From the NCBI RefSeq assembly GCF_023516435.1, contig NZ_CP097332.1, forward strand, positions 4,092,001-4,156,000: DNA of 64,000 nt. The letters are read 5' to 3'. This document shows, piece after piece, positions 1-64,000 of the stretch (its first letter is position 1; every line of letters starts with the position of its first letter). The stretch comes from Jatrophihabitans telluris (GTDB taxonomy: Bacteria > Actinomycetota > Actinomycetes > Mycobacteriales > Jatrophihabitantaceae). Both the position numbers and the translations under genes were made by a program. Under the pieces are notes generated by a model. The model was not told the DNA's origin, made no database searches, and saw only the letters and a program-made list of their open reading frames with translations.

Positions 1-1565
1 GGGCGATCGGACTCCCACCGGTCACCGAGACCGGCCTCCAGCGCCGCCGGCGACACGAACTGGCGCCCGAGCGGCGCCGGCAATGCACCGAAGGAGCCGA
101 ACATCGGGCGCGGTAGTTGCGGCTGCGGAGTAGGGATCGAGGCGTTCGCGTCGCCCATGTTCGCCCAGGCGATCACCCCGGACTTGAGCACGAGTTCGGG
201 CTTCACGCCGAAAAATGCCGGATCCCACAAAACCAGGTCGGCGAGTTTGCCCGTCTCCACCGAGCCGATCTCGCCATCCAGTCCATGCGTGATGGCCGGA
301 GCGATGGTGTACTTGGCCACGTAACGCATCGCGCGATGATTGTCGTTACCCCCGTTGGGCCCCACGCCGTCGCCGGCCAACGCACCGCGCCCGGCCTTCA
401 TCACGTGCGCGGTCTGCCAGGTGCGGGTGATCGTCTCACCGATCCGTCCCATCGCCTGGGAGTCGCTGCCGATCATCGAGATCGCGCCCAGGTCGTGCAG
501 GACGTCCTCAGCCGCCATGGTGGAGGGCCGGATTCTGCTTTCAGCAAAGGCCAAATCCTCGGCGAGGGACGGATTGAGGTGATGGCAGACCATCAGCATG
601 TCCAGGTGCTCGTCAAGGGTGTTGCGCGTGAACGGGCGGGTGGGGTTCGTCGAGGACGGCAGGACGTTGGCAAACGAGGCCGCCTTGATGATGTCCGGAG
701 CGTGGCCGCCGCCGGCGCCTTCGGTGTGGTAGGTGTGGATGGGCCGATCGGCAATCGCGGCCAGGGTCGATTCCAGGTACCCGGCTTCGTTCAACGTGTC
801 GGTGTGAATGGCCGTCTGCACGCCGGCGGCAAGCCCGACGGTCAGGCACGCATCGATCGCCGCCGGGGTCGTCCCCCAATCCTCGTGCAGCTTGAACCCG
901 GCCGCGCCGGCGCGAAGCTGCTCCCACAGTCCTTCCGACGACACCGTGTTTCCCTTGCCCAGCAGGACGACGTTCACCGGCCAGGCCGTCATCGCCTGCA
1001 TCATGGCCTGAATCCAGAACGCCCCCGGCGTGACCGTGGTGGCCTTCGTCCCGTCCGCCGGGCCGGTCCCGCCGCCGATGATCGTGGTGATTCCGGCCGC
1101 CAGCGCAACGGGAATCTGTTGCGGCGCAATCAGGTGAACGTGGCTGTCGACCCCGCCCGCAGTGAGGATCTTGCCGTTGCCGGCGATGATCTCGGTCGAC
1201 GGCCCGATGACCAGCTCCGGCGTCACGCCGTTCATCGTGTCGGGGTTGCCGGCCTTGCCGATGGCCACGATTCGTCCGTCGCGAACGCCCACATCGGCCT
1301 TGACCACGCCCCAGTGATCGAGAATCACGACGCCGGTGATGACCAGATCCGGCGTTCCCTCGGCGCGGGTGTTGACCGCCTGCCCCATCGATTCGCGGAT
1401 GACCTTGCCGCCGCCGAAGACCGCTTCGTCACCGGCCAACGCGCCCGGCCCCCCGGCGAGATCCTCGGTGACCTCGATCAACAGATCCGTGTCGGCCAGC
1501 CGGACCCGATCACCGACCGTCGGACCGTACAGCGCGGCGTAGCGCCACCGCGGCAGGCTGCTCAC
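1..1565 (-). CDS. ureC: Urease subunit alpha (UreC), 3' end cut by window edge
   Basis: Catalytic nickel subunit of urease, hydrolysing urea to ammonia and carbamate in the cytoplasm. About 521 codons are present; the family is near 570 residues, so roughly the last 50 lie outside the window. The active-site series is visible on the minus strand: His pair in [10 protein letters not shown] (about 142 and 144), the carbamylated Lys in GFKLHEDWG (about 225), metal and substrate His residues in [10 protein letters not shown] and [13 protein letters not shown], the flap Cys-His in MVCHHL, and the Asp of SDSQAMGR. The start is GTG at 1565, overlapping the ureB stop by four bases (GTGA), so translation is probably coupled. 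The accessory genes ureFGD are not in view and would lie to the left. Confidence 0.95.
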
Positions 1566-1915
1566 GCGCGATCACCGCTCTCGTCGGTGATCGCGAACTC
1601 CGGACGCAGTCCCGGCACCAGCCGTCGCCCGGCGAGCTCGACCAGCGTCACCGTCCGCGCCATGCCCGGCTCGAAGCGCACCGAGGTGCCGGCCGGGATG
1701 TCCAGGCGATAGCCGCGGGCGGCGTCCCGGTCGAAGGACAGCGCGGGGTTCACCGCGCCGAAATGGTAATGACTACCTACTTGGACGGGACGATCACCGG
1801 TGTTCTCCACCGTCAAGTCCAGGTGGTGGCGGCCGATGTTCAGCGCGATCTCGCGGTCGGCGGGCAGGACCTCGCCCGGAATGCCGCGGCCAGGACCCGG
1901 TTGCCCGGCGTTCAT
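1562..1915 (-). CDS. ureB: Urease subunit beta (UreB)
   Basis: Small structural subunit of urease, 117 residues. It carries the family signature VGSHYHF followed by NPAL and a C-terminal stretch [10 protein letters not shown] typical of UreB. It starts with ATG at 1915, overlapping the ureA stop by four bases (ATGA), and its own stop overlaps the ureC GTG. The three genes therefore form a tightly packed gamma-beta-alpha operon as in most actinobacteria, with separate gamma and beta chains rather than the fused form. The first 20 residues are slightly longer than in many homologues. Confidence 0.93.
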
Positions 1916-2214
1916 ACGATCGGCCCGTGGACGGTGACCAGCTTCGTCCCGTCCGGAAACGTCGCTTCGACCTGAACGGACTCCAGCATCTCGGCGATGC
2001 CCGGTATCACGTCGGCGCGGGTGAGCACGGATCGGGCACTCGACATCAGCTCGGCCACCGTCCGACCATCCCGCGCGCCCTCGAGCACGTACGCGGTGAT
2101 GATGGCGGTGGCCTCGGGATAGTTCAGCTTCACGCCCCGAGCCCGGCGTCGTTCGGCGAGGTCGGCGGCGTAGCTGAGGAGTAACCGTTCCTGCTCGTGT
2201 TCGGTCAGGCGCAT
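1912..2214 (-). CDS. ureA: Urease subunit gamma (UreA)
   Basis: Smallest urease subunit, 100 residues, full length for the family. Recognisable blocks are [46 protein letters not shown] and the C-terminal [14 protein letters not shown]. It is the first gene of the ureABC operon. No Shine-Dalgarno motif is well placed; instead TAGGGT lies six bases upstream of the ATG, suggesting a leaderless transcript. It is divergent from clpB, separated by about 300 bp. Confidence 0.95.
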
Positions 2215-2220
2215 CGGGCC

Positions 2221-2226
2221 ACCCTA
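2221..2226 (-). promoter_or_regulatory. Putative -10 box of a leaderless ureA transcript
   Basis: Read on the minus strand this is TAGGGT, a TANNNT -10 hexamer, six bases before the ureA ATG. The same spacing recurs at other genes in the window that lack a ribosome binding site, so transcription probably starts at or next to the start codon. Confidence 0.45.
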
Positions 2227-2322
2227 AGTCGAAGCAGTTTCCTCTTGGTTAACCCGGCCCCGGTCCGTCCGCCCCCGGACCATTCGGCCCGCACCATTCG
2301 GTTTTCGCGGCATGGACCATTC

Positions 2323-2384
2323 GGCTTTCGCGGCCCGGATTCCCGAATTTCGCCCAGAAATCGAGAATTCCGGCCGCGAAAGCC
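2323..2384. repeat. Palindromic dispersed repeat, copy 1
   Basis: A 62-bp element bounded by perfect 13-bp inverted arms, GGCTTTCGCGGCC and GGCCGCGAAAGCC, with further imperfect pairing inside (GGATTC against GAATTC). A second copy with identical arms lies at 28808-28870. Partial arm copies preceded by ACCATTCGG lie just to the left (about 2294-2310). Both copies sit in a divergent promoter region (here ureA and clpB). It looks like a REP- or MITE-like palindrome; no coding content is seen. Confidence 0.7.
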
Positions 2385-2428
2385 GGGTGTCCGGGGGGTG
2401 TCCCGGCGGGGTGGGGGCGGGGGTGATA

Positions 2429-2449
2429 GTTGAGTGGAACAGACTCAAC
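2429..2449. promoter_or_regulatory. HAIR operator (HspR binding site) of clpB
   Basis: The sequence reads GTTGAGT-N7-ACTCAAC, a perfect inverted repeat. It differs from the actinobacterial HspR-associated inverted repeat CTTGAGT-N7-ACTCAAG only in the outermost base of each arm. It lies 62 bp upstream of the clpB ATG. Known HspR regulons include clpB and the dnaK operon, so heat-inducible repression by HspR is the expected control. hspR itself is not in the window. Confidence 0.85.
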
Positions 2450-2511
2450 TTTTGGTGCGTTGCACTGGATAGCCCACAGACCCCGAACACAGGAAGGTAT
2501 ACAACCTGACC

Positions 2512-5118
2512 ATGGACCTGACCACTCGCAGCCAGCAAGCGATCTCGACCGCTGTGCGCAGCGCCGCGGAGCGAGGCAACCCGGCCGTCGAGCCGTCTCA
2601 CCTGGCCGCCGCGCTTCTCGATGACGAGCAGGGCCTGACCCGTCCGATCCTGCAGGCCGTGGGCATAGACCCGGCGAACCTAGCGCGGTCCGTGGACGCC
2701 CTGATGTCCAAGCTGCCCTCGGCCGCCGGTTCCACGGTGTCCGCCCCGCAGGCCAGCCGCAATTTGCACACCGTCCTCAGCACCGCCGAGCGCATCGCCA
2801 AGGACGCGACCGACGAGTACGTCTCGGGCGAACACCTGCTGCTCGCGCTGGCCGAGGTCGACTCCGACGCCGCGGTCGCACTCAGGGCCGCCGGCGCCAC
2901 GCCCGAAGCCCTGCGCGCCGCGTTCACTCAGGTGCGCGGTTCCTCACGCGTGACCACCGCCGACCCCGAGGCCACCTACCAGGCGCTGGAGAAGTACGGC
3001 CAGGACCTCACCGCCCGCGCGCGCGAAGGCAAGCTGGACCCCGTCATCGGACGTGACTCGGAAATCCGCCGAGTCGTCCAGGTGCTGTCCCGCCGGACGA
3101 AGAACAACCCTGTCCTGATCGGTGAACCGGGCGTCGGCAAGACCGCCGTCGTCGAGGGCCTGGCCCAGCGCATCGTCGCCGGCGACGTCCCGGAGAGCCT
3201 GCGCGGCAAGACCCTGATCTCGCTCGACCTCGGTTCGATGGTCGCCGGGGCCAAGTACCGCGGCGAATTCGAAGAGCGACTCAAGGCGGTGCTCAACGAG
3301 ATCAAGGACTCCGACGGCCAGATCGTCACCTTCATTGACGAACTGCACACCGTGGTCGGCGCCGGGGCAACCGGTGAGGGCGCCATGGACGCGGGCAACA
3401 TGCTCAAGCCGATGCTGGCCCGCGGCGAACTGCGCATGATCGGCGCGACCACCCTGGACGAGTTCCGCGAGCACATCGAGAAGGACCCCGCCCTGGAGCG
3501 GCGGTTCCAGCAGGTACTCGTCGGCGAACCATCCGTCGAAGACACGATCGGCATCCTGCGCGGGCTGGCGGGCCGTTACGAAGCCCACCACAAGGTGCAG
3601 ATCGCCGACGGCGCACTCGTTGCCGCGGCTACGCTGTCCGACCGCTACATCACGAGCCGGTTCCTGCCCGACAAGGCCATCGACCTCATCGACGAGGCGG
3701 CCTCGCGGCTGCGGATGGAGATCGATTCCCGGCCGGTGGAGATCGATGAGCTGCAACGCTCGGTCGACCGGCTCAAGATGGAGGAGATGGCCCTGGCGCG
3801 CGAGAGTGACCCCGCCTCGATCCAGCGCCTCGAGGTGCTGCGGGCCGAACTGGCCGATCGCAGCGAGGAACTGAACGCGCTCAACGCCCGCTGGGAGCGG
3901 GAGAAGACCGGACTGAACCGGGTGGGCGATCTGAAGGAGAAGCTCGACGAGTTGCGCACCCAGGTCGAGCGGGCACAGCGCGACGGTGACTTCGAAACCG
4001 CCTCACGGCTGCTCTACGGCGACATCCCGGCCACCGAGAAGGAGCTGGAGGGCGCCTCTGCGCTGGAAGAGGCGGTCACCGATGGCGACGTGCTCGTCAA
4101 GGAAGAGGTAACCGCCGACGACATCGCCGAAGTGGTCGCGGCCTGGACCGGAATTCCCGCCGGTCGGCTCATGGAAGGCGAAACCGCCAAGCTGTTGCGG
4201 ATGGAGGACGCCCTCGGACGTCGCGTCAAGGGCCAGCGGCAAGCCGTCCAGGCGGTCTCGGACGCGGTTCGACGCGCCCGGGCCGGGATCTCTGACCCCA
4301 ACCGTCCCACCGGATCGTTCCTGTTCCTCGGCCCCACGGGCGTCGGCAAGACGGAGCTGGCCAAGGCGCTGGCCGAGTTCCTGTTCGACGACGAACGTGC
4401 CATGGTGCGCATCGACATGAGCGAGTACTCCGAGAAGCACTCGGTTGCCCGCCTGGTCGGCGCACCGCCCGGTTACGTCGGTTACGACGAAGGTGGGCAG
4501 CTCACCGAGGCCGTCCGGCGCCGGCCCTACAGTGTCGTGCTGTTCGACGAGGTCGAAAAGGCACACCCGGACGTGTTCGACGTCCTGCTGCAGGTGCTCG
4601 ACGACGGACGCCTCACCGACGGACCGGGCCGGACGGTCGACTTCCGCAACGTGATCCTGGTGCTGACGTCCAACCTCGGCTCGCAGCTGCTGGTGGCCGA
4701 GCTGGCGGAGCTGGACAGCGACCCGCTCGTCGCTCGTGCCAAGCGCAGCGATCTGGTGCTCGAGGTCGTCCGAGCACACTTCAAGCCCGAGTTCCTGAAC
4801 CGGCTCGATGACATCGTCGTCTTCGATCAGCTCACCACCGAGGAGCTGGCCGGCATCGTCGACGTGCAGCTGGCCTCGTTGGGCGCCCGGCTCGCTGGTC
4901 GCCGGCTGACCCTGTCCGTGACCGAGACCGGGCGTGAATGGCTCGCGCTCAACGGGTTCGACCCGCTGTACGGGGCACGTCCGCTGCGTCGGCTGATCCA
5001 GACCGCGATCGGGGACCAACTCGCGAAGCAGCTCATCGCGGGCGAGATCACCGACGGGGACACCGTGTCGATCGACGTGAACGACGACCGGAGCGGCCTG
5101 GTCATCAGCGCGAGCTGA
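2512..5118 (+). CDS. clpB: ClpB disaggregase chaperone
   Basis: Hsp100 hexameric ATPase that pulls proteins out of aggregates together with DnaK/DnaJ/GrpE in the cytoplasm. It has 868 residues, normal length. An N-terminal Clp_N repeat domain (about 1-145) is followed by AAA module 1 with Walker A GEPGVGKT near 204, a coiled-coil middle domain (about 400-520), AAA module 2 with Walker A GPTGVGKT near 607, and a C-terminal small domain with [10 protein letters not shown]. The ATG is preceded by AGGAAGG about 14 bases upstream, a rather long spacing. Regulation by the upstream HAIR site is likely. A repeat cluster of another family follows the stop codon. Confidence 0.97.
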
Positions 5119-5155
5119 TCCCTCCGGGCGCGTCGTGTTGCGGCCCCGGGTTGCG

Positions 5156-5318
5156 GCGAATGGGCAGTTCGGGCGCGAATGGGCGCGTGTAACTGCCCAT
5201 TGGCATCGGAACTGCCCATTCGCGCACGAGTGGCCGACAGGAGGGCCAGTCGGAACCGCCCATTGGCGTCGGAACTGCCCATTCGCGCACGAGTGGCCGA
5301 CAGGAGGGCCAGTCGGAA
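5156..5318. repeat. Repeat cluster B1 after clpB (core GCGAATGGGCAGTT)
   Basis: Two forward cores (5156-5169 and about 5173-5184) are followed by reverse cores (for example 5210-5224 and 5273-5287), so the array is an inverted cluster. Its right part is a 63-bp unit repeated twice in tandem (5193-5255 and 5256-5318) with only a few differences. It lies between the convergent clpB and the membrane-protein gene ending at 5346. The same core recurs after pckG (47895-47965). Possible role: transcript end structure or terminator; no T-tract is present. Confidence 0.75.
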
Positions 5319-5345
5319 GCAGACGCGGGCCGCCGGCTTCGGTGA

Positions 5346-6098
5346 TTATTCGGGTTGGACGGCCGGCAATACGCCCAGCCAGCGCGTGACCGAAGCCTGA
5401 TAGCTGAGGACCAGCGAGACCGCCGCGGCGAGCCCCAGAGACACCGGGATCGGGACGGGAATCTGGCTTTGCTTCGCCCAGTAAACGGCGAAGAGGATGC
5501 TCGACCACAGGCCGACCGTCAGAAGTAGCCGTCCGGCCAGCTTGCCGGAGATCAGGGCGATCGAACCGATCAGCAGCAACGCCGAGACGCCGAAATCGAG
5601 CACACCCAGCATCACGTAGGCGGCGTCCGCGCCCGCATAGGCGGACCGATCGCCGAAATCGCCGGACGAATGCAACAAGCCGATCAAGGCGATCACCAGG
5701 AGGCCGAAGATGCCGACCAGCACCCCCAGCACCAGCCCGACGATTCCCGCCCACAACGCGGCGCGAGGCAGTGGACGACGCACGGCGTAGTCCGGAATCG
5801 CGGCGGCTGCAGCGGCGGACAGTCCGGCCGCCCGAACCTGCAGCGAGCGGGACGGGATGGGCGAGTCCGCCAGGGCCGGCTGGGGTGATCCCGAACGTCG
5901 GCCGGTCCCCACTGCGGCGGCCGCTGACGAAGCAGCCGGGGCAGCCGTTGACGTGTGAGCCCGAGCTGCGACCGGCCGCGTCGAATACGGGTCCTTGAGC
6001 TCGCCGCGATACGGGTTGGCCACTGGTGTGCGGGCCAACTGCCGTGCGTCCTCCTTCGGCGAGGGCGCGCGGTAGCGGGGAGCTCCGGACGCGGTCAT
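5346..6098 (-). CDS. Four-helix membrane protein of unknown function
   Basis: A 250-residue protein with a hydrophilic Pro/Ala/Arg-rich N-terminal half (about 1-110) and four predicted membrane helices in the C-terminal half (WAGIVGLVLGVLVGIFGLLV, VMLGVLDFGVSALLLIGSIA, LLLTVGLWSSILFAV, IPVSLGLAAAVSLVLSY). I do not recognise a family. The frame stays open upstream through a tandem repeat, but I choose ATG at 6098 because TACCGT, a -10 box, lies seven bases before it, and because the longer version would translate the repeat array. It is convergent with clpB and divergent from the RDD gene. Confidence 0.7.
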   Translation of the reverse strand: MTASGAPRYRAPSPKEDARQLARTPVANPYRGELKDPYSTRPVAARAHTSTAAPAASSAAAAVGTGRRSGSPQPALADSPIPSRSLQVRAAGLSAAAAAAIPDYAVRRPLPRAALWAGIVGLVLGVLVGIFGLLVIALIGLLHSSGDFGDRSAYAGADAAYVMLGVLDFGVSALLLIGSIALISGKLAGRLLLTVGLWSSILFAVYWAKQSQIPVPIPVSLGLAAAVSLVLSYQASVTRWLGVLPAVQPE

Positions 6099-6105
6099 GC
6101 GCTTC

Positions 6106-6111
6106 ACGGTA
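6106..6111 (-). promoter_or_regulatory. Putative -10 box, leaderless membrane-protein gene
   Basis: Minus-strand TACCGT lies seven bases before the ATG at 6098, which has no convincing ribosome binding site. It fits the TANNNT-N6/7-start pattern of this window. Confidence 0.4.
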
Positions 6112-6217
6112 GCTGCTGCACCTATCGGCTCCGATCCGCTAGGTTCGGCGCTACGGGGTCCGTGCGGGCAGTTGGCATCGCACAGTGGATGTTTGGCTGC
6201 GCAGCCTCCGGGTACAT

Positions 6218-6336
6218 CGAAGTTGCACCGAGTCCGAAGTTGCACCGAGTCCGAAGTTGCACCGAGTCCGAAGTTGCACCGAGTCCGAAGTTGCACCGAG
6301 TCCGAAGTTGCACCGAGTCCGAAGTTGCACCGAGTC
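6218..6336. repeat. 17-bp tandem repeat, seven perfect copies
   Basis: The unit CGAAGTTGCACCGAGTC is repeated seven times head to tail without a mismatch (7 x 17 = 119 bp). It lies in the 282-bp divergent region between the four-helix membrane gene (leftward) and the RDD gene (rightward). A 17-bp period does not preserve a reading frame, so it is not protein coding. It resembles an iteron or multi-site operator, or a recent slippage expansion. Confidence 0.9.
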
Positions 6337-6380
6337 CGACCGACGCACCGTAGACGAATCCATCAGGGAGACGAGTCAAG

Positions 6381-7340
6381 ATGACGCAGTGGGGAAACGA
6401 CCCCGATCAGCCGGACAAGGGGCATGAGGGAAACCAGCAGCCCCCGTCAGACCCGTGGGGAGCGCCGCCGAGCCAGTCCGCCCAGCCTCCTGCGTCCGAC
6501 CCGTGGGGCCCGCCGTCCCAGAGCGAACCACCGCAGAACCAGCCGTCCCAGAGCGAACCACCTCAGAACCAGCCGCCTCAGAACCAGCCGCCCCAGTCCG
6601 ACCCGTGGGGCGCGCCGCCCCAGCAACCGGACTACGGGCAGCAGCCCCAGCCCGGCTATGCGCCGCCGCCGCAGCCCGGCTACGGCCAGCCGCAGTACGG
6701 CCAGCCGCAGTACGGCCAGCCGCAGTACGGCCAGCCCCAGCAGCCGCAATACGGGCAACCCCAGTACGGGCAGCCGCAATACGGGCAGCCGGCTTACGGG
6801 CAACCCCAGTACGGGCAACCCCAGTACGGGCAGCCCGGGGCCTATCCGGCCGCGCCGGGCTACAACCCCGCCGCGTACGGCCAGCCAGGACTGGTGGCCT
6901 TCGCCAACGGTGCCCAGGCGAAGCTCGCGACGGGCATGCAGCGGTTTCTGGCCCGGCTCATCGACAGCGTGGTGTACCTCCTGCTGTACGTGATCTTCCT
7001 GGCGATCGGGATCGCCGGGTCCGGCAGCGGACTGGGGCACCTCTACGGCGTCGTGTTCTTCGCGGTGCTCGTGTACTACCTGTACGAGTCGGTCACAGTA
7101 GGCATGTCCGGTCAGACACTGGGAATGAAGGCGCTCAGTCTCAAGGTCGTCCGCGACCAGGACGGTGGCGCGATCGGGATGGGCAAGGCGTTCCTGCGCG
7201 CTCTACTTCCCACGCTCGGCCTGTTCATCTGCGGGCTGCTCGCGATTCTCATCTGGGTGTCGCCCTTCTTCGACGGCAGCAAGCGTCTGCAGGGCTGGCA
7301 CGACAAGATCGCCGGCGACTTCGTCATCGCGCTGAAGTAA
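6381..7340 (+). CDS. RDD-family membrane protein with Pro/Gln/Tyr-rich repeat tail
   Basis: 319 residues. The N-terminal ~165 residues are low complexity: repeats of [15 protein letters not shown] and at least eight QYGQP units, predicted disordered and cytoplasmic. The C-terminal part (about 180-319) is an RDD domain with [46 protein letters not shown] and [12 protein letters not shown]. The molecular role of RDD proteins is not settled. It starts at ATG 6381 after GGGAGACGAG. The DUF2752 gene begins two bases after its stop, so the two are co-transcribed. Confidence 0.9.
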
Positions 7341-7342
7341 CC

Positions 7343-7765
7343 ATGGCCCGTTCGCGCACGACAGCGTTGCCCGCGGTCCCCTTGGTGACCGCGGGCACCG
7401 CCGTGCTCGCGTCCGTCGGCCTGTACTTCGTCAATCCCAACACGACCCACGTCCCGCTCTGCCCGTTCCATGCGGTGACCGGGCTGAACTGCCCGCTGTG
7501 TGGAGCGACCCGCGCCACCTACGCCCTGCTGCACGGCGACGTGGTCACAGCCCTGCACGACAACGCTGTGTACGTCCTCGGCCTGCCGCTGCTGTTCTGG
7601 TTGGGATGGCGTTGGTACCGGGCGACCGCCGGGCCCGATCGGCCCGGGGCATCCCGTCACCGCCTCATGCCCCGTGCGGTGTTCATCGCCCTGCTCGTCC
7701 TGCTCGTCGTGTTCGGCGTGGTCCGAAACCTGCCCATCGGCGCGTTCCTGTCGCCCCCGGCCTGA
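7343..7765 (+). CDS. DUF2752 membrane protein
   Basis: 140 residues with three hydrophobic helices and the DUF2752 signature CPFHAVTGLNCPLCGATRA, whose paired cysteines could bind metal or form disulfides. The start ATG lies two bases after the RDD gene stop, so translation is coupled. The function of the family is unknown; RDD plus DUF2752 is a neighbourhood seen in actinobacteria. The frame is open far upstream but that part overlaps the RDD gene and is not coding. Confidence 0.85.
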   Translation: MARSRTTALPAVPLVTAGTAVLASVGLYFVNPNTTHVPLCPFHAVTGLNCPLCGATRATYALLHGDVVTALHDNAVYVLGLPLLFWLGWRWYRATAGPDRPGASRHRLMPRAVFIALLVLLVVFGVVRNLPIGAFLSPPA

Positions 7766-7797
7766 GTTCGAGGTCCAGCCCACCTGCCCGGCGCCGG

Positions 7798-7803
7798 TAT
7801 CCT
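7798..7803 (+). promoter_or_regulatory. Putative -10 box, leaderless gene at 7811
   Basis: TATCCT lies seven bases upstream of the ATG at 7811, with no ribosome binding site between. Confidence 0.45.
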
Positions 7804-7810
7804 CCCTCCA

Positions 7811-8560
7811 ATGAGCCCGGATATCGCCGACGAACCGACGGCTGCCCCCATCCGTCCCCGCAGTGTCGACCTGGGGATCTACGCGATCTTCGTCCACTGC
7901 GCCTTTTCCGTGGCCGGGGCGCTGCTGACGCTGCCGTACCACGACGAGTTCGTCAGGCGCTTGCACGAGCAGTACCCGAAGAACAGCACCGCAGACATCC
8001 ACCGGGCGGCTGCGTCAGGACCGGCGATCTTCTTCGCTCTCGTGCTGGCCGTCATCTACATCGTGCTGGCGAAGTTCATCCGGGACGGCAAGAACTGGGC
8101 CCGCTGGATCTACGCCGCGATGGCAGTCGTGCTGTTCCAGGACGTCTTCCGGATCACGTCCGTCTTCTCCAAGCTCTACCCGTTCGCCATGGGGCTCGCG
8201 GTGAGCCTGAGCGCGCTTGCCTCGATCGCGAGCCTGGCGTTGCTGTTCCTGCGGACGTCCAACCCCTATTTCCGCAAGCCGGGCGTCCAGCGGATGAGTC
8301 TCGGCGCGATGTTGCGACCTCGGACCTCCGCCACGGCCGCCGCCCGCGAGCGGGCCGCCGGCGGCGTCCGCCGAACTGGGACTGGTGCTGCCGACGGGGG
8401 CGGGGCTGGGGGCGGTCCGGGCGGTTCGGGCGGTTCGGGCGGTTCGGAACCGACGGTGAACCTGCAGAAGGGCACGGATCGGACGGCTCCGGCCGGGACC
8501 ACGCCGCCGGTGGATCCGCGCCGGCCGCGAGCCAAGTCCCGCAAGTCGGCCGAGCAGTAG
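7811..8560 (+). CDS. Membrane protein, unknown function
   Basis: 249 residues. About four hydrophobic helices span residues 22-150 (LGIYAIFVHCAFSVAGALLT, GPAIFFALVLAVIYIVLAKF, WARWIYAAMAVVLFQDVF, AMGLAVSLSALASIASLALLF). These are followed by a hydrophilic Arg/Gly/Pro-rich cytoplasmic tail of about 85 residues, including a glycine-serine run. No family recognised. A -10-like TATCCT seven bases upstream suggests a leaderless message. The short-chain dehydrogenase starts six bases after its stop. Confidence 0.75.
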   Translation: MSPDIADEPTAAPIRPRSVDLGIYAIFVHCAFSVAGALLTLPYHDEFVRRLHEQYPKNSTADIHRAAASGPAIFFALVLAVIYIVLAKFIRDGKNWARWIYAAMAVVLFQDVFRITSVFSKLYPFAMGLAVSLSALASIASLALLFLRTSNPYFRKPGVQRMSLGAMLRPRTSATAAARERAAGGVRRTGTGAADGGGAGGGPGGSGGSGGSEPTVNLQKGTDRTAPAGTTPPVDPRRPRAKSRKSAEQ

Positions 8561-8565
8561 CCGGG

Positions 8566-9366
8566 GTGGCATCCGAGACAACGGCGGAACTGAGCGGCGA
8601 ACTGACCGGTTGCGCGCTGGTCACCGGTGCGACCGCGGGCATCGGCGCCGCGTTCGCTCGCCGACTCGCCGCCGAGACCCGGGATCTGGTGCTGGTCGCG
8701 CGGGACGTGGACCGCCTCGAGTCAGCCGCGACGGAGCTCCGGCGCCGCTACCTGATCCAGGTCGAGGTGCTCCCCGCGGACCTATCGACGGACGACGGGT
8801 GCGCCGTCGTGGCCAAGCGCCTGGCCGACCGGGCGAATCCGGTCGATACGCTCGTCAACAACGCGGGCTTCGGCCTTTACGCCCCGTTCGGCCAGGCAGC
8901 GCTCGCTGATGAAGAACGGCTCGTCGACCTCAACGTGAGGGCCGTGCTGCGACTGACCTACGCGGCCCTGGAGGGGATGCGCGAGCGAGGACGCGGCGAG
9001 ATCATCAACGTCTCGTCCGTAGCCGGTTTCCTACCACGGGGTGCTGCCGCGAGTTACGCCGCCGGGAAGGCGTGGGTGACCTCGTTCAGCGAGGGGCTGT
9101 CGCTCACGCTGGTTGGGTCGGGCGTGCGGATCTGCGCCGTGTGCCCGGGATTCACGCACACCGAGTTCCACCAGCGCGCCAGCGCAAACATGAGTTCGCT
9201 GCCCTCGTGGGCCTGGTTGGAGGCTGACCAGGTCGTGGCGGAAGGGCTGGCCGACGCACGGGCCGGCAAACCGGTCAGTGTCCCGAGCAAGCGCTACAAG
9301 ATCGCGGTTCAGCTGGCGCGGTTCGCGCCCCGGGGTGCCCTACGCCGGGTGATGGCTCGTCACTAG
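8566..9366 (+). CDS. Short-chain dehydrogenase/reductase (SDR)
   Basis: 266-residue NAD(P)-dependent oxidoreductase of the classical SDR fold. It shows TGATAGIG (cofactor loop, about residue 20), NNAG, the catalytic Ser in NVSSVAG and YAAGK (Tyr and Lys catalytic pair). The substrate cannot be told from sequence. The chosen start is GTG at 8566, six bases after the preceding stop; the frame is open far upstream but there it runs through two other genes. It probably shares a transcript with the membrane-protein gene before it. Confidence 0.88.
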   Translation: MASETTAELSGELTGCALVTGATAGIGAAFARRLAAETRDLVLVARDVDRLESAATELRRRYLIQVEVLPADLSTDDGCAVVAKRLADRANPVDTLVNNAGFGLYAPFGQAALADEERLVDLNVRAVLRLTYAALEGMRERGRGEIINVSSVAGFLPRGAAASYAAGKAWVTSFSEGLSLTLVGSGVRICAVCPGFTHTEFHQRASANMSSLPSWAWLEADQVVAEGLADARAGKPVSVPSKRYKIAVQLARFAPRGALRRVMARH

Positions 9367-9403
9367 CCGATCAGGCATGCGTGGACGGGTCCTGTCACCC
9401 CGA

Positions 9404-9409
9404 TAGGCT
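9404..9409 (+). promoter_or_regulatory. Putative -10 box of leaderless pyrE
   Basis: TAGGCT lies seven bases upstream of the GTG start of pyrE, supporting GTG at 9417 rather than the upstream ATG at 9381. Confidence 0.45.
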
Positions 9410-9416
9410 GCCCGAC

Positions 9417-9941
9417 GTGAGCGACCGAGACGATCTGCTGAACCTGATCAAGGAACTGGCCGTGGTACACGGCAAGGTGATTCTGTCGTCCGGGCAGGAG
9501 GCCGACTACTACGTCGACCTGCGCCGGATCACTTTGCACGCCAAAGCCGCGCCGTTGGTCGGACGGGTCCTGCGCGAGCTGACCCAGGACTGGGACTACG
9601 AAGCGGCCGGCGGTTTGACGCTGGGGGCAGATCCGGTCGGGACCGCGATGCTGCACGCGTCCGGCGGTGAGATCGACTCCTTCGTCGTCCGCAAGGCCGA
9701 GAAGAAGCACGGCATGCAGCAGCGGGTCGAGGGACCGAGTGTGGCGGGGCGGCGCGTGCTCGTAGTCGAGGACGTGTCGACCACCGGCGGCAGTCCGCTC
9801 ACAGCCGTCGAAGCGCTACGCGAGGCCGGTGCCGACGTGGTCGGGGTGGCCTTCATCGTCGACCGTGGAGCCTCCGCCGCGATCGAGGCCGCCGGGTTGC
9901 CGTGCCGCTACGCGTTCTCCCTGGCCGACCTCGGACTGTGA
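9417..9941 (+). CDS. pyrE: Orotate phosphoribosyltransferase
   Basis: Adds the ribose phosphate of PRPP to orotate, giving OMP in pyrimidine synthesis. 174 residues. It has the N-terminal orotate-binding GKVILSSGQEADYYVDLRR, the catalytic Lys loop RKAEKKHG and the PRPP-binding motif VLVVEDVSTTGGS. GTG at 9417 is preferred because a TANNNT -10 box stands seven bases before it and the shorter N-terminus matches the family. Repeat array A1 begins eight bases after its stop. No other pyr gene is adjacent. Confidence 0.95.
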   Translation: MSDRDDLLNLIKELAVVHGKVILSSGQEADYYVDLRRITLHAKAAPLVGRVLRELTQDWDYEAAGGLTLGADPVGTAMLHASGGEIDSFVVRKAEKKHGMQQRVEGPSVAGRRVLVVEDVSTTGGSPLTAVEALREAGADVVGVAFIVDRGASAAIEAAGLPCRYAFSLADLGL

Positions 9942-9948
9942 CGCCATC

Positions 9949-10030
9949 GTCGAGGTTGCCCCCGTTGCCCTCGTTCGGCGTTGACGTTGCCCTTGTTGCT
10001 GGGCCCCCGCCGTTGAGGTTGCCCTCGTTG
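9949..10030 (+). repeat. 3'-end repeat array A1 (three copies)
   Basis: Three copies of the 19-bp family-A core follow pyrE in its sense orientation: 9949-9967 (diverged), 9980-9998 (GTTGACGTTGCCCTTGTTG) and 10012-10030 (GTTGAGGTTGCCCTCGTTG). The last two are 32 bp apart. The array lies between pyrE and the next co-directional gene. Confidence 0.85.
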
Positions 10031-10044
10031 CCCAACGTCGACGG

Positions 10045-10713
10045 ATGAGCAGGCTTGTTCCGTCCGATCCGCCGGCCCCCGACCGCGATCCCGACGATGC
10101 GACCCCCGATCTGAGCGTGGGTGTCGGCCCGCATCCCTTGCCATGGCCCGAAGATGCGCGCCTGGATCCGGAACTGCTCGCCGACGGCGACCGTCGCAAC
10201 GTCATCGACCAGTACCGGTACTGGCGGCTGGAGGCAATCGTCGCCGATCTCGACACCCGGCGGCACCACTTCGCAGTCGCCATCGAGAACTGGCAACACG
10301 ATGCCAACATCGGCACGATCGTCCGGACCGCCAACGCCTTCGCCGCGCGCGAAGTCATCATCGTCGGTCGCAAGCGCTGGAACCGTCGCGGGGCAATGGT
10401 GACCGATCGCTACCAGCACCTGCGCCACCTGCCCACGGCGATCGAGCTGGCTGACTACGCCGCAGCCGAGGGATACACCGTGATCGGCATCGACAACACC
10501 CCCGGATCCGAGCCGATCGAACGCGCCGACTTGCCGCTGCGGGCGCTGTTCCTCTTCGGCCAGGAGGGCCCGGGCTTGACCGCCGAAGCCCATGAACTGG
10601 CCGGACGGACGTACTCGATCGCGCAGTACGGCTCCACCCGGTCGATCAACGCCGGGGTCGCGGCCGGCATCGCTATGCACGCCTGGATCCGCCAGCACGC
10701 CGACTCCCGTTGA
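10045..10713 (+). CDS. TrmH/SpoU-family RNA 2'-O-methyltransferase
   Basis: 222 residues, SAM-dependent, SPOUT (trefoil-knot) fold. The three SpoU motifs are present: NIGTIVRTANAFAAREVIIVG (motif 1), LFLFGQEGPGL (motif 2) and STRSINAGVAAGIAMHAW (motif 3). The first ~60 residues are an acidic/proline extension before the core. Whether the target is tRNA or rRNA cannot be told. The final Arg codon and TGA stop lie within the first core of repeat array A2. Confidence 0.9.
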   Translation: MSRLVPSDPPAPDRDPDDATPDLSVGVGPHPLPWPEDARLDPELLADGDRRNVIDQYRYWRLEAIVADLDTRRHHFAVAIENWQHDANIGTIVRTANAFAAREVIIVGRKRWNRRGAMVTDRYQHLRHLPTAIELADYAAAEGYTVIGIDNTPGSEPIERADLPLRALFLFGQEGPGLTAEAHELAGRTYSIAQYGSTRSINAGVAAGIAMHAWIRQHADSR

Positions 10714-10954
10714 CGTTGCCCTTGTTGCGCGTACCGCCCCGTTGACGTTGCCCTTGTTGCGCGTACCGCCCCGTTGACGTTGCCCTTGTTGCGCGTACCG
10801 CGGGAAACAACAAGGGCAACGTCAACCCCGGGGCGGCAACAACAAGGGCAACGTCAACCCCGGGGCGGCAACAACAAGGGCAACGTCAACCCCGGGGCGG
10901 CAACAACAAGGGCAACGTCAACGCCGGGGCGGCAACAACAAGGGCAACGTCAAC
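10709..10954. repeat. 3'-end repeat array A2 (3 forward + 5 reverse copies)
   Basis: Cores at 10709, 10741 and 10773 read GTTGACGTTGCCCTTGTTG on the plus strand. Cores at 10808, 10840, 10872, 10904 and 10936 read as the complement. All are spaced exactly 32 bp apart within each half. The 13-bp linker is CGCGTACCGCCCC in the forward half and a different GC-rich sequence in the reverse half. The array fills the gap between two convergent genes; forward copies follow the plus gene and reverse copies follow the minus gene. It could fold into a very long hairpin. Confidence 0.92.
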
Positions 10955-10966
10955 GCCAGGGCGGCG

Positions 10967-12628
10967 TCAGAGGGCCGCGGCGGCGGAGCGGCCGGCGGTC
11001 CGTCCGGAGAAGAGGCAGCCGCCGAGGAACGTGCCCTCCAGCGACCGGTAACCGTGCATGCCGCCACCCCCGAAACCAGCCGCCTCGCCCGCCGCGTACA
11101 GGCCGGCCAAGGGTGATCCGGCGGCTGTGAGCACTCGGGCCGACAGGTCGGTCTCCAAGCCACCGAGGGATTTCCGGGTGAGGATATTCAGCTTCACAGC
11201 GATGAGCGGGCCGGCTTTCGGATCCAGGATCCGGTGCGGAGCAGCGACCCGGGTGAGCCTGTCGCCGAGGTACTGACGGGCCCCCCGGATCGCGGTCACC
11301 TGCAGATCCTTGGTGAATCGATTGTCGATCTCCCGGTCGCGGGCCTCGATTTGGCGGCGCAGGTCCAGCACGTCCACCCGCTGCGTCCCGACCAAGGCGT
11401 TCATCTTCGCCACCAGACCCTCCACCGTCGGATCGGTGACGAAATCAGCTCCGTGATCGAGAAAGGCCTGCACCGGACCGGGAGCGCCGCCACGCACCCG
11501 GCCGAGCACGTCCCGCACCGACTTGCCGGTCAGATCGGGATTCTGTTCCGATCCCGACAGCGTGAATTCCTTCTCGATGATCGTGCGCGTCAGCACGAAC
11601 CAGCTGTAGTCGAAGCCGGTCTTCATGATGTGTTCCAGCGTCCCCAGGGTGTCGAAGCCCGGAAAGAGCGGGACCGGCAACCGCTGCCCGCGCGCATCGA
11701 ACCACAGCGAGGACGGCCCCGGCAGGATCCGGATCCCGTGGCCCGGCCAGATCGGGTCCCAGTTCCGCAGGCCCTCGGTGTAATGCCACATCCGGTCCTC
11801 GTTCACGATCCGGCCGCCGGCCTCGCCGGTGATCCCCAGCATCCGACCGTCGACGTGATCCGGCACCCCAGCGACCATCGTCGTCGGCGGCTCCCCCAAC
11901 CGGGCCGGCCAGTTCGCCCGAACCAGCTCGTGGTTGCCGCCGATCCCGCCGCTGGTCACGATCACGGCCTGGGCGGCGAGGTCGAAAGAGCCGACGGCCT
12001 CACGCGACGAGCTCTGCCCACGTGCCACGGCCGAAGGTTGCAGGATGCTTCCCCGGACACCGGTCACCGTTGCCCCGGTTGTGGCCAGTTCGTTCACCTG
12101 GTGGCGGAAGCGCAACTGGACGAGGCCGGCTTCCTCAGCCGCTCGCACCCGGCGCACGAACGGGGCGATCACCGCCGGACCCGTCCCCCAGGTCACGTGG
12201 AAACGCGGCACGGAATTGCCATGCCCGGTCGCCAGGTAACCCCCGCGCTCGGCCCAACCGACCACGGGGAAGAACCGGACGCCCTGGTCGTGCAACCACG
12301 ATCGCTTCTCGCCCGCGGCGAAGTCGACGTAGGCCTCGGCCCACAGCCGCGGCCAGTAGTCGGTGTCCCGATCGAAGCCTGCGGTACCGAGCCAGTCCTG
12401 CATGGCCAGTTCGGCTGAGTCCTTGATCCGCAACCGGCGCTGTTCGGGCGAGTTGACCAGGAAGAGGCCACCGAAGGACCAGAAGGCCTGACCGCCCAGC
12501 GACTGCTCCGGTTCCTGGTCGAGCAGGATCACCTTCTTGCCGGCGTCGGCGAGCTCAGCCGTCGCCACCAGCCCCGCCAGGCCGGCGCCGACGACGATGA
12601 CATCCGCGGTGAAGGCAGTCTGGACCAT
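10967..12628 (-). CDS. FAD-binding dehydrogenase, KstD/fumarate reductase-like
   Basis: 553-residue flavoprotein. An N-terminal dinucleotide fold DVIVVGAGLAGLVATAEL (about 8-25) and GGQAFWSFGGLF are followed by a long central substrate domain. The C-terminal FAD motif LAGLYAAGEAAGFGGGGMHG ends in SLEGTFLGGCLFSGRTAG. This layout matches the 3-ketosteroid dehydrogenase/fumarate reductase superfamily, in particular the group annotated as putative FAD-binding dehydrogenase; the substrate is not known. No ribosome binding site is seen, but TAGCCT lies six bases before the ATG. It is divergent from the gamma-glutamyltransferase homologue. Confidence 0.88.
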   Translation of the reverse strand: MVQTAFTADVIVVGAGLAGLVATAELADAGKKVILLDQEPEQSLGGQAFWSFGGLFLVNSPEQRRLRIKDSAELAMQDWLGTAGFDRDTDYWPRLWAEAYVDFAAGEKRSWLHDQGVRFFPVVGWAERGGYLATGHGNSVPRFHVTWGTGPAVIAPFVRRVRAAEEAGLVQLRFRHQVNELATTGATVTGVRGSILQPSAVARGQSSSREAVGSFDLAAQAVIVTSGGIGGNHELVRANWPARLGEPPTTMVAGVPDHVDGRMLGITGEAGGRIVNEDRMWHYTEGLRNWDPIWPGHGIRILPGPSSLWFDARGQRLPVPLFPGFDTLGTLEHIMKTGFDYSWFVLTRTIIEKEFTLSGSEQNPDLTGKSVRDVLGRVRGGAPGPVQAFLDHGADFVTDPTVEGLVAKMNALVGTQRVDVLDLRRQIEARDREIDNRFTKDLQVTAIRGARQYLGDRLTRVAAPHRILDPKAGPLIAVKLNILTRKSLGGLETDLSARVLTAAGSPLAGLYAAGEAAGFGGGGMHGYRSLEGTFLGGCLFSGRTAGRSAAAAL

Positions 12629-12634
12629 TCGGCC

Positions 12635-12640
12635 AGGCTA
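12635..12640 (-). promoter_or_regulatory. Putative -10 box, leaderless flavoprotein gene
   Basis: Minus-strand TAGCCT lies six bases before the ATG at 12628. Confidence 0.4.
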
Positions 12641-12691
12641 GCGGGGGCGGGCAGCGCGCGCCGGGTGGTGACGGGTAGGAATGGCTGGGTG

Positions 12692-14500
12692 ATGACAACG
12701 CGCCCAGAGCTGATCGGTTCGTTCGGCATGGTGGCCAGCACGCACTGGCTCGCGTCGGCGGCCGGAATGAGCGTCCTCGAGCGCGGCGGCAATGCCTTCG
12801 ACGCCGCGGTAGCCGCCGGGTTCACCCTGCAGATCGTCGAGCCGCATCTCAACGGTCCCGGCGGCGACATGCCGGCCGTGGTGCACAGCGTGGCGGACGC
12901 CCGTCCGTGGGTGATCTGCGGGCAGGGGGTCGCTCCGCGGGCCGCCACGATCGACCGTTTCACGGACCTGGGACTGTCCCTGGTGCCGGGCAGCGGGCCG
13001 CTGGCCGCGACCGTCCCGGGGGCCTTCGGCGCGTGGACGACGATGCTCGAACGTTGGGGTAGCTGGGAACTGTCCGACGTCCTGGCGCCCGCACTGCACT
13101 ACGCCGAGGCCGGTTTCCCGCTGCTGGCCACGACCAGGCACACGATCGAGTCCGTCCGAACGCTGTTCCTGGACCATTGGCCGACCTCGGCCGCGACCTG
13201 GCTCGATGCCGGGACAACCCCGAAGGGACGGACGTGGCGGTCTCCGGGCACGGCCGCGACCTATCGCCGGGTGCTGCGCGAGGCCGTCGGGTCCACCCGC
13301 GAAGCCCGGATCGGCGCGGCGCGGCGGGCCTGGTACGACGGCTTCGTCGCCGAGGCCATCGATGCCTTCGGCCGGAAGGCCTTCCGCGACACCTCCGGTC
13401 GCAACCACGCGGGCCTGCTCACCGCCGACGACCTGGCCGCCTGGCACGCCGGTGTCGAGGACCCGGTGTCGGTCGATTACGCCGGGCGGTTCGAAGTGTT
13501 CAAGACCGCCGCGTGGGGCCAGGGCCCGGTGCTCCTGCAGCAACTGCGGCTGGTGGAGGCCGCGGGGATCCACGACCTCCAGGCCGGCTCCGCCGACTGG
13601 GTGCACCTGGTCACCGAGGCCTCCAAGCTCGCCTTCGCCGATCGGGAGGCGTGGTACGGGGACAGTCCGGACGTGCCGGTGCAGGCGCTGCTGTCGGGGC
13701 AGTACGCCGCCGAGCGGGCGGCACTCATCGGCGACGTGGCCAGCCACCAGCTACGGCCAGGGCGAGTCGAGGGTCGCAACCCCGTTCTGGCCGAGCTTCC
13801 CGAGGCTTCCGGTGGGGCTCCGGGCGTCGGTGAGCCGACACTCGGCCAGCTGCCTGGCGCCGGCCCGTCCTCCGGAGACACCTGCCATGTCGACGTCGTG
13901 GACCGCTGGGGCAACCTGGTCTCGGCCACGCCCAGCGGCGGATGGCTGCAGAGCGCGCCGGTCATCGCCGAACTCGGCTTCTGCCTGGGCACCCGGGCTC
14001 AGATGTTCTTCCTACAGCCGGGACTGCCCAACTCCCTGCGTCCCGGAGTCCGCCCCCGCACCACGCTGACCCCGTCATTGGCCTACCGCGACGGAAGTCC
14101 GTGGCTGGCCTTCGGGACCCCTGGTGGCGACCAGCAAGATCAGTGGCAGCTGGTGTTCTTCGCACGGGTGGCCGCCGCCGAAGCCGCCGCCGAAGCCCCC
14201 GGCACCGGCGGCGCGCGCGTCGATCTGCAGCAGATCATCGACGAACCGATGTTCCACCACAACCATGCCCCGTCCTCGTTCTACCCGAGAGACGCTCACC
14301 CGGCGGAGCTGATCGCCGAGGATCGGCTGGGGGACGACGTCCTGAACGAGCTGGCACGACGAGGCCACGACGTGGTTCGCGTGGGCGACTGGCGGCTGGG
14401 CCGACTGTCCGCGGCGGCCTATGAGCGAGGCCCGGACGGGATCGAGCTGCGGGCGGCCGCGAACCCCCGCGGCTCACAGGGCTACGCCGCCGGACGTTGA
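12692..14500 (+). CDS. Gamma-glutamyltransferase family protein
   Basis: 602-residue Ntn-hydrolase. Family proteins cleave themselves before a Thr that becomes the N-terminal nucleophile and then transfer or hydrolyse gamma-glutamyl groups of glutathione-like substrates. The nucleophile is probably Thr397 in GDTCHVDVV; other blocks are ASAAGMSVLERGGNAFDAAVAAGF, GPGGDMP and RPRTTLTPSL. The usual Gly-Gly oxyanion motif is reduced to PSGGW. No signal peptide is seen, so it may be cytosolic. ATG 12692 is chosen at the first family-conserved segment; an upstream GTG at 12665 is possible. True substrate uncertain. Confidence 0.85.
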   Translation: MTTRPELIGSFGMVASTHWLASAAGMSVLERGGNAFDAAVAAGFTLQIVEPHLNGPGGDMPAVVHSVADARPWVICGQGVAPRAATIDRFTDLGLSLVPGSGPLAATVPGAFGAWTTMLERWGSWELSDVLAPALHYAEAGFPLLATTRHTIESVRTLFLDHWPTSAATWLDAGTTPKGRTWRSPGTAATYRRVLREAVGSTREARIGAARRAWYDGFVAEAIDAFGRKAFRDTSGRNHAGLLTADDLAAWHAGVEDPVSVDYAGRFEVFKTAAWGQGPVLLQQLRLVEAAGIHDLQAGSADWVHLVTEASKLAFADREAWYGDSPDVPVQALLSGQYAAERAALIGDVASHQLRPGRVEGRNPVLAELPEASGGAPGVGEPTLGQLPGAGPSSGDTCHVDVVDRWGNLVSATPSGGWLQSAPVIAELGFCLGTRAQMFFLQPGLPNSLRPGVRPRTTLTPSLAYRDGSPWLAFGTPGGDQQDQWQLVFFARVAAAEAAAEAPGTGGARVDLQQIIDEPMFHHNHAPSSFYPRDAHPAELIAEDRLGDDVLNELARRGHDVVRVGDWRLGRLSAAAYERGPDGIELRAAANPRGSQGYAAGR

Positions 14501-14679
14501 CTGCTGGCCCGCTGCCGCGGGCCGTGACCGTGACCGCCAGACGGCGGTGCGGCCGGACGGCTGTGCGGCGGGACGGCGGTGCGGCCAGAGGGCCGTGTGC
14601 ATGGACGGTGACGTGGTGCCAGACTGCGCCTGCGTGCCGGACACTAATGAACGTGGTCCACACTGCCGATATACCGTCC

Positions 14680-15708
14680 ATGAGCGCAACCTCGGCGCAG
14701 ACAGCGACGCCGACCCCCAGCAGTCCCTCCAGCAGCGAAGAGCTTCGCGTCGCGGCGCTGCGCATGCTGAACGTGATGGACCGTCCCAGCGATCCCGGCC
14801 TGGAAGGTCTGGCCCGGCTCGCGGCCTACATCTGCGGCACGCCGACGGCGGTGGTGAACCTGATCGACGCCGACCGCCAGCATTCGGCCGCCGCGTACGG
14901 GTTCGCCCCCGTGGATCAACGCCGCGAGGACTCGATGTGCGCGGTGGCGGTCGACAGCAAGGAGATCAGCTACACGCCGGACGCCAGCATCGACCCCCGG
15001 TGGGCGAGAAATCCTTTCGTCACCGGAGTGATCGACGAAGTACGGACCTACGCGGCCGCCCCGCTGATCCTGCCCGGCGGCGAGGTCATCGGAACGATGT
15101 GTGCGTTCTCCAAGGAAGTCAGCTACCTGTCCCGGGTGCAACTCGAACGCCTTCGCGACGTTGCCGAGCTCACGGTGAAGATGCTGCAGCTGCGCGATGA
15201 GACCTCCCGCCTCGGGCACGCGGCCACTCGGGACCAACTGACCGGCTTGCCCAACCGGTCGCTGCTGCTGGAATCCCTCGACCAGGCGCTGGCCCGAGCC
15301 AGCCGAGGTGAGGCGCAACCGTCGCTGGTCTTCCTCGATCTCGACGAGTTCAAGGTCGTCAACGACACCTACGGACACAGCGTCGGGGACGAACTCCTGC
15401 GGGCGGTCGCCGATCGGTTGCTGCAGTGTGTGCGTGCCTCGGACCTCGTGGCCCGGCTGGCCGGCGACGAATTCATCGTGCTCTGCTCCGGCTCGTCGAC
15501 CGGCGGCCTGCACTGGCGTATCGACGGGCTGCTGGATCGGCTGCGCGCCGCCTTCACCCGCCCGTTCCCGCTGTCGGTCGGTAACGTCCGGGTCGGCGCT
15601 TCGCTCGGGCTCGCCTACGCGGGCCGGGACGGCGACGACGCCGCGTCCCTGATCGCGCACGCCGACTTCGCGATGTACGCCGACAAGCGCATCCGAGCAG
15701 GCCGCTGA
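14680..15708 (+). CDS. GAF-GGDEF diguanylate cyclase
   Basis: Makes cyclic di-GMP from two GTP. About 342 residues: a GAF sensor domain (about 25-170, with ALRMLNVMDRPSD and IGTMCAF) followed by GGDEF (about 180-340). The signature is AGDEF (about 261-265), a variant known in active cyclases. RASD sits exactly five residues before it, a complete inhibitory I-site (RxxD) for product feedback. It is soluble and has no membrane segment. The start is uncertain: ATG 14680 or ATG 14647, neither with a clear ribosome binding site. Confidence 0.85.
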   Translation: MSATSAQTATPTPSSPSSSEELRVAALRMLNVMDRPSDPGLEGLARLAAYICGTPTAVVNLIDADRQHSAAAYGFAPVDQRREDSMCAVAVDSKEISYTPDASIDPRWARNPFVTGVIDEVRTYAAAPLILPGGEVIGTMCAFSKEVSYLSRVQLERLRDVAELTVKMLQLRDETSRLGHAATRDQLTGLPNRSLLLESLDQALARASRGEAQPSLVFLDLDEFKVVNDTYGHSVGDELLRAVADRLLQCVRASDLVARLAGDEFIVLCSGSSTGGLHWRIDGLLDRLRAAFTRPFPLSVGNVRVGASLGLAYAGRDGDDAASLIAHADFAMYADKRIRAGR

Positions 15709-15772
15709 ACGAGCCGCTCACCGAGCCCCTCACGGAGCCGCCCACCGAGCCGCTCAGCCGGGGAGTACCAGC

Positions 15773-16756
15773 TCAGCCGGGCAGTACCAGCCGGGCGATC
15801 AGGGCGCGATGATCGGAGCCGGGCACGTCGACCCGCAGCACCGTGGGAGCTTGAATGCCGCGCAACAGCACATGGTCGATGGCGATCGTCGGCGGCACGC
15901 TCGAACCGACCGGGTAGCTGCGCAGGCTCCCAGCGCCGGCTTCCTCCGCCGCGTCCCGATAACCGCCTCGCAACAGGCGGCGGAACTGCGCGTTGTCCCA
16001 GGTGGCGTTGAAATCGCCGCCGACCAGCACCGGATCCGCGCTGCCGACGGAGCGCAATTCCCGCGCCAGCGCTGGTAACTCCCGCGTCCACCGGATCGCC
16101 GGAACTGGATACGGCGGCGCTGGATGCACGGCGAAGATCCGGACGGGCAGGCTCGGACGCCCGCCTTCGGCCGGGTAGGTAACCGTCGCCGTCACCGCGG
16201 CGAAGCTGAACTCCGGCAACGTCCGGCCGCCCGCGAGTGGATAGCGGCTCCACACGCCGGTGCCGAACGCCGGGTCCGCTCTGCTCTGGCCGGTGTCGAC
16301 GTACCGATAGGGCAGCAACTGGCCCAGCCCGGCGCTGAGCAGGCGCTGGATCTCGGCCGCGGGCTGCTCCAACAGGGTCAGCACGCTCACATCGTGCTCG
16401 CGGACCAGCGCCACCACCGCATCGGGCGATCCCACGCCCAACGCCAGGTTGGCCGACATCACGGTGATCGACCGCCCGGACAGCGTGACGCGGTCGGCCA
16501 CGTAGAGCGGCAGCTGGGTGAGCACGCCGACGAGCAGGACGGCGGTGGCCGCGGCGACCGAACGCCACCGGCGACCGGCAACGAGCAGGCACCACCCGGC
16601 CAAGCCGGCGAACAGGAGGTAGGGGACCGCCGAGGCCGCCACGATGAACAGCTGTTGGTCCACGCTCAACCAGTGGGCGACCAGACCCAGCGCGGCCAGC
16701 GCGGTTCCCGCACGACCGAGGTGGGCCGGCGCGTTCGCCAGCCGTGGGCCCGTCAT
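15773..16756 (-). CDS. Membrane-anchored endonuclease/exonuclease/phosphatase family protein
   Basis: 327 residues. Three hydrophobic helices in the first ~95 residues are followed by an EEP (DNase I-like) domain with the conserved [25 protein letters not shown] and SDHRAL segments carrying the Asn, Asp and His catalytic residues. The domain is probably extracytoplasmic; substrate (nucleic acid, phospholipid or other phosphoester) unknown. ATG 16756 overlaps the map stop by four bases (ATGA). Upstream reading is open but lies inside map. It is convergent with the diguanylate cyclase; the 64-bp gap between them holds imperfect CCGAGCCGCTCA repeats. Confidence 0.85.
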
Positions 16757-17652
16757 GCAGTGACGGTCAGGATTTCGGCGCCGTCCTCGGTGATGTGGAT
16801 GCTGTGTTCCCACTGCGCCACCCAGGACCCGTCCTGCGTGACGACCGTCCAGTCGTCGGACCACATGTCCCACGCGTAGCCGCCGAGGCTGAGCATCGGC
16901 TCGACCGTGAAGGTCATCCCCGCCTCGATCAGGGTCGTGCCCCGCGGCTCGTCGTAGGGAAAGATCGTCGGACGGGTATGGAAGGACGGTCCGACGCCGT
17001 GGCCGGTGAAGTCCCGGATCACGCCGTAGCCGAAACGCTTGGCGTAGGACTCGATGACCCGGCCGATGACGTTGACGGGACGGCCCGGGCGAGCCGCCTT
17101 GATGCCGCGCATCATGGCCTCGTGCGTGCGCTCGGACAGCAGGCGCAGCTCCGGCGACGGCTCGCCGGCGAAGAACGTCGCGCAGGTGTCCCCGTGGACG
17201 CCGTCGATGAACGCGGTGACGTCGATCTTGACGACGTCACCGTCCTGCAGGGGGAGGTCGTCCGGGATGCCGTGACAGATGACCTCGTTGACCGAGGAGC
17301 ACAGCGACTTCGGAAAGCCCTTGTAGCCCAGGGTCGAGGGATAGGCACCGTGATCGAGCAGGTACTCGTGCCCGATCCGGTCGAGCTCGTCGGTGGTCAC
17401 GCCGGGAGCGACGTGTTTGCCGACCTCGTCGCGCGCCGCCGCGGCGATCGCCCCGGCAACCTTCATCCGGGCCACCGTCTCGGCCGACTTCACCGGCACG
17501 TCGTCGAAATCCCAAGGCTCGGTCGGCTTCTTCGGCACGTAGTGAGGACGGACGATCGCGGGCGGCACGTCCAGGCGCGGCGAGATCCGGCCCGGTTGCA
17601 TCCGAGCCCGATCGACCGGCCATCGCTGCTGAATCTGGTCGGATGCGCTCAC
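16753..17652 (-). CDS. map: Methionine aminopeptidase, type I
   Basis: Removes the N-terminal Met from new proteins; two-metal pita-bread fold. 299 residues. Metal ligands are visible in [19 protein letters not shown] (two Asp), TGHGVG (His), VEPML (Glu) and WEHSI (Glu); the substrate His is in VICHGIP. The ~45-residue N-terminal extension with PHYVPKKP is typical of the longer actinobacterial MetAP. The start is GTG at 17652, uncertain. The EEP gene overlaps its stop. Confidence 0.95.
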
Positions 17653-17763
17653 CGAAGCTCAGCCACTCTCACTCGCACGCTCCTGCCCTCCTCGCTGCGA
17701 TGCTCGCTCATACCTCGTCCTCAATCGCTGCGCTCCTCGCTCGTTCCTCGCTGCGATGCTCGC

Positions 17764-19467
17764 TCACACCTCGATCACTTGCGGCATCAGCATCGGACGG
17801 CGGCGGTAGGTCTTGTCCACCCAGCGACCAACGGTACGACGGACGATGTGGGCCAGGGCGTCGGCGTCACGAACCCCGTCGACGACCGCCTTCTCCACGA
17901 TCCGGATCAGCTCGGCGCGAATCGGATCGAGGGCATTCGGATCATCGGTGAACCCACGCGCCGTCAGTTCCGGACCGAAGACGACCTTGCCCGCATGCAG
18001 ATCCACCGCGACGAGGATCGAGACGAAGCCTTCGTCGCCGAGGATCTGGCGCTGCTTGATGACCTGGTCCCCGATGTCGCCGACGGCCAGCCCGTCCACA
18101 TAGACATTGTCGATCTCGATCTCGCCGACGACCGAGGCGACGCCGTCGGCCAGATCGACCACCACGCCGTTCTCAGCCAGCATGATCTGGTCGTCGGTCA
18201 TGCCGGTCGAGCGCGCGATCGCGGCGTGCGCCCGCAGGTGTCGCCACTCGCCGTGCACCGGCATGAGGTTGCGAGGCCGCACGGCATTGAGCAGGTAGCG
18301 CAACTCGCCCGCCGGGGCGTGTCCCGAGACGTGCACGAGGGCCGTGGACTTGTGCACCACGGTCGCGCCGAGCCTGGACAGGCCGTTGATCACCGTGAAG
18401 ACGGAGTTCTCGTTACCAGGGATCAGGGAGGACGCGAGCAGGATCAGGTCGTCGGACACGATCCGGATCGACGGATGCTCCCGGTTGGCCATGCGCGACA
18501 GGGCCGACAGCGGCTCACCCTGCGACCCGGTACAGACCAACAGCAGCCGCGAGGACGGGATGGAGTCGGCGTCGGCCAGGTCGACCAGGATGCCCTCGGG
18601 AACCTTGAGCAGGCCGAGATCCCGCGCGATCTGCATGTTGCGGACCATCGACCGTCCGACCATGGCGACGAGCCGACCGGACTCCTCCGCCGCGTCGAGG
18701 ACCTGCTGCACTCGGTGCACATGCGAGGCGAAGCAGGCCACGATGACGCGCCCCTGAGCCTTGGTGATGACATCCGCGACGACCTTGCCCACGTCGCGCT
18801 CGCTCGGGATGAAGCCGGGTACCTCGGCGTTGGTCGAGTCCGACAGCAGCAGGTCCACACCCTCATCGCCGAGGCGGGAGAAGCCGGGCAGATCGGTTAT
18901 CCGGCCGTCGAGTGGGGTCTGGTCCATCTTGAAGTCGCCGGTGTGCAGAATCGTCCCGCCCGGCGATCGGACCGCAACCGCTAGGGCGTCGGGGATCGAG
19001 TGGTTGACGGCGTAGAACTGCAGGTCCCACGGTCCGGCCTTGATCCGCTCACCCTCGCGCACGATCTGGGTCACCGGGCGGATCCGGTGCTGCTCCAACT
19101 TGGCGGTGATCAGCGCCATCGTCAGGCGGGATCCGATCAACGGGATGTCGGGCCGGGACCGGAGCAGGTAGGGCAGAGCGCCGATGTGGTCCTCGTGGCC
19201 GTGCGTCAGGACGATGGCGTCGATGTCGTTGAGGCGCTCGGCGTAGGCCGACCAGTCCGGCAGGCCGAGGTCGACGCCCGGAGCGTTCGTCTTGCCGAGC
19301 AACATTCCGCAGTCGATGACCAGCAGCCGAGATCCCAGCCGGGGGAACCGCGACTCGAACATGGTCATGTTGCGACCGACCTCGCTGATGCCGCCCAGGG
19401 CGACCACCCGCAGAGTGCCGTCGGAAAGGCGGCGGGGTGTGGACAATTTTCTGTCGGGGGTGCTCAT
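17764..19467 (-). CDS. rnj: Ribonuclease J
   Basis: Metallo-beta-lactamase/beta-CASP nuclease with 5'-3' exo- and endonuclease activity in mRNA decay and rRNA maturation. 567 residues. The zinc motif HGHEDH is at 89-94 and is followed by GDFKMD, beta-CASP SDSTNAEVPG, CTGSQGEP, HVSGHA and HGEWRHL. The start is ATG at 19467 (MSTPDRKL). It lies upstream of map on the same strand with a 111-bp gap that contains a duplicated CTCGCTGCGATGCTCGCTCA-like motif. Confidence 0.95.
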   Translation of the reverse strand: MSTPDRKLSTPRRLSDGTLRVVALGGISEVGRNMTMFESRFPRLGSRLLVIDCGMLLGKTNAPGVDLGLPDWSAYAERLNDIDAIVLTHGHEDHIGALPYLLRSRPDIPLIGSRLTMALITAKLEQHRIRPVTQIVREGERIKAGPWDLQFYAVNHSIPDALAVAVRSPGGTILHTGDFKMDQTPLDGRITDLPGFSRLGDEGVDLLLSDSTNAEVPGFIPSERDVGKVVADVITKAQGRVIVACFASHVHRVQQVLDAAEESGRLVAMVGRSMVRNMQIARDLGLLKVPEGILVDLADADSIPSSRLLLVCTGSQGEPLSALSRMANREHPSIRIVSDDLILLASSLIPGNENSVFTVINGLSRLGATVVHKSTALVHVSGHAPAGELRYLLNAVRPRNLMPVHGEWRHLRAHAAIARSTGMTDDQIMLAENGVVVDLADGVASVVGEIEIDNVYVDGLAVGDIGDQVIKQRQILGDEGFVSILVAVDLHAGKVVFGPELTARGFTDDPNALDPIRAELIRIVEKAVVDGVRDADALAHIVRRTVGRWVDKTYRRRPMLMPQVIEV

Positions 19468-19660
19468 GCTGCGTCCATGATCGTGCGGATCTCCTCGATG
19501 TCGGTGGGCCGCGAACGGCCGTGCGGACCGGATCACCCGTGGACCGGACACGACCGCCGCTTGCGCCGCATGCCAGCCTCGGCAGCGCGGGAGCTCGGCG
19601 GGTCATGCTCAGCACCAGTTCTCAGGGCCCGTCTTCTGCCAGATTAGCGGTTACGTCCTC

Positions 19661-19666
19661 TAGCCT
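19661..19666 (+). promoter_or_regulatory. Putative -10 box, leaderless gene at 19674
   Basis: TAGCCT lies seven bases before the ATG at 19674, in the divergent region with RNase J. Confidence 0.45.
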
Positions 19667-19673
19667 CTTGGCA

Positions 19674-19994
19674 ATGAAGTCCTCCGCGACCATCCAGGCA
19701 CTCGCCCTCGATACGAGCCAGGTCAAGACCTACGGTCTCGGGGCCATCCTGGTGGTGGTCCTGATCGGGCTCCTCGTGTCCTTCGTCGTCACCAAGATCG
19801 TCACCAAGATCGTCACCATCGTCGTGATGGTGGTGCTCGCCTTCGTCCTCTGGGGGCAGCGCCAGCACGTGGTCGACTCCCTGGACAAGCACGCCAAGAA
19901 CTGCGACGCCACGTTCTTCGGCGTGCACGTCAAGGCCAGCAACGACGCCGTCAAGGCCGCGTGCGCGAAGGTGGCCAAGCAAAACGGTTCGTGA
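19674..19994 (+). CDS. Small membrane protein, unknown
   Basis: 106 residues. One or two closely spaced hydrophobic helices (about 22-62, VVVLIGLLVSFVVTKIV and IVTIVVMVVLAFVLWG) are followed by a ~45-residue hydrophilic tail with two cysteines (KNCDATFF and KAACAKV) that could form a disulfide outside. No family recognised. Divergent from rnj; a TANNNT box seven bases upstream suggests a leaderless mRNA. The frame is open further upstream, but that part overlaps the rnj start region. Confidence 0.65.
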   Translation: MKSSATIQALALDTSQVKTYGLGAILVVVLIGLLVSFVVTKIVTKIVTIVVMVVLAFVLWGQRQHVVDSLDKHAKNCDATFFGVHVKASNDAVKAACAKVAKQNGS

Positions 19995-20003
19995 CGGGGC
20001 CGG

Positions 20004-20086
20004 CAACAAGGGCAACCTCAACGCGACCGGGCCGGCAACAAGGGCAACCTCAACGCGACTGGACCGGCAACAAGGGCAACCTCAAC
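20004..20086 (-). repeat. 3'-end repeat array A3 (three reverse copies)
   Basis: Cores at 20004-20022, 20036-20054 and 20068-20086 read CAACAAGGGCAACCTCAAC on the plus strand, 32 bp apart with a shared 13-bp linker (GCGACTGGACCGG or one close to it). They follow the leftward DUF2236 gene, whose TGA stop (20084-20082) lies inside the first copy encountered. Confidence 0.92.
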
Positions 20087-20969
20087 GCGACTGGACCGGC
20101 CCGGAACCCATCGCCCAGCGGATCGTCCGGACCGCGGCCTGTCCGGCCAGCCGCACGCCGGTCGCCTCGGTCACCGGCAGGTAGGGCAGCCGCAGGGGCC
20201 AGCGGGTCCACAGCGGCATCATTGCGACTGCCGAGGCACTGAGCAGGGCGTAGCCCGTACGAGCGGCCGCCGGCAGCGGAGGCGACAGCAGCAGGAACCG
20301 GGCCGCGTCCCGCGCTTGCGGGGTGCCGGCCAGTTCCGGGCGGAAGGCCGCCAACTGCCGATCGAGTTCGGACACGGTCGTCGGGGCGTCCACGACCCCC
20401 AGGGCGGCCGCCACCCGAGCGGTATCGGCAACGTAGCCGTCCCGCTCGGCCGCCGTCAGCGGCTCGGCGCCGTAGCGGTCGTGGGCCCGCAGAAAACTGT
20501 CGACCTCGGCCAGATGGACCCAACTGAGCAGGTGCGGGTCAGTCGCGGAGTAGGACCGGCCGTCCGGCGTGACGCCGTTGACCCGCCGGTGGATGCCCCG
20601 GATCCGCGCCACCATAGCCTCGGCGTCCTCGGCGGTCCCGAAAGTGGTGACGGCGAGAAAGTGACTGGTACGGGCGAGCCGGCCCCACGGATCGCCCCGG
20701 AAGCCGCTGTGTCCGGCCACGCCCGCCATGGCGAGCGGGTGTAACGACTGCAGCAGCAGCGCCCGCAAGCCTCCGACGAACATCGCGGCGTCGGCGTGCA
20801 CGCGCCGGATCGGCCGGTCCTCGGAGAACCATCGCTCGCCCTCGCTCAGATGCACCCGGCGCGCGCGTTCGACCCCCTCGGCTCCGGCGACCCGAGTGAA
20901 CAGTTCGGTCGCCAGCGCCCGCCGTGCGTCCGAGACCAGGTTCACGGGCAGCGCGCTCAACGGGGTCAT
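20082..20969 (-). CDS. Oxygenase MpaB-family (DUF2236) protein
   Basis: 295 residues of the DUF2236 family, which includes the haem latex-clearing protein and mycophenolate MpaB and is widespread, mostly uncharacterised, in actinobacteria. Characteristic blocks are ADAAMFVGGLRALLLQSLHPLAMAGVAGHSGFR, DPWGRLARTSHFLAVTTFG and DPHLLSWVHLAEVDSFL, with conserved His and Arg that could hold haem. No signal peptide. Substrate unknown. The last codons, Ser-Arg-stop, are supplied by repeat A3. Confidence 0.85.
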   Translation of the reverse strand: MTPLSALPVNLVSDARRALATELFTRVAGAEGVERARRVHLSEGERWFSEDRPIRRVHADAAMFVGGLRALLLQSLHPLAMAGVAGHSGFRGDPWGRLARTSHFLAVTTFGTAEDAEAMVARIRGIHRRVNGVTPDGRSYSATDPHLLSWVHLAEVDSFLRAHDRYGAEPLTAAERDGYVADTARVAAALGVVDAPTTVSELDRQLAAFRPELAGTPQARDAARFLLLSPPLPAAARTGYALLSASAVAMMPLWTRWPLRLPYLPVTEATGVRLAGQAAVRTIRWAMGSGPVQSR

Positions 20970-21175
20970 GAAACCAGTCTGCCTCGGCCGAGCGGACTCC
21001 GGCGCCGAACAGCCGTCCCCGTGGGGTGGCTGCCTCGAATATCGACAAGCACCTCATTCCGATCACCGCGGCGCCGATGTGAAGGAATATCGCCCGTGGC
21101 CGGGCCGGGCAACGACCGACCGCCGCGATTCGAAGTCCGGCGAGTACTGGTGTCCGCACGATGAGGGGTAGCCGC

Positions 21176-23443
21176 GTGAGCAGTGCATCGCTACCGACTC
21201 TGCCTCGTCGGCGGCCACTGGACCTTGCGCTGACCGTCACGCTCTGGCTGGCCGCCAACTCCGCGTTGTCGCTGTACCTGTTCGCACGCGGCGACGACCG
21301 GGTGCAGATGATCTGGGCCTTGCTGCTGTTCTTTCCGTTGCTGCTGGTACGGATTTCCCGGATCACGGTGCGGTTGCGGATCCGGCGGCGCGCGAACCTG
21401 GTCCTGATCGCCGCGGTGGGAGCCTGGGGTTCGGCCGGCCTGTGGCTCTACCTCGCCGACGACGTGAGCCTGGCCGCTTTTCCACACCCTCCCGAGCTGC
21501 TGTTCCTGTTCAGCTACGTCGGCTTCGCGGCGCACCTACTGCTCGACGCGCGGTCACGCCACCTGGGCAGCTGGGCGTCCTGGCTCGAATCGGTCGTACT
21601 GTGCGGCGGGGCGGCGTGCCTGGCCGGCGCCCTGTTCCTGGAGCCGCTGGCGCGGGCCTCCGGCGCAACCGGCCTGGCCCTGTTCACCGCACTGCTCTAC
21701 CCGTGCCTGGACATCTCGATGCTGGTCGTCATCCTCATCCAGGTCATCGTGCGAGCCCGGGCCCTCAACCGGTCGACGGTCGCGCTGCTGGCCGGCTGGC
21801 TGCTGTTCGTCGCCGCCGACTCCGGCTTCCTGGTCAATGTCTCCAACGTCACGTTCTTGCAGCAGCCCGCGGTCGGGGCGTCCCTGTGGTTCGGTGGCCT
21901 TCTCCTGATGACCGCCAACGCGGCCCGACCGGTCGACGTGCTGCCCGCCGGCCGGCGCAAGCACGGCGCGGTACCGATGCTGCTCGCAGCGGCCTCGGCG
22001 ATCGCGGTGCTGATCGTCCGGCCCCTGGACCATTCCAGCCCCTACCTGGTGCCCATAGCCGTCGCAACGCTGATCGCGGCGGCCGGCCGGATGACGCTGG
22101 CCCTGCGCGAGGCCAACGGCGCCGCCGAGGCACTGGCGCTGTCGCGGACCGATGACCTGACGTTGCTGCCGAACCGGCGCGCCGTGCTGGCCCGGATCGA
22201 CCACGCGCTGGGCCTGAGCCAGCCGTTGGCACTGATCCTGTTCGACTTGGACGGGTTCAAGGAGATCAACGACACGCTCGGCCATGGGGCCGGTGACACC
22301 GTCCTGCAGATTGCCGCCAACCGGGTGCGCGAGAGCCTGCCGGCGGAATCGCTGGTCGCCCGTCTCGGAGGCGACGAGTTCGCGGTCGTCCACGACGGCG
22401 ACGACGAAGCCACCCTGCTGGCACACGCCCGCACGGTGCTGGCCAGCGTGTCCGAACCGATGACCGTGGAGGGCATGACGCTGAGCGTGAGCGCTTCGAT
22501 CGGGGTCAGCGTGGCCAGCAGGAAGGACGTCTCCAGTACCGACCTGCTGCGCCGCGCCGACGTGGCGATGTACCAGGCCAAGCACGACCGGTCCGGCGTG
22601 CTGATCTACGACCCGGACCGGGACGACTTCTCCCGGCACAAGCTCCAACTGGCCGAGGACCTGCGACGCGGCCTTGCGCAGGGCCAGCTGCGGGTCTACT
22701 ACCAACCGCAGGTGGACGCGGCTACCCGCCGGCTGCACGGGGTCGAGGCCCTAATCCGGTGGCAGCATCCGCACCTGGGCTTGTTGACGCCGCCCCAGTT
22801 CCTGCCGGTCGCCCGGCGCGCCGGGCTGATGATGGCGGTGTCCGAGCTGGTCCTGGCGGTCGCGGTCGCCGACATCAATCGGTGGACGAGCCGCGGCGCG
22901 CTGGCCGACGACCTGCGTGTGTCGATCAACTGCGCGCCGGCCGAGCTTCTGAGCCGGACGTTCCTGCCGGTGCTGTTCAAGGCCTGCGAACAGGCGGCGG
23001 TTCCCCCGGATCGGCTCGTCGTGGAGGTCACGGAGGACTCGTTCCTGTCCGAGCCCGGACGTGCCCGCGACATCCTCGCCGAGATCCGTCGCCATGGGGT
23101 GGAGATCTCGATCGACGACTACGGCACCGGGTTCTCCTCGCTGAGTTATCTGCGGGATCTTCCGGTCAACGAACTCAAGATCGACCGCTCGTTCATCAAG
23201 GCCCTGCGGCAGGACCCGCGCAGCCGAACGATCGTGTCCTCGACCGTGCAGATGGCCGGCGCCCTGGGCATGCGCACGGTGGCCGAAGGCGTCGAGGACG
23301 ACGAGACGATGCACGAGCTGACCGAGCTGGGCATCGACCTGCTGCAGGGCTATGGGATCGGACGGCCGATGCCCGCCGAACAGCTGGAAGGCTGGCTGGC
23401 CGGCTGGTACGCGTTGTCGGCCAACGAGCTCGCCGGCAGCTGA
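21176..23443 (+). CDS. Membrane GGDEF-EAL protein (c-di-GMP synthase/phosphodiesterase), copy 1
   Basis: 755 residues. An N-terminal integral-membrane sensor of about eight helices (1-310) has no recognised ligand. It is followed by GGDEF (signature GGDEF near 398-402; no RxxD I-site) and EAL (EAL near 524, then SINCAP, EVTED, IDDYGTGFSSL, ELKIDRSF, AEGVED, LLQGYG). Both catalytic sets look intact, so it could make and degrade c-di-GMP. I chose GTG 21176, seven bases after GAGGGG; the ATG at 21161 lies over that ribosome binding site. A paralogue lies at 25145-27475. Confidence 0.92.
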   Translation: MSSASLPTLPRRRPLDLALTVTLWLAANSALSLYLFARGDDRVQMIWALLLFFPLLLVRISRITVRLRIRRRANLVLIAAVGAWGSAGLWLYLADDVSLAAFPHPPELLFLFSYVGFAAHLLLDARSRHLGSWASWLESVVLCGGAACLAGALFLEPLARASGATGLALFTALLYPCLDISMLVVILIQVIVRARALNRSTVALLAGWLLFVAADSGFLVNVSNVTFLQQPAVGASLWFGGLLLMTANAARPVDVLPAGRRKHGAVPMLLAAASAIAVLIVRPLDHSSPYLVPIAVATLIAAAGRMTLALREANGAAEALALSRTDDLTLLPNRRAVLARIDHALGLSQPLALILFDLDGFKEINDTLGHGAGDTVLQIAANRVRESLPAESLVARLGGDEFAVVHDGDDEATLLAHARTVLASVSEPMTVEGMTLSVSASIGVSVASRKDVSSTDLLRRADVAMYQAKHDRSGVLIYDPDRDDFSRHKLQLAEDLRRGLAQGQLRVYYQPQVDAATRRLHGVEALIRWQHPHLGLLTPPQFLPVARRAGLMMAVSELVLAVAVADINRWTSRGALADDLRVSINCAPAELLSRTFLPVLFKACEQAAVPPDRLVVEVTEDSFLSEPGRARDILAEIRRHGVEISIDDYGTGFSSLSYLRDLPVNELKIDRSFIKALRQDPRSRTIVSSTVQMAGALGMRTVAEGVEDDETMHELTELGIDLLQGYGIGRPMPAEQLEGWLAGWYALSANELAGS

Positions 23444-23490
23444 CACGGATCAGACGCTTCCCCGCGTCGTTGAAACGCTGAACGCGCATG

Positions 23491-23558
23491 AAACGGCTTA
23501 CCGTTTGACCCGCATTCACCGGTTTGAGCACCGAGAAAACCGAGAATTTCACTCTCGG
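23491..23558. other. Structured intergenic region before the decarboxylase
   Basis: This is a locally AT-richer 200-bp gap. It holds the inverted repeats AAACGG-CTTA-CCGTTT (23491-23506) and CCGAGA-ATTTCAC-TCTCGG (23540-23558), plus a looser CGGTTT/AAACCG pair between them. One of these may be a terminator for the GGDEF-EAL gene or a leader structure for the decarboxylase. It does not match the c-di-GMP riboswitch core I know. Confidence 0.4.
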
Positions 23559-23640
23559 CGACCGTTTGGTAACCCCAGGGCATGATTAGATGACGTGAAG
23601 CGGCGTCTGTCCGCTCTTGCCCTCACCGGAGTGCGACCCC

Positions 23641-25077
23641 ATGCATCAGCCGAATCCCGAGGAGCTCGCTGCCCTCGACGAGCTCAGAGACTGGGCTCGG
23701 CATCGGCTCACCGATCGCGACGGTCCTTGGGTATCGCACCCGACCACGTCAGCCGGGTTGCCCCAATCCGGGACCGAGCCTGCCGTCCACTCACTGCCCG
23801 CGATCTCGCCGGCCGGCGTGGGTCTGACCCAGGCGTGGCACACCCTGCGCGACGTCCTGCTGCCCAGCACCGTGCCGACCGACCACCCGCGCTATCTGGC
23901 CTTCGTCGCCGGCGCGCCGAGTGTGGCCGCGGCCATCGCCGACATGGCCCTGTCCATCGGCAGCGTCTATGCCGGCAGCGAACTCGAGGCCGGCCTGGTT
24001 GTGCGGGCCGAGGCCGAGGCGATCCAATGGCTCGCCGCCCTGGCCGGACTGCCCCCTGGTGCGCGCGGGGCCTTCGTCAGCGGTGGTTCGGCCGCCAATC
24101 TCTCGGCCCTGGTCGCAGCCCGCGCTGCCCGGGCCGAGCGCGCGGCTCGCGCCGCCCGCGACTCCGGTGCCCCGGCCGCTCCCCATTCGACAGCCTGGCC
24201 GCACCCGGGCATCGTCCTCGCCTCGGCGAATTCGCACTCCTCGGTCGCGGCGGCGGTCGAGATCATGGGGTGCGAGCTGCGGATCGTCGGCGAGGTGGAC
24301 CGTCCGATGCTGGCCGCCGATCTCGCCCACGCCCTGCGCGAGGTCGACCCCGCCGACGTCATCGCGGTGGCGGCCATCGCGGGTGCGACCAACACCGGCC
24401 AGATCGACGACCTGGACCGGATTGCGACGCTGTGCGCGCGGCACGGGCTCTGGCTGCACGTCGACGCCGCCTACGGGGGCGCGGCCCTGCTCGACAAGCG
24501 GGTCACCGACGACTTCCTCGGGCTGGAGCGCGCCGACTCGCTGGTCATCAACCCACACAAGTGGCTGTTCACGCCGTATGAGTCCTCAGCCCTGCTGTAC
24601 CGCAACCCCGACCAGGCCCGGCGCACCCACGCACAGCGCAGCCACTATCTGGACGCGGTCTCCGACGGGGACAACCCCGCCGACTACGCCTTCCAGCTCA
24701 GCCGCCGAGCTCGCGGGCTCCCGCTGTGGCTGTCGCTGGTCGCCAACGGCACCGACGCCTATCGGACCGCCGTGGAACGCTGCGTGGACCTCGCCCTGGA
24801 GTCGGCCGCGCTGATCCGGGCGGACGAGCAACTGACCCTGCTGTCCTGCGAGCTCTCGGTCGTCGTCTTCGAGCGCGTCGGCTGGTCCCGGCTGGACTAT
24901 GCGCACTGGAGCGTGTCCGCCCTGCACTCGGGACTCGGGCTGGTGACGCCGACGACCTACCGTGGCCGGCCGGCGCTGCGGTTCTGCTTCGTCAACCCGC
25001 AGACCGCCGTCTCCGACGTCCGGGCCCTGCTCGCGTCCTTGGGCGGAGCCCTGCCACCCGGCGTGTCGCAGACCTAG
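23641..25077 (+). CDS. Group II PLP-dependent decarboxylase
   Basis: 478-residue aspartate aminotransferase-fold enzyme of the aromatic-L-amino-acid/glutamate decarboxylase group. The PLP Lys is K307 in INPHKW; other blocks are GAFVSGGSAANLSAL, HSSVAAA and LHVDAAYGGAAL. A catalytic flap-type segment HYLDAVSDGDN follows. Substrate (aromatic amino acid, aspartate or other) cannot be decided. ATG 23641 is preceded by GGAG at 23628-23631, nine bases away. It sits between two paralogous GGDEF-EAL genes on the same strand. Confidence 0.88.
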   Translation: MHQPNPEELAALDELRDWARHRLTDRDGPWVSHPTTSAGLPQSGTEPAVHSLPAISPAGVGLTQAWHTLRDVLLPSTVPTDHPRYLAFVAGAPSVAAAIADMALSIGSVYAGSELEAGLVVRAEAEAIQWLAALAGLPPGARGAFVSGGSAANLSALVAARAARAERAARAARDSGAPAAPHSTAWPHPGIVLASANSHSSVAAAVEIMGCELRIVGEVDRPMLAADLAHALREVDPADVIAVAAIAGATNTGQIDDLDRIATLCARHGLWLHVDAAYGGAALLDKRVTDDFLGLERADSLVINPHKWLFTPYESSALLYRNPDQARRTHAQRSHYLDAVSDGDNPADYAFQLSRRARGLPLWLSLVANGTDAYRTAVERCVDLALESAALIRADEQLTLLSCELSVVVFERVGWSRLDYAHWSVSALHSGLGLVTPTTYRGRPALRFCFVNPQTAVSDVRALLASLGGALPPGVSQT

Positions 25078-25144
25078 CGCGTTCGACTCATGTTAAGTAC
25101 TGCCGCGCCGATCTGAATCCCGTACGGCATCGAGCCGAGCGGGG

Positions 25145-27475
25145 GTGAAGGGCGCGCACCAGCGCGACGACTCAGTGATGGTGATGCATCGACGGGACGG
25201 CCAGGGGCATGGCTTGTTGAACAAGCTGTCCTCGGTCACAGGCGTGCTCTGCTGGGCGCTGCTCTGTATCGCCGCCGCCGTGGGCCCGACGTTGGGCGCG
25301 CACCCGTCGGCTTACCAGAACGTCCTCGTCAGCTTCAGCATGGTCTTCTTCCCGCTGCTGCTCATCCGGGCCGTCCTGATCACCCTCACCAGCCCCGGTC
25401 GCCGGCGCGCCCTGCTGACCCTAGTCTCGGGGCTGGCCCTCTGGTCCACCGGGTCGATGACCCTCAACACCAACCAGATCCCGGACGTCACCAAGTTCCC
25501 GGCCCCCGGTGAATGGCTCTTCCTCGCCGCCTACCTGTGCCTGGCGGCCTACCTCATCCTCGACCGCACCAGCCGGATGACCTCAGCGGCGACGACCTGG
25601 CTGGACGCGGTCGTCGTCTGCGGCGGCACGACCTGCGTCACCGCCAGCGTGCTCATCACCCCGATCTCCTCACGTTTCGGCGCCTCGGGCCTCCCGCTGC
25701 TGGTGGCCCTGCTCTACCCGATCATCGACCTGATGCTCGGCGTGCTCGTCGTCGGTCAGATCGCGCTGCGACTGCGCAACGACCTGCTCGGTTCACTCCA
25801 GTTGGTCAGCGGTTTCGTCCTGTTCGCTTTCGCCGACGGCCAGTTCGTGCTGAACCTGCACACCGGGACGTACTCCTACTCCTGGATCCAGGACGTGGCC
25901 TGGGGCTTCGGCTTCGCCCAGCTGATCACCGCCGCGGCGCGGCCGACCCGGACCGCGCGGGCGCTGCCGCGACGCCAGGGGCCCACCGTCCTCGTGCTGT
26001 CCTCCGCCGCCGCCGTCCTCGTCCTCGCCTTCCGGCCCTCGGGCGGTTTCGGGCCGCTGCTGGCCGTGACCGCGATGGTCACCCTGATCGCCGGCGGACT
26101 CCGGCTGGCGGTTGCCCTGCGCGAGGCCAACGGCGCGGCCGAGGCCTTCGCCCTGTCCCGGACCGACGACCTGACCCTGTTGCCCAACCGACGTGAGCTA
26201 CGAGCCAAGCTCGACGAGGCGGTGGCCCGTCGCAAGCAGTTCGGCCTGCTCATCCTCGACCTCGACGGCTTCAAGGAAGTGAACGACACCCTGGGCCACT
26301 CCGCCGGGGACACGGTGCTGCAGATCTCCGCGCACCGGATCCGGCAGCTGCTGCCGCCGGAGATGCTCACGGCCCGGCTGGGCGGCGACGAGTTCGCGGT
26401 CCTGGCCGAGGGTGACGAGATCAGCCTGATGGAAGCCGCCCAGCAGGTGATCGAGGTGATCAGCGCCCCCCTCGTCGTCGACGGCATCGAACTGCTCATC
26501 AAGGCCTCGGTCGGGATCACGGTCCGCGGCGAGGGCGACACCTCGGTCGACCTGCTCCGGCGCGCGGACGTGGCCATGTATCAGGCCAAACGGGCCGAGG
26601 TCGGCGCGCTGGTCTATGACGCCCACGCCGACGACTTCTCCCGCGAGAAGCTCGAGCTGGCCCGAGATCTGCGCCAGGGACTCACCGAAGGTCAGATGGT
26701 CCTCTGGTACCAGCCCCAGATCGAGGCGTCCACCGGTCAGCTGTGCGGCGTCGAGGCTTTGATCCGCTGGAACCACCCGCAGTACGGCATGCTCGCGCCC
26801 GCGGTGTTCCTGCCCGCCGCTCGCCGTGCCGGCCTGATGGCCCAGATCTCGGAGGAGGTCGGGCGGCTCGCGGTCAACGATCTGCTGAACTGGCGCTCCG
26901 ACGGCCTGCAGATGCGCGTCGCGATCAACTGCGCACCGCCCGAACTGCTGTCCGGGGTGTTCCTGCCGCGGCTGTTCGAGCGCATCGATCGGGCCCAGCT
27001 TCCCGGCGACAGCCTGGTGATCGAGATGACCGAGGACGTGTTCCTGTCCGACCCGGAGCGCGCCCGCACCATCATCGCCGACATCCGCCGGCACGACGTC
27101 CAGGTCGCGATCGACGACTACGGCACCGGCTTCTCCTCGCTGTCCTACCTGCGGGATCTGCCGGTGCAGGAATTGAAGATGGACCGCTCGTTCATCTCCG
27201 CGATCCGTACCGACGAGCGCAGCCGGATGATCGTCGCGTCCACCTTCTCGATGGCGCAGGCCCTGGGCGTGCGGATGGTCGCCGAAGGGGTCGAGGACGC
27301 GGCGACGGCGGCCGACCTGGTCGCGATGGGCGTCGACGTCCTGCAGGGGTACCACGTCGCACGCCCCATGCCGGCCGCCGACATCGAGGGCTGGATTCGC
27401 CGGTGGCGGTCCATGGCCCATCAGGTCGGCTCGCTGCGCGACGCCGGGCCTTCGTCCGGATCCACCGCCGCCTGA
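25145..27475 (+). CDS. Membrane GGDEF-EAL protein, copy 2
   Basis: 776 residues with the same layout as the protein at 21176: about eight membrane helices, then GGDEF (near 413-417, no I-site) and EAL (near 537) with AINCAP, EMTED, IDDYGTGFSSL, ELKMDRSF, AEGVED and LQGYH all present. The linker between membrane and GGDEF parts, ALREANGAAEA-ALSRTDDLTLLPNRR, is almost identical in both, pointing to duplication. The start is GTG 25145; internal ATGs at 25178 and 25184 are alternatives. Confidence 0.92.
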   Translation: MKGAHQRDDSVMVMHRRDGQGHGLLNKLSSVTGVLCWALLCIAAAVGPTLGAHPSAYQNVLVSFSMVFFPLLLIRAVLITLTSPGRRRALLTLVSGLALWSTGSMTLNTNQIPDVTKFPAPGEWLFLAAYLCLAAYLILDRTSRMTSAATTWLDAVVVCGGTTCVTASVLITPISSRFGASGLPLLVALLYPIIDLMLGVLVVGQIALRLRNDLLGSLQLVSGFVLFAFADGQFVLNLHTGTYSYSWIQDVAWGFGFAQLITAAARPTRTARALPRRQGPTVLVLSSAAAVLVLAFRPSGGFGPLLAVTAMVTLIAGGLRLAVALREANGAAEAFALSRTDDLTLLPNRRELRAKLDEAVARRKQFGLLILDLDGFKEVNDTLGHSAGDTVLQISAHRIRQLLPPEMLTARLGGDEFAVLAEGDEISLMEAAQQVIEVISAPLVVDGIELLIKASVGITVRGEGDTSVDLLRRADVAMYQAKRAEVGALVYDAHADDFSREKLELARDLRQGLTEGQMVLWYQPQIEASTGQLCGVEALIRWNHPQYGMLAPAVFLPAARRAGLMAQISEEVGRLAVNDLLNWRSDGLQMRVAINCAPPELLSGVFLPRLFERIDRAQLPGDSLVIEMTEDVFLSDPERARTIIADIRRHDVQVAIDDYGTGFSSLSYLRDLPVQELKMDRSFISAIRTDERSRMIVASTFSMAQALGVRMVAEGVEDAATAADLVAMGVDVLQGYHVARPMPAADIEGWIRRWRSMAHQVGSLRDAGPSSGSTAA

Positions 27476-27487
27476 GGCGGCCCGGTC

Positions 27488-27793
27488 TCAGAACTGGTCG
27501 GGTGAGGAGATCGCTTCGGTGATCATGAAGTCCGGCGGGATGCTGGTGTCGCCACCCACGCTGGCGATGAACGACTGCAGATCGGGAGCGCCGAAGAACT
27601 TCTCGAACTGCTCCGCGCTCGCCCACTCGTCGACGATCATCACCATGCCGTCGCCGACCCCGAACCGATGGTGCAGCGCGCCTTCTGGTCTGGCCTGCTC
27701 GGCGATTCTGGCGAACTCGTCCCCGCGGTCGTGCAGCGCCTGCTGGAACTTGGTGGTGTCTCCGTGGATCTTGCCGATGATGAGCACGCTCAT
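27488..27793 (-). CDS. Small dimeric alpha/beta-barrel (ABM-like) protein
   Basis: 101 residues. The pattern SVLIIGKIHGDTTKFQQALHDRG, HHRFGVGDGMVMIVDEWAS and EQFEKFFGAPDLQSFI fits the ferredoxin-like dimeric alpha/beta barrel of antibiotic-biosynthesis-monooxygenase-type proteins, which often handle small aromatic or reactive compounds. I cannot assign a reaction. ATG 27793 is used; a longer reading exists but lacks family similarity. Convergent with the GGDEF-EAL gene, 12 bp away. Confidence 0.6.
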   Translation of the reverse strand: MSVLIIGKIHGDTTKFQQALHDRGDEFARIAEQARPEGALHHRFGVGDGMVMIVDEWASAEQFEKFFGAPDLQSFIASVGGDTSIPPDFMITEAISSPDQF

Positions 27794-27937
27794 CGCTCTA
27801 CCCCCGTAGGGTCCCGGCGGTTGCAGCGGGACGTCCGCCGCGTCTTGATGCGGCACCATAGCTGCGGTCGATCACCCGGACAACGGCAGAAATTGACGGA
27901 TCAGCGCATCGGCTGCCGCGCGGGTGGAAAGGCGGGC

Positions 27938-28660
27938 TCAGGCCGACAATCGCTCCGATTCTTCGACGACGATCGCGGCCGGGACGCGCGGTTTCATCCG
28001 GAATCCCTCGGTGTCGGGCAGGCTGATGCCGTCCAGGCCGACGCCGAGACTGATCAGCCGATGGGCCTCCGGATTCACCCGGCGCTGGGTGCGCACCAAC
28101 TGCTCGCTGAACCCCCACAGCGGAGTGCTGATCGGCGAACCCAGGTACGGTCCCGGAGGCGCACCCGGGAAGCGGTGGCACTGCAGCCCGATCGCTCCGA
28201 ACACCCGACGCGCTCGCTCGTCCATGATCATGACGATGCCGTCGACCTCGTTGACGGTCCATCCCCGGACCAGCGCGTGACACAGCGCAGCGGACAACAA
28301 CATCCCGCCGGCCGCGCCCTTGCGCACCCCGAAGGTCGCGACGTCCCAGAAGTTGTCGAGGGTCAGGCCGGCCGCGCGCCCCGCCTGACGTCCGTTGACG
28401 TTCCACGGCGGCCGGCTGAGGTCGTTGACGGTCTTCAGGCCGAGGGGGGAGGGCGTGATCAGCCGGATGCAGGCCACCGCGTCGCCGTCGGTGTCGGTGA
28501 CGGCGATGAAGGACGAGGTCGCCTCGTACGGGCCGTATTCCTCGGCCAGTTCTTCGGTGGTGTTGCCGTAGGCCTGGAGGAACACCTCGGCCTCGCACTG
28601 TTCGGCCGCCGATTTGACGTCGCCACGGGCGTCGAAGTGCAGGGTGTAGTCCACTGGCAC
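27938..28660 (-). CDS. Acyl-homoserine-lactone synthase/FeeM-fold-like protein, unknown
   Basis: 240 residues. The order EAEVFLQAYGNTTEELAEEYGPY, SSFIAVTDTDGDAVACIRLI and VTFGVRKG-like (VATFGVRKGAAGGMLL) resembles the GNAT-related fold of autoinducer synthases and N-acyl amino acid synthases (FeeM). This is inference from pattern, not firm homology. The start is GTG 28660 after AAGAGG. No partner genes (acyl carrier protein, receptor) are adjacent. Divergent from the HdrD-like gene. Confidence 0.5.
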   Translation of the reverse strand: MPVDYTLHFDARGDVKSAAEQCEAEVFLQAYGNTTEELAEEYGPYEATSSFIAVTDTDGDAVACIRLITPSPLGLKTVNDLSRPPWNVNGRQAGRAAGLTLDNFWDVATFGVRKGAAGGMLLSAALCHALVRGWTVNEVDGIVMIMDERARRVFGAIGLQCHRFPGAPPGPYLGSPISTPLWGFSEQLVRTQRRVNPEAHRLISLGVGLDGISLPDTEGFRMKPRVPAAIVVEESERLSA

Positions 28661-28748
28661 GGGTGGCCGCCTCTTGTCACGGTTGCTGCAGGTGCCATCC
28701 GTGGCTGCGGAGTCTCAGACTATGGGCAATGCCAGGGTTGGTGCAAAG

Positions 28749-28814
28749 TTCTATGCCTCCCCCGGCTTTGTTCTATGCCTCCCCCGGCTCTGTTCTACGC
28801 CTCCCCCGGCTTTC
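28749..28814. repeat. 22-bp tandem repeat, three copies
   Basis: The unit TTCTATGCCTCCCCCGGCTT (first 20 of 22 bases) is repeated at 28749, 28771 and 28793, the third running into the palindromic element. The 375-bp gap 28661-29035 holds this array, palindrome copy 2, a G/C-only tract of about 65 bp (28870-28930) and the ribosome binding site of the next gene. No gene is seen in it. Confidence 0.75.
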
Positions 28815-28870
28815 GCGGCCCCAATTCTCGGTGAGAGCGATTGCACGCGAGGATTCGGGCCGCGAAAGCC
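28808..28870. repeat. Palindromic dispersed repeat, copy 2
   Basis: 63-bp element with the same 13-bp inverted arms as 2323-2384 (GGCTTTCGCGGCC and GGCCGCGAAAGCC). Internal AATTCTCG and GATTCGG match the other copy when that copy is inverted. Located in the divergent region upstream of the Fe-S reductase gene. Confidence 0.7.
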
Positions 28871-29035
28871 AGAGGGGGCGGCGGCGGGGGCGGCGGGGCG
28901 GCGGAGGGGGCGGCGGGGGCGGCGGGGCGATCCATTCGGTGGGGCGGTGTGATCCATTCGCTAAGGTGCGGAGTGGTTACCGGCGGGTAACTGTGTTTTT
29001 CTGGACGGCACCGGAGCGACAACTGGAGGAGCCCT

Positions 29036-31252
29036 GTGGCGCTACGCATCATCCTGACCCTGATCCTGACGCTGGCCACGGCCGCGTTGGCCGGACGTCG
29101 GGTGCTCTGGCTGGTCAAGCTCATCCGGTCCGGGAAGTCGGCGCCCGGCCGCGGGAAGGGCGCCGGGCCACGCGTGGTCAACGACGCCGAAGAGGTGCTG
29201 GGGCAGAAGAAGCTGCTCATGTGGTCCGTCCCCGGCCTGGCGCACTTCTTCACCTTCTGGGGCTTCACGATCCTCAACCTCACCATCCTCGAAGCGTTCG
29301 GCGCGCTGCTGATCAACCGGGACTTCCACATCCCGCTCGTCGGCACCTGGCGTGCCCTGGGCTTCGTCGAAGACTTCTTCGCGATCGCCGTCCTCATCGC
29401 GCTCGCGGTGTTCGCCGTCCTGCGCCTGCGCAACGCCCCGGAGCGCAAGCAGCGGGAATCCCGCTTCTACGGCTCCCACACCGGTCCGGCCTGGGTCATT
29501 CTCGGCATGATCAGCCTGGTCATCGTCACGCTGCTGCTGCTGCGGGGCGCCCAGCTCAACGCCGGCGAGTTCCCCTACGGCCACTCCAAGTGGACCTTCG
29601 CCTCCTACCTGGTCGCCAAGGCGCTGGGATCAGGCGCCTACAACTCAGGGCTGGCGACCTTCTTCCTGCTGGCCCAGCTCGTGGTCGTGCTGGCGTTCCT
29701 GATCATCGTCACGTACTCCAAGCACCTGCACATCGCCACCGCCCCGATCAACGTGTACTTCAAGCGGCTGCCCAAGGCTCTCGGGCCGCTACTGCCCGCC
29801 ACCGACGAGACCGGCACGCCGATCGATTTCATGGACGTGGAAAACCTGTCCGAGGACACCGTCTTCGGCAAGGGCAAGATCGAGGACTTCACCTGGAAGG
29901 GTTACCTCGATTTCGCGACCTGCACCGAGTGCGGACGCTGCCAGTCCCAGTGCCCGGCCTGGAACACCGGCAAGCCCCTGTCGCCCAAGCTCATGATCAT
30001 GGACCTGCGCGATCACATGTTCGCCAAAGCGCCCTACCTCATCGGAGGAAAAGCCCTTCCGGGTGAGGGCAATTCTGGTTCGGTGGAGGTCGGCGGTGGG
30101 GCCGCGGCTGGTGCGCACGGCCACCACGGTGTTCCGGAGTCCGGCTTCGGTCGGGTGACGGGTACGAATGCGGCGCAGTACAACCGTCCACTGGTAGGCG
30201 ATGCGGCCTCCTTCGGCGTCATCGACCCGGACGTGCTGTGGTCCTGCACGACCTGCGGCGCCTGTGTCGAACAATGCCCCGTCGACATCGAGCACATCGA
30301 CCACATCGTGGACATGCGCCGTTACCAGGTGCTCGTCGAATCGTCCTTCCCGTCCGAGGCCGGGACGATGCTGCGCAACCTGGAGAACAAGGGCAACCCC
30401 TGGGGTCTGCCGGACGCCAAGCGCGAGGAATGGATCAACGAGTTCGACTTCCCCGTCCGCAAGGTCAACCCTGGCGAGCCGCTGCCGGCCGAGGTGGAAT
30501 ACCTGTTCTGGGTGGGCTGCGCCGGAGCGCTGGAGGACCGTTCCAAGAAGGTGACGAAGGCCTTTGCCGAATTGCTGAATGTGGCCGGCGTCGACTTCGC
30601 GGTGCTGGGCCGCAATGAGACCTGTACCGGGGACTCGGCACGACGGTTGGGCAACGAGTTCGTGTTTCAGATGCTGGCCGCCGAGAACGTCCAGACACTG
30701 AACTCGATCGAACGCTCCCACCCGCTCAAGATCGTGGCGACCTGCCCGCACTGCTTCAACACCATCGCCAACGAATACCCACAGATCGGCGGCAATTACG
30801 AGGTCGTGCACCACACCCAGCTGTTGGCGAAGCTGGTGGCCGAGGGCCGGCTGACCCCGGTGGAGCCGGTGGACAAGAACGTCACGTATCACGATCCGTG
30901 TTACCTGGGCCGGCACAACAAGGTGTACACGCCACCACGCGACGTACTGGGCGCTATCCCAGCTCTCAAGTCGCAGGAGATGCACCGCTGCAAAGACCGC
31001 GGATTCTGCTGTGGAGCCGGCGGCGCCCGGTTCTGGATGGAGGAGAAGATCGGCAAGCGGATCAACGTCGAGCGGACCGACGAGGCCCTGGGTCTCGATC
31101 CGGACCTGATCTCGACCGCGTGTCCGTTCTGCATGGTGATGCTGTCCGATGCGGTCACGGCGAAGAAGGCCGAAGGGACGGCGAAGGATCACGTCCAGGT
31201 GCTCGACGTGGCCCAGATCCTGCAGCAGTCGCTGGTACGCCCGCCGCGTTGA
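29036..31252 (+). CDS. HdrD-like membrane iron-sulfur reductase
   Basis: 738-residue fusion. The N-terminal ~270 residues carry six or seven membrane helices, like a cytochrome b/HdrE or NarI subunit. Then come two 4Fe-4S motifs (CTECGRCQSQCP and CTTCGACVEQCP) and two CCG cysteine-rich domains (ATCPHC, DPCYLGRHN, FCCGAGG). It is related to heterodisulfide-reductase D/GlpC-type electron carriers; the mycobacterial homologue is Rv0338c. Probably passes electrons between the quinone pool and a cytoplasmic partner. The start is GTG with GGAGGA five bases upstream. A Gly/His-rich insert separates the Fe-S motifs. The Arg-TGA end lies inside repeat A4. Confidence 0.9.
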   Translation: MALRIILTLILTLATAALAGRRVLWLVKLIRSGKSAPGRGKGAGPRVVNDAEEVLGQKKLLMWSVPGLAHFFTFWGFTILNLTILEAFGALLINRDFHIPLVGTWRALGFVEDFFAIAVLIALAVFAVLRLRNAPERKQRESRFYGSHTGPAWVILGMISLVIVTLLLLRGAQLNAGEFPYGHSKWTFASYLVAKALGSGAYNSGLATFFLLAQLVVVLAFLIIVTYSKHLHIATAPINVYFKRLPKALGPLLPATDETGTPIDFMDVENLSEDTVFGKGKIEDFTWKGYLDFATCTECGRCQSQCPAWNTGKPLSPKLMIMDLRDHMFAKAPYLIGGKALPGEGNSGSVEVGGGAAAGAHGHHGVPESGFGRVTGTNAAQYNRPLVGDAASFGVIDPDVLWSCTTCGACVEQCPVDIEHIDHIVDMRRYQVLVESSFPSEAGTMLRNLENKGNPWGLPDAKREEWINEFDFPVRKVNPGEPLPAEVEYLFWVGCAGALEDRSKKVTKAFAELLNVAGVDFAVLGRNETCTGDSARRLGNEFVFQMLAAENVQTLNSIERSHPLKIVATCPHCFNTIANEYPQIGGNYEVVHHTQLLAKLVAEGRLTPVEPVDKNVTYHDPCYLGRHNKVYTPPRDVLGAIPALKSQEMHRCKDRGFCCGAGGARFWMEEKIGKRINVERTDEALGLDPDLISTACPFCMVMLSDAVTAKKAEGTAKDHVQVLDVAQILQQSLVRPPR

Positions 31253-31429
31253 GGTTGCCCTCGTTGTCCGGTGCCGCGCGTTGAGGTTGCCCTCGTTGTT
31301 CGGTGCCGCGCGTTGAGGTTGCCCTCGTTGTTCGGTGCGCATGGCGCAAGAAGGGCAACGTCAACGTCAGACAGCCCGCAACAAGGGCAACGTCAACGTC
31401 ACACAGGCAGCAACAACGGCAACGTCAAC
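31248..31429. repeat. 3'-end repeat array A4 (3 forward + 3 reverse copies)
   Basis: Forward cores GTTGAGGTTGCCCTCGTTG at 31248, 31280 and 31312; reverse cores of the CAACAAGGGCAACGTCAAC type at 31347, 31379 and 31411; 32-bp period in each half. The first forward core contains the TGA of the HdrD-like gene. The last reverse core contains the TGA of the leftward acyl-CoA oxidase gene. Linkers differ between halves. Confidence 0.93.
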
Positions 31430-33350
31430 GGAGGAGGGGGACGTCGACCGCGATGTCGGGGACGCCGAAGGCGTTTACCAGGCCGACAGCGTTGGGACGA
31501 AGCTGACCGCAGAGGTCGTTGACGACACCCGGCAACATCTTGGTTCGCGCTGCCGGTAGCCGCCCGTGCTCGATGAACCAGGCACGCTCGGCCTCCACCG
31601 TGGACAGCACGAACAGGTCACACAGACGCTCCAACTGCTCCTTGGCGGCGGGATCGGGACAGCTGTCGATACCGGCCACGAAGGCTTCGAGCAGGATCCG
31701 GTCGACGTGAGCGCGAGCTGTGGCCAGGAGGTGATCCTGACACTGGTTGAAGACCGCGAACGGGTCCGGGGCGCCGGCGGCCTTGCGTAACCGGCGGGCC
31801 AGACCGTCCAGCAGGTGCTTCTCCCTAAAATCGAACAGCGAGATATGCCAGCCGCGATCGGTCCATTCCGCATCGTCATCGCGCCCGGCGGCGTCGAGCA
31901 GGCGCTGGATGACCGAACGCGCCGCGGTGCGCTCCAGCACGTTCCCGACGGCCTGGTTGGCGACGAATTTGACCGTTCCCAGGACGTCCAGCTCCCCGAA
32001 GTGATCCCGGTAGGACGTCAGCAGCTCCTTGGCCACAAGTTGCAGCAGGACGGTGTTGTCGCCCTCGAAGGTCGTGAACACATCGGTGTCGGCCTTGAGG
32101 TCGGGCAGGCGATTCTCGCTGAGGTAGCCCGCCCCGCCACACGCCTCGCGACAGATCTGGATCGCTGCGGTGGCATGCCAGGTGGCGCTGGCCTTCACGC
32201 CGGCCGCGCGCGCCTCCAGTTCGCGCCGACGCGGATCGTCCGGATCGCCGGCGGTGAAGACCTCGTGCAGGGTTTCCACCAGCGCGGACTGGGCAAAGTG
32301 CAAGGCATAACTCTTGGCTATGGTCGGCAAAAGCTTACGTTGATGGACCAGGTAGTCCAGCAGCACCACCTCACCGTCCCGGCCCGGCGCCGAGAACTGG
32401 GTACGCGTGTCGGCATAGCGGGTGGCGATCGTCAACGCGGACTTCGTCGCGCTGATCGCGGCGCCCGCGACGCTGATCCGCCCTTGGATCAGGGTCCCGA
32501 GCATCGTGAAGAAACGCTTCGTGGAGTTCTCGATCTCGGTGCGATACGTCCCGTCGGCGTCCACCTGCGCATAGCGATTCAGCAGGTTCTGCCGGGGTAT
32601 CCGCACTGCATCGAACCACAGCTGCCCGTTGTCCACACCGTTGAGCCCCGCCTTGGGTCCGCAGTCGGCGATCCGGATCCCGGGCAGCGGCTGGCCGCCC
32701 TCGTCCCGGATCGGCACGAGGAAACAGTGCACGCCATGCGACTGGCCTGCCGAGACGAGCTGGGCGAAGACCGCCGCGATCCGTCCGTCCTGCGCGGCGT
32801 TGCCGATGTACTCCTTACGCGCCTCGTCGTCGGGCGTGAGCACCACGAACTCTTCGGTCACCGGGTCGTAGGTGGCTGTGGTGCCCAGACAGGCCACGTC
32901 GGACCCGTGTCCGTGCTCGGTCATCGCGAAGCAGCCGAGCAGCCGACCGGCGGCGATATCGGCCAGGTAACGCTGATGGTGGATCTCGGTGCCCAGATGC
33001 AGAACGGCTCCGCCGAACAGTCCGAACTGCACGCCGGTCTTGACCAGCAGTGAGAGATCGCCCATGCCCAGCATGTCGAAAGCGGTGATCGAGGCCCCGA
33101 TGTCCCCGCCACCTCCGTACGCCTCCGGGAAGCCGTACCCGGTCATTCCCTCGTCGCACAGGCTCAACAGCTGGGCCAACGTCCGGGCGCGATGCTCGGC
33201 GATGCTCAGCCCGGGCACCGGACGGAACAGCTCACGTTCGCTCAGCTTGCGGGCGGACTCGCGGACGTGACCCCAACGGCCGTCCAGGTGCTGACGCAGA
33301 CGGTGCACGGTTTCCTCGTTCAGCGGGGCAACGGGGTGTGCAGCGGTCAT
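31425..33350 (-). CDS. Acyl-CoA oxidase/dehydrogenase family flavoprotein
   Basis: 641 residues, FAD enzyme that introduces the alpha-beta double bond in acyl-CoA. Length and domain order (N-terminal helices, middle strand domain with CFAMTEHGHGSDV, C-terminal helical pair with REACGGAGYLSENRLPDLKADTDVFTTFEGDNTVLLQ) match acyl-CoA oxidases rather than the ~380-residue dehydrogenases; the likely catalytic base is Glu in TFEGDN. ATG 33350 overlaps the tetR stop (ATGA) and has AAAGGA upstream, so the two form an operon. The final Leu-Leu-Arg-stop runs into repeat A4. Confidence 0.9.
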   Translation of the reverse strand: MTAAHPVAPLNEETVHRLRQHLDGRWGHVRESARKLSERELFRPVPGLSIAEHRARTLAQLLSLCDEGMTGYGFPEAYGGGGDIGASITAFDMLGMGDLSLLVKTGVQFGLFGGAVLHLGTEIHHQRYLADIAAGRLLGCFAMTEHGHGSDVACLGTTATYDPVTEEFVVLTPDDEARKEYIGNAAQDGRIAAVFAQLVSAGQSHGVHCFLVPIRDEGGQPLPGIRIADCGPKAGLNGVDNGQLWFDAVRIPRQNLLNRYAQVDADGTYRTEIENSTKRFFTMLGTLIQGRISVAGAAISATKSALTIATRYADTRTQFSAPGRDGEVVLLDYLVHQRKLLPTIAKSYALHFAQSALVETLHEVFTAGDPDDPRRRELEARAAGVKASATWHATAAIQICREACGGAGYLSENRLPDLKADTDVFTTFEGDNTVLLQLVAKELLTSYRDHFGELDVLGTVKFVANQAVGNVLERTAARSVIQRLLDAAGRDDDAEWTDRGWHISLFDFREKHLLDGLARRLRKAAGAPDPFAVFNQCQDHLLATARAHVDRILLEAFVAGIDSCPDPAAKEQLERLCDLFVLSTVEAERAWFIEHGRLPAARTKMLPGVVNDLCGQLRPNAVGLVNAFGVPDIAVDVPLLR

Positions 33351-34000
33351 GCCGGATTCCTTTCGAAGGTGGACAACCCGTCCCACAACAGGGCGGTGAG
33401 GCTGGCCGTCAGCTCGGCGCGGGTCAGCTCGCCGGGATGGTCGAGCCACCAGTCACCGGCGGATTGAATCAGCCCGACGATGGCGACTCCCCACGGTTTG
33501 GCCAGCGGATTGTCGTACCCGGCCCCTGGAGCGCCGGACGATCCACCGGACGCGGCGGCGGAGGCGATGATGTCGTTGATCCGGGCCGCGACGATGGCCG
33601 GATAGTCGACCTGCCGCTCCGAGCCGGCGGCGTCGAGCACGGGGTTGCGGGCGACGAAGCGATACAGCTCGGGCCGCTTGTCGAGCAGCTGGAAGTAGGC
33701 ATCGATTCCCGCCGAGACCATGTGCCGCGGATCGTGGTGGGTCGCTATGCGCTCGCCGAGGTTGGCCGTCCACACGCTGGCCATTTCCTGGCCGACGGCG
33801 CGGTACAGGTCGGCCTTGTCCTCGAAATGGCGGTAGAACACCGCTTTGGAGGTACCGGCTTCGGCGGCGATCTGGTCCATGCCGACGGTCGCGCCGTGTT
33901 TGTCCACGGCCCGGATGGCAGCCTGGACGAGCTCGGCGCGCCTGCTCTGCCGATGGGCGTCCCAGCGCGCTGACCGTCCGTCCACGGCTGCGATCTTCAT
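33347..34000 (-). CDS. TetR-family regulator
   Basis: 217 residues. N-terminal helix-turn-helix about 20-65 (ELVQAAIRAVDKHGATVGMDQIAAEAGTSKAVFYRHFEDKADLY), ligand/dimer domain with DAYFQLLDKRPELYRFV. It is the first gene of an operon with the acyl-CoA oxidase gene, which it probably controls, perhaps with an acyl-CoA effector (inference). No ribosome binding site; TACTGT six bases before the ATG suggests a leaderless mRNA. The palindrome at 34010-34020 overlaps that promoter, so autoregulation is likely. Confidence 0.9.
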   Translation of the reverse strand: MKIAAVDGRSARWDAHRQSRRAELVQAAIRAVDKHGATVGMDQIAAEAGTSKAVFYRHFEDKADLYRAVGQEMASVWTANLGERIATHHDPRHMVSAGIDAYFQLLDKRPELYRFVARNPVLDAAGSERQVDYPAIVAARINDIIASAAASGGSSGAPGAGYDNPLAKPWGVAIVGLIQSAGDWWLDHPGELTRAELTASLTALLWDGLSTFERNPA

Positions 34001-34006
34001 GTCGTC

Positions 34007-34020
34007 ACAGTATCCGATAC
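34007..34020 (-). promoter_or_regulatory. tetR -10 box and overlapping palindromic operator
   Basis: The minus strand has TACTGT at 34012-34007, six bases before the tetR ATG. The 11-bp palindrome GTATC-C-GATAC (34010-34020) overlaps its edge. This is a natural place for an autoregulatory TetR site, though shorter than most. Confidence 0.4.
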
Positions 34021-34093
34021 CGCTAGTTACAGGTAAGGGTGGCGGCGTGTCCCTGCCCACACCGATCCGCGACCGGTCTGGCAGGTTAGGCCT

Positions 34094-34588
34094 ATGTCCG
34101 TTCCGCGCCTGCGCGAGCCTGCCAACCTTGTGAGCCCCCGAGCGCGGGTGTTCTGGGCGGCGCGCTGCGGCGCCGGGTGGTTGCTCCTGATCGCGGCCCA
34201 GGTCGCACTGATCGTGCTCCTGCCGCCCGCCCACCGAGGCCTGCAGATCGCGCTGCTGGTGGCCAGTGTGCTGCTCGGCGCGGTCCACGCGACGGTGATG
34301 CCGCAATGGCGTTTTCGCGTCCACCGCTGGGAAGTCACACCGACGGCCTGTTACGCCCAGGACGGCTGGATCACCCAGCGTCGGCGCATCGCTCCGCTGT
34401 CCCGGGTGCAGACAGTCGACACCGAGCGCGGGCCGCTCGAGCAGCTGTTCAGGCTCGCATCGGTGACGATCACGACGGCGTCGGCGGCGGGGCCGATCAC
34501 CATCAAGGGCTTGGACGCCGCCGTCGCCGGCCGCCTGGTGGACGAGCTGACGGTCGTCACCGCCTCGAGTTCGGGCGACGCGACGTGA
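34094..34588 (+). CDS. PH-domain (bPH2/DUF304) membrane protein, YdbS-like
   Basis: 164 residues: two membrane helices (about 24-60) followed by a bacterial pleckstrin-homology domain with VHRWEVTPTACYAQDGWITQRRRIAPLSRVQTVDTERGPLEQLFRLASVTITTA. It pairs with the next gene as YdbS/YdbT-like proteins do in many Gram-positives. Role unknown; in Bacillus the pair affects bacteriocin resistance. The stop overlaps the next GTG (GTGA). Confidence 0.85.
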   Translation: MSVPRLREPANLVSPRARVFWAARCGAGWLLLIAAQVALIVLLPPAHRGLQIALLVASVLLGAVHATVMPQWRFRVHRWEVTPTACYAQDGWITQRRRIAPLSRVQTVDTERGPLEQLFRLASVTITTASAAGPITIKGLDAAVAGRLVDELTVVTASSSGDAT

Positions 34589-36294
34589 GCTCGCAGGGCC
34601 GGGACGCCAACGAGGTCGAAGGCGCCGCTGCGGCTGCGCCTGCGGCTGCCGCTGCGCCAACGCCTGCGGCTGCGGCTGCGGTGCCTTGGCGACGGCTCAG
34701 CCCCCGAATGTTGCTGATTCACCCGGTCCGGGAGGCGATCCGCTACATCCCGGTTCTGATCGGCGTCTTCTTCGCCGGCAACTCCAACGGCAACGGGCAC
34801 TGGTGGAGTGTCGGGGTGCTGGCGGTGGTCATCGTCCTCGCCGGCGTCCGCTGGGCGACCACGCGTTTCCAGATCACCGCCGACCAGGTCCAGCTACGGA
34901 CCGGCCTGGTGCGCAAGCGGACCCTGGTCACGCCGATCGACCGGGTACGGACCATCGACGTGACCGAGCACGCTCTGCACCGGGTGCTCGGCCTGGCCAA
35001 GGTCGCCATAGGCACCGGCACCGCCGACCACAAGAAGGAAGGGCTCGTGCTGGACGGCCTCGGCGCACGGGAGGCCCGGGCGTTGCGGGCGGAACTGCTG
35101 CACCGCTCACCCCCGGTCGGCAGCTCACCGGCCGGGCACCGCAGCGGCTACCACCGGTACGACCTCACCGCAGCCCGCACCGTCGAACCCACCTCACCAC
35201 CCGCCGACGACCTCACCTCAGCCGCCACCTTCGACCCCACCGCCAAAGCCCGGCCCGAGCCCTGGGCCGGCGCCGAACAGGACGAACAGGAGCTGCTGCG
35301 CCTGGACCCCTCCTGGGTGCGCTACGCGCCGTTCACCCTGTCCGGACTGCTGACCGCGGCGGCGATCCTCGGCTTCGCCTGGAACGTGCTCAACCAGTCC
35401 TCGGTGAAACCAGGCAGTCTCGGCGCGGTCCGATCGACCGGACGGCACCTGCGCGACAGCCCGTGGTGGGCGATCTCGCTGCAAGCCGGCATCGCGGTGA
35501 TCGTCGTCATCTCGCTGCTGTCGATCGTTGGCTACCTGCTGGCGTTCTGGAACTTCCGGCTCACCCGGCACCCCGAAGGCACCCTGCACACCAGTCGCGG
35601 ATTGATCACCGCCCGCTCCACCAGCATCGAGGCCCGGCGGCTGCGCGGCGTCGAGCTGACCGAGCCGTTCCTGCTCCGGCTGGTGCGCGCCGCCCGGCTG
35701 TCGGCGATCGCGACCGGCCTGCGCACCGGACGCGGATCCGACCGTACGGCGGCCGTTCTCGCGCCCCCTTCCCCGCGGCGGATCGCCGAACGCACCGGCG
35801 CCTGGGTGCTCGACGATCCCGGCGCACCGGCTGCGATGACCGGCACCCTGTCGCCGCACCCCGCGGCTGCCCGGCGCCGCCGGCTCGTCCGCTCGACCGT
35901 GCCGGCGGCGGTGGTTTCGGCCGGGGTGATCGCCCTCGGCGTCGTACTCGGCCAGAGCGCGATCGGCATCGCCGCTGCCGTGGTCATCCTGGTCTCGGCC
36001 GCGTGGCTCGGCACGGACCGCTACCGAGCGCTCGGCCACGCGGTGTTCGGGCCTTTCCTGGTGAGCCGGTCCGGCTCGGTAGTCCGCCGCCGGGTTGCCC
36101 TGGAACGTGACGGGATCATCGGCTGGAACCTGCACCGCACGTTCTTCCAGCGCCGGGTGGGACTGGCCAGCCTCGCGGCCACCACAGCGGCGGGGCGTCA
36201 GGCCTACCTGATCACCGATATCAGCCTGGACGAGTCAGTCACCGTGATCACCGCAGCCACACCCGGACTGCTGGAACAGTTCCTCCTCACCTGA
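34585..36294 (+). CDS. PH-domain (bPH2/DUF304) membrane protein, YdbT-like
   Basis: 569 residues with an Ala-rich N-terminus and membrane helix pairs alternating with PH domains: FQITADQVQLRTGLVRKRTLVTPIDRVRTIDVTEHALHRVLGLAKVAIGTG (about 95-150), a second near FRLTRHPEGTLHTSRGLITARSTSIEARRLRGVEL, and a degenerate third near the C-terminus. It starts with GTG overlapping the previous stop. The last codons and stop (CTCACCTGA) are part of a tandem GC-rich duplication that continues past the gene. Confidence 0.82.
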   Translation: MSSQGRDANEVEGAAAAAPAAAAAPTPAAAAAVPWRRLSPRMLLIHPVREAIRYIPVLIGVFFAGNSNGNGHWWSVGVLAVVIVLAGVRWATTRFQITADQVQLRTGLVRKRTLVTPIDRVRTIDVTEHALHRVLGLAKVAIGTGTADHKKEGLVLDGLGAREARALRAELLHRSPPVGSSPAGHRSGYHRYDLTAARTVEPTSPPADDLTSAATFDPTAKARPEPWAGAEQDEQELLRLDPSWVRYAPFTLSGLLTAAAILGFAWNVLNQSSVKPGSLGAVRSTGRHLRDSPWWAISLQAGIAVIVVISLLSIVGYLLAFWNFRLTRHPEGTLHTSRGLITARSTSIEARRLRGVELTEPFLLRLVRAARLSAIATGLRTGRGSDRTAAVLAPPSPRRIAERTGAWVLDDPGAPAAMTGTLSPHPAAARRRRLVRSTVPAAVVSAGVIALGVVLGQSAIGIAAAVVILVSAAWLGTDRYRALGHAVFGPFLVSRSGSVVRRRVALERDGIIGWNLHRTFFQRRVGLASLAATTAAGRQAYLITDISLDESVTVITAATPGLLEQFLLT

Positions 36295-36410
36295 CCCGGC
36301 GCCCGGCTCACCTGACCCGGCGCCCGTGACCCGCGCCCGGCGCCCGGCGCCCGTGACCCGCGCCCGTGACCCGCACCCGTGACCGCGCCCCTCACCCTGC
36401 GCCCGGCGGT
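36286..36410. repeat. GC-rich tandem repeat spanning the stop codon
   Basis: A 21-bp unit beginning CTCACCTGACCCGGCGCCCG occurs at 36286 and 36307, then degenerates into CGCCCGTGACCCG-type units up to about 36410. The first unit contains the stop codon of the PH-domain gene. The cluster fills the gap between convergent genes. Confidence 0.75.
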
Positions 36411-36416
36411 GCGGTC

Positions 36417-37796
36417 TCAGCGGACGCCGCTCCACGAGCCGGTCCGCGCGGCCGCGGCCAGCGCGTCGGCCAACTCGTCGTGCCGGTCCGCGACACCGCC
36501 GACGGTCACGCGCACGTGCGGATCCTGATGTGCCAGCACCGCAAAGGGTGATCCCGGCGCGACGCCGATCCCCTGACTGGCCAGTCGGACCACCGCCGCC
36601 GTCTCGTCGACGACGGGAACCCAGATGTTGATGCCGTCCCGGCCGCCGACCTCGACCCCACGCTCCCGCAGCGCGGTCACGATCGATTCCCGCCGGCGGG
36701 CGTAGGTGGCTCGGGCCCGTTCGACCTCGCCCACCGATTCGGCGTCAGTGAGCAGGGACAGCAGGATCTGCTGCAGCATCCGACTGCTCCACCCCTGCCC
36801 GAGCTGGCGACGACTGAGGATCTCCCGCAGGACCGCCGGTGGCGCGCTCATCGCCGCCAGCCTGAGATCGGGCCCGTGGGACTTGGAGAAACTGCGAACA
36901 TGCACGGTGCGCTCGGGCAGCCAGGCGCCGAGGCTGATCGGCACCGCCCCGGCCACGCCGCCGGCCGAGTCGTCCTCCACGATCAGGCAGTCGACCCGAG
37001 CCAGTAGGGCCGCCAGCTCCCGGGCCCGAGCCTCGTTCAGGGAGGCACCGGTCGGATTCTGCGCACGCGGCTGCAGGAAGACCGCAACCGGCAGGTGCCC
37101 GGTCGGCTCGTCCAGGGCGCCGGCCAGTTCGTCTGGCCGCAGTCCCTGGTCGTCGAGTCCCACCCCCACCACGGTGACGCCGATGGATTCGAGCAGGTCG
37201 AGCAGGGGCGGGAAGCAGGGGCTCTCCACGACCACCCGGTCACCGAAGCGCAGGGCGGACCGGACGAACAACTCCAGACCGTCCATCGCGCCGTCCACGA
37301 CCGTGATCTGCTCGACCGGATAGGGCCACTGGGCGTGCAGGACCGCGGCCAGTTCCGGCAACACGGGATCGTCCAGGTAGCTGGCGGGCGTGGCCAGCGG
37401 TGCCAGGCGGGACAGCCCGGACAACGCCCGGCCCAGGTCGGGAAGGAGTTCGGAGTCCGGGACCCCCGTGGACAGGTCGAGCGAGAAGGGCGTCTGCCGG
37501 TCGACGGCCCGACGGTAGCGAGCCAGCGATCCGGAACGTGGATCGGCGATGGTGGTGCCGCGTCGCCCGTCGGTATGGATCGTGCCGGAGCGGGCCAGCA
37601 GCGCCCACGCCGCGCTCACGGTGGTCGGGGACAGCCCGAGTTCGGTGGCGACCGTGCGGATCGGGGGCAGTTTCTCCCCGACCGCCACGGCACCGTCCCG
37701 CATCGCACGACTCACCGCGTGCGCGAGCCCGCGGGCGGTCGGCTCGTCCAGCCGCTCCTCCAAAGCACTCAACATTGCCGTCACGGTTTGTAACAT
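36417..37796 (-). CDS. MocR-type regulator (GntR HTH + aminotransferase domain)
   Basis: 459 residues. The N-terminal winged helix (about 10-75) has LPPIRTVATELGLSPTTVSAAWALLARSG. The C-terminal aminotransferase-fold domain has QPRAQNPTGA, EDDS and the PLP Lys in RSFSKSHGPDLRLA. MocR proteins use PLP adducts as ligands, for example GabR and PdxR. It is divergent from mmsA with only 48 bp between starts, so mmsA is the likely target. No ribosome binding site is evident; ATG 37775 is an alternative start. Confidence 0.88.
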   Translation of the reverse strand: MLQTVTAMLSALEERLDEPTARGLAHAVSRAMRDGAVAVGEKLPPIRTVATELGLSPTTVSAAWALLARSGTIHTDGRRGTTIADPRSGSLARYRRAVDRQTPFSLDLSTGVPDSELLPDLGRALSGLSRLAPLATPASYLDDPVLPELAAVLHAQWPYPVEQITVVDGAMDGLELFVRSALRFGDRVVVESPCFPPLLDLLESIGVTVVGVGLDDQGLRPDELAGALDEPTGHLPVAVFLQPRAQNPTGASLNEARARELAALLARVDCLIVEDDSAGGVAGAVPISLGAWLPERTVHVRSFSKSHGPDLRLAAMSAPPAVLREILSRRQLGQGWSSRMLQQILLSLLTDAESVGEVERARATYARRRESIVTALRERGVEVGGRDGINIWVPVVDETAAVVRLASQGIGVAPGSPFAVLAHQDPHVRVTVGGVADRHDELADALAAAARTGSWSGVR

Positions 37797-37809
37797 AGCG
37801 AAGGATTCT

Positions 37810-37838
37810 TTGTTCTGGCTACCCCTGTCACGTAATCT
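37810..37838 (+). promoter_or_regulatory. Predicted promoter of mmsA
   Basis: TTGTTC (37810-37815), a 17-bp spacer and TAATCT (37833-37838) end six bases before the mmsA ATG, giving a probable leaderless transcript. The whole MocR/mmsA divergent region is only 48 bp, so a MocR protein bound here would affect both genes. Confidence 0.5.
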
Positions 37839-37844
37839 CATGAC

Positions 37845-39347
37845 ATGACCAACGCAACCCCGCAGCGCATCTCGCACTGGATCGACGGCTCCTCCACCCC
37901 TGGCACCTCCGGCCGGGTCGGGCCCGTCTTCAACCCGGCCACCGGCGTACAGACCGGCGAGGTCGAGCTGGCCAGCGCCGCGGAGGTGAACACGGCCGTG
38001 GCCTCGGCCAAGTCGGCCGCGCGCGACTGGCGCCAGGCCTCGCTGTCCCGCCGCGCCGCCGTGCTGTTCGCCTTCCGCGAGTTGCTGCACGCCCGCACGG
38101 ACGAACTCGCCGCGATCGTCACCGCCGAGCACGGCAAGGTTCTCTCCGACGCCGTCGGGGAGATCTCCCGCGGGCTGGAGAACGTCGAGTACGCCACCGG
38201 CGTGCCGAACCTGCTCAAGGGCGGCTTCTCCGAGCAGGCCTCCACCGGGGTGGACGTCTACTCGATCCGGCAACCGCTGGGCGTGGTCGCCGGCATCACA
38301 CCGTTCAACTTCCCCGTGATGGTGCCGCTGTGGATGTGTGCCAACGCCATCGCCACCGGTAACGCCTTCATCCTCAAGCCCAGCGAGAAGGACCCGTCCG
38401 CAGCACTGTTCCTTGCCCAGCTGTGGAAGGACGCGGGCCTGCCCGACGGCGTCTTCACCGTGGTGCACGGCGACAAGGAAGCGGTCGACACCCTGCTCCG
38501 CCACGAGGACGTGGCCGCGGTCAGCTTCGTCGGCTCGACGCCGATCGCCAAATACATCTACGAGACCGGAACCGCGCACGGCAAGCGCGTACAGGCCCTG
38601 GGCGGCGCGAAGAACCACATGGTCGTGCTGCCCGACGCCGACATCGACATGGCCGCCGACGCCGCGGTCTCGGCCGCCTACGGCGCGGCGGGCGAACGCT
38701 GCATGGCCATCTCGGTCGCCGTCGCCGTCGGCGGTGTCGGCGACGCCCTGGTCGACGCCATTGCGGCTCGGCTGCCCAAACTGACCGTCGGCAACGGCGC
38801 CGACGCCGACACCGACATGGGACCGCTGATCACCGCCGAGCACCGGGACAAGGTGGCCGGCTACATCGCCGCCGGCGCGTCCTCAGGGGCAAGTGTGGTC
38901 GTCGACGGGCGCGAGGCGGACCTGCCGGCTGAGGGCTTCTTCCTCGGCACGACCCTGCTGGACCACGTGACTGCCGACATGAGCGTCTACACCGACGAGA
39001 TCTTCGGACCGGTCCTGTCGGTCGTGCGGGCCGACACCTACGACGACGCCCTGGCGCTGATCAACGCTAACCAGTTCGCCAACGGCACCGCGATCTTCAC
39101 CCGGGACGGCGGGGCGGCCCGGCAGTTCCAGTTCGACGTCGAGGTCGGGATGATCGGCATCAACGTGCCGATCCCGGTTCCGGTCGCGTACTACTCCTTC
39201 GGCGGCTGGAAGGCCTCACTGTTCGGCGACAACCACATGTACGGGCCGGAGGGCATCAACTTCTACACGCGGGGCAAGGTCGTCACCTCCCGGTGGCCCG
39301 ATCCGGCGACCTCGACCGTGGACCTCGGCTTCCCCCGCACCCGCTGA
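37845..39347 (+). CDS. mmsA: Methylmalonate-semialdehyde dehydrogenase (acylating)
   Basis: Oxidises methylmalonate or malonate semialdehyde to propionyl-CoA or acetyl-CoA with NAD and CoA, in valine and inositol breakdown. 500 residues. ALDH fold with TPFNFPVMVPLWM, SFVGSTPIAKYIY, catalytic Cys286 in GERCMAIS and the subfamily marker NVPIPVPVAYYSFGGWK. It lacks other iol or valine genes nearby. Likely controlled by the divergent MocR regulator. Confidence 0.92.
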   Translation: MTNATPQRISHWIDGSSTPGTSGRVGPVFNPATGVQTGEVELASAAEVNTAVASAKSAARDWRQASLSRRAAVLFAFRELLHARTDELAAIVTAEHGKVLSDAVGEISRGLENVEYATGVPNLLKGGFSEQASTGVDVYSIRQPLGVVAGITPFNFPVMVPLWMCANAIATGNAFILKPSEKDPSAALFLAQLWKDAGLPDGVFTVVHGDKEAVDTLLRHEDVAAVSFVGSTPIAKYIYETGTAHGKRVQALGGAKNHMVVLPDADIDMAADAAVSAAYGAAGERCMAISVAVAVGGVGDALVDAIAARLPKLTVGNGADADTDMGPLITAEHRDKVAGYIAAGASSGASVVVDGREADLPAEGFFLGTTLLDHVTADMSVYTDEIFGPVLSVVRADTYDDALALINANQFANGTAIFTRDGGAARQFQFDVEVGMIGINVPIPVPVAYYSFGGWKASLFGDNHMYGPEGINFYTRGKVVTSRWPDPATSTVDLGFPRTR

Positions 39348-39445
39348 CCGCGCCCGCGCCGGCGCCGGCTGGAACCATCCGAGCCATCACCGGATGGACA
39401 GCCGGCGCACAGCGCGAGCATTGACGGCGCGCGCACGATGGACTC

Positions 39446-39652
39446 ATGACTACACCGACCGCACTGAGTGCACTCAACCTGCAGGACCTGGTCGGACTAC
39501 CCGCGGACGAGGCGGCAGCCAGGGTCGAACGGGCCGAGGGCATCGTCCGCCGTATCCCTCGCGGTGGCCTGATGACCATGGATTACCGAGCCAATCGCGT
39601 CACCATCGTCGTCGAGGACGGCGTCGTCACCGAGGTCGTCGGAATCGGCTGA
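39446..39652 (+). CDS. Peptidase inhibitor I78-family-like small protein
   Basis: 68 residues. The pattern LVGLPADEAAARVERAEGIVRRIPRGGLMTMDYRANRVTIVVEDGVVTEVVGIG follows the I78/potato-inhibitor-like layout (VRRI-P-G, DYRANRVTI, V-D-G-VVTEVxxG). There is no signal peptide and no cysteines, so it is probably cytoplasmic and any inhibitory role is unproven. It has no clear ribosome binding site and lies alone between mmsA and an unknown gene. Confidence 0.65.
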   Translation: MTTPTALSALNLQDLVGLPADEAAARVERAEGIVRRIPRGGLMTMDYRANRVTIVVEDGVVTEVVGIG

Positions 39653-39764
39653 CCCGGCCCGGGTGGGCGCCGGCTGATGCCGAATTCGGCGGCGGACGGC
39701 TCGGCCCACGAATCTGTGGCAACTTTTCCCGCCATAGCGGCCCGGGCGGTCGCACAATCTAGGA

Positions 39765-40259
39765 ATGGACACCGCCACGCTCGTTTCCGCCTGGGATCTG
39801 CTGGTAGGCATGAACCAAGGGCACTTCATGCTCTACACCGACGAACCGCACACCGTGGACCCCCGGGAAAAGTCCCGGATCGTCCAGGCCGCTGTGTCCG
39901 GGACCGGAATCGCCCAGCATTTCGGCACCGTCGTCGTCACCAGCCCGCACCAGAAGAACTACGCGATGGGCCTGCGCGTCGAGGTGTTCGACGCCCACCC
40001 CGATGACGATCTGGACGACTGGCAGGAAGCCTTCGAGCTCGACCTGCCGGTGAAGACCAGCGGGCTGATCTACGACTCCCCCGGAATGTCGTCGTTCAAG
40101 ATCCCGGTTCGACCAGGCGAGCAGCACCTGCTCATCACCGGCCTCGGGTTCTCCGATCACGACCGGCCGAGTGCCGAAACCCCCGGTGACCGCTGGCGAA
40201 TCAGGCTGTGGCCGTGCGAGGAGCACCACCAGTCGACCCGGCTCAAGGCAGCCTCCTGA
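39765..40259 (+). CDS. Hypothetical protein
   Basis: 164 residues, acidic, soluble, no membrane segment or signal. I recognise no family. Visible features are a regular beta-rich pattern (GTVVVTSPHQKNYAMGLRVEVFDAHPDDD, HLLITGLGF) and a C-terminal RWRIRLWPCEEHHQS. GC content and codon use match the neighbours. No ribosome binding site of note. It is convergent with the PAS-GGDEF-EAL gene. Confidence 0.7.
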   Translation: MDTATLVSAWDLLVGMNQGHFMLYTDEPHTVDPREKSRIVQAAVSGTGIAQHFGTVVVTSPHQKNYAMGLRVEVFDAHPDDDLDDWQEAFELDLPVKTSGLIYDSPGMSSFKIPVRPGEQHLLITGLGFSDHDRPSAETPGDRWRIRLWPCEEHHQSTRLKAAS

Positions 40260-40311
40260 CCGCCTGAGCCTCGGGAGCGCCGGCGCCGGCGCCGGAGGTG
40301 ACGCGGTCGAG

Positions 40312-42600
40312 TCAGCGCAGGCCGGCGGGATCGTCGGCCAGCAGGATGGCGTGCAGTTCCTCGGTGGGCATCGGCTGGTAGGCCCAGAATCCCTGGAAGT
40401 ACCGGTAGCCGATCGACATCAGCGTGATCATCTGCCGCTCGGACTCGACTCCCTCGGCGATCACCCGCATGCCCAACTCGTCGGCCAGCTGCACCACCGC
40501 TCGGGAGACGGCGAGATCGACAGGGTTGGGGACGGGCAGGCCCAGGCCGGCGACGAAGGACTTGTCGAGCTTGACGATCGTCGCGGGCAGGCGCTTGAGG
40601 TAGGTCAGCGGGGCGTAGCCGGTACCGAAGTCGTCGAGGGCCACCTCCAACCCGAGGTCTCGAAGGCGCCAGAGTTCGGCGAGTTCGGGCGATCCGGCGT
40701 CGACCAGCACCGATTCGGTGACCTCAAGACAGACCTGCTGAGGTGACACCGCGAATTCCGCGATGGTCTCGGAGATGAGGTTGAACAGCCGTCCCGTCCC
40801 CAGCTCTCGCCGGCCGGCGTTGACGGCCACCATCAGCCGGCGTCCGGTCGCGTTCCAGCTCGCCACCGCCGACAGCGACTGCCGGACGATCGACTCCGAC
40901 AGCTCGTCCATCAAGCCGGCGCCTTCGGCGATGTCGAGAAATTCCGAGGGCAGCAGCGTGCCGCGGCTGGGATGGTGCCAGCGCAACAGGGCCTCCGCCG
41001 CGACCGGCACCCGGTCGGATTCCACGATCGGCTGAAAGGCCATGCGCAGCTCGGCGGTTCCCGCCCGCAGGGCCCGGCGCAGTTCCGCCTCGACCTCCAC
41101 GCGCCGCTGGGCCGGGCCGGTGTTGAGCGGGCCGGCCACGACGTACCGGTTGCCGCCGCCGCGCTTGGCCGAGTACATCGCCTCGTTGGAGCGGCGCACG
41201 ACATCGCCGGGGTCCTCCTCCGCGCCGACTTTGGCCGTACCGATGCTGGTGGTCACGGTCAGCTCCGCGCCGGCGACCGTGACCGGGCGGCGGATCGCGG
41301 CGAGCAGGCGCTCGGCGAGCTGGTCTGGCGGCATCGAGGAGACGATCACCAGCTCGTCACCGCCGAAGCGACCGACCACGTCGGAGGCGGTCACCAGCAC
41401 CGAGATCCGGGCCGCGAGGGTGCGCAGCAGATCGTCCCCGGCCGAGTGGCCGTAGGCGTCGTTGACCTTCTTGAAGTCGTCCAGGTCGATGAAGTACACG
41501 TTGCGCCGCGGGTCGGCAGGATCGTCGGCAGCGCTCTGCAGCGTCTCGCCGATCACGCGCCGGTTGGCCAGACCGGTGAGCGGGTCGTGGCCGGCCTCCC
41601 AGGCCATCCGCTGCTCGGCCCGCACCTGGGCGTCGACGTCGCGCAGGGTGCACAGGATCTGCATGGTGCGCCCGTCCGGGCCGCTCTGCCAGGGCGCGAC
41701 CCACACCTGGATCCAGCGCCAGTTGCCGAACTCGTCCCGCATCCGCATCCGGGTCTGGCGGGCACCGCCGGCCGGGTTGTCGCGCAGCTCCTCGGCGAGC
41801 ACGTCCAGCTGGCGTCGGTCGGTGGGATGCAGGATCAGGCGCAGATCGGCGTAGCGCGCGCTGCGGGAGCCGGAGTGCCCGGCGCCGTTGAGTCGCTCGA
41901 ACACGCGCCGGTTGGCCCAGAGGATCTGCCCGTCGGAGAGCTGGATGAGCAGGATGCTGTCCGGCATGACGTCGACGATCGCGTCGAAATACCGCTTCTG
42001 CGGGCTCGGTTCGACGTGGAGGTCGGTGATGTCGATGGCCACTCCGTGGGGAATCGCATCCTCACCGGGTTCGTCGAACCATCCGTAGAACCGGACCAGC
42101 CGGATCTCGCCCGTCCCGTGCCGCACGATGCGGAAGTCCCGGCAGGCGCGGCGCAGCGCGAACAGCTCGGTGAGGCCTTCGAGGAAGGCGGGTAGCTCGG
42201 GCAGCAGGATCGACGCGTACGGCCCGGCCATGATCTCGGCGGTGTGGAGGTCTGGCTCCCGTGCGTTGCGCAGTTCTTCGGGATAGCACCAGGGGGAGAG
42301 CACGAGGTCGAGCACCGCTGTGGACGACGGCTGCCCGTCGGCCGGGACGTAGCGCGCCTCGGCCCCGCGTGTCGCGCCGGTATCGGGGTCGATGACCAGG
42401 CGAATGTGCACCGCCCGCTCCGCGCCGGTGGAGTCCGGGGCAGTCCCGGGCCTGGCGGCCGTGAGGGCGCTGAGCGCTGCCATCGTGAGCGGGTGTTCGG
42501 CGAGCTCGGGTTCCAGAGGCAGCGCGGGATCGACCAGGCGGTCGTTGACGACCAGGACCGTCGAGTCGCCGGCGACGACGACCCGCTCCATAGAACTCAC
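40312..42600 (-). CDS. PAS-GGDEF-EAL c-di-GMP protein
   Basis: 762 residues, soluble. A poorly defined N-terminal domain (1-210) precedes a PAS domain with PAC-like segment (about 215-340, FDAIVDVMPDSILLIQLSDGQILWANRRVF and GNWRWIQVWVAPW). Then come GGDEF (variant GGDEL near 413, no RxxD I-site) and EAL (near 536) with AVNAGRRE, LEVTES, DDFGTGYAPLTYLKRLP, VKLDKSF, AEGVES and YFQGF intact. The PDE half looks active; the cyclase variant may be weak. The GTG at 42600 has GGGGAG eight bases upstream; GTG 42606 and ATG 42591 are worse placed. Confidence 0.9.
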   Translation of the reverse strand: MSSMERVVVAGDSTVLVVNDRLVDPALPLEPELAEHPLTMAALSALTAARPGTAPDSTGAERAVHIRLVIDPDTGATRGAEARYVPADGQPSSTAVLDLVLSPWCYPEELRNAREPDLHTAEIMAGPYASILLPELPAFLEGLTELFALRRACRDFRIVRHGTGEIRLVRFYGWFDEPGEDAIPHGVAIDITDLHVEPSPQKRYFDAIVDVMPDSILLIQLSDGQILWANRRVFERLNGAGHSGSRSARYADLRLILHPTDRRQLDVLAEELRDNPAGGARQTRMRMRDEFGNWRWIQVWVAPWQSGPDGRTMQILCTLRDVDAQVRAEQRMAWEAGHDPLTGLANRRVIGETLQSAADDPADPRRNVYFIDLDDFKKVNDAYGHSAGDDLLRTLAARISVLVTASDVVGRFGGDELVIVSSMPPDQLAERLLAAIRRPVTVAGAELTVTTSIGTAKVGAEEDPGDVVRRSNEAMYSAKRGGGNRYVVAGPLNTGPAQRRVEVEAELRRALRAGTAELRMAFQPIVESDRVPVAAEALLRWHHPSRGTLLPSEFLDIAEGAGLMDELSESIVRQSLSAVASWNATGRRLMVAVNAGRRELGTGRLFNLISETIAEFAVSPQQVCLEVTESVLVDAGSPELAELWRLRDLGLEVALDDFGTGYAPLTYLKRLPATIVKLDKSFVAGLGLPVPNPVDLAVSRAVVQLADELGMRVIAEGVESERQMITLMSIGYRYFQGFWAYQPMPTEELHAILLADDPAGLR

Positions 42601-42735
42601 CAGCACTTCTCCCCGCTGCCGCAGGCTGCGCGAGCTTCGCCGGCCCCGGCAGACTGGCTACAGTCTGGCCCCTGTCGAGCGAAGATCAACTGTGAACCGC
42701 CGACACGCCACGAGCGGACCGTCAGAACCTGCCAT

Positions 42736-42741
42736 TAGGGT
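42736..42741 (+). promoter_or_regulatory. Putative -10 box, leaderless tldD
   Basis: TAGGGT ends seven bases before the ATG at 42749. It fixes the start well inside a longer open frame. Confidence 0.45.
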
Positions 42742-42748
42742 GCCAGGC

Positions 42749-44272
42749 ATGCCGGATATCGACCCTGTCTTCATTGATCTACTCCACCCGGCGCTGGCCG
42801 ACGCAGCGTTGAGTCGGGCACGCGATCTGGGCGCCAGTCACGCCGATTTCCGCCTTGAGCGTATCCGTACCGCAAACCTGTCCATTCGGGACGGAAGGCT
42901 CGATTCCAGTACCGATACGCAGGATCTAGGCATAGCCGTCCGCGTCGTGCACGACGGGGCCTGGGGCTTCGCCAGCGGAATCGACCGCACCCCGGAGGGG
43001 GCCGCACAGTTGGCCGAGCGCGCGGTGGCGACGGCGAAGATCAGCCGGGTATTGGGCAAACGGCCGGTCGAGCTGGCCGCCGAACCGGCCTATCCGAACG
43101 CGACCTGGGTCTCGGCCTACGACCTGAACCCGTTCGACGTCCCCGAGTCCGAGCGGGTCGCCCTGCTGGTGGACTACTCCGAGCGGCTGCTGTCCGCCGA
43201 CGGCGTCGACCACGTCGATGCACATCTCATGCAGGTGCAGGAGAACAAGTTCTACGCCGACACCTCGGGCACCACGACGACGCAGCAACGGATCCGCCTG
43301 CATCCGGAATTCACCGCGGTCCAGGTCGATCCGGCGGCGGGCGGTTTCTCCTCGATGCGCACGCTGGCTCCCCCGGCCGGACGCGGCTGGGAATACCTGA
43401 CCGGCGCGGGTTGGGACTTTCCCGCCGAGCTGGCCGAGTTGCCGGCCCTGCTGGCCGAGCACGCGAAGGCGCCCTCGGTGGCGGCGGGTGCCTACGATCT
43501 GGTCATCGACCCGTCCAACCTGTGGCTGACGATCCACGAGTCGATCGGGCACGCCACCGAGCTAGATCGCGCGCTGGGCTATGAAGCCGCCTTCGCCGGC
43601 ACCTCGTTCGCGACGTTCGACCAGCTCGGCACGCTGCGCTACGGCAGCGGGATCATGAACGTCACCGGCGACCGCACGGTCGAACACGGGCTGGCCAGCA
43701 TCGGCTACGACGACGAGGGCGTGGCGACCTCCGCCTTCGACATCGTGCGCGACGGGGTGCTCGTCGGCTACCAGCTCAACCGGCAGATGGCGGCCGAGAA
43801 CGGCACCCCCGAAAACGGTCTGCAGCGATCGAACGGCTGCGCGCTGGCCGACTCCCCCGGTCACATCCCGCTGCAGCGAATGGCGAATGTGTCCCTGCAA
43901 CCGGCTCCGGACGGCGGCTCGACCGCGGAGCTGATCGGCGGGGTGGAACACGGCCTCTACGTCGTCGGTGACAAGTCCTGGTCCATCGACATGCAGCGCT
44001 ACAACTTTCAGTTCACCGGGCAGCGGTTCTTCACGATCGAGAACGGTCGGCTCACCGGACAGGTCCGCGACGTGGCGTATCAGGCGACGACGACGGAGTT
44101 CTGGGGGTCGATGGAGGCGGTCGGCGGCCCGCAGACCTACGTTCTGGGCGGTGCGTTCAACTGCGGCAAGGGCCAGCCGGGCCAGGTTGCCGCGGTGTCC
44201 CACGGCTGCCCGTCGGCGCTGTTCCGGGGCGTCAACGTGCTGAACACCAAGGCCGAAGGTGGACGAGGGTGA
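42749..44272 (+). CDS. tldD: TldD-family metalloprotease
   Basis: 507 residues. TldD is the zinc catalytic subunit of the TldD/TldE heterodimer, which degrades unfolded peptides and processes microcin B17 or CcdA in enterobacteria. The zinc motif HESIGH is at 263-268. Other blocks are LDLGIAVRVVHDGAWGFAS-like QDLGIAVRVV, SNGCALADSPGHIPLQRM and the C-terminal CGKGQPGQVAAVSHGCPSALFRGVNVL. The longer frame upstream overlaps the divergent gene and is not used. It forms an operon with the tldE/pmbA homologue. Confidence 0.9.
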   Translation: MPDIDPVFIDLLHPALADAALSRARDLGASHADFRLERIRTANLSIRDGRLDSSTDTQDLGIAVRVVHDGAWGFASGIDRTPEGAAQLAERAVATAKISRVLGKRPVELAAEPAYPNATWVSAYDLNPFDVPESERVALLVDYSERLLSADGVDHVDAHLMQVQENKFYADTSGTTTTQQRIRLHPEFTAVQVDPAAGGFSSMRTLAPPAGRGWEYLTGAGWDFPAELAELPALLAEHAKAPSVAAGAYDLVIDPSNLWLTIHESIGHATELDRALGYEAAFAGTSFATFDQLGTLRYGSGIMNVTGDRTVEHGLASIGYDDEGVATSAFDIVRDGVLVGYQLNRQMAAENGTPENGLQRSNGCALADSPGHIPLQRMANVSLQPAPDGGSTAELIGGVEHGLYVVGDKSWSIDMQRYNFQFTGQRFFTIENGRLTGQVRDVAYQATTTEFWGSMEAVGGPQTYVLGGAFNCGKGQPGQVAAVSHGCPSALFRGVNVLNTKAEGGRG

Positions 44273-44298
44273 GCGGGACGAGCGGGAGGACAACTGAG

Positions 44299-45684
44299 AT
44301 GGTGCGCATTCAGGAATTGATCGAGCAGGCCCTGTCCCTGTCCACCACCGACGGCTGCATCGTGGTCGGCGCCGAGCAGACCCAGGCCAACCTCAGGTGG
44401 GCCGACAACAGCCTCACCACGAACGGCTCGATGTCCTCACGCACGATCACCGTGATCTCCACGGTCGCCGTCGACGGAGGGACCGCCGCGGGCGTCGTGA
44501 GCAGGGCGGTGTCCGGTCCGGACGAACTGTCCGAGCTGGTCGCGGCCAGCGAAGCGGCGGCGCGCGCCTCCGGTCCGGCCGACGACGCGGCCGAACTGGT
44601 ACCGGCCTACGACTCCACCGACGACTGGAACGCGGCCGCGGCGGCGACCTCCATCGAGGTGTTCGCCGAATTCGCGCCGGCGCTGGGCAAGGCCTTCGCC
44701 GAGGCGCAGACGTCCGGGGTGCGCTTGTTCGGGTTCGCCGAGCACATCGTGACCGCCTACTTCGTGGCGTCCTCGACCGGCCTTCGGCGCCGATTCGACC
44801 AGCCGACCGGCCGCCTTGAGCTCAACGCCAAGTCGGCGGACCTCAGCCGCTCCAGCTGGGGCGGGGTACAGACCAAGGACTTCGTGGGCCTGGACGTGGC
44901 CGGGCTGGTGGCGGGCCTGCGCACCCAGCTGGGCTGGGCCGAAAATCGCATCGACCTTCCCGCGGGCCGGTACGAGACGATCCTGCCGCCCAGCGCCATC
45001 GGCGATCTGATGATCTATGCCTACTGGACGGGTTCGGCCCGCGACGCCGAGGAGGGCCGCAACGTCTTCTCGGCGGCCGACGGCGGGACGAAGATCGGCG
45101 AGCGGCTGTCGAGCCTGCCGCTGCGCCTGCACTCCGACCCGCACCGGGCTGGGCTGGAGTGCCCGGACTTCGAGATCGCCCGCTCGTCCGGCGGTGGCAT
45201 GCAGTCGGTGTTCGACAACGGCGCTGCGGTGATGCCGACCGATTGGATCAGCGACGGCGTCCTCACCAATCTGGCCCGGACCCGTAGCTGGGCCGCCAGA
45301 ACCGGTACCGAACCGGTCGTGTTGATCGACAACCTGATCCTCGACGGCGGCGGTGAGGCCACGCTCGAGGAGATGATCGCCAGCACCGAGCGCGGGCTGC
45401 TGCTGACCTGTCTGTGGTACATCCGCGAGGTCGATCCCCAGACTCTGCTGCTGACCGGCCTGACCCGCGACGGGGTCTACCTGATCGAGCACGGCAAGGT
45501 CGTCGGAGCCGTCAACAACTTCCGCTTCAACGAATCCCCGATCGATCTGCTCGGCCGGATAAGTGAAGTCGGAGCCACGGTCACCACCCTTCCCCGGGAA
45601 TGGAACGACTACTTCAGCCGTACCGCCATGCCGCCGGTGCGCGTCCCCGACTTCAACATGTCCACGGTCAGCCAGGCGAGCTGA
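44299..45684 (+). CDS. TldE/PmbA-family protein
   Basis: 461 residues, partner of TldD; PmbA/TldE lacks the zinc motif, as here, and completes the heterodimer. Recognisable blocks are RWADNSLTTNGSMSSRTITVIST, GRYETILPPSAIGDLMIYAYW, and the C-terminal TRDGVYLIEHGKVVGAVNNFRFNESP. ATG 44299 has GGGAGGA eight bases upstream; a GTG at 44269 that overlaps the tldD stop (GTGA) is an alternative start with a poor ribosome binding site. Confidence 0.88.
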   Translation: MVRIQELIEQALSLSTTDGCIVVGAEQTQANLRWADNSLTTNGSMSSRTITVISTVAVDGGTAAGVVSRAVSGPDELSELVAASEAAARASGPADDAAELVPAYDSTDDWNAAAAATSIEVFAEFAPALGKAFAEAQTSGVRLFGFAEHIVTAYFVASSTGLRRRFDQPTGRLELNAKSADLSRSSWGGVQTKDFVGLDVAGLVAGLRTQLGWAENRIDLPAGRYETILPPSAIGDLMIYAYWTGSARDAEEGRNVFSAADGGTKIGERLSSLPLRLHSDPHRAGLECPDFEIARSSGGGMQSVFDNGAAVMPTDWISDGVLTNLARTRSWAARTGTEPVVLIDNLILDGGGEATLEEMIASTERGLLLTCLWYIREVDPQTLLLTGLTRDGVYLIEHGKVVGAVNNFRFNESPIDLLGRISEVGATVTTLPREWNDYFSRTAMPPVRVPDFNMSTVSQAS

Positions 45685-46015
45685 GCGGGCAGGGTCCCGC
45701 CGCCCGTGCGGCTGAGTTCGCCGTGCGCCGCGGCTGAGTTCGCCGTGCGCGCCGAATGGCGCAACACGGCCGGATCAACGGCACGTCACGAAGTGACCGT
45801 CCACTCTGTGAGAAGGGACTCGTCACATTTGCACGGCCTGTAAGCGCTAGCAGCGGTTAACTTCGATCCATCCCTCGCGGGGACTCCTCGCCGTACCACC
45901 GGGCGCAGGTCGGGCATCGTGTCCGGTCGAACGGTCGCCAATGGACCGTCCAGCGTCCGGCAGTCGGCGTTTCCGCGACACCTGAAAACAGTCAGTGCCG
46001 ACTGAAGGAGTGCCG
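45685..46015. other. 331-bp upstream region of pckG
   Basis: No gene seen. It holds a direct repeat CGGCTGAGTTCGCCGTGCGC (45709-45728 and 45731-45750), a perfect palindrome GTCAC-GAA-GTGAC (45785-45797), a TCAGT-GCCG-ACTGA inverted repeat close to the ribosome binding site (about 45990-46003), and GAAGGAG before pckG. The palindromes are candidate operators for this central carbon gene; the regulator is not known. Confidence 0.45.
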
Positions 46016-47839
46016 ATGACTGCCACACTCGACCGATCCGTTGCCCCCACGACCCACACTGCCTTGCTGCAATGGGTTCAGGAATGCGCCGAACTCACCC
46101 AGCCCGAGGAGATCGTCTGGTGCGACGGTTCGCCCGAGGAGTGGACCCGCGTCACTGATCTGCTGGTGGAAACCGGCACGTTCGTGCGGTTGAACGCGGA
46201 CAAGAAGCCGAACTCCTTCTATTGCGCGTCCGACCCGACCGACGTCGCTCGGGTCGAGGACCGCACCTTCATCTGTTCGCGGGATTCCGCCGACTGCGGC
46301 CCGACCAACAACTGGATGGATCCCGACGACATGAAGGCGCTGCTGACCGAGCGCTTCCGGGGCTCGATGCGCGGCCGCACAATGTACGTCATCCCTTACT
46401 GCATGGGGCCGTTGAACGCCGACGAGCCGATGCTCGGGGTTGAACTGACCGACGCCCCGTACGTGGTCGCGTCCATGCACATCATGACGCGTGTGGGGAC
46501 GGCGGCGTTGGAGCTGTTCACCAAGGACGGCAAGGACGATCAGGAATTCGTCCCGGGCCTGCACTCGATCGGTGCCCCGCTGGCCCCCGGCGAGCCTGAC
46601 GTCGCCTGGCCGTGCAACGACACGAAGTACATCGTGCACTTCCCCGAGGAACGGCTGATCTGGTCGTACGGATCGGGCTACGGCGGCAACGCGCTGCTGG
46701 GCAAGAAGTGTTACTCGTTGCGCATCGCCTCGGTGAAGGCGCGGGACGAGGGTTGGCTGGCCGAGCACATGCTCATCCTGAAGCTGACCTCGCCCGCGCA
46801 GAAGTCCTATTATGTCGCCGCCGCGTTCCCGTCGGCGTGTGGCAAGACGAACCTGGCGATGCTCGACCCGACGCTGGAAGGCTGGAAGGTCGAGACCATC
46901 GGCGACGACATCGCCTGGATCCGCTTCGGCGAGGATGGCCGGATGTACGCGGTGAACCCGGAGAACGGCTTCTTCGGCGTTGCTCCGGGAACCGACTATC
47001 ACACCAACCCGAACGCGATGCGCACTATCGCGAAGGGCAATTCCCTATTCACCAACGTCGGCCTGACCGACGACGGTGACATCTGGTGGGAGGGCATGGG
47101 TGAGCCGCCGGCGCATCTGACGGACTGGAAAGGCCAGAGCTGGACGCCGGGTGGCGATGCCTTGGCCGCACACCCGAATTCGCGGTACTGCACGCCCATC
47201 TCCCAGTGCGACACGAAGGCCGCCGAGTGGGACGACCCTCGCGGTGTTCCGTTGGACGCCATCTTCTTCGGCGGGCGTCGCCGGGACACGATCCCATTGG
47301 TGACCGAGGCCCGCGACTGGCAGCACGGTGTCTTCATGGGCGCCACGCTCTCTTCGGAGACCACCGCGGCGGCGGTCGGCAAGGTCGGTGTCGTCCGTCG
47401 CGATCCGATGGCCATGCTGCCCTTCATCGGCTACCACGCCGGCGACTACTTCGCGCACTGGATCGAGGTCGGCAAGTCCGCCGACGCGGTGAAGTTGCCG
47501 AAGATCTTCTACGTGAACTGGTTCCGGCGCGATGAGGACGACAACTTCGTCTGGCCCGGGTTCGGGGAGAACATTCGGGTGCTCAAGTGGGCCATCGAGC
47601 GCATCGAAGGCAAGGCGGCGGCAGTGGACACGCCGATCGGACGCGTCCCGACTCCCGAAGCCCTCGACACCTCCGGACTGTCGATGGGGGCCGAGGAACT
47701 GACCACGGCGCTGGCGGTCGACCTCGACCAGTGGCGTAACGAGATCCCGAGCATCGAGGAGTGGTTCGCCAAGATCGGGGACAAGGTTCCATCGTCTCTG
47801 CGCGACGAGCTGGAGTCCCTGAAGCTGCGCCTGGGCTGA
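46016..47839 (+). CDS. pckG: Phosphoenolpyruvate carboxykinase (GTP)
   Basis: Converts oxaloacetate and GTP to PEP, CO2 and GDP, the entry to gluconeogenesis. 607 residues, normal for the GTP-dependent class. Seen are [17 protein letters not shown], the kinase P-loop with reactive Cys in [39 protein letters not shown] and [16 protein letters not shown] 46016 follows GAAGGAG five bases away; an upstream GTG is in frame but would lose that signal. Repeat cluster B2 follows the gene. Confidence 0.97.
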
Positions 47840-47894
47840 GGCCCTCGTCCCCCCTGCCGTCCCTGACGTCCCCTGCTTCCCCTGACGTCCCCAT

Positions 47895-47965
47895 CGCGAA
47901 TGGGCGGTTCCACCGCGAATGGGCGGTTGTACCCGCCCATTCGCGTTCAATCTGCCCATTCGCGA
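47895..47965. repeat. Repeat cluster B2 after pckG with strong hairpin
   Basis: Two forward cores (CGCGAATGGGCGGTT at 47895 and 47914) face two reverse cores (about 47931-47945 and 47951-47965). The inner pair forms a 13-bp perfect stem, CGCGAATGGGCGG with CCGCCCATTCGCG, around a short loop. Same family as 5156-5318 after clpB. It probably acts as a transcript end or mRNA 3' structure; no T-run follows. Confidence 0.78.
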
Positions 47966-48042
47966 TGGTGGGTGTGCGCGAGTGGCCCGGTCGGTGTGCC
48001 TGAGCGGCCCGGTCCCCGCGCGATTACCCGCGTCACCCCTTC

Positions 48043-48071
48043 TTGACAATTTCGGTGGGAATTAGGACTCT
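48043..48071 (+). promoter_or_regulatory. Promoter of leader peptide/TauE unit
   Basis: TTGACA (48043-48048), a 17-bp spacer and GACTCT (48066-48071) end exactly seven bases before the GTG of the leader peptide, so the transcript should begin at the leader start codon. Confidence 0.65.
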
Positions 48072-48078
48072 GGTAGAC

Positions 48079-48195
48079 GTGCTAGAGACGCCGAGTTCGA
48101 CCCGTCGGTCCTTGGCGACCCCTCGGGTCCGCCTCGTCCGGCGCCTGCACATCGACTTGATGCGCCTCGGTTCGGACTGTTGCCGGGACCGCTGA
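48079..48195 (+). CDS. Leaderless cysteine-type leader peptide (attenuator)
   Basis: A 38-residue small ORF starting with GTG at 48079. Its C-terminal half reads RLHIDLMRLGSDCCRDR, with two adjacent Cys codons (TGT TGC, 48178-48183). The RLHxDL...C pattern is that of the actinobacterial 'putative leader peptide' found before sulfur-assimilation genes. In mycobacteria, leaderless polycysteine uORFs of this kind make translation of the next gene respond to cysteine supply. A good promoter ends seven bases before the GTG. The next start codon (48249) is 53 bases after the leader stop. The regulatory role here is inferred. Confidence 0.75.
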   Translation: MLETPSSTRRSLATPRVRLVRRLHIDLMRLGSDCCRDR

Positions 48196-48248
48196 CCGCT
48201 CGCCGTCCCGAGTCCGTCCCGCCTCAGTCCCGAAGGTTCGTCCCCCTC

Positions 48249-49160
48249 ATGCATATCGATCTCGCTCTGTGCCTTGCCGGCGCGCTCGTCGGCCTCCTGG
48301 TCGGCTTGACCGGAATGGGCGGCGGCGCGTTGATGACGCCGTTGCTGGTCCTGGTCTTCAATGTCGCCCCGTTGGCCGCAATCTCCTCCGATCTGGTGAC
48401 CAGCCTGGTGATGAAACCGGTCGGGGCGGCGGTCCACCTGCGTCGCGGCACCGTCCAACTTCCGCTGCTCAAGTGGCTGGCGATCGGCGCCGTGCCCGCC
48501 GGCTTCCTCGGGGCCGTCCTGATCGGAACGCTCGGGCGCGCTGGCGCGGTCCAGTCCAAGCTGAAGCTGATCATCGGGATCGCGTTGTTGCTCTCGCTGG
48601 CCTCGACCGTGGTCCGCCAGCTCATCAGCCGCCGCTCCGGAACACCAGCCGCAGAGCTGGTCGTGCGTCCGGGACGAACCGTGGCTATCGGCGTCGTCGG
48701 CGGCCTCGCGGTCGGGCTCACCTCCGTCGGTGCCGGATCCCTGGTGATCGCGTTGCTCCTGCTGGCCTACCCGGGCCTGCGTCCCGGGCAGCTGGTGGGC
48801 ACCGACATCGTCCAGGCCATCCCGCTGGTCGGCGCCGCGGCTGTGGGACACCTGCTCTTCGGTGACGTCCATCTGGCCCTCACCGTGTCACTGCTCGTCG
48901 GCGCTCTGCCGGCCGTGTACGTCGGCGCCCGGCTGTCCGCCGCCGCTCCGGCGCCGGTCCTGCGATCGGTGGTGGCCGGCGTGCTGACCGCATCGGCTCT
49001 GGCGCTGCTCAAGGCACCCAGCGACGTACTGGTGCCCGCGGCGCTGGCCGCTGCCGCCGGTATGGCGTGGCTCAGCCGCCCCTCCGGCCGCGAAAACGAG
49101 ATCCAGGAGCGAACGGCCACACCGAAGCAGGCCGTCACTGTCGAAACCGTAGGGCGCTAG
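48249..49160 (+). CDS. TauE/SafE-family sulfite/organosulfur exporter
   Basis: 303-residue membrane protein with about eight helices. It shows the TauE repeat features GLTGMGGGALMTPLLVLVFNVAPLAAISSDLVTSLVMKPVGAAVHLRRGTV and the second-half counterpart GLTSVGAGSLVIALLLLAYPGLRPGQLVGTDIVQAI. The family moves sulfite, sulfoacetate or similar anions out of the cell. ATG 48249 begins the first helix; GAAGG lies about 12 bases upstream. The cysteine-type leader in front ties it to sulfur metabolism. The first ~20 residues of the longer frame are non-hydrophobic and omitted. Confidence 0.88.
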   Translation: MHIDLALCLAGALVGLLVGLTGMGGGALMTPLLVLVFNVAPLAAISSDLVTSLVMKPVGAAVHLRRGTVQLPLLKWLAIGAVPAGFLGAVLIGTLGRAGAVQSKLKLIIGIALLLSLASTVVRQLISRRSGTPAAELVVRPGRTVAIGVVGGLAVGLTSVGAGSLVIALLLLAYPGLRPGQLVGTDIVQAIPLVGAAAVGHLLFGDVHLALTVSLLVGALPAVYVGARLSAAAPAPVLRSVVAGVLTASALALLKAPSDVLVPAALAAAAGMAWLSRPSGRENEIQERTATPKQAVTVETVGR

Positions 49161-49296
49161 TCTCGCGCGGGAGACAGCGTTGTGGAGGGGTCCGTCGGGG
49201 CGTCCGTCGAGGCATCCGCGACGCCCCTCTCTGCACAACCGCTCACCCGCGCAACCGCCCATCTGCACACCCGATCACCCCACAACCGCACGGCCG

Positions 49297-50178
49297 CTAG
49301 CTGAACGCGATCCCCTCGTCGGGAGCGTCGTCGGCGAGCACGCGTCCCTCGATGAGGCCGTACGGGCGGTCGGCGGCGTAGTAAACCTCGTTGTCGTTGG
49401 TGAGGCCGAAGGGCTGCAGGTCAACGAGAAAGTGGTGCTTGTTCGGCAGCGCCAGGCGCACCTCGCACAGCGCCGGGACGTCGGCGAGAATCCGTTCCCC
49501 CATCGCGTACAGGCTCTGCTGCAAGGAATAGCTGTAGGTCTGCGCGAACGCCGCCAGCAGCGCTTCCGTGGCCTGGGCGTACACAGCCGCGAAGTCGGTG
49601 TCCTCCCCTGCCGTCTCCGGGCGGAATCGCCACTGCGCGCTGACCTGGGTCGCCAGCATGCGGTCCCGCGTCTCGGCCATCGTCGTGTACTCATCCCGCG
49701 GGAAGCCCCAGAATTCGGAGTTCGTCGTGTTCAGCACGGTCAGATCCTTGATGCCGGACACGATGCTGGTGCCCAACTCCCGGTCCACGATGACCGTCGT
49801 CGTGCGAACCGATCCGGCGTCGCGGGCGAACGAGTGCGGGCCGGAGAGCCGCCGCCAGCCGAACTCCTCCACGCTCATCCGGGCCCGCGTGATGGGCTCC
49901 TGCGTCTGGACGAAATGACGTCCCAGAGCCAAGGCGTAGACCTCCGGTTCGACGGCACCGAGCCGCTTGGCGAAGGCGTAGTCGGTGTTCTTCTGGGTGT
50001 CCGTGGGCAGTACGTGCGAGTTGTCACCGGTCAGATGGCTGCCGGCCAGGTCCCCGGACAGGCTGGAGGAGACGTTCCAGTCCCGGATCTCGTCCGAGCC
50101 GTCCGGCCCGGTGCCGCGGCTGACCCGCACCACCCGCACTTCGGCCTTGCCGTATCGATTGAAGCCGAGGGTCACCAT
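49297..50178 (-). CDS. Urate oxidase (cofactor-independent)
   Basis: Oxidises urate to 5-hydroxyisourate plus H2O2. 293 residues, tandem T-fold. Markers are YGKAEVRVVRV at the N-terminus (Lys of the catalytic triad), LPTDTQKNT (Thr), TTNSEFWGF, the second-half PNKHHFLVDLQPFG and DRPYGLIEG. AAGGAGA precedes the ATG. It is the last gene of the purine cluster, 11 bp after the xanthine dehydrogenase gene. Convergent with the TauE gene. Confidence 0.95.
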   Translation of the reverse strand: MVTLGFNRYGKAEVRVVRVSRGTGPDGSDEIRDWNVSSSLSGDLAGSHLTGDNSHVLPTDTQKNTDYAFAKRLGAVEPEVYALALGRHFVQTQEPITRARMSVEEFGWRRLSGPHSFARDAGSVRTTTVIVDRELGTSIVSGIKDLTVLNTTNSEFWGFPRDEYTTMAETRDRMLATQVSAQWRFRPETAGEDTDFAAVYAQATEALLAAFAQTYSYSLQQSLYAMGERILADVPALCEVRLALPNKHHFLVDLQPFGLTNDNEVYYAADRPYGLIEGRVLADDAPDEGIAFS

Positions 50179-50189
50179 GAGCGTCTCCT

Positions 50190-52874
50190 TCAGGTGTTCG
50201 ACCGAGCGGTGTCGGCGTGCTTTAGCGCCAGGTAGAGCCGGTCCGCGGACATCGGCAGCACGGTGAGCCGGACGCCTGTGGCGTCGCGGACCGCGTTGGC
50301 CAGAGCGGGAGCCACCGGGTTGAACGGGCTTTCGCTCATCGGCTTGGCGCCCAGCGGGCCGAGTTCCTCATAGCTGGCCGCGAAAACCACGTCGGTCGGC
50401 GGGACGTCGGCCATGGCCGGAATGTGATAACTGCGCAGCGTCGAGGTGAGCACCTCGCCGGTGTCCGGATCGAGGTCGACGTGCTCGTAGCGGGCCGCCC
50501 CGAGGGCCTGGGCCACCCCGCCCCGCACTTGGCCGGCACACTGGCGTGGGTTGATCACCGTTCCCGCGTCGGCGGCCTGGATGCTGTAGAGGATCCGCAG
50601 CTCCCCGCTGGCCGGGTTGACCGCGACCCGGAATCCGTGCACGTTGAACCCCACCGAGCGAGGCGTGCCGGACGCCGACCCCTCGGCGCTCAGCAGCGGG
50701 CCGCCGTCGATGGTGGCCTCGATCAGCTCGCGTAGCCGGGTCGCGGCCTGCCAAGTCGCCGCCCCGGCGACCATCGTCCCGGTCGACCCGTAGGCGCCGG
50801 TGTCGTGTCCGATCCGGTCCGTGTCGGACTGGACGAGGGTGATCGCCGCGGACGGAACCCCCAGCGCCGTGGCCGCGATCTGGGTGTGGACGGTGGCCGT
50901 GCCGTTGCCGAACTCGGCGGTCCCGACCGTCAGTTCGAAGGTGCCGTCCGGGCGTTGGGCGATCCGGCACTGGGCGATGTGGCCGCCCGGCGGCGTGGTG
51001 TCGAGCATGGTCACCGCCATGCCGCTGCCGACGAGCCAGCCCGGTCCAGGCGCTCGCTGCCCGCGCCGGCCCTCGGCCGCGTCCCGCAGCGCCGAGGAGA
51101 CGGCGTCGACACACTGGTCCAAGCCGTAGCTGCCGATGCTCACGTCCGCCAGGTCGCCCTGAATGGACACCAGTTCATCCCCGGGCTGCACCAGGTTGCG
51201 CCGCCGGAACTCGACCGGGTCCAGACCCAATTGGCGCCCGAACTCGTCCATCGCCGAGTCCATCGCGAACATCATCTGGCTCAGCCCGTACCCGCGGAAG
51301 GCACCCGACGGCACCGTGTTCGTGTAGACGGCCCAGCCGTCGACCTGCTTGTTCGCGCACCGGTACATCGACATCGATTCGCCGACCGAGTGGAACAGCA
51401 CTCCGGCCGAGTGGTTGCCGTAGGCCCCCGTGTCGGACAGGTTCTCCACCTTCATCGCGGTCAGACGTCCGTCGGCGTCGGCGGCCAGTGTGATGGTCAT
51501 CGTCATCGGATGGCGCGTCGAGGCGCCGACGAACTGCTCGGACCGGGTGTATTCCAGCTGCACGGGACGTCCGGTGCGCAGCGTCGCCAACGCCACGATG
51601 TCCTCGGTGAACATCTCCTGCTTGCCGCCGAACCCGCCGCCGAGTCGCTTGGTGAACACCCGTACCCGGTCCCTGGGCAGGTCGAACAGGACGGCGAGGG
51701 CATCGCGGGTCAGGAAGGGCGTCTGGCTCGATGTGCGGATCGTCAGCCGGCCGTCCTCGTCGACCCAGCCGATGCAGGCGTGGGTCTCCAGGTGGACGTG
51801 CTGCAGGCGCTGGGCCTGGAAGGTGCCGGTGTACACGTGCTGCTCGTCCGGGCCCTCGGCCTCGGCGCGCCTCAGCGCGCCTGGCACGTCGCCGATGTGC
51901 GAGTGGACCTCGGCGGCCAGGTTCCGCCGCGGATCGGCGATCCGGCTCGCGGACGCGCTCTTGTCGGCATGCAACTTCGGTGCGGTGGGGTCCATGGCCC
52001 GCGCCGGATCGAGCACGGCGGGCAGGACTTGGTAGTCGACGACGATCTTGTCCCGGGCCAGCTCGGCAATGCCGATCGTGTCGGCCACGACGGCCGCGAC
52101 TCGCTGGCCGACGTGACGCACGGTGCGGTCCAGCAGCCTGGTGTCGCTCGGGTCGTCCGTGGGCTTCTCGTGCCGGGCGGTGGAGTACAGCCGGTCCGGT
52201 GCATCGGCGAAGGTCAGCACCGTGTGCACGCCGGGGACCTCCAGCGCGCCGGTGGTGTCGATCGAGCGGATGTAGGCGTGCGGGTGCGGCGAGCGCAGCA
52301 GGGACAGGTGCAGCGGCGGGCCCGGCAGCTCGTCGGCGTCGACGTCCAGGGTGTAGCGAGCCGCGCCGGTGACGATCTCCGGTCCAGCGGGGGCGGGCAC
52401 GTTCTGCCCCACCTCGCCGGTTGCGCCGGGCGTTGCCGGGACCGGCGTGTGGGCGCCGGTGACCGCGTCCTGGATCGGATGGTAACCGGTGCATCGGCAG
52501 AGATTTCCCTTCAGCGACCGGGGCAGATCGGCCTTCTGAGGGTCGGTGAGCACCGCGCAGGTCATGATCATGCCGGCCGTGCAGAACCCGCATTGGAAGC
52601 CCTGAGCGGTCAGAAAGTCCTGCTGTACCGGGTGAAGCGGCGACGGCACGGTGTCTTCCAGGCCTTCCAGGGTCGTGACCTGAGCTCCGCCGGCCCGCCC
52701 GGCCGGGTAGATACAGCTGTGTACCGGTACACCGTCGACGTGCACGGTGCAGGCGCCGCAATCTCCCGAGTCGCAGCCCTTCTTGACCGCCGACCATCCC
52801 TCGGACCGGAGGAAGGTGCGCAGACACTGGCCCGGGGCGGGCTCGGCCGCGACCGGCCGGCCGTTGACGATCAT
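50190..52874 (-). CDS. Xanthine dehydrogenase, fused 2Fe-2S and molybdopterin subunits
   Basis: Oxidises hypoxanthine and xanthine to urate. 894 residues. The N-terminal ~150 are a two-cluster 2Fe-2S subunit (CDSGDCGACTV, FQCGFCTAGM, CRCTGYHP). The rest is the molybdenum subunit with ARYTLDVD, RLGGGFGGKQE, GAFRGYG and a C-terminal GAKPMSESPFNPVAPALANAV that carries the likely catalytic Glu. Fusion of these two parts, with the FAD subunit separate, is less common than three genes or one. ATG 52874 overlaps the FAD-subunit stop (ATGA). Confidence 0.92.
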   Translation of the reverse strand: MIVNGRPVAAEPAPGQCLRTFLRSEGWSAVKKGCDSGDCGACTVHVDGVPVHSCIYPAGRAGGAQVTTLEGLEDTVPSPLHPVQQDFLTAQGFQCGFCTAGMIMTCAVLTDPQKADLPRSLKGNLCRCTGYHPIQDAVTGAHTPVPATPGATGEVGQNVPAPAGPEIVTGAARYTLDVDADELPGPPLHLSLLRSPHPHAYIRSIDTTGALEVPGVHTVLTFADAPDRLYSTARHEKPTDDPSDTRLLDRTVRHVGQRVAAVVADTIGIAELARDKIVVDYQVLPAVLDPARAMDPTAPKLHADKSASASRIADPRRNLAAEVHSHIGDVPGALRRAEAEGPDEQHVYTGTFQAQRLQHVHLETHACIGWVDEDGRLTIRTSSQTPFLTRDALAVLFDLPRDRVRVFTKRLGGGFGGKQEMFTEDIVALATLRTGRPVQLEYTRSEQFVGASTRHPMTMTITLAADADGRLTAMKVENLSDTGAYGNHSAGVLFHSVGESMSMYRCANKQVDGWAVYTNTVPSGAFRGYGLSQMMFAMDSAMDEFGRQLGLDPVEFRRRNLVQPGDELVSIQGDLADVSIGSYGLDQCVDAVSSALRDAAEGRRGQRAPGPGWLVGSGMAVTMLDTTPPGGHIAQCRIAQRPDGTFELTVGTAEFGNGTATVHTQIAATALGVPSAAITLVQSDTDRIGHDTGAYGSTGTMVAGAATWQAATRLRELIEATIDGGPLLSAEGSASGTPRSVGFNVHGFRVAVNPASGELRILYSIQAADAGTVINPRQCAGQVRGGVAQALGAARYEHVDLDPDTGEVLTSTLRSYHIPAMADVPPTDVVFAASYEELGPLGAKPMSESPFNPVAPALANAVRDATGVRLTVLPMSADRLYLALKHADTARSNT

Positions 52875-53689
52875 GCCGCGGCCGCCAGCTCGTCGCGCAC
52901 CTCGACGAGCAGCCGCCGGCTCTGATCCGCCCGCCATTCCGGCAGTCCGTGGACGTCGGCGAACCAGGTGACGTTCGCGCGCTCGAGATCGCTCAGCAGG
53001 TCCCGCGCGCTGGGCAACCGCCGATAGCGCAACTGCACCGGGGCCGGGGTGGACGCGGTCACGGTGAACACCGTCGTGCCCGTTCCCGGCTGCCGGCGGC
53101 CGATCACCAGGGCGGCGGATCGGCCCAGTGCGGTAAGGGATATCTGCCGGAATGCGGTCCGGCTGCGCAGGGCGTCCACCGGCACGGCGATCGAGCGCAG
53201 CAGTTCGCCCGGCGCCAGCGCGCTCTCGCGGTTACCGGTCACGAAGTCCGCCACCGGGACCAGTCGCTCGCCGCCGCCCGGGCACCAGATCAGGGCCGTG
53301 GCGTCGAGGGCTGCGGTCAGCGAGGTCATGGGGCCGGCGGGAAGCGCCAGGCACACATTGCCGCCCACCGTCGCGGTGTTCCAGACCTTGAACGACCCGA
53401 GCAACGCGTGGCAGCACTGGGCGAACAACGGCGCGGCGAGCCAGTCCGACGGTAGCTTCGCCTCGTACAGGCGGGCCAGGGTGCAGGTCGCCGAGATCTC
53501 GAGCCCAGCTTCGGATACGGTCAGCCCGGGCCAGCAGGACCGAGTCAGATCGATGAGGCGACGCAGGGCCGGTTGGGGTTCTGAGAACAGCCAGCTTCCG
53601 CCGGCCAGGAACGCATCGCCGGGCGACCACGTGGGCAGGTCAGCCCGCTGCTCGATCGAGATCACCTCGGTGATGCTGGGTAGATCCAT
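52871..53689 (-). CDS. Xanthine dehydrogenase FAD-binding subunit
   Basis: 272 residues, CoxM/XdhB-type FAD domain passing electrons from the Fe-S clusters to NAD. Present are FLAGGSWLFSEP (FAD loop), NTATVGGNVCLALPAGPMTSLTAALDATALIW and FRQISLTALGRSAALV. Translationally coupled to the fused large subunit by an ATGA overlap; it starts nine bases after the 8-oxoguanine deaminase stop. Confidence 0.9.
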   Translation of the reverse strand: MDLPSITEVISIEQRADLPTWSPGDAFLAGGSWLFSEPQPALRRLIDLTRSCWPGLTVSEAGLEISATCTLARLYEAKLPSDWLAAPLFAQCCHALLGSFKVWNTATVGGNVCLALPAGPMTSLTAALDATALIWCPGGGERLVPVADFVTGNRESALAPGELLRSIAVPVDALRSRTAFRQISLTALGRSAALVIGRRQPGTGTTVFTVTASTPAPVQLRYRRLPSARDLLSDLERANVTWFADVHGLPEWRADQSRRLLVEVRDELAAAA

Positions 53690-53698
53690 CGCGAGTCC

Positions 53699-55054
53699 TC
53701 AGACGTCCGGACGCAACGCCGCCGCCGCCCGAGCGGCACCGGCAGCCAGCGCGGCTTCCTCGGCGGTGACCAGGCACCCTCCTTCCACCACCGGAAGACC
53801 GTTCACCCAGAGCCGGTCCAGCGTCGGGTTCCCGAACACGAGCGTCGTCACCGGGTCGGCGATACCAGAGCCGGCAAGACCGTCGATCCGCCACAGGGCC
53901 AGGTCCGCCAGCTTGCCGGATTCCAGTGAGCCGAGTTCGTCCTGGCGCCCGAGGCAACGCGCGCCGCCGATCGTGGCGGCGGACAGGGCCTGACGGGCGG
54001 TGAGGGCGCCCGAGCCGTCTCTGGTCCGCGCGACCAGCAACGCCTGGTGCAATTCGTCGACCATGCCGCCGGACTCGTTGGACGCAGCGCCGTCCACACC
54101 CAGGCCGACCGACACGCCGGCGGCGAGCAGGTCGCGCAGCCGGGCCGCTCCCGAACCCAGCCGCCCATTGGAGGTCGGGCAGTGCGCGACGGCCGTGCCG
54201 GTCTCGCCGAACCGGCGGACGGCCTCGTCGGACAGGTGAACGCAGTGGGCCAGCCAGACGTCGTCGCCGAGCCAGCCGAGGTCTTCGGCGTACTGGGCGG
54301 GCGTGCGTCCGAAGGTCTCCCGGCAGAACGAGTCCTCATCAAGGGTCTCGGCGAGGTGAGTGTGCATCCGTACGCCCTGCAGACCGCTGCTTCGAGCCAG
54401 TTCGGCCGAGTCGCGCATGAGTTCGGCGGTGACGGAGAAGGGCGAGCAGGGCGCGACCGCGATACGCAGCATGGACTCGAAGGAGTCATCGTGCCAGCGC
54501 GCGATCGCCTCGGCGGTGGCGGCCAGGATCTCGTCGTGGTCCTCGACCACGGAGTCCGGGGGCAGACCACCGGCCGAACGGCCGAGGTTCATCGACCCCC
54601 GGCTGGGATGAAAGCGCAGCCCGATGTCGCTCGCCGCCCGGATCTCGGCCTCCAGCAGATCTCCCCCGTGCCGGGGGAAGACGTAGTGGTGGTCGGTGGA
54701 CGTGGTGCACCCGGTGAGGGCCAGCCAACCCAGATTGGCCGCGGCCGAGTCGTACACCGTGCCGGCGTCGATGCGCGCCCAGATGGGGTACAACGTGGTC
54801 AACCAGCCGAACAGCGTGGTATCGGTGGCGTAGCCGCGGGTGACCCATTGGTAGAGGTGATGGTGAGTGTTGACGAAACCAGGGGTGAGCAGGCGACCGG
54901 TCCCGTCGATCCGCGTGGCGCCGGCGTAAGCCTGCGGGGCCCGACCCGGGCCGACGGCCACGATCCGGGCGCCGTCGATGACCACGTGTCCCGCGGGGAA
55001 TTCCGTGCCGGCGGCGTCCACCGTGGCCACGTGGGCATTGTCGATGACGATCAC
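53699..55054 (-). CDS. 8-oxoguanine deaminase / amidohydrolase
   Basis: 451 residues, zinc amidohydrolase of the cytosine/guanine-type deaminase group. Metal and active-site motifs are GFVNTHHHLYQ, MHTHLAET, LAHCVHLSDEA and GLGVDGAASNESG. Length, HHHLYQW and the position in a urate-forming cluster favour 8-oxoguanine deaminase, which yields urate plus ammonia; a related guanine or hydroxyatrazine-type deaminase is the alternative. GTG 55054 is chosen (VIVIDNAHVATVD) with GAAGGGA about 11 bases upstream; the longer frame has an unlikely repeated Gly/Cys/Arg N-terminus. Confidence 0.85.
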   Translation of the reverse strand: MIVIDNAHVATVDAAGTEFPAGHVVIDGARIVAVGPGRAPQAYAGATRIDGTGRLLTPGFVNTHHHLYQWVTRGYATDTTLFGWLTTLYPIWARIDAGTVYDSAAANLGWLALTGCTTSTDHHYVFPRHGGDLLEAEIRAASDIGLRFHPSRGSMNLGRSAGGLPPDSVVEDHDEILAATAEAIARWHDDSFESMLRIAVAPCSPFSVTAELMRDSAELARSSGLQGVRMHTHLAETLDEDSFCRETFGRTPAQYAEDLGWLGDDVWLAHCVHLSDEAVRRFGETGTAVAHCPTSNGRLGSGAARLRDLLAAGVSVGLGVDGAASNESGGMVDELHQALLVARTRDGSGALTARQALSAATIGGARCLGRQDELGSLESGKLADLALWRIDGLAGSGIADPVTTLVFGNPTLDRLWVNGLPVVEGGCLVTAEEAALAAGAARAAAALRPDV

Positions 55055-55242
55055 CGTTCCGACCGTCCCTTCTGCCCGCCGAGCCGCCTCAACCGAGCCA
55101 CCCCGCCAGCGCACTCCACCAGCGCACTCCCCGCCAGCGCACTCCACCGGCCCACTCCACCGGCGACCGTATCCCGTCGGCAACCGCCGTCACTGTTACC
55201 GGCGCGCGTTACGGCCATGTTCACAACGGTTTCGGGCGGACG

Positions 55243-55554
55243 CTAACTGCCGCGGTAGGTGGAGTAGGCGTACGGGCTGAGCAGCAGCGGCACGTGATAG
55301 TGCCCGTCCGGCTCGGTGATCGTGAAAGCGACCGAGACCTCCGGATAGAAGGTCTGCTGGCCGAAGTACGCGCCGGTGTCGAAGTGCAGACGGTAGATAC
55401 CGGCCGCCAGCGTGCCCGCCAGATCCTTCACCCGACCGTCGACGTCGGTCTGCCGGTCGGCCAGCTCAAGCCCCCGCGGCCCGCGCAGCACGACCGATAC
55501 CCCGACGGCAGGTCGTCCCGTCGTCGCATCCAGAACATGGGTCGAGACACTCAT
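55243..55554 (-). CDS. 5-hydroxyisourate hydrolase
   Basis: Transthyretin-like enzyme, 103 residues, that opens 5-hydroxyisourate made by urate oxidase. The hallmark C-terminal YRGS is present, as are STHVLDATTGRPA and HYHVPLLLSPYAYSTYRGS. GAGGTGG lies seven bases before the ATG. It is the first gene of the leftward purine cluster, with a 188-bp gap to the deaminase gene. No OHCU decarboxylase gene is found in the window. Confidence 0.95.
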   Translation of the reverse strand: MSVSTHVLDATTGRPAVGVSVVLRGPRGLELADRQTDVDGRVKDLAGTLAAGIYRLHFDTGAYFGQQTFYPEVSVAFTITEPDGHYHVPLLLSPYAYSTYRGS

Positions 55555-55632
55555 AGGCAGCCCACCTCGGTGCAGCGTGCCCGGTCACGGGCACGCTCGG
55601 GTCAAGGACCGCCATCATCGCAGACCCTCGGA

Positions 55633-56094
55633 TCAGCCGCCTGCGACGGCGTGGGCGTGCTCGGCCAGACTCGGCTCACCCAGCAGGTCGGCGATGCACC
55701 CGGGGCAGACCGGCTCCGGACCGGTCAGGGCGTGGTTGTGCCGGATCCGGTACACGTCCTGGCGCGGCGTGTCGATCAGCGCGGCTCGGATCATCGCGCG
55801 CACCTGGCTCCGGCGAAGGCGGGCGCGCCAGAGGAACACGACGGTGCCACCGACGACCACCAGAAGGTAGACGGCCGCCCAGAGCAGGACGGTCCGCCGC
55901 GAGACCAGCAGCAAGAGCACGACCAGGGCCGGCACCCCGACCAGTACGGCCACGACCAGCCTCGTCAGCTGACGGTAGACCGCCCGCACCATCCGCCCGC
56001 CCATGGCGCCGATGTCGCACCGCGGGCACCCGGGCACCAGTGACTGCGTGGTCTGATCGGCCAGATTGCTACCCAGCTGGTCCACCGTGTCCAA
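55633..56094 (-). CDS. Membrane protein with two zinc-ribbon-like Cys pairs
   Basis: 153 residues. An N-terminal CPRC (about 23-26), two membrane helices (about 45-90) and a C-terminal CPGC (about 132-135) could together bind zinc across a cytoplasmic face. Family unknown. The start is TTG 56094 with AGGAGG four to five bases upstream; GTG 56085 is the alternative. It precedes the 5-hydroxyisourate hydrolase on the same strand but is not obviously related to purine breakdown. Confidence 0.65.
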   Translation of the reverse strand: MDTVDQLGSNLADQTTQSLVPGCPRCDIGAMGGRMVRAVYRQLTRLVVAVLVGVPALVVLLLLVSRRTVLLWAAVYLLVVVGGTVVFLWRARLRRSQVRAMIRAALIDTPRQDVYRIRHNHALTGPEPVCPGCIADLLGEPSLAEHAHAVAGG

Positions 56095-56291
56095 GGCTCC
56101 TCCTCATGGCACCGACCGGAGCGCCTCGCTCAGTAATCGGACCCAGTAGGAAGGACGCAGCAGCGTCGTCTCGATGTCGGGCTGAGCGCAAACTGGCTCA
56201 ACGCGCTCGGGCGGTGAGTTCTCCTCGCCGTCCCGGTCTACCCACCCAGATGTCGGTACGCCTACAGGCCCGCTCATGGGAGGGTGACGTC

Positions 56292-56855
56292 ATGAGGAAG
56301 CTGACGTTCGGCATGAACCTCAGCCTGGACGGCTACATCGCCGCCCCCGGTGACGATCTCGGCTGGGGCGTGCCGTCCGAGGAGCTGTTCCAGTGGTGGT
56401 CCGACCGGGTGGGGGCGACGGGTCTGGCCCTGTACGGGCGCAAACTGTGGGAGACGATGAGCTCCCACTGGCCGACCGCCGCCCAGCAACCCGGCGCCAC
56501 ACCGGCGGAGGTCGAGTTCGCCCGGCGCTGGCACGACATGCCGAAGGTGGTGTTCTCCTCGACGCTGAGCACGGTCGACTGGAACACCCGCCTGGTCACC
56601 GGCGACGCAATCGCCGAGATCACCCGGCTCAAGGCCGAGGACGGTGGCCCCATCGACATCGGCGGCGCCGCACTGGCCGCCGCGGCGATGCGCGCCGGGC
56701 TGATCGACGAGTACGTGCTGGCCACCGCACCGGTCCTGGTGGGCGGCGGCACGCCGTTCTTCCCCGCGCTGGACCACCGGGTGAACCTGAGCCTGATAGA
56801 GACCCGGACCTTTACCGGCGGCGTGGTCCTGACCAGGTACGAGACCAGGCGCTGA
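56292..56855 (+). CDS. Dihydrofolate reductase family (RibD C-terminal-like) protein
   Basis: 187 residues. MRKLTFGMNLSLDGYIAAPG at the N-terminus, YGRKLWETM, MPKVVFSSTLSTVDWNT, DIGGAALAAAAMRAGLIDEYVLATAPVLVGGGTPFFP and the C-terminal GVVLTRYE define the RibD_C/DHFR-like family (NADPH-dependent reductases of unknown substrate). GGGAGG lies eight bases before ATG 56292. It is convergent with the glucosidase gene, six bp away. Confidence 0.87.
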   Translation: MRKLTFGMNLSLDGYIAAPGDDLGWGVPSEELFQWWSDRVGATGLALYGRKLWETMSSHWPTAAQQPGATPAEVEFARRWHDMPKVVFSSTLSTVDWNTRLVTGDAIAEITRLKAEDGGPIDIGGAALAAAAMRAGLIDEYVLATAPVLVGGGTPFFPALDHRVNLSLIETRTFTGGVVLTRYETRR

Positions 56856-56861
56856 GCCCGA

Positions 56862-59666
56862 TCATGGGCCCGGTGGGGCAATCGCCCCGCCGGCGCGCAG
56901 GATGATCAGGTGTGCGACCAGCGCCGTCCAGCCGGTTTGGTGGCTGGCGCCCAAGCCCCTGCCGGTATCGCCGTCGAAATACTCGCTGAAGGTGACGTGC
57001 GGCCACCAGAGCGGGCCGTCCGGATGGTCGCGAGGCGCACCGGGACGACGGCCCTGCGGTCCCGGCCGGAACAGTGCGATCAGCCGGTCGTCGATGTCGT
57101 CGGCGAGTTGGCCGAGGTCGACCTGCCGGGCAGAGCCGTCCGTCGCGGCCACGCTCACAGTCATCATCGCCGCCGAACCCGTGCTGTGGGTGCGCAGCGC
57201 GTCGGCCAGCAACGTGTTGACCGGGAACCAGACCGGACCCCGCCAGTTGGAGTTTCCGCCGAACAGGGCGCTGTCGGACTCGGCCGCTACGTAGGCGATC
57301 GCGAACTCGCGGCCCTCGATGGTGACCCGCAGGGGCTGCCGGTACGCGGCCGACAGTGATCGGACCCCGTTCGGGGACAGGAATTCCGACTCATCGGCCA
57401 GCCGACGCACGAGCGGCAACAGTCGGGTCGTGTCCACCAGCGACAGGGTCAACCGGTCCCCGTCCAGGGCATGGGTGGCGACCAGGCCGCGGACCGCGTC
57501 CGGGCGTCGTTTGACCAGCCAGCGCAGGCGCGCGGTGAAGTCGGGCAGGTCGGACGTGACCCACGAGGGCACCTGCGCCACCGCCAGGATCGGCAGCAGG
57601 CCGACCAGGGAACGCACCGGCAGCCGCTGATGGCTTCCGTCCGGCTCCACCAGCACGTCGTAGAAGAACTCGTCGTCGGGATCCCACAGCGACACCGATT
57701 GGCTTCCGAAGGACGACAGCGCCTGGGCGATCGAGAGGAAGTGCTCCAGGAACTTCGTGGCCATGTCGTCCCAAGCCGTGTCGTGCCGGGCCAGCTCCCA
57801 GCTGATCCGCAGCATCGACAGGCAGTAGAAGGCCATCCAGCTGGTGGCGTCGGACTGTTCCAGCCGATGGCCCGGCGGCATCGGCGCGGACCGGTCGAAG
57901 AAGCCGATGTTGTCCATGCCGAGAAAACCGCCCTCGAACAGGTTGGACCCGTCGGCGTCCTTGCGATTGACCCACCAGGAGAAGTTCAGCAGGAGCTTGG
58001 TGAACACGCGCAACAGGAAGTCCTGGTCGCGCGAGCCGTCGATGCAGTAGACCTGCCAGGCGGCCCAGGCGTGCACCGGCGGATTCACATCCCCGAAAGC
58101 CCATTCGTAGGCGGGCAACTGCCCGTCGGGATGCATCGCCCACTCCCGGCACAGCAGCACGAGCTGATCCTTGGCGAACGCCGGATCGATGTGGGCCAGG
58201 GTGACACAGTGAAAGGCCAGGTCCCACGAGGCGAACCACGGGTATTCCCACTCGTCCGGCATCGACATCACGTCGGCCAGGTCCAGATGGCGCCAGGAGG
58301 TGTTGCGTGCCTGCGTGAGGCGCCGGGACGGCGGCGCCGCCGGCTGGGCGGGATCGCCGTCCAGCCACGTCGCGACCGAGTACCGGTAGAGCTGCTTGCC
58401 CCACAGCAGGCCGGCGAAGGCCCGCCGGGCCACGTCCGCATCGACATCGTCGACCGACTCCGGGATCACCGAGGCGTAGAAGTCCTGCGCCTCGGCCTGC
58501 CGGTCGGCGAAGACGGCCGAGAAGCTGTCGGAGAAGGGCCGATCGGGCAAGGCGTTGGCGACCAGACGCAGCCGCACACTGACCTGGGCACCGGCCGGGA
58601 CGGAAGGGAAGGCATACCAGAATCCGGCCTTGGTCCCGGTGCCCGCGGGATTCACGGCGCGCTCGTCGCCGCCGACGATCCGCCGGTTGAAGCCGTCCTT
58701 GGGATGAGGACTGGGATTGCTCGCCGTGCCGAACAGGGCGACGTCGTCGCTCTCGTTGTCACACACCAGCACCTGCGGCAGCTCCCCGCCGCTGGTCGTG
58801 CCCGCCCGGGAGGCCACCGAGGGCGCCTCGGCGGCCAGGACGTAACGGCCGAGAAAGCCGTGCTCGCAGGCCACCGCCCGGACGTCCCCGCTACCCAGTT
58901 CCGGGGCATGCAGTTCGTGCAAGGTGGGCTTGCGGTCATCGCCGCCCCAGGCCCAGGTGTTGCGGAACCACACCTGGGGGATCAGGTGCAGGGCCGCCGC
59001 GTCGGGCCCGTGGTTGGTCGCCGTGATCCGGATGCAGACGTCCTCCGGTGACGCCTTCGCGTAGTCCACCTGGACATCGAAGAACCGATTCTCGTCCAGC
59101 ACCCCGGTGTCGGCGAGTTCGTACTCGGGTTCGTCCCGGCCCCGCCGAGCGTTCTCGGCCACCAGCTGGGAGTACGGGAACGCCGCCTGCGGGTAGCGGT
59201 AAAGCCATTCGGCGTAGGAGTGGGTCGGAGTGGCCGCCAGCGCCCACCAGTACTCCTTGACGTCCTCACCGTGGTTGCCCTGCGGGTTGGTGAGGCCGAA
59301 CAGCCGTTCCTTCAAGCGGTCGTCCTGGCCGTTCCACAAGGCCACGGAGAAGTTCAGGAAACCGAAGCGATCGCAGATTCCGCCCAGGCCGTCCTCGCCC
59401 CACCGGTAGGCGCGCTGGTGGGACTGGTCGAAGGGCAGGTAGTCCCAGGCGTTGCCGTCCGGCGAGTAGTCCTCGCGCACCGTCCCCCACTGCCGGCCCG
59501 ACAGATAGGGCCCCCAGATCCGCCACGGATCGGAGCTGCCCGGCGACTCGGCCAGCCGCGCGTGTTCGGCACTGCGGCCCGCCCCGGTCGCCGCCGAGCG
59601 CGCCGAGTGCGCCGAGTGCGCCGAGTGCGCCGAGTGCCGCCCACCTTCAGTCGACGACCGGGTCAT
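56862..59666 (-). CDS. GH63/MGH1-like glucosidase
   Basis: 934 residues. Core blocks [87 protein letters not shown] and [13 protein letters not shown] define the large bacterial glucosidase group with an (alpha/alpha)6 barrel related to GH63 and mannosylglycerate hydrolase. The likely substrate is an alpha-glucoside or glucosylglycerate-type compatible solute (inference). No signal peptide. The N-terminal 30 residues contain four AHS-type tripeptides from a 9-bp tandem repeat (about 59596-59640). ATG 59666 overlaps the upstream stop (ATGA). Confidence 0.88.
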
Positions 59667-60472
59667 CGTCGAACCGTCGATGGGCGGTGGTACTCCTCGC
59701 CGTCGAGCCACCCGATCCGCCCGTCCGGAGACCAGAACGCCAGGTAGGTCCCGAAGGACGGCGCCGAACACTGCTCCATCAGACGGACCAGCGGGCCGGA
59801 TGGCCCCTGAACGGCGACGACCTGCTTGAACACGGCCGTGGTCGCCCGTCCCGCGCGGGTGTTGGCCTGGGCCTGCCAGTCCAGTCGGGGCCGGTGTCGC
59901 CACGGGGTCCCCTCAGGAGGGCGCGGGGCCGTTTTCTGCCGATGGCCACGGACGAAACTGCGTACCGCGTCCACCGAGTAGCTGCTGCCGTCGGTGGTCC
60001 ACAGCCGCATCGTCCAGCCGGCGCGAGCGCCACCGATCTCGTAGATCAGACCGACCCCGGCCACCGTCTCGAGCGGTATCCGGCGGGATCGGTGCAGATA
60101 GCGGGGGACGACAAGCGTGTGCTGGCGAAGCTGCGGCGGGCGCAGCACCTCCAGGCCCGACTGGATCAGCAGCGGCAGCGAGACCAGGCAGAGCACGACG
60201 CCGATCACTCCCAGCAGGATCGAGGAACGGTCGATCCCGCGCCGCAGGAACACCACGCCTGCGGGCAGCACGCTCGCGCCCAGCACGGCCGCCACCCAGC
60301 TCTCCCAGTGGGCGTAGAACCGCCGCAGCACGGGATCGGGCTCGATCGGTCCGCGCGCCTTCGCCGCCTCACCCGTCCGGCTCCGGCCGGCCGTCTTGCG
60401 CAGGCTGACCTTCGGCGCGCCGGACGAGCCGCGCGTGCTGTCCCCGCTCTCCCCGCTGCCGGCCACGGGCAC
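59663..60472 (-). CDS. Membrane protein, unknown
   Basis: 269 residues: a basic hydrophilic N-terminus (~55), two hydrophobic helices (about 60-105, WVAAVLGASVLPAGVVFL and SSILLGVIGVVLCLVSLPLLI), then a ~160-residue soluble domain with beta-rich segments (HTLVVPRYLHRSRRIPLETVAGVGLIYE, WTMRLWTTDGSSYSVDAV). No family recognised; the second part resembles PH/DUF304-like folds loosely. The start is GTG 60472, uncertain. Its stop overlaps the glucosidase ATG, so they are co-transcribed. Confidence 0.7.
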   Translation of the reverse strand: MPVAGSGESGDSTRGSSGAPKVSLRKTAGRSRTGEAAKARGPIEPDPVLRRFYAHWESWVAAVLGASVLPAGVVFLRRGIDRSSILLGVIGVVLCLVSLPLLIQSGLEVLRPPQLRQHTLVVPRYLHRSRRIPLETVAGVGLIYEIGGARAGWTMRLWTTDGSSYSVDAVRSFVRGHRQKTAPRPPEGTPWRHRPRLDWQAQANTRAGRATTAVFKQVVAVQGPSGPLVRLMEQCSAPSFGTYLAFWSPDGRIGWLDGEEYHRPSTVRR

Positions 60473-60521
60473 ATTCTGACAGCCGCGAAGGACTTGCGGG
60501 GACGACTAACGTTGACCAATC

Positions 60522-62603
60522 GTGAGTGCCAGCGACGCCCGAGCCGACCCCGTCCTGCGATCCGAGCAAGCCCACCTGCTGGCGGCCAACGACTGCCTGG
60601 CGGAGATGCGCGAAGGAGCGGCGCGTATCGCCGACTACGGCGTCGATGCCCTGGCGAGCGAGAGTCTGGGCCGGATGCGCGCCGAGCGGCTCAAGCATCT
60701 CGGTGCCGACCTCGAAGCGCCGCCCTTCTTCGGCCGCACTGATCGCGATCCCGAGGCCGAACACCCCGCCGGCGAGGTCTTCCACATCGGCCGGCGGCAC
60801 ATCCGCGACTCCGTCGGCGACCCCATCGTCATCGACTGGCGCGCCCCGATCGCGCGACCGTTCTACCGCGCCACCGCCGACGATCGACAGGGTGTCCGGC
60901 TGCGGCGCCGCTTCGGCTTCGCCGCCGATGCCACCGGGTACGCGGTGCTCAGTTCCTACGAGGACGAACACCTCGATGCCGGTGAGAACCTCGGGCTGCG
61001 CTCGGACCTGTTGCGGGCCGAGATCGAACGGCCCCGGGTCGGGCCGATGCGCGACATCGTGGCCACCATCCAGCCCGATCAGGACGAGCTGGTGCGGGCC
61101 GACCTGGACACGTCGTTGTGCATTCAGGGCGCGCCCGGCACCGGCAAGACCGCGGTCGGACTGCACCGCGCGGCCTACCTGCTCTACAGCTATCCAGAAC
61201 GGTTGCGGCGCTCGGGCGTCCTGGTGGTCGGCCCCAACGCGGCGTTCCTGCGCTACATCGCCCAGGTGCTGCCCGCGCTCGGTGAGAACGGCATCACCCA
61301 GACCACGGTGGAGGATCTGGTGTCCGGGGACGGCCGGCTGATCCCAGGGCGGGAGGATGCGGTCGCGGTCGCGGTGCTCAAGGGCGATGCCCGCCTCGCC
61401 GAGGTCTGCCGCCGCGCGGTGATCAGCCACATCCGTAAACCGGAATCCGACGTGGTGCCGATCGTCGGGACCAAGCGATACCGGATCCCGGTCGAGCGGG
61501 TCCGGCGCTATGTCGACGACGCCCGCCGCTCGCTGGTAGCCGGTGAACTGCGCTGGGATCTGGGACGCGAACGGCTGCGGATGCTGCTGGCCCAGGACGT
61601 CAGACGCCAGCGGGAGGACGCGGGCGGCGCGCCGTCGGACGCCGAGACCGGCAAGGTGGCCCGGTCGGTCCCGGTGAAGGAATTCGTCGATGCCGTCTGG
61701 CCGGCCCTGGACCCGCGCGAGGTGCTCGTCCGGCTCTACACCTCGCCGCAGTTCCTGCACCGCTGCGGCGCCACGGTGCTCGGGCCCGACGAGCTCGACC
61801 AGTTGGCCTGGGCGGATCCGCCGCGCTCCGTTCGAGCCGCCCGATTCTCCGCGGCGGATCTGGTGCTGCTGGATGAGCTGCGCGGATTGATGCAACCCAA
61901 TGACCAGTACGTCCACGTCGTGGTCGACGAGGCCCAGGACCTGTCCGCGATGCAGTGCCGGGTCGTCGCGCGTCGGGTGCCGATCGGCTCGGTGACCGTG
62001 CTGGGAGACCTGGCGCAGGCTACAACCCCCTGGGCGGTCGGATCGTGGCCGGCCACGATGGCGGCCCTGGGCTCGCCGGCGGCCACGGTCCGGCCCCTGA
62101 CGGTGGGCTACCGGGTTCCGGGAGAGGTCCTGATCGTGGCGAACCGGCTGCTGCCCTTCATCGCTGCCGACGTCCCGCCGGCCACGTCGGTCCGTGCGGG
62201 GAGGGAAGCTCTGAGTTACACGGCGGATCTGCTCGCCGCGGTGGGCCGTTGCCTGGAGGCGGAAGGCTCGGTCGCGGTGATCGTCCCCGACGCCGCGGCC
62301 ACGTCGGTGCGGGCAGAGTTGGCCGGAGCCGGCATCGCGACTGAGGAGTTGGCCGGAGCCGGCATCGCGACCGAGGATTTGGCCGACGCGTTGCCGGCCA
62401 GGGTGACGGTCGTCGCGGCGTCGTCGGCCAAGGGGCTGGAGTACGACTCGGTGGTGCTGGTCGAGCCCGCGGCGATCGTCGCCCAGGAACCGTCCCGTCT
62501 CGACGGGCTCCGGCGGCTCTACGTCGCCTGGACCCGGGCGGTGTCCCGGCTGGCGGTCGTGCACACCGCGCCGCTTCCGGACGAGCTGGCGGTCACGCCC
62601 TAG
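60522..62603 (+). CDS. helR: HelD/HelR-type RNA polymerase recycling ATPase
   Basis: 693 residues, UvrD-like superfamily 1 helicase fold without DNA-repair partners. The segment FHIGRRHIRDSVGDPIVIDWRAPIARPFY is specific for the HelD class. Walker A is GAPGTGKT, followed by DEAQDLSAMQ, VLGDLAQATTPW and RRLYVAWTRAV. HelD/HelR removes stalled RNA polymerase from DNA, and actinobacterial HelR can also displace rifampicin. A 30-bp in-frame duplication (62316-62375) gives two ELAGAGIATE units. The start is GTG 60522 with TAACGT nine bases upstream. The stop is one base before array A5. Confidence 0.85.
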   Translation: MSASDARADPVLRSEQAHLLAANDCLAEMREGAARIADYGVDALASESLGRMRAERLKHLGADLEAPPFFGRTDRDPEAEHPAGEVFHIGRRHIRDSVGDPIVIDWRAPIARPFYRATADDRQGVRLRRRFGFAADATGYAVLSSYEDEHLDAGENLGLRSDLLRAEIERPRVGPMRDIVATIQPDQDELVRADLDTSLCIQGAPGTGKTAVGLHRAAYLLYSYPERLRRSGVLVVGPNAAFLRYIAQVLPALGENGITQTTVEDLVSGDGRLIPGREDAVAVAVLKGDARLAEVCRRAVISHIRKPESDVVPIVGTKRYRIPVERVRRYVDDARRSLVAGELRWDLGRERLRMLLAQDVRRQREDAGGAPSDAETGKVARSVPVKEFVDAVWPALDPREVLVRLYTSPQFLHRCGATVLGPDELDQLAWADPPRSVRAARFSAADLVLLDELRGLMQPNDQYVHVVVDEAQDLSAMQCRVVARRVPIGSVTVLGDLAQATTPWAVGSWPATMAALGSPAATVRPLTVGYRVPGEVLIVANRLLPFIAADVPPATSVRAGREALSYTADLLAAVGRCLEAEGSVAVIVPDAAATSVRAELAGAGIATEELAGAGIATEDLADALPARVTVVAASSAKGLEYDSVVLVEPAAIVAQEPSRLDGLRRLYVAWTRAVSRLAVVHTAPLPDELAVTP

Positions 62604-62604
62604 C

Positions 62605-62750
62605 GTTGAGGTTGCCCTCGTTGCTCGCCTCCCCGCGTTGAGGTTGCCCTCGTTGCTCGCGTCCCGCGTTGAGGTTGCCCTCGTTGCTCGCGTCCCCGCG
62701 TTGAGGTTGCCCTCGTTGCTCGCGTCCCCGCGTTGAGGTTGCCCTCGTTG
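62605..62750 (+). repeat. 3'-end repeat array A5 (five forward copies)
   Basis: GTTGAGGTTGCCCTCGTTG at 62605, 62637, 62668, 62700 and 62732, spaced 32, 31, 32 and 32 bp, with linker CTCGCGTCCCCGC or one base less. Follows helR in its sense direction, beginning one base after the stop codon. Convergent with the DUF5313-like gene. Confidence 0.93.
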
Positions 62751-62772
62751 TTGGCCGCCGTCTCTGGTGGCC

Positions 62773-63189
62773 TCAGTGCGAGCGACGATCCATCCGGGCG
62801 AACATTCGCTCCCGCCGACGCGCCACCGCTTCGGAACGCCCGCTGACGGATCTCTCCGATCGCACGCGTTCCCCGGTTCCCGCTGGGTATCCGGCTTTCA
62901 CAAGTCGATGCTCGGTCGTCTCGACGAGGTAGCCGAGCGCGAAGATCAGACCCATGATGAGTCCGCCGAGCGCACTGAGGCCGCGGATCCAGAACGGTCC
63001 CGGGACGAACACGAGGATCACCACCACGATGGGCGCCATCTGCAACAGAGATCGGACGACCTGGCGAGCTACCCAGGTCGGACAGGTGGTGTCGAGAAGA
63101 ACCCAGCTCGCGTTGCGAATCGGCAGTCCGAGCCCGACCGCGTAGCCGAGCCAGCGGATCACCCCCGGTCGCCGGACCTCGGAAATCAT
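62773..63189 (-). CDS. DUF5313-like membrane protein
   Basis: 138 residues, two adjacent hydrophobic helices in the middle (about 47-85, LLQMAPIVVVILVFVPGPFWI and LSALGGLIMGLIFALGYL). The pattern GLPIRNASWVLLDTTCPTWVARQVVRSL, ETTEHRLVKAGYP and a basic Arg-rich C-terminus matches the actinobacterial DUF5313 family as I remember it. Function unknown. ATG 63189 with GAGGTGG just upstream is preferred; starts further upstream would cross the operator palindrome. Divergent from the MarR regulator and probably controlled by it. Confidence 0.65.
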   Translation of the reverse strand: MISEVRRPGVIRWLGYAVGLGLPIRNASWVLLDTTCPTWVARQVVRSLLQMAPIVVVILVFVPGPFWIRGLSALGGLIMGLIFALGYLVETTEHRLVKAGYPAGTGERVRSERSVSGRSEAVARRRERMFARMDRRSH

Positions 63190-63205
63190 CGGCTCCACCT
63201 CAATC

Positions 63206-63219
63206 ATTAGTGCACTAAT
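63206..63219. promoter_or_regulatory. Perfect 14-bp palindrome, MarR/OhrR operator candidate
   Basis: ATTAGTGCACTAAT is a perfect palindrome, with an extra half site ATTAGTG at 63221-63227. It lies between the two divergent starts and covers the expected -35 region of the regulator, whose -10 TAGTAT is at 63235-63240. AT-rich palindromes of this size are typical MarR-family sites. Confidence 0.7.
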
Positions 63220-63234
63220 TATTAGTGGGCTTGA

Positions 63235-63240
63235 TAGTAT
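63235..63240 (+). promoter_or_regulatory. Putative -10 box, leaderless marR-type gene
   Basis: TAGTAT lies seven bases before ATG 63248, favouring that start over the ATG at 63239, which is inside the promoter. Confidence 0.5.
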
Positions 63241-63247
63241 GCCGGGC

Positions 63248-63733
63248 ATGACTGGACTCGCAAACCATCGTCAGGACGGTCTCCGCTCCGACGATCCTCT
63301 GGCCCTGCAAAGCCAGGTGTGTTTCGCGCTTGCGGTCGCCAACCGAAGCGTGCTCGCCGTCTACCGTCCACTGCTCGAACCGATGGGGCTCACTCATCCG
63401 CAATACCTGGTGATGTTGGCGCTCTGGGAACGCGACGGGGCCCTCTCGGTTCGCGAACTGGCGGGGATCCTGCAGCTAGACCCGGCCACCGTCTCGCCCC
63501 TGCTCAAGCGCCTGGAGGCAGCCGACTATCTGACGCGGGCGCGCAGCGCCGGGGACGAACGCCAGCTCGAGATCACGCTCACCCCATCCGGACGTCGACT
63601 GCGGCGTCGGGCCGAGCGCATTCCCGCCGCGGTGATGGCCAGACTCGGAGTCGATTTCGCCGATCTTCACAACCTGCACCGAGTCCTTACCGATATCAAC
63701 ACTGCCGCACTCGCCGCCGCCGCCGACCGTTGA
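63248..63733 (+). CDS. OhrR/MarR-family regulator
   Basis: 161 residues. Winged helix with LTHPQYLVMLALWERDGALSVRELAGILQLDPATVSPLLKRLEAADYLTRARSAGDERQLEITLTPSGRRL. The N-terminal SQVCFALAVANRS holds Cys25 at the place of the peroxide-sensing cysteine of OhrR proteins. That suggests an organic-peroxide sensor, though no ohr gene is adjacent. Expected to repress itself and the divergent membrane gene through the palindrome. The ending Asp-Arg-stop (CGT TGA) lies in the first core of repeat A6. Confidence 0.87.
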   Translation: MTGLANHRQDGLRSDDPLALQSQVCFALAVANRSVLAVYRPLLEPMGLTHPQYLVMLALWERDGALSVRELAGILQLDPATVSPLLKRLEAADYLTRARSAGDERQLEITLTPSGRRLRRRAERIPAAVMARLGVDFADLHNLHRVLTDINTAALAAAADR

Positions 63734-63850
63734 GGTTGCCCGTCTTGCCGCAACGCGTCGACGCCCGCAACAAAGGCAACCTCAACGCATCGACGCCCGC
63801 AACAAGGGCAACCTCAACGCATCGACGCCCGCAACAAGGGCAACCTCAAC
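63729..63850. repeat. 3'-end repeat array A6 (1 forward + 3 reverse copies)
   Basis: A forward core at 63729-63747 (GTTGAGGTTGCCCGTCTTG) contains the regulator's stop codon. Reverse cores CAACAAGGGCAACCTCAAC or one mismatch lie at 63768, 63800 and 63832, 32 bp apart, linker GCATCGACGCCCG. By the orientation rule seen elsewhere, the reverse copies imply a leftward gene to the right. Confidence 0.9.
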
Positions 63851-63893
63851 GAAAGCTGTGAGCGGCGGGTTACCGGCGGGTTAATGGCGCCGA

Positions 63894-64000
63894 TCACACG
63901 TCCGAACAATCTCGTGCGAGTATGACCTGACGCGGCAGATCGACCGGCTCACCACCCCCGAGCCACGATCGTCGCAGCTCGACCGCATGGACGTAGCGCA
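63894..64000 (-). CDS. Possible 3' end of a leftward gene
   Basis: On the minus strand one frame stays open from the window edge to TGA at 63896-63894, giving 34 residues ending LPRQVILARDCSDV. Too short to identify. Support is indirect: reverse-oriented family-A repeats normally follow minus-strand genes and lie directly to the left. The region 63851-63893 shows nothing else except GCGGGTTACCGGCGGGTTA, an internal duplication. Confidence 0.3.
   Translation of the reverse strand, partial: RYVHAVELRRSWLGGGEPVDLPRQVILARDCSDV

Follow-up and report, generated by a model that had tools for sequence, protein, structure and literature searches.

The locus described here raises the question of why a short open reading frame (ORF) with cysteine codons near its end lies shortly before a lone gene for a TauE/SafE (TSUP) permease. 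It was found in a 64,000-nucleotide stretch of Jatrophihabitans telluris DNA, which is referred to as the window. The explanation that we consider probable, taken as a whole, is that a cysteine-responsive leader peptide, transcribed without a 5' UTR from a TTGACA promoter, controls the TSUP permease gene. The window leader is of a known kind, the actinobacterial cysteine leader peptide, and its target is little described.

The earlier note on this DNA had read a TTGACA-N17-GACTCT promoter that ends 7 nt before the GTG of a 38-codon ORF with tandem Cys codons near its end, and all of these coordinates were confirmed. The two hexamers enclose a spacer of 17 nt, GACTCT is followed by 7 nt up to the GTG, and the ORF ends with RLHIDLMRLGSDCCRDR and an in-frame stop at 48193-48195, which leaves a gap of 53 nt to the ATG of TauE at 48249. 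TTGACA is present once in the whole window, counting either strand, and the mean of shuffled sequences is 11.55. The extended pattern TTGACA-N17/18-NANNNT also has a single match, where 0.49 would be expected and 39/100 shuffles contain one. Between 47500 and 49200, a sigma-70 scan (9 of 12 required) reported no promoter. The match in 39 of 100 shuffles, the weak -10 and the empty scan mean that the window promoter, taken alone, proves little.

Features of the leader and permease locus, in window coordinates
Feature	Position	Strand	Basis or remark
TTGACA, -35-like hexamer	48043..48048	+	sequence; TTGACN in the same place before 6/9 leaders, window included
GACTCT, weak -10-like hexamer	48066..48071	+	only positions 2 and 6 match TATAAT
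Leaderless-type leader ORF, GTG start, 38 aa, VLETPSSTRRSLATPRVRLVRRLHIDLMRLGSDCCRDR (residue 1 read as Met)	48079..48195	+	
RLHIDLMR motif codons, conserved	48142..48165	+	leader alignments, motif search
Tandem Cys codons TGT TGC (Cys34, Cys35)	48178..48183	+	occupy motif positions 13 and 14, the latter being the conserved register
Possible pairing between 48171-48179 (reaching into the first Cys codon) and 48225-48234 (next to the TauE RBS)	48171..48234	+	predicted, not above chance
GAAGG, possible Shine-Dalgarno, 12 nt 5' of the TauE ATG	48232..48236	+	sequence, interpreted
TauE/SafE (TSUP) permease gene, 303 aa, likely target	48249..49160	+	PF01925, tree

The window TauE gene is preceded by a gene for a GTP-type PEP carboxykinase and followed, on the opposite strand, by a uricase gene; there are no sulfur genes among these neighbours. 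No intrinsic-terminator-like site was found in 47500-49200. An inverted repeat (47891-47968; 36-nt arms, 86% complementary, 19-nt units, core CGCGAATGGGCGG) lies upstream of the leader promoter, after the PEP carboxykinase gene. A similar repeat cluster, with one mismatch each, lies at 5174-5287, and the exact core CGCGAATGGGCGG occurs seven times in the genome. The matches returned by an Rfam search were all sub-threshold, of microRNA type, and fell on the inverted repeat upstream of the leader. The N-terminus of the window TauE (48249-48263) reads MHIDL, and that of some relatives MHLDL or VHLDL; its resemblance to RLHIDL of the leader is probably due to chance.

By comparison with relatives, the ORF looks like a genuine translated leader. 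A hidden Markov model was made from seven leaders that precede related TauE genes, with the window excluded. When it was run against the 1,438 six-frame stretches that the window contains, the window ORF was the sole good match (E 1e-7), and the next best reached E 0.23. Over 13 codons in five leaders (window, L010, L014, L017 and L021), pS was 0.57 and pN 0.11; since codon changes are mostly synonymous, selection acts on the leader peptide. The pattern TTGACN-N17-NANNNT-N6/7-RTG, which like the leader register rule was formulated after the sequences had been inspected, has 6 matches in the 212,700 bases, both strands, of nine leader-TauE loci. All six are in-frame leader starts (window, L010, L014, L015, L017 and L021), and the -10-like hexamers at the same spacing in the five relatives are GACGCT, AATCAT, AACACT, CAGCAT and AAGCAT. 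The leaders of L018, L019 and L121 do not fit this geometry.

Relatives of the window TauE comprise 26 loci from a contig search, and matches were present in 19/150 relative genomes and 67/394 class-level genomes, the own genome being included in the latter two counts. The resulting tree contains 69 different TauE rows. Duplicates (L018 and L086), a TauE fragment without a visible leader upstream (L035) and rows that repeat L010, L011 and L031 (L068-L070) were excluded from it, as were the other TauE-family loci of the window genome (L087, L089 and L090), which have no tblastn match to this TauE. A single clade of 14 rows (support 95/89) contains every row that bears a leader. One rule was applied to all rows alike, namely H-x-D-x2-[RK]-x5-C with a stop no more than 9 codons on and 1-2 residues allowed between H and D. 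It found a leader in 9/14 clade rows versus 0/55 other tree rows, with row L133 offering just 44 nt of upstream sequence to search. In 39 further class-level stretches upstream of TauE, the same rule had no matches. Seven leaders end 43-66 nt before TauE, whereas the distance is 151 nt in L122 (the same as L018) and about 171-216 nt in L015, depending on the start.

The five clade rows without a leader are L011, L031, L012, L013 and L016. The match values of L010, L011 and L031 equal those of the same-genus genomes G007, G006 and G004, with which they are apparently identical; L011 and L031 thus apparently belong to the window's own genus. Within that genus (the own genome and eight others), four genomes have this TauE at E 1e-30, and two of the four have the leader. 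Some loci show other arrangements. L012 and L013, both Pseudonocardia, share an upstream frame that has a Cys close to its end (DLERFWPSRR...FDEFCRR and HLECFWPSRR...FDGLCPLR). In L159, L172, L175 and L185, which are among the 39 further stretches, an ORF with at least two Cys near its end and no RxHxDL motif lies shortly before a more distant TauE, and this may be another type of Cys leader. Moreover, a second TSUP subfamily, similar to the downstream TauE of L013, is found behind leaders of the group in four genomes (L050, L058, L061 and L062).

A comparison with annotated leader peptides, as the earlier note had proposed, gave a divided result, in that the window leader aligns to two NCBIfam models and stays below the cut-off of each. 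With NF042934 (cis_reg_atten, 'putative leader peptide'), it scored 18.8 bits (E 8.9e-4; cut-off 27), and 17.9 bits (E 0.02) in a six-frame search of the genome. With NF042936 (Ms4527A leader), the score was 15.3 bits (cut-off 45). All 19 positions of NF042934 align to residues 17-35 of the window leader. The same profile matched seven of the eight other TauE leaders scanned below its cut-off and gave no match to the remaining one. The window leader belongs to a working group that we call 'actinobacterial RxHxDL cysteine leaders', which is defined by RxH[VI]D[LF]xR, a Cys at position 14 of the motif and a stop no more than 22 codons from the motif start (in the window RLHIDLMRLGSDCC, with Cys at 13 and 14). 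As expected of this group, it stands, in relatives too, before the same gene or a sulfur-metabolism gene.

Three other leaders in the same genome do exceed the NF042934 cut-off, and each precedes a sulfur gene. Their targets are an APS kinase/CysD-type pair, a sulfite reductase gene followed by a PAPS-reductase-type gene, and a rhodanese gene. Matches above the cut-off were present in 174/200 genomes of the order and in 0/14 named control genomes, and with 174 of 200 genomes matching, the leader class is common in the order. These three leaders, together with the promoter geometry conserved at 6/9 loci, support the proposal that a leaderless-type Cys leader ORF belonging to the RLHxDL 'putative leader peptide' group is placed to control TauE. 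In L038, L040, L054 and L056, leaders of the form LVRRRHVDLRRTGSALC are followed by a conserved gene whose product is 483-485 aa long (VLVGAGPTAVGVLDRLLAH... in L038).

The position of the cysteine within these leaders is fixed. All 38 distinct leaders gathered by similarity that have a Cys after the motif carry it at motif position 14 (R of RxHxDL = 1). Because this set had been selected by similarity, a motif-only DNA pattern that demands neither Cys nor stop was run on 61 genomes, and at least 150 places were obtained. Among the matches listed (150 places), there were 149 distinct motif places, 72 of which have a stop 9-22 codons on; these short-tail places correspond to 60 distinct tails, the window included. 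The register RxH[VI]DxxRx5C, with Cys at position 14, was found in 57/60 distinct short tails and in 3/77 other motif places among the matches listed, and since the tail rows are related, 60 tails are not 60 independent cases. All nine TauE leaders conform to the register, L019 through its D and R. Counted back from the near-invariant Cys, the R, H, D and R of RxHxDxxR lie at distances of 13, 11, 9 and 6 residues. A single Cys follows the motif in 23/38 leaders, and the motif is kept at the amino-acid level while its codons vary.

The fixed spacing and the conservation at the peptide level suggest that the nascent peptide takes part in stalling. It is possible, and we put it forward tentatively, that leaders of this group act as cysteine-sensing arrest peptides and not as codon counters. 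The motif in the exit tunnel would sensitise the ribosome to a single Cys codon, and the same sensor would be reused before many sulfur genes, including the permease gene.

RNA structure was also considered as the switch and was not adopted; no fold, accessibility or duplex test consistently beat chance across loci. The pairing predicted in the window has a pair probability of 0.95 at four pairs and lower values elsewhere, and it would fit masking of the RBS. Folding of the window RNA did not differ from shuffles (z -0.03; 97/200 shuffles fold at least as well). At seven TauE loci, the gain in RBS accessibility with a stalled ribosome was reached by 17 (window), 106, 181, 11 (L017), 67, 162 and 28 of 200 shuffles. 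The free RBS of L017 is less accessible than in all but 5/200 shuffles, which favours masking at L017; the other loci do not show this. Direct pairing between the Cys region and the RBS region, examined at nine loci, was above chance at L121 alone (19/500 shuffles).

The leader might be a meaningless chance ORF, with TauE expressed from another promoter. The weak -10, the lack of RNA structure above chance and the two same-genus relatives without a leader would fit this, but the conservation, the register and the promoter geometry in other genomes make it extremely improbable. A different objection accepts the leader and reduces it to classical codon-count attenuation, in which the ribosome is stalled by the tandem Cys codons and RLHIDL contributes nothing by itself. 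Such attenuation would agree with the two adjacent Cys codons of the window and with the Cys-codon runs near the stop of mycobacterial cys leaders, as given in the accessible text of PMC1262725. It does not predict that Cys lies at one fixed distance from the motif, that most leaders manage with a single Cys after the motif, or that the motif is kept as amino acids over varying codons, and we regard it as rather doubtful as the only mechanism.

A further alternative keeps the leader and changes the role of its target. The earlier note had seen in TauE an unusual target, a sulfite exporter. The TauE/SafE identity of the downstream gene holds (PF01925, 128.6 bits, cut-off 32.6, profile positions 1-237 of 237), and it is the exporter reading that has been weakened. 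As an exporter, TauE would be a safety valve, induced with sulfate reduction to release excess sulfite. The Pfam family carries the sulfite-exporter name, and the TauE of L015 lies before a sulfite reductase gene, where sulfite could build up. However, discarding sulfur during a cysteine shortage would be odd, and the TSUP protein CysZ of C. glutamicum is required for growth on sulfate and sulfite. According to the portions available of PMC1266029, CysZ is a likely sulfate permease whose deletion stops growth on sulfate and sulfite and not on thiosulfate; its assignment to the TSUP family is taken from part of PMC5840216. The genes around TauE in L012, described below, also argue against export. 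Altogether, release of sulfite is unlikely, the earlier exporter reading is probably wrong, and export was not adopted as the default reading of TauE.

Sulfate-assimilation genes adjoin TauE in four of the 14 clade rows (L012, L013, L015 and L019), where CysD, CysN and similar names are inferred from Pfam domain and gene order. In L012, TauE follows CysD-type and CysN-type genes, and genes for an NMT1-type binding protein and an ABC ATPase lie downstream. TauE of L013 is beside a CysN-type gene and a second TauE; in L015, the sulfite reductase gene is downstream of TauE; and L019 has TauE near a divergent PAPS-reductase-type gene, CbiX and a tetrapyrrole methylase. In eight other clade rows, window included, no sulfur gene was recognised nearby (neighbourhoods inspected, mostly by eye, in all but L031). 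These four relatives and the CysZ precedent make uptake likelier than export, so that TauE would import a sulfur compound rather than release sulfite. Upstream of TauE in L019, the - strand carries two back-to-back leaders, one for TauE and one, VRLVARRHIDLMRVASAAVCAA, for the PAPS-reductase-type gene. In two Pseudonocardia loci, L017 of Pseudonocardia spinosispora (L017:1753-2241) and L021 (L021:1776-2270), a gene for an Rrf2-type regulator is transcribed divergently from the leader and TauE, and in both an NMT1-type binding protein gene follows TauE.

The window genome also encodes CysT/W-type sulfate ABC permeases (280.7 and 254 bits; cut-off 240), so that the reading of TauE as the only candidate sulfate importer was rejected. 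SulP had no match in the genome at E 1e-5. Two other full TauE-family genes are present, with no leader match near them, and no solved structure resembles the window TauE by sequence.

In the mechanism that we propose, the ribosome would begin at the 5' GTG and translate the leader. Under a shortage of Cys-tRNA, it would dwell at Cys codons 34-35, with RLHIDLMR placed at a constant depth within the exit tunnel. In this position, the ribosome would free TauE expression, either by unmasking the RBS or by blocking an early (e.g., Rho-dependent) termination. With ample cysteine, the ribosome would clear the leader, and TauE would stay low. TauE would most likely contribute to the import of sulfate or a similar sulfur compound, within a response shared with the leader-bearing APS kinase/CysD-type, sulfite reductase and rhodanese genes of the genome. 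The points counted against this proposal are the scores below the NCBIfam cut-offs, the leaderless 5/14 clade rows, the lack of structure above chance, of a terminator and of sulfur neighbours, and the presence of CysT/W.

If the proposal is correct, a TSUP permease clade would join the genes under cysteine leader peptides. This clade would be linked to sulfur acquisition, despite the family label of sulfite export. In addition, a Cys register that is fixed across the order makes codon stalling alone versus sensing by the nascent peptide directly testable.

Cysteine leaders that precede cys operons have been described in Mycobacterium and in Propionibacterium acnes (Seliverstov et al. 2005; PMC1262725, available in part). 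The accessible text reports runs of Cys codons near the stop in the mycobacterial leaders, for which Rho-dependent termination was proposed. Like the window leader, these are short ORFs with Cys codons near the stop and no conserved terminator hairpin; they stand before cys operons or, in Bifidobacterium, before cbs, whereas the target in the window is a lone permease gene. Leaderless uORFs before cysA2, Rv0485 and nirA were reported in 2015 (PMC4633059, in extract), and a report from 2020 concerns regulation in response to cysteine in M. smegmatis (Canestrari et al., Mol Microbiol, as cited in the available parts of PMC9094748 and PMC13236596). For the permease, the nearest known case is CysZ of C. 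glutamicum, which like the window TauE is a TSUP-family membrane protein; it is linked to assimilatory sulfate reduction, as the window TauE may be. The CysZ gene is inside a cys operon, whereas the window TauE gene stands alone. In the accessible portions of the open-licence PMC literature, we found neither a cysteine leader before a TauE/SafE gene nor a fixed Cys register in such leaders.

With the mycobacterial polycysteine leaderless short ORFs, as far as their descriptions are available, the window leader shares a predicted leaderless-type start, the Cys codons near the end, a sulfur gene downstream in relatives and the RxHxDL group. It differs from them in its TSUP permease target, in having two Cys codons, in showing no RBS-masking structure above chance and in scoring below the family cut-off. 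In arrest peptides such as TnaC and SecM, a fixed distance separates conserved residues from the stall codon that follows them. The window leader group resembles TnaC and SecM in this fixed distance, its stalling being predicted, and differs from them in that the signal would be a lack of Cys-tRNA.
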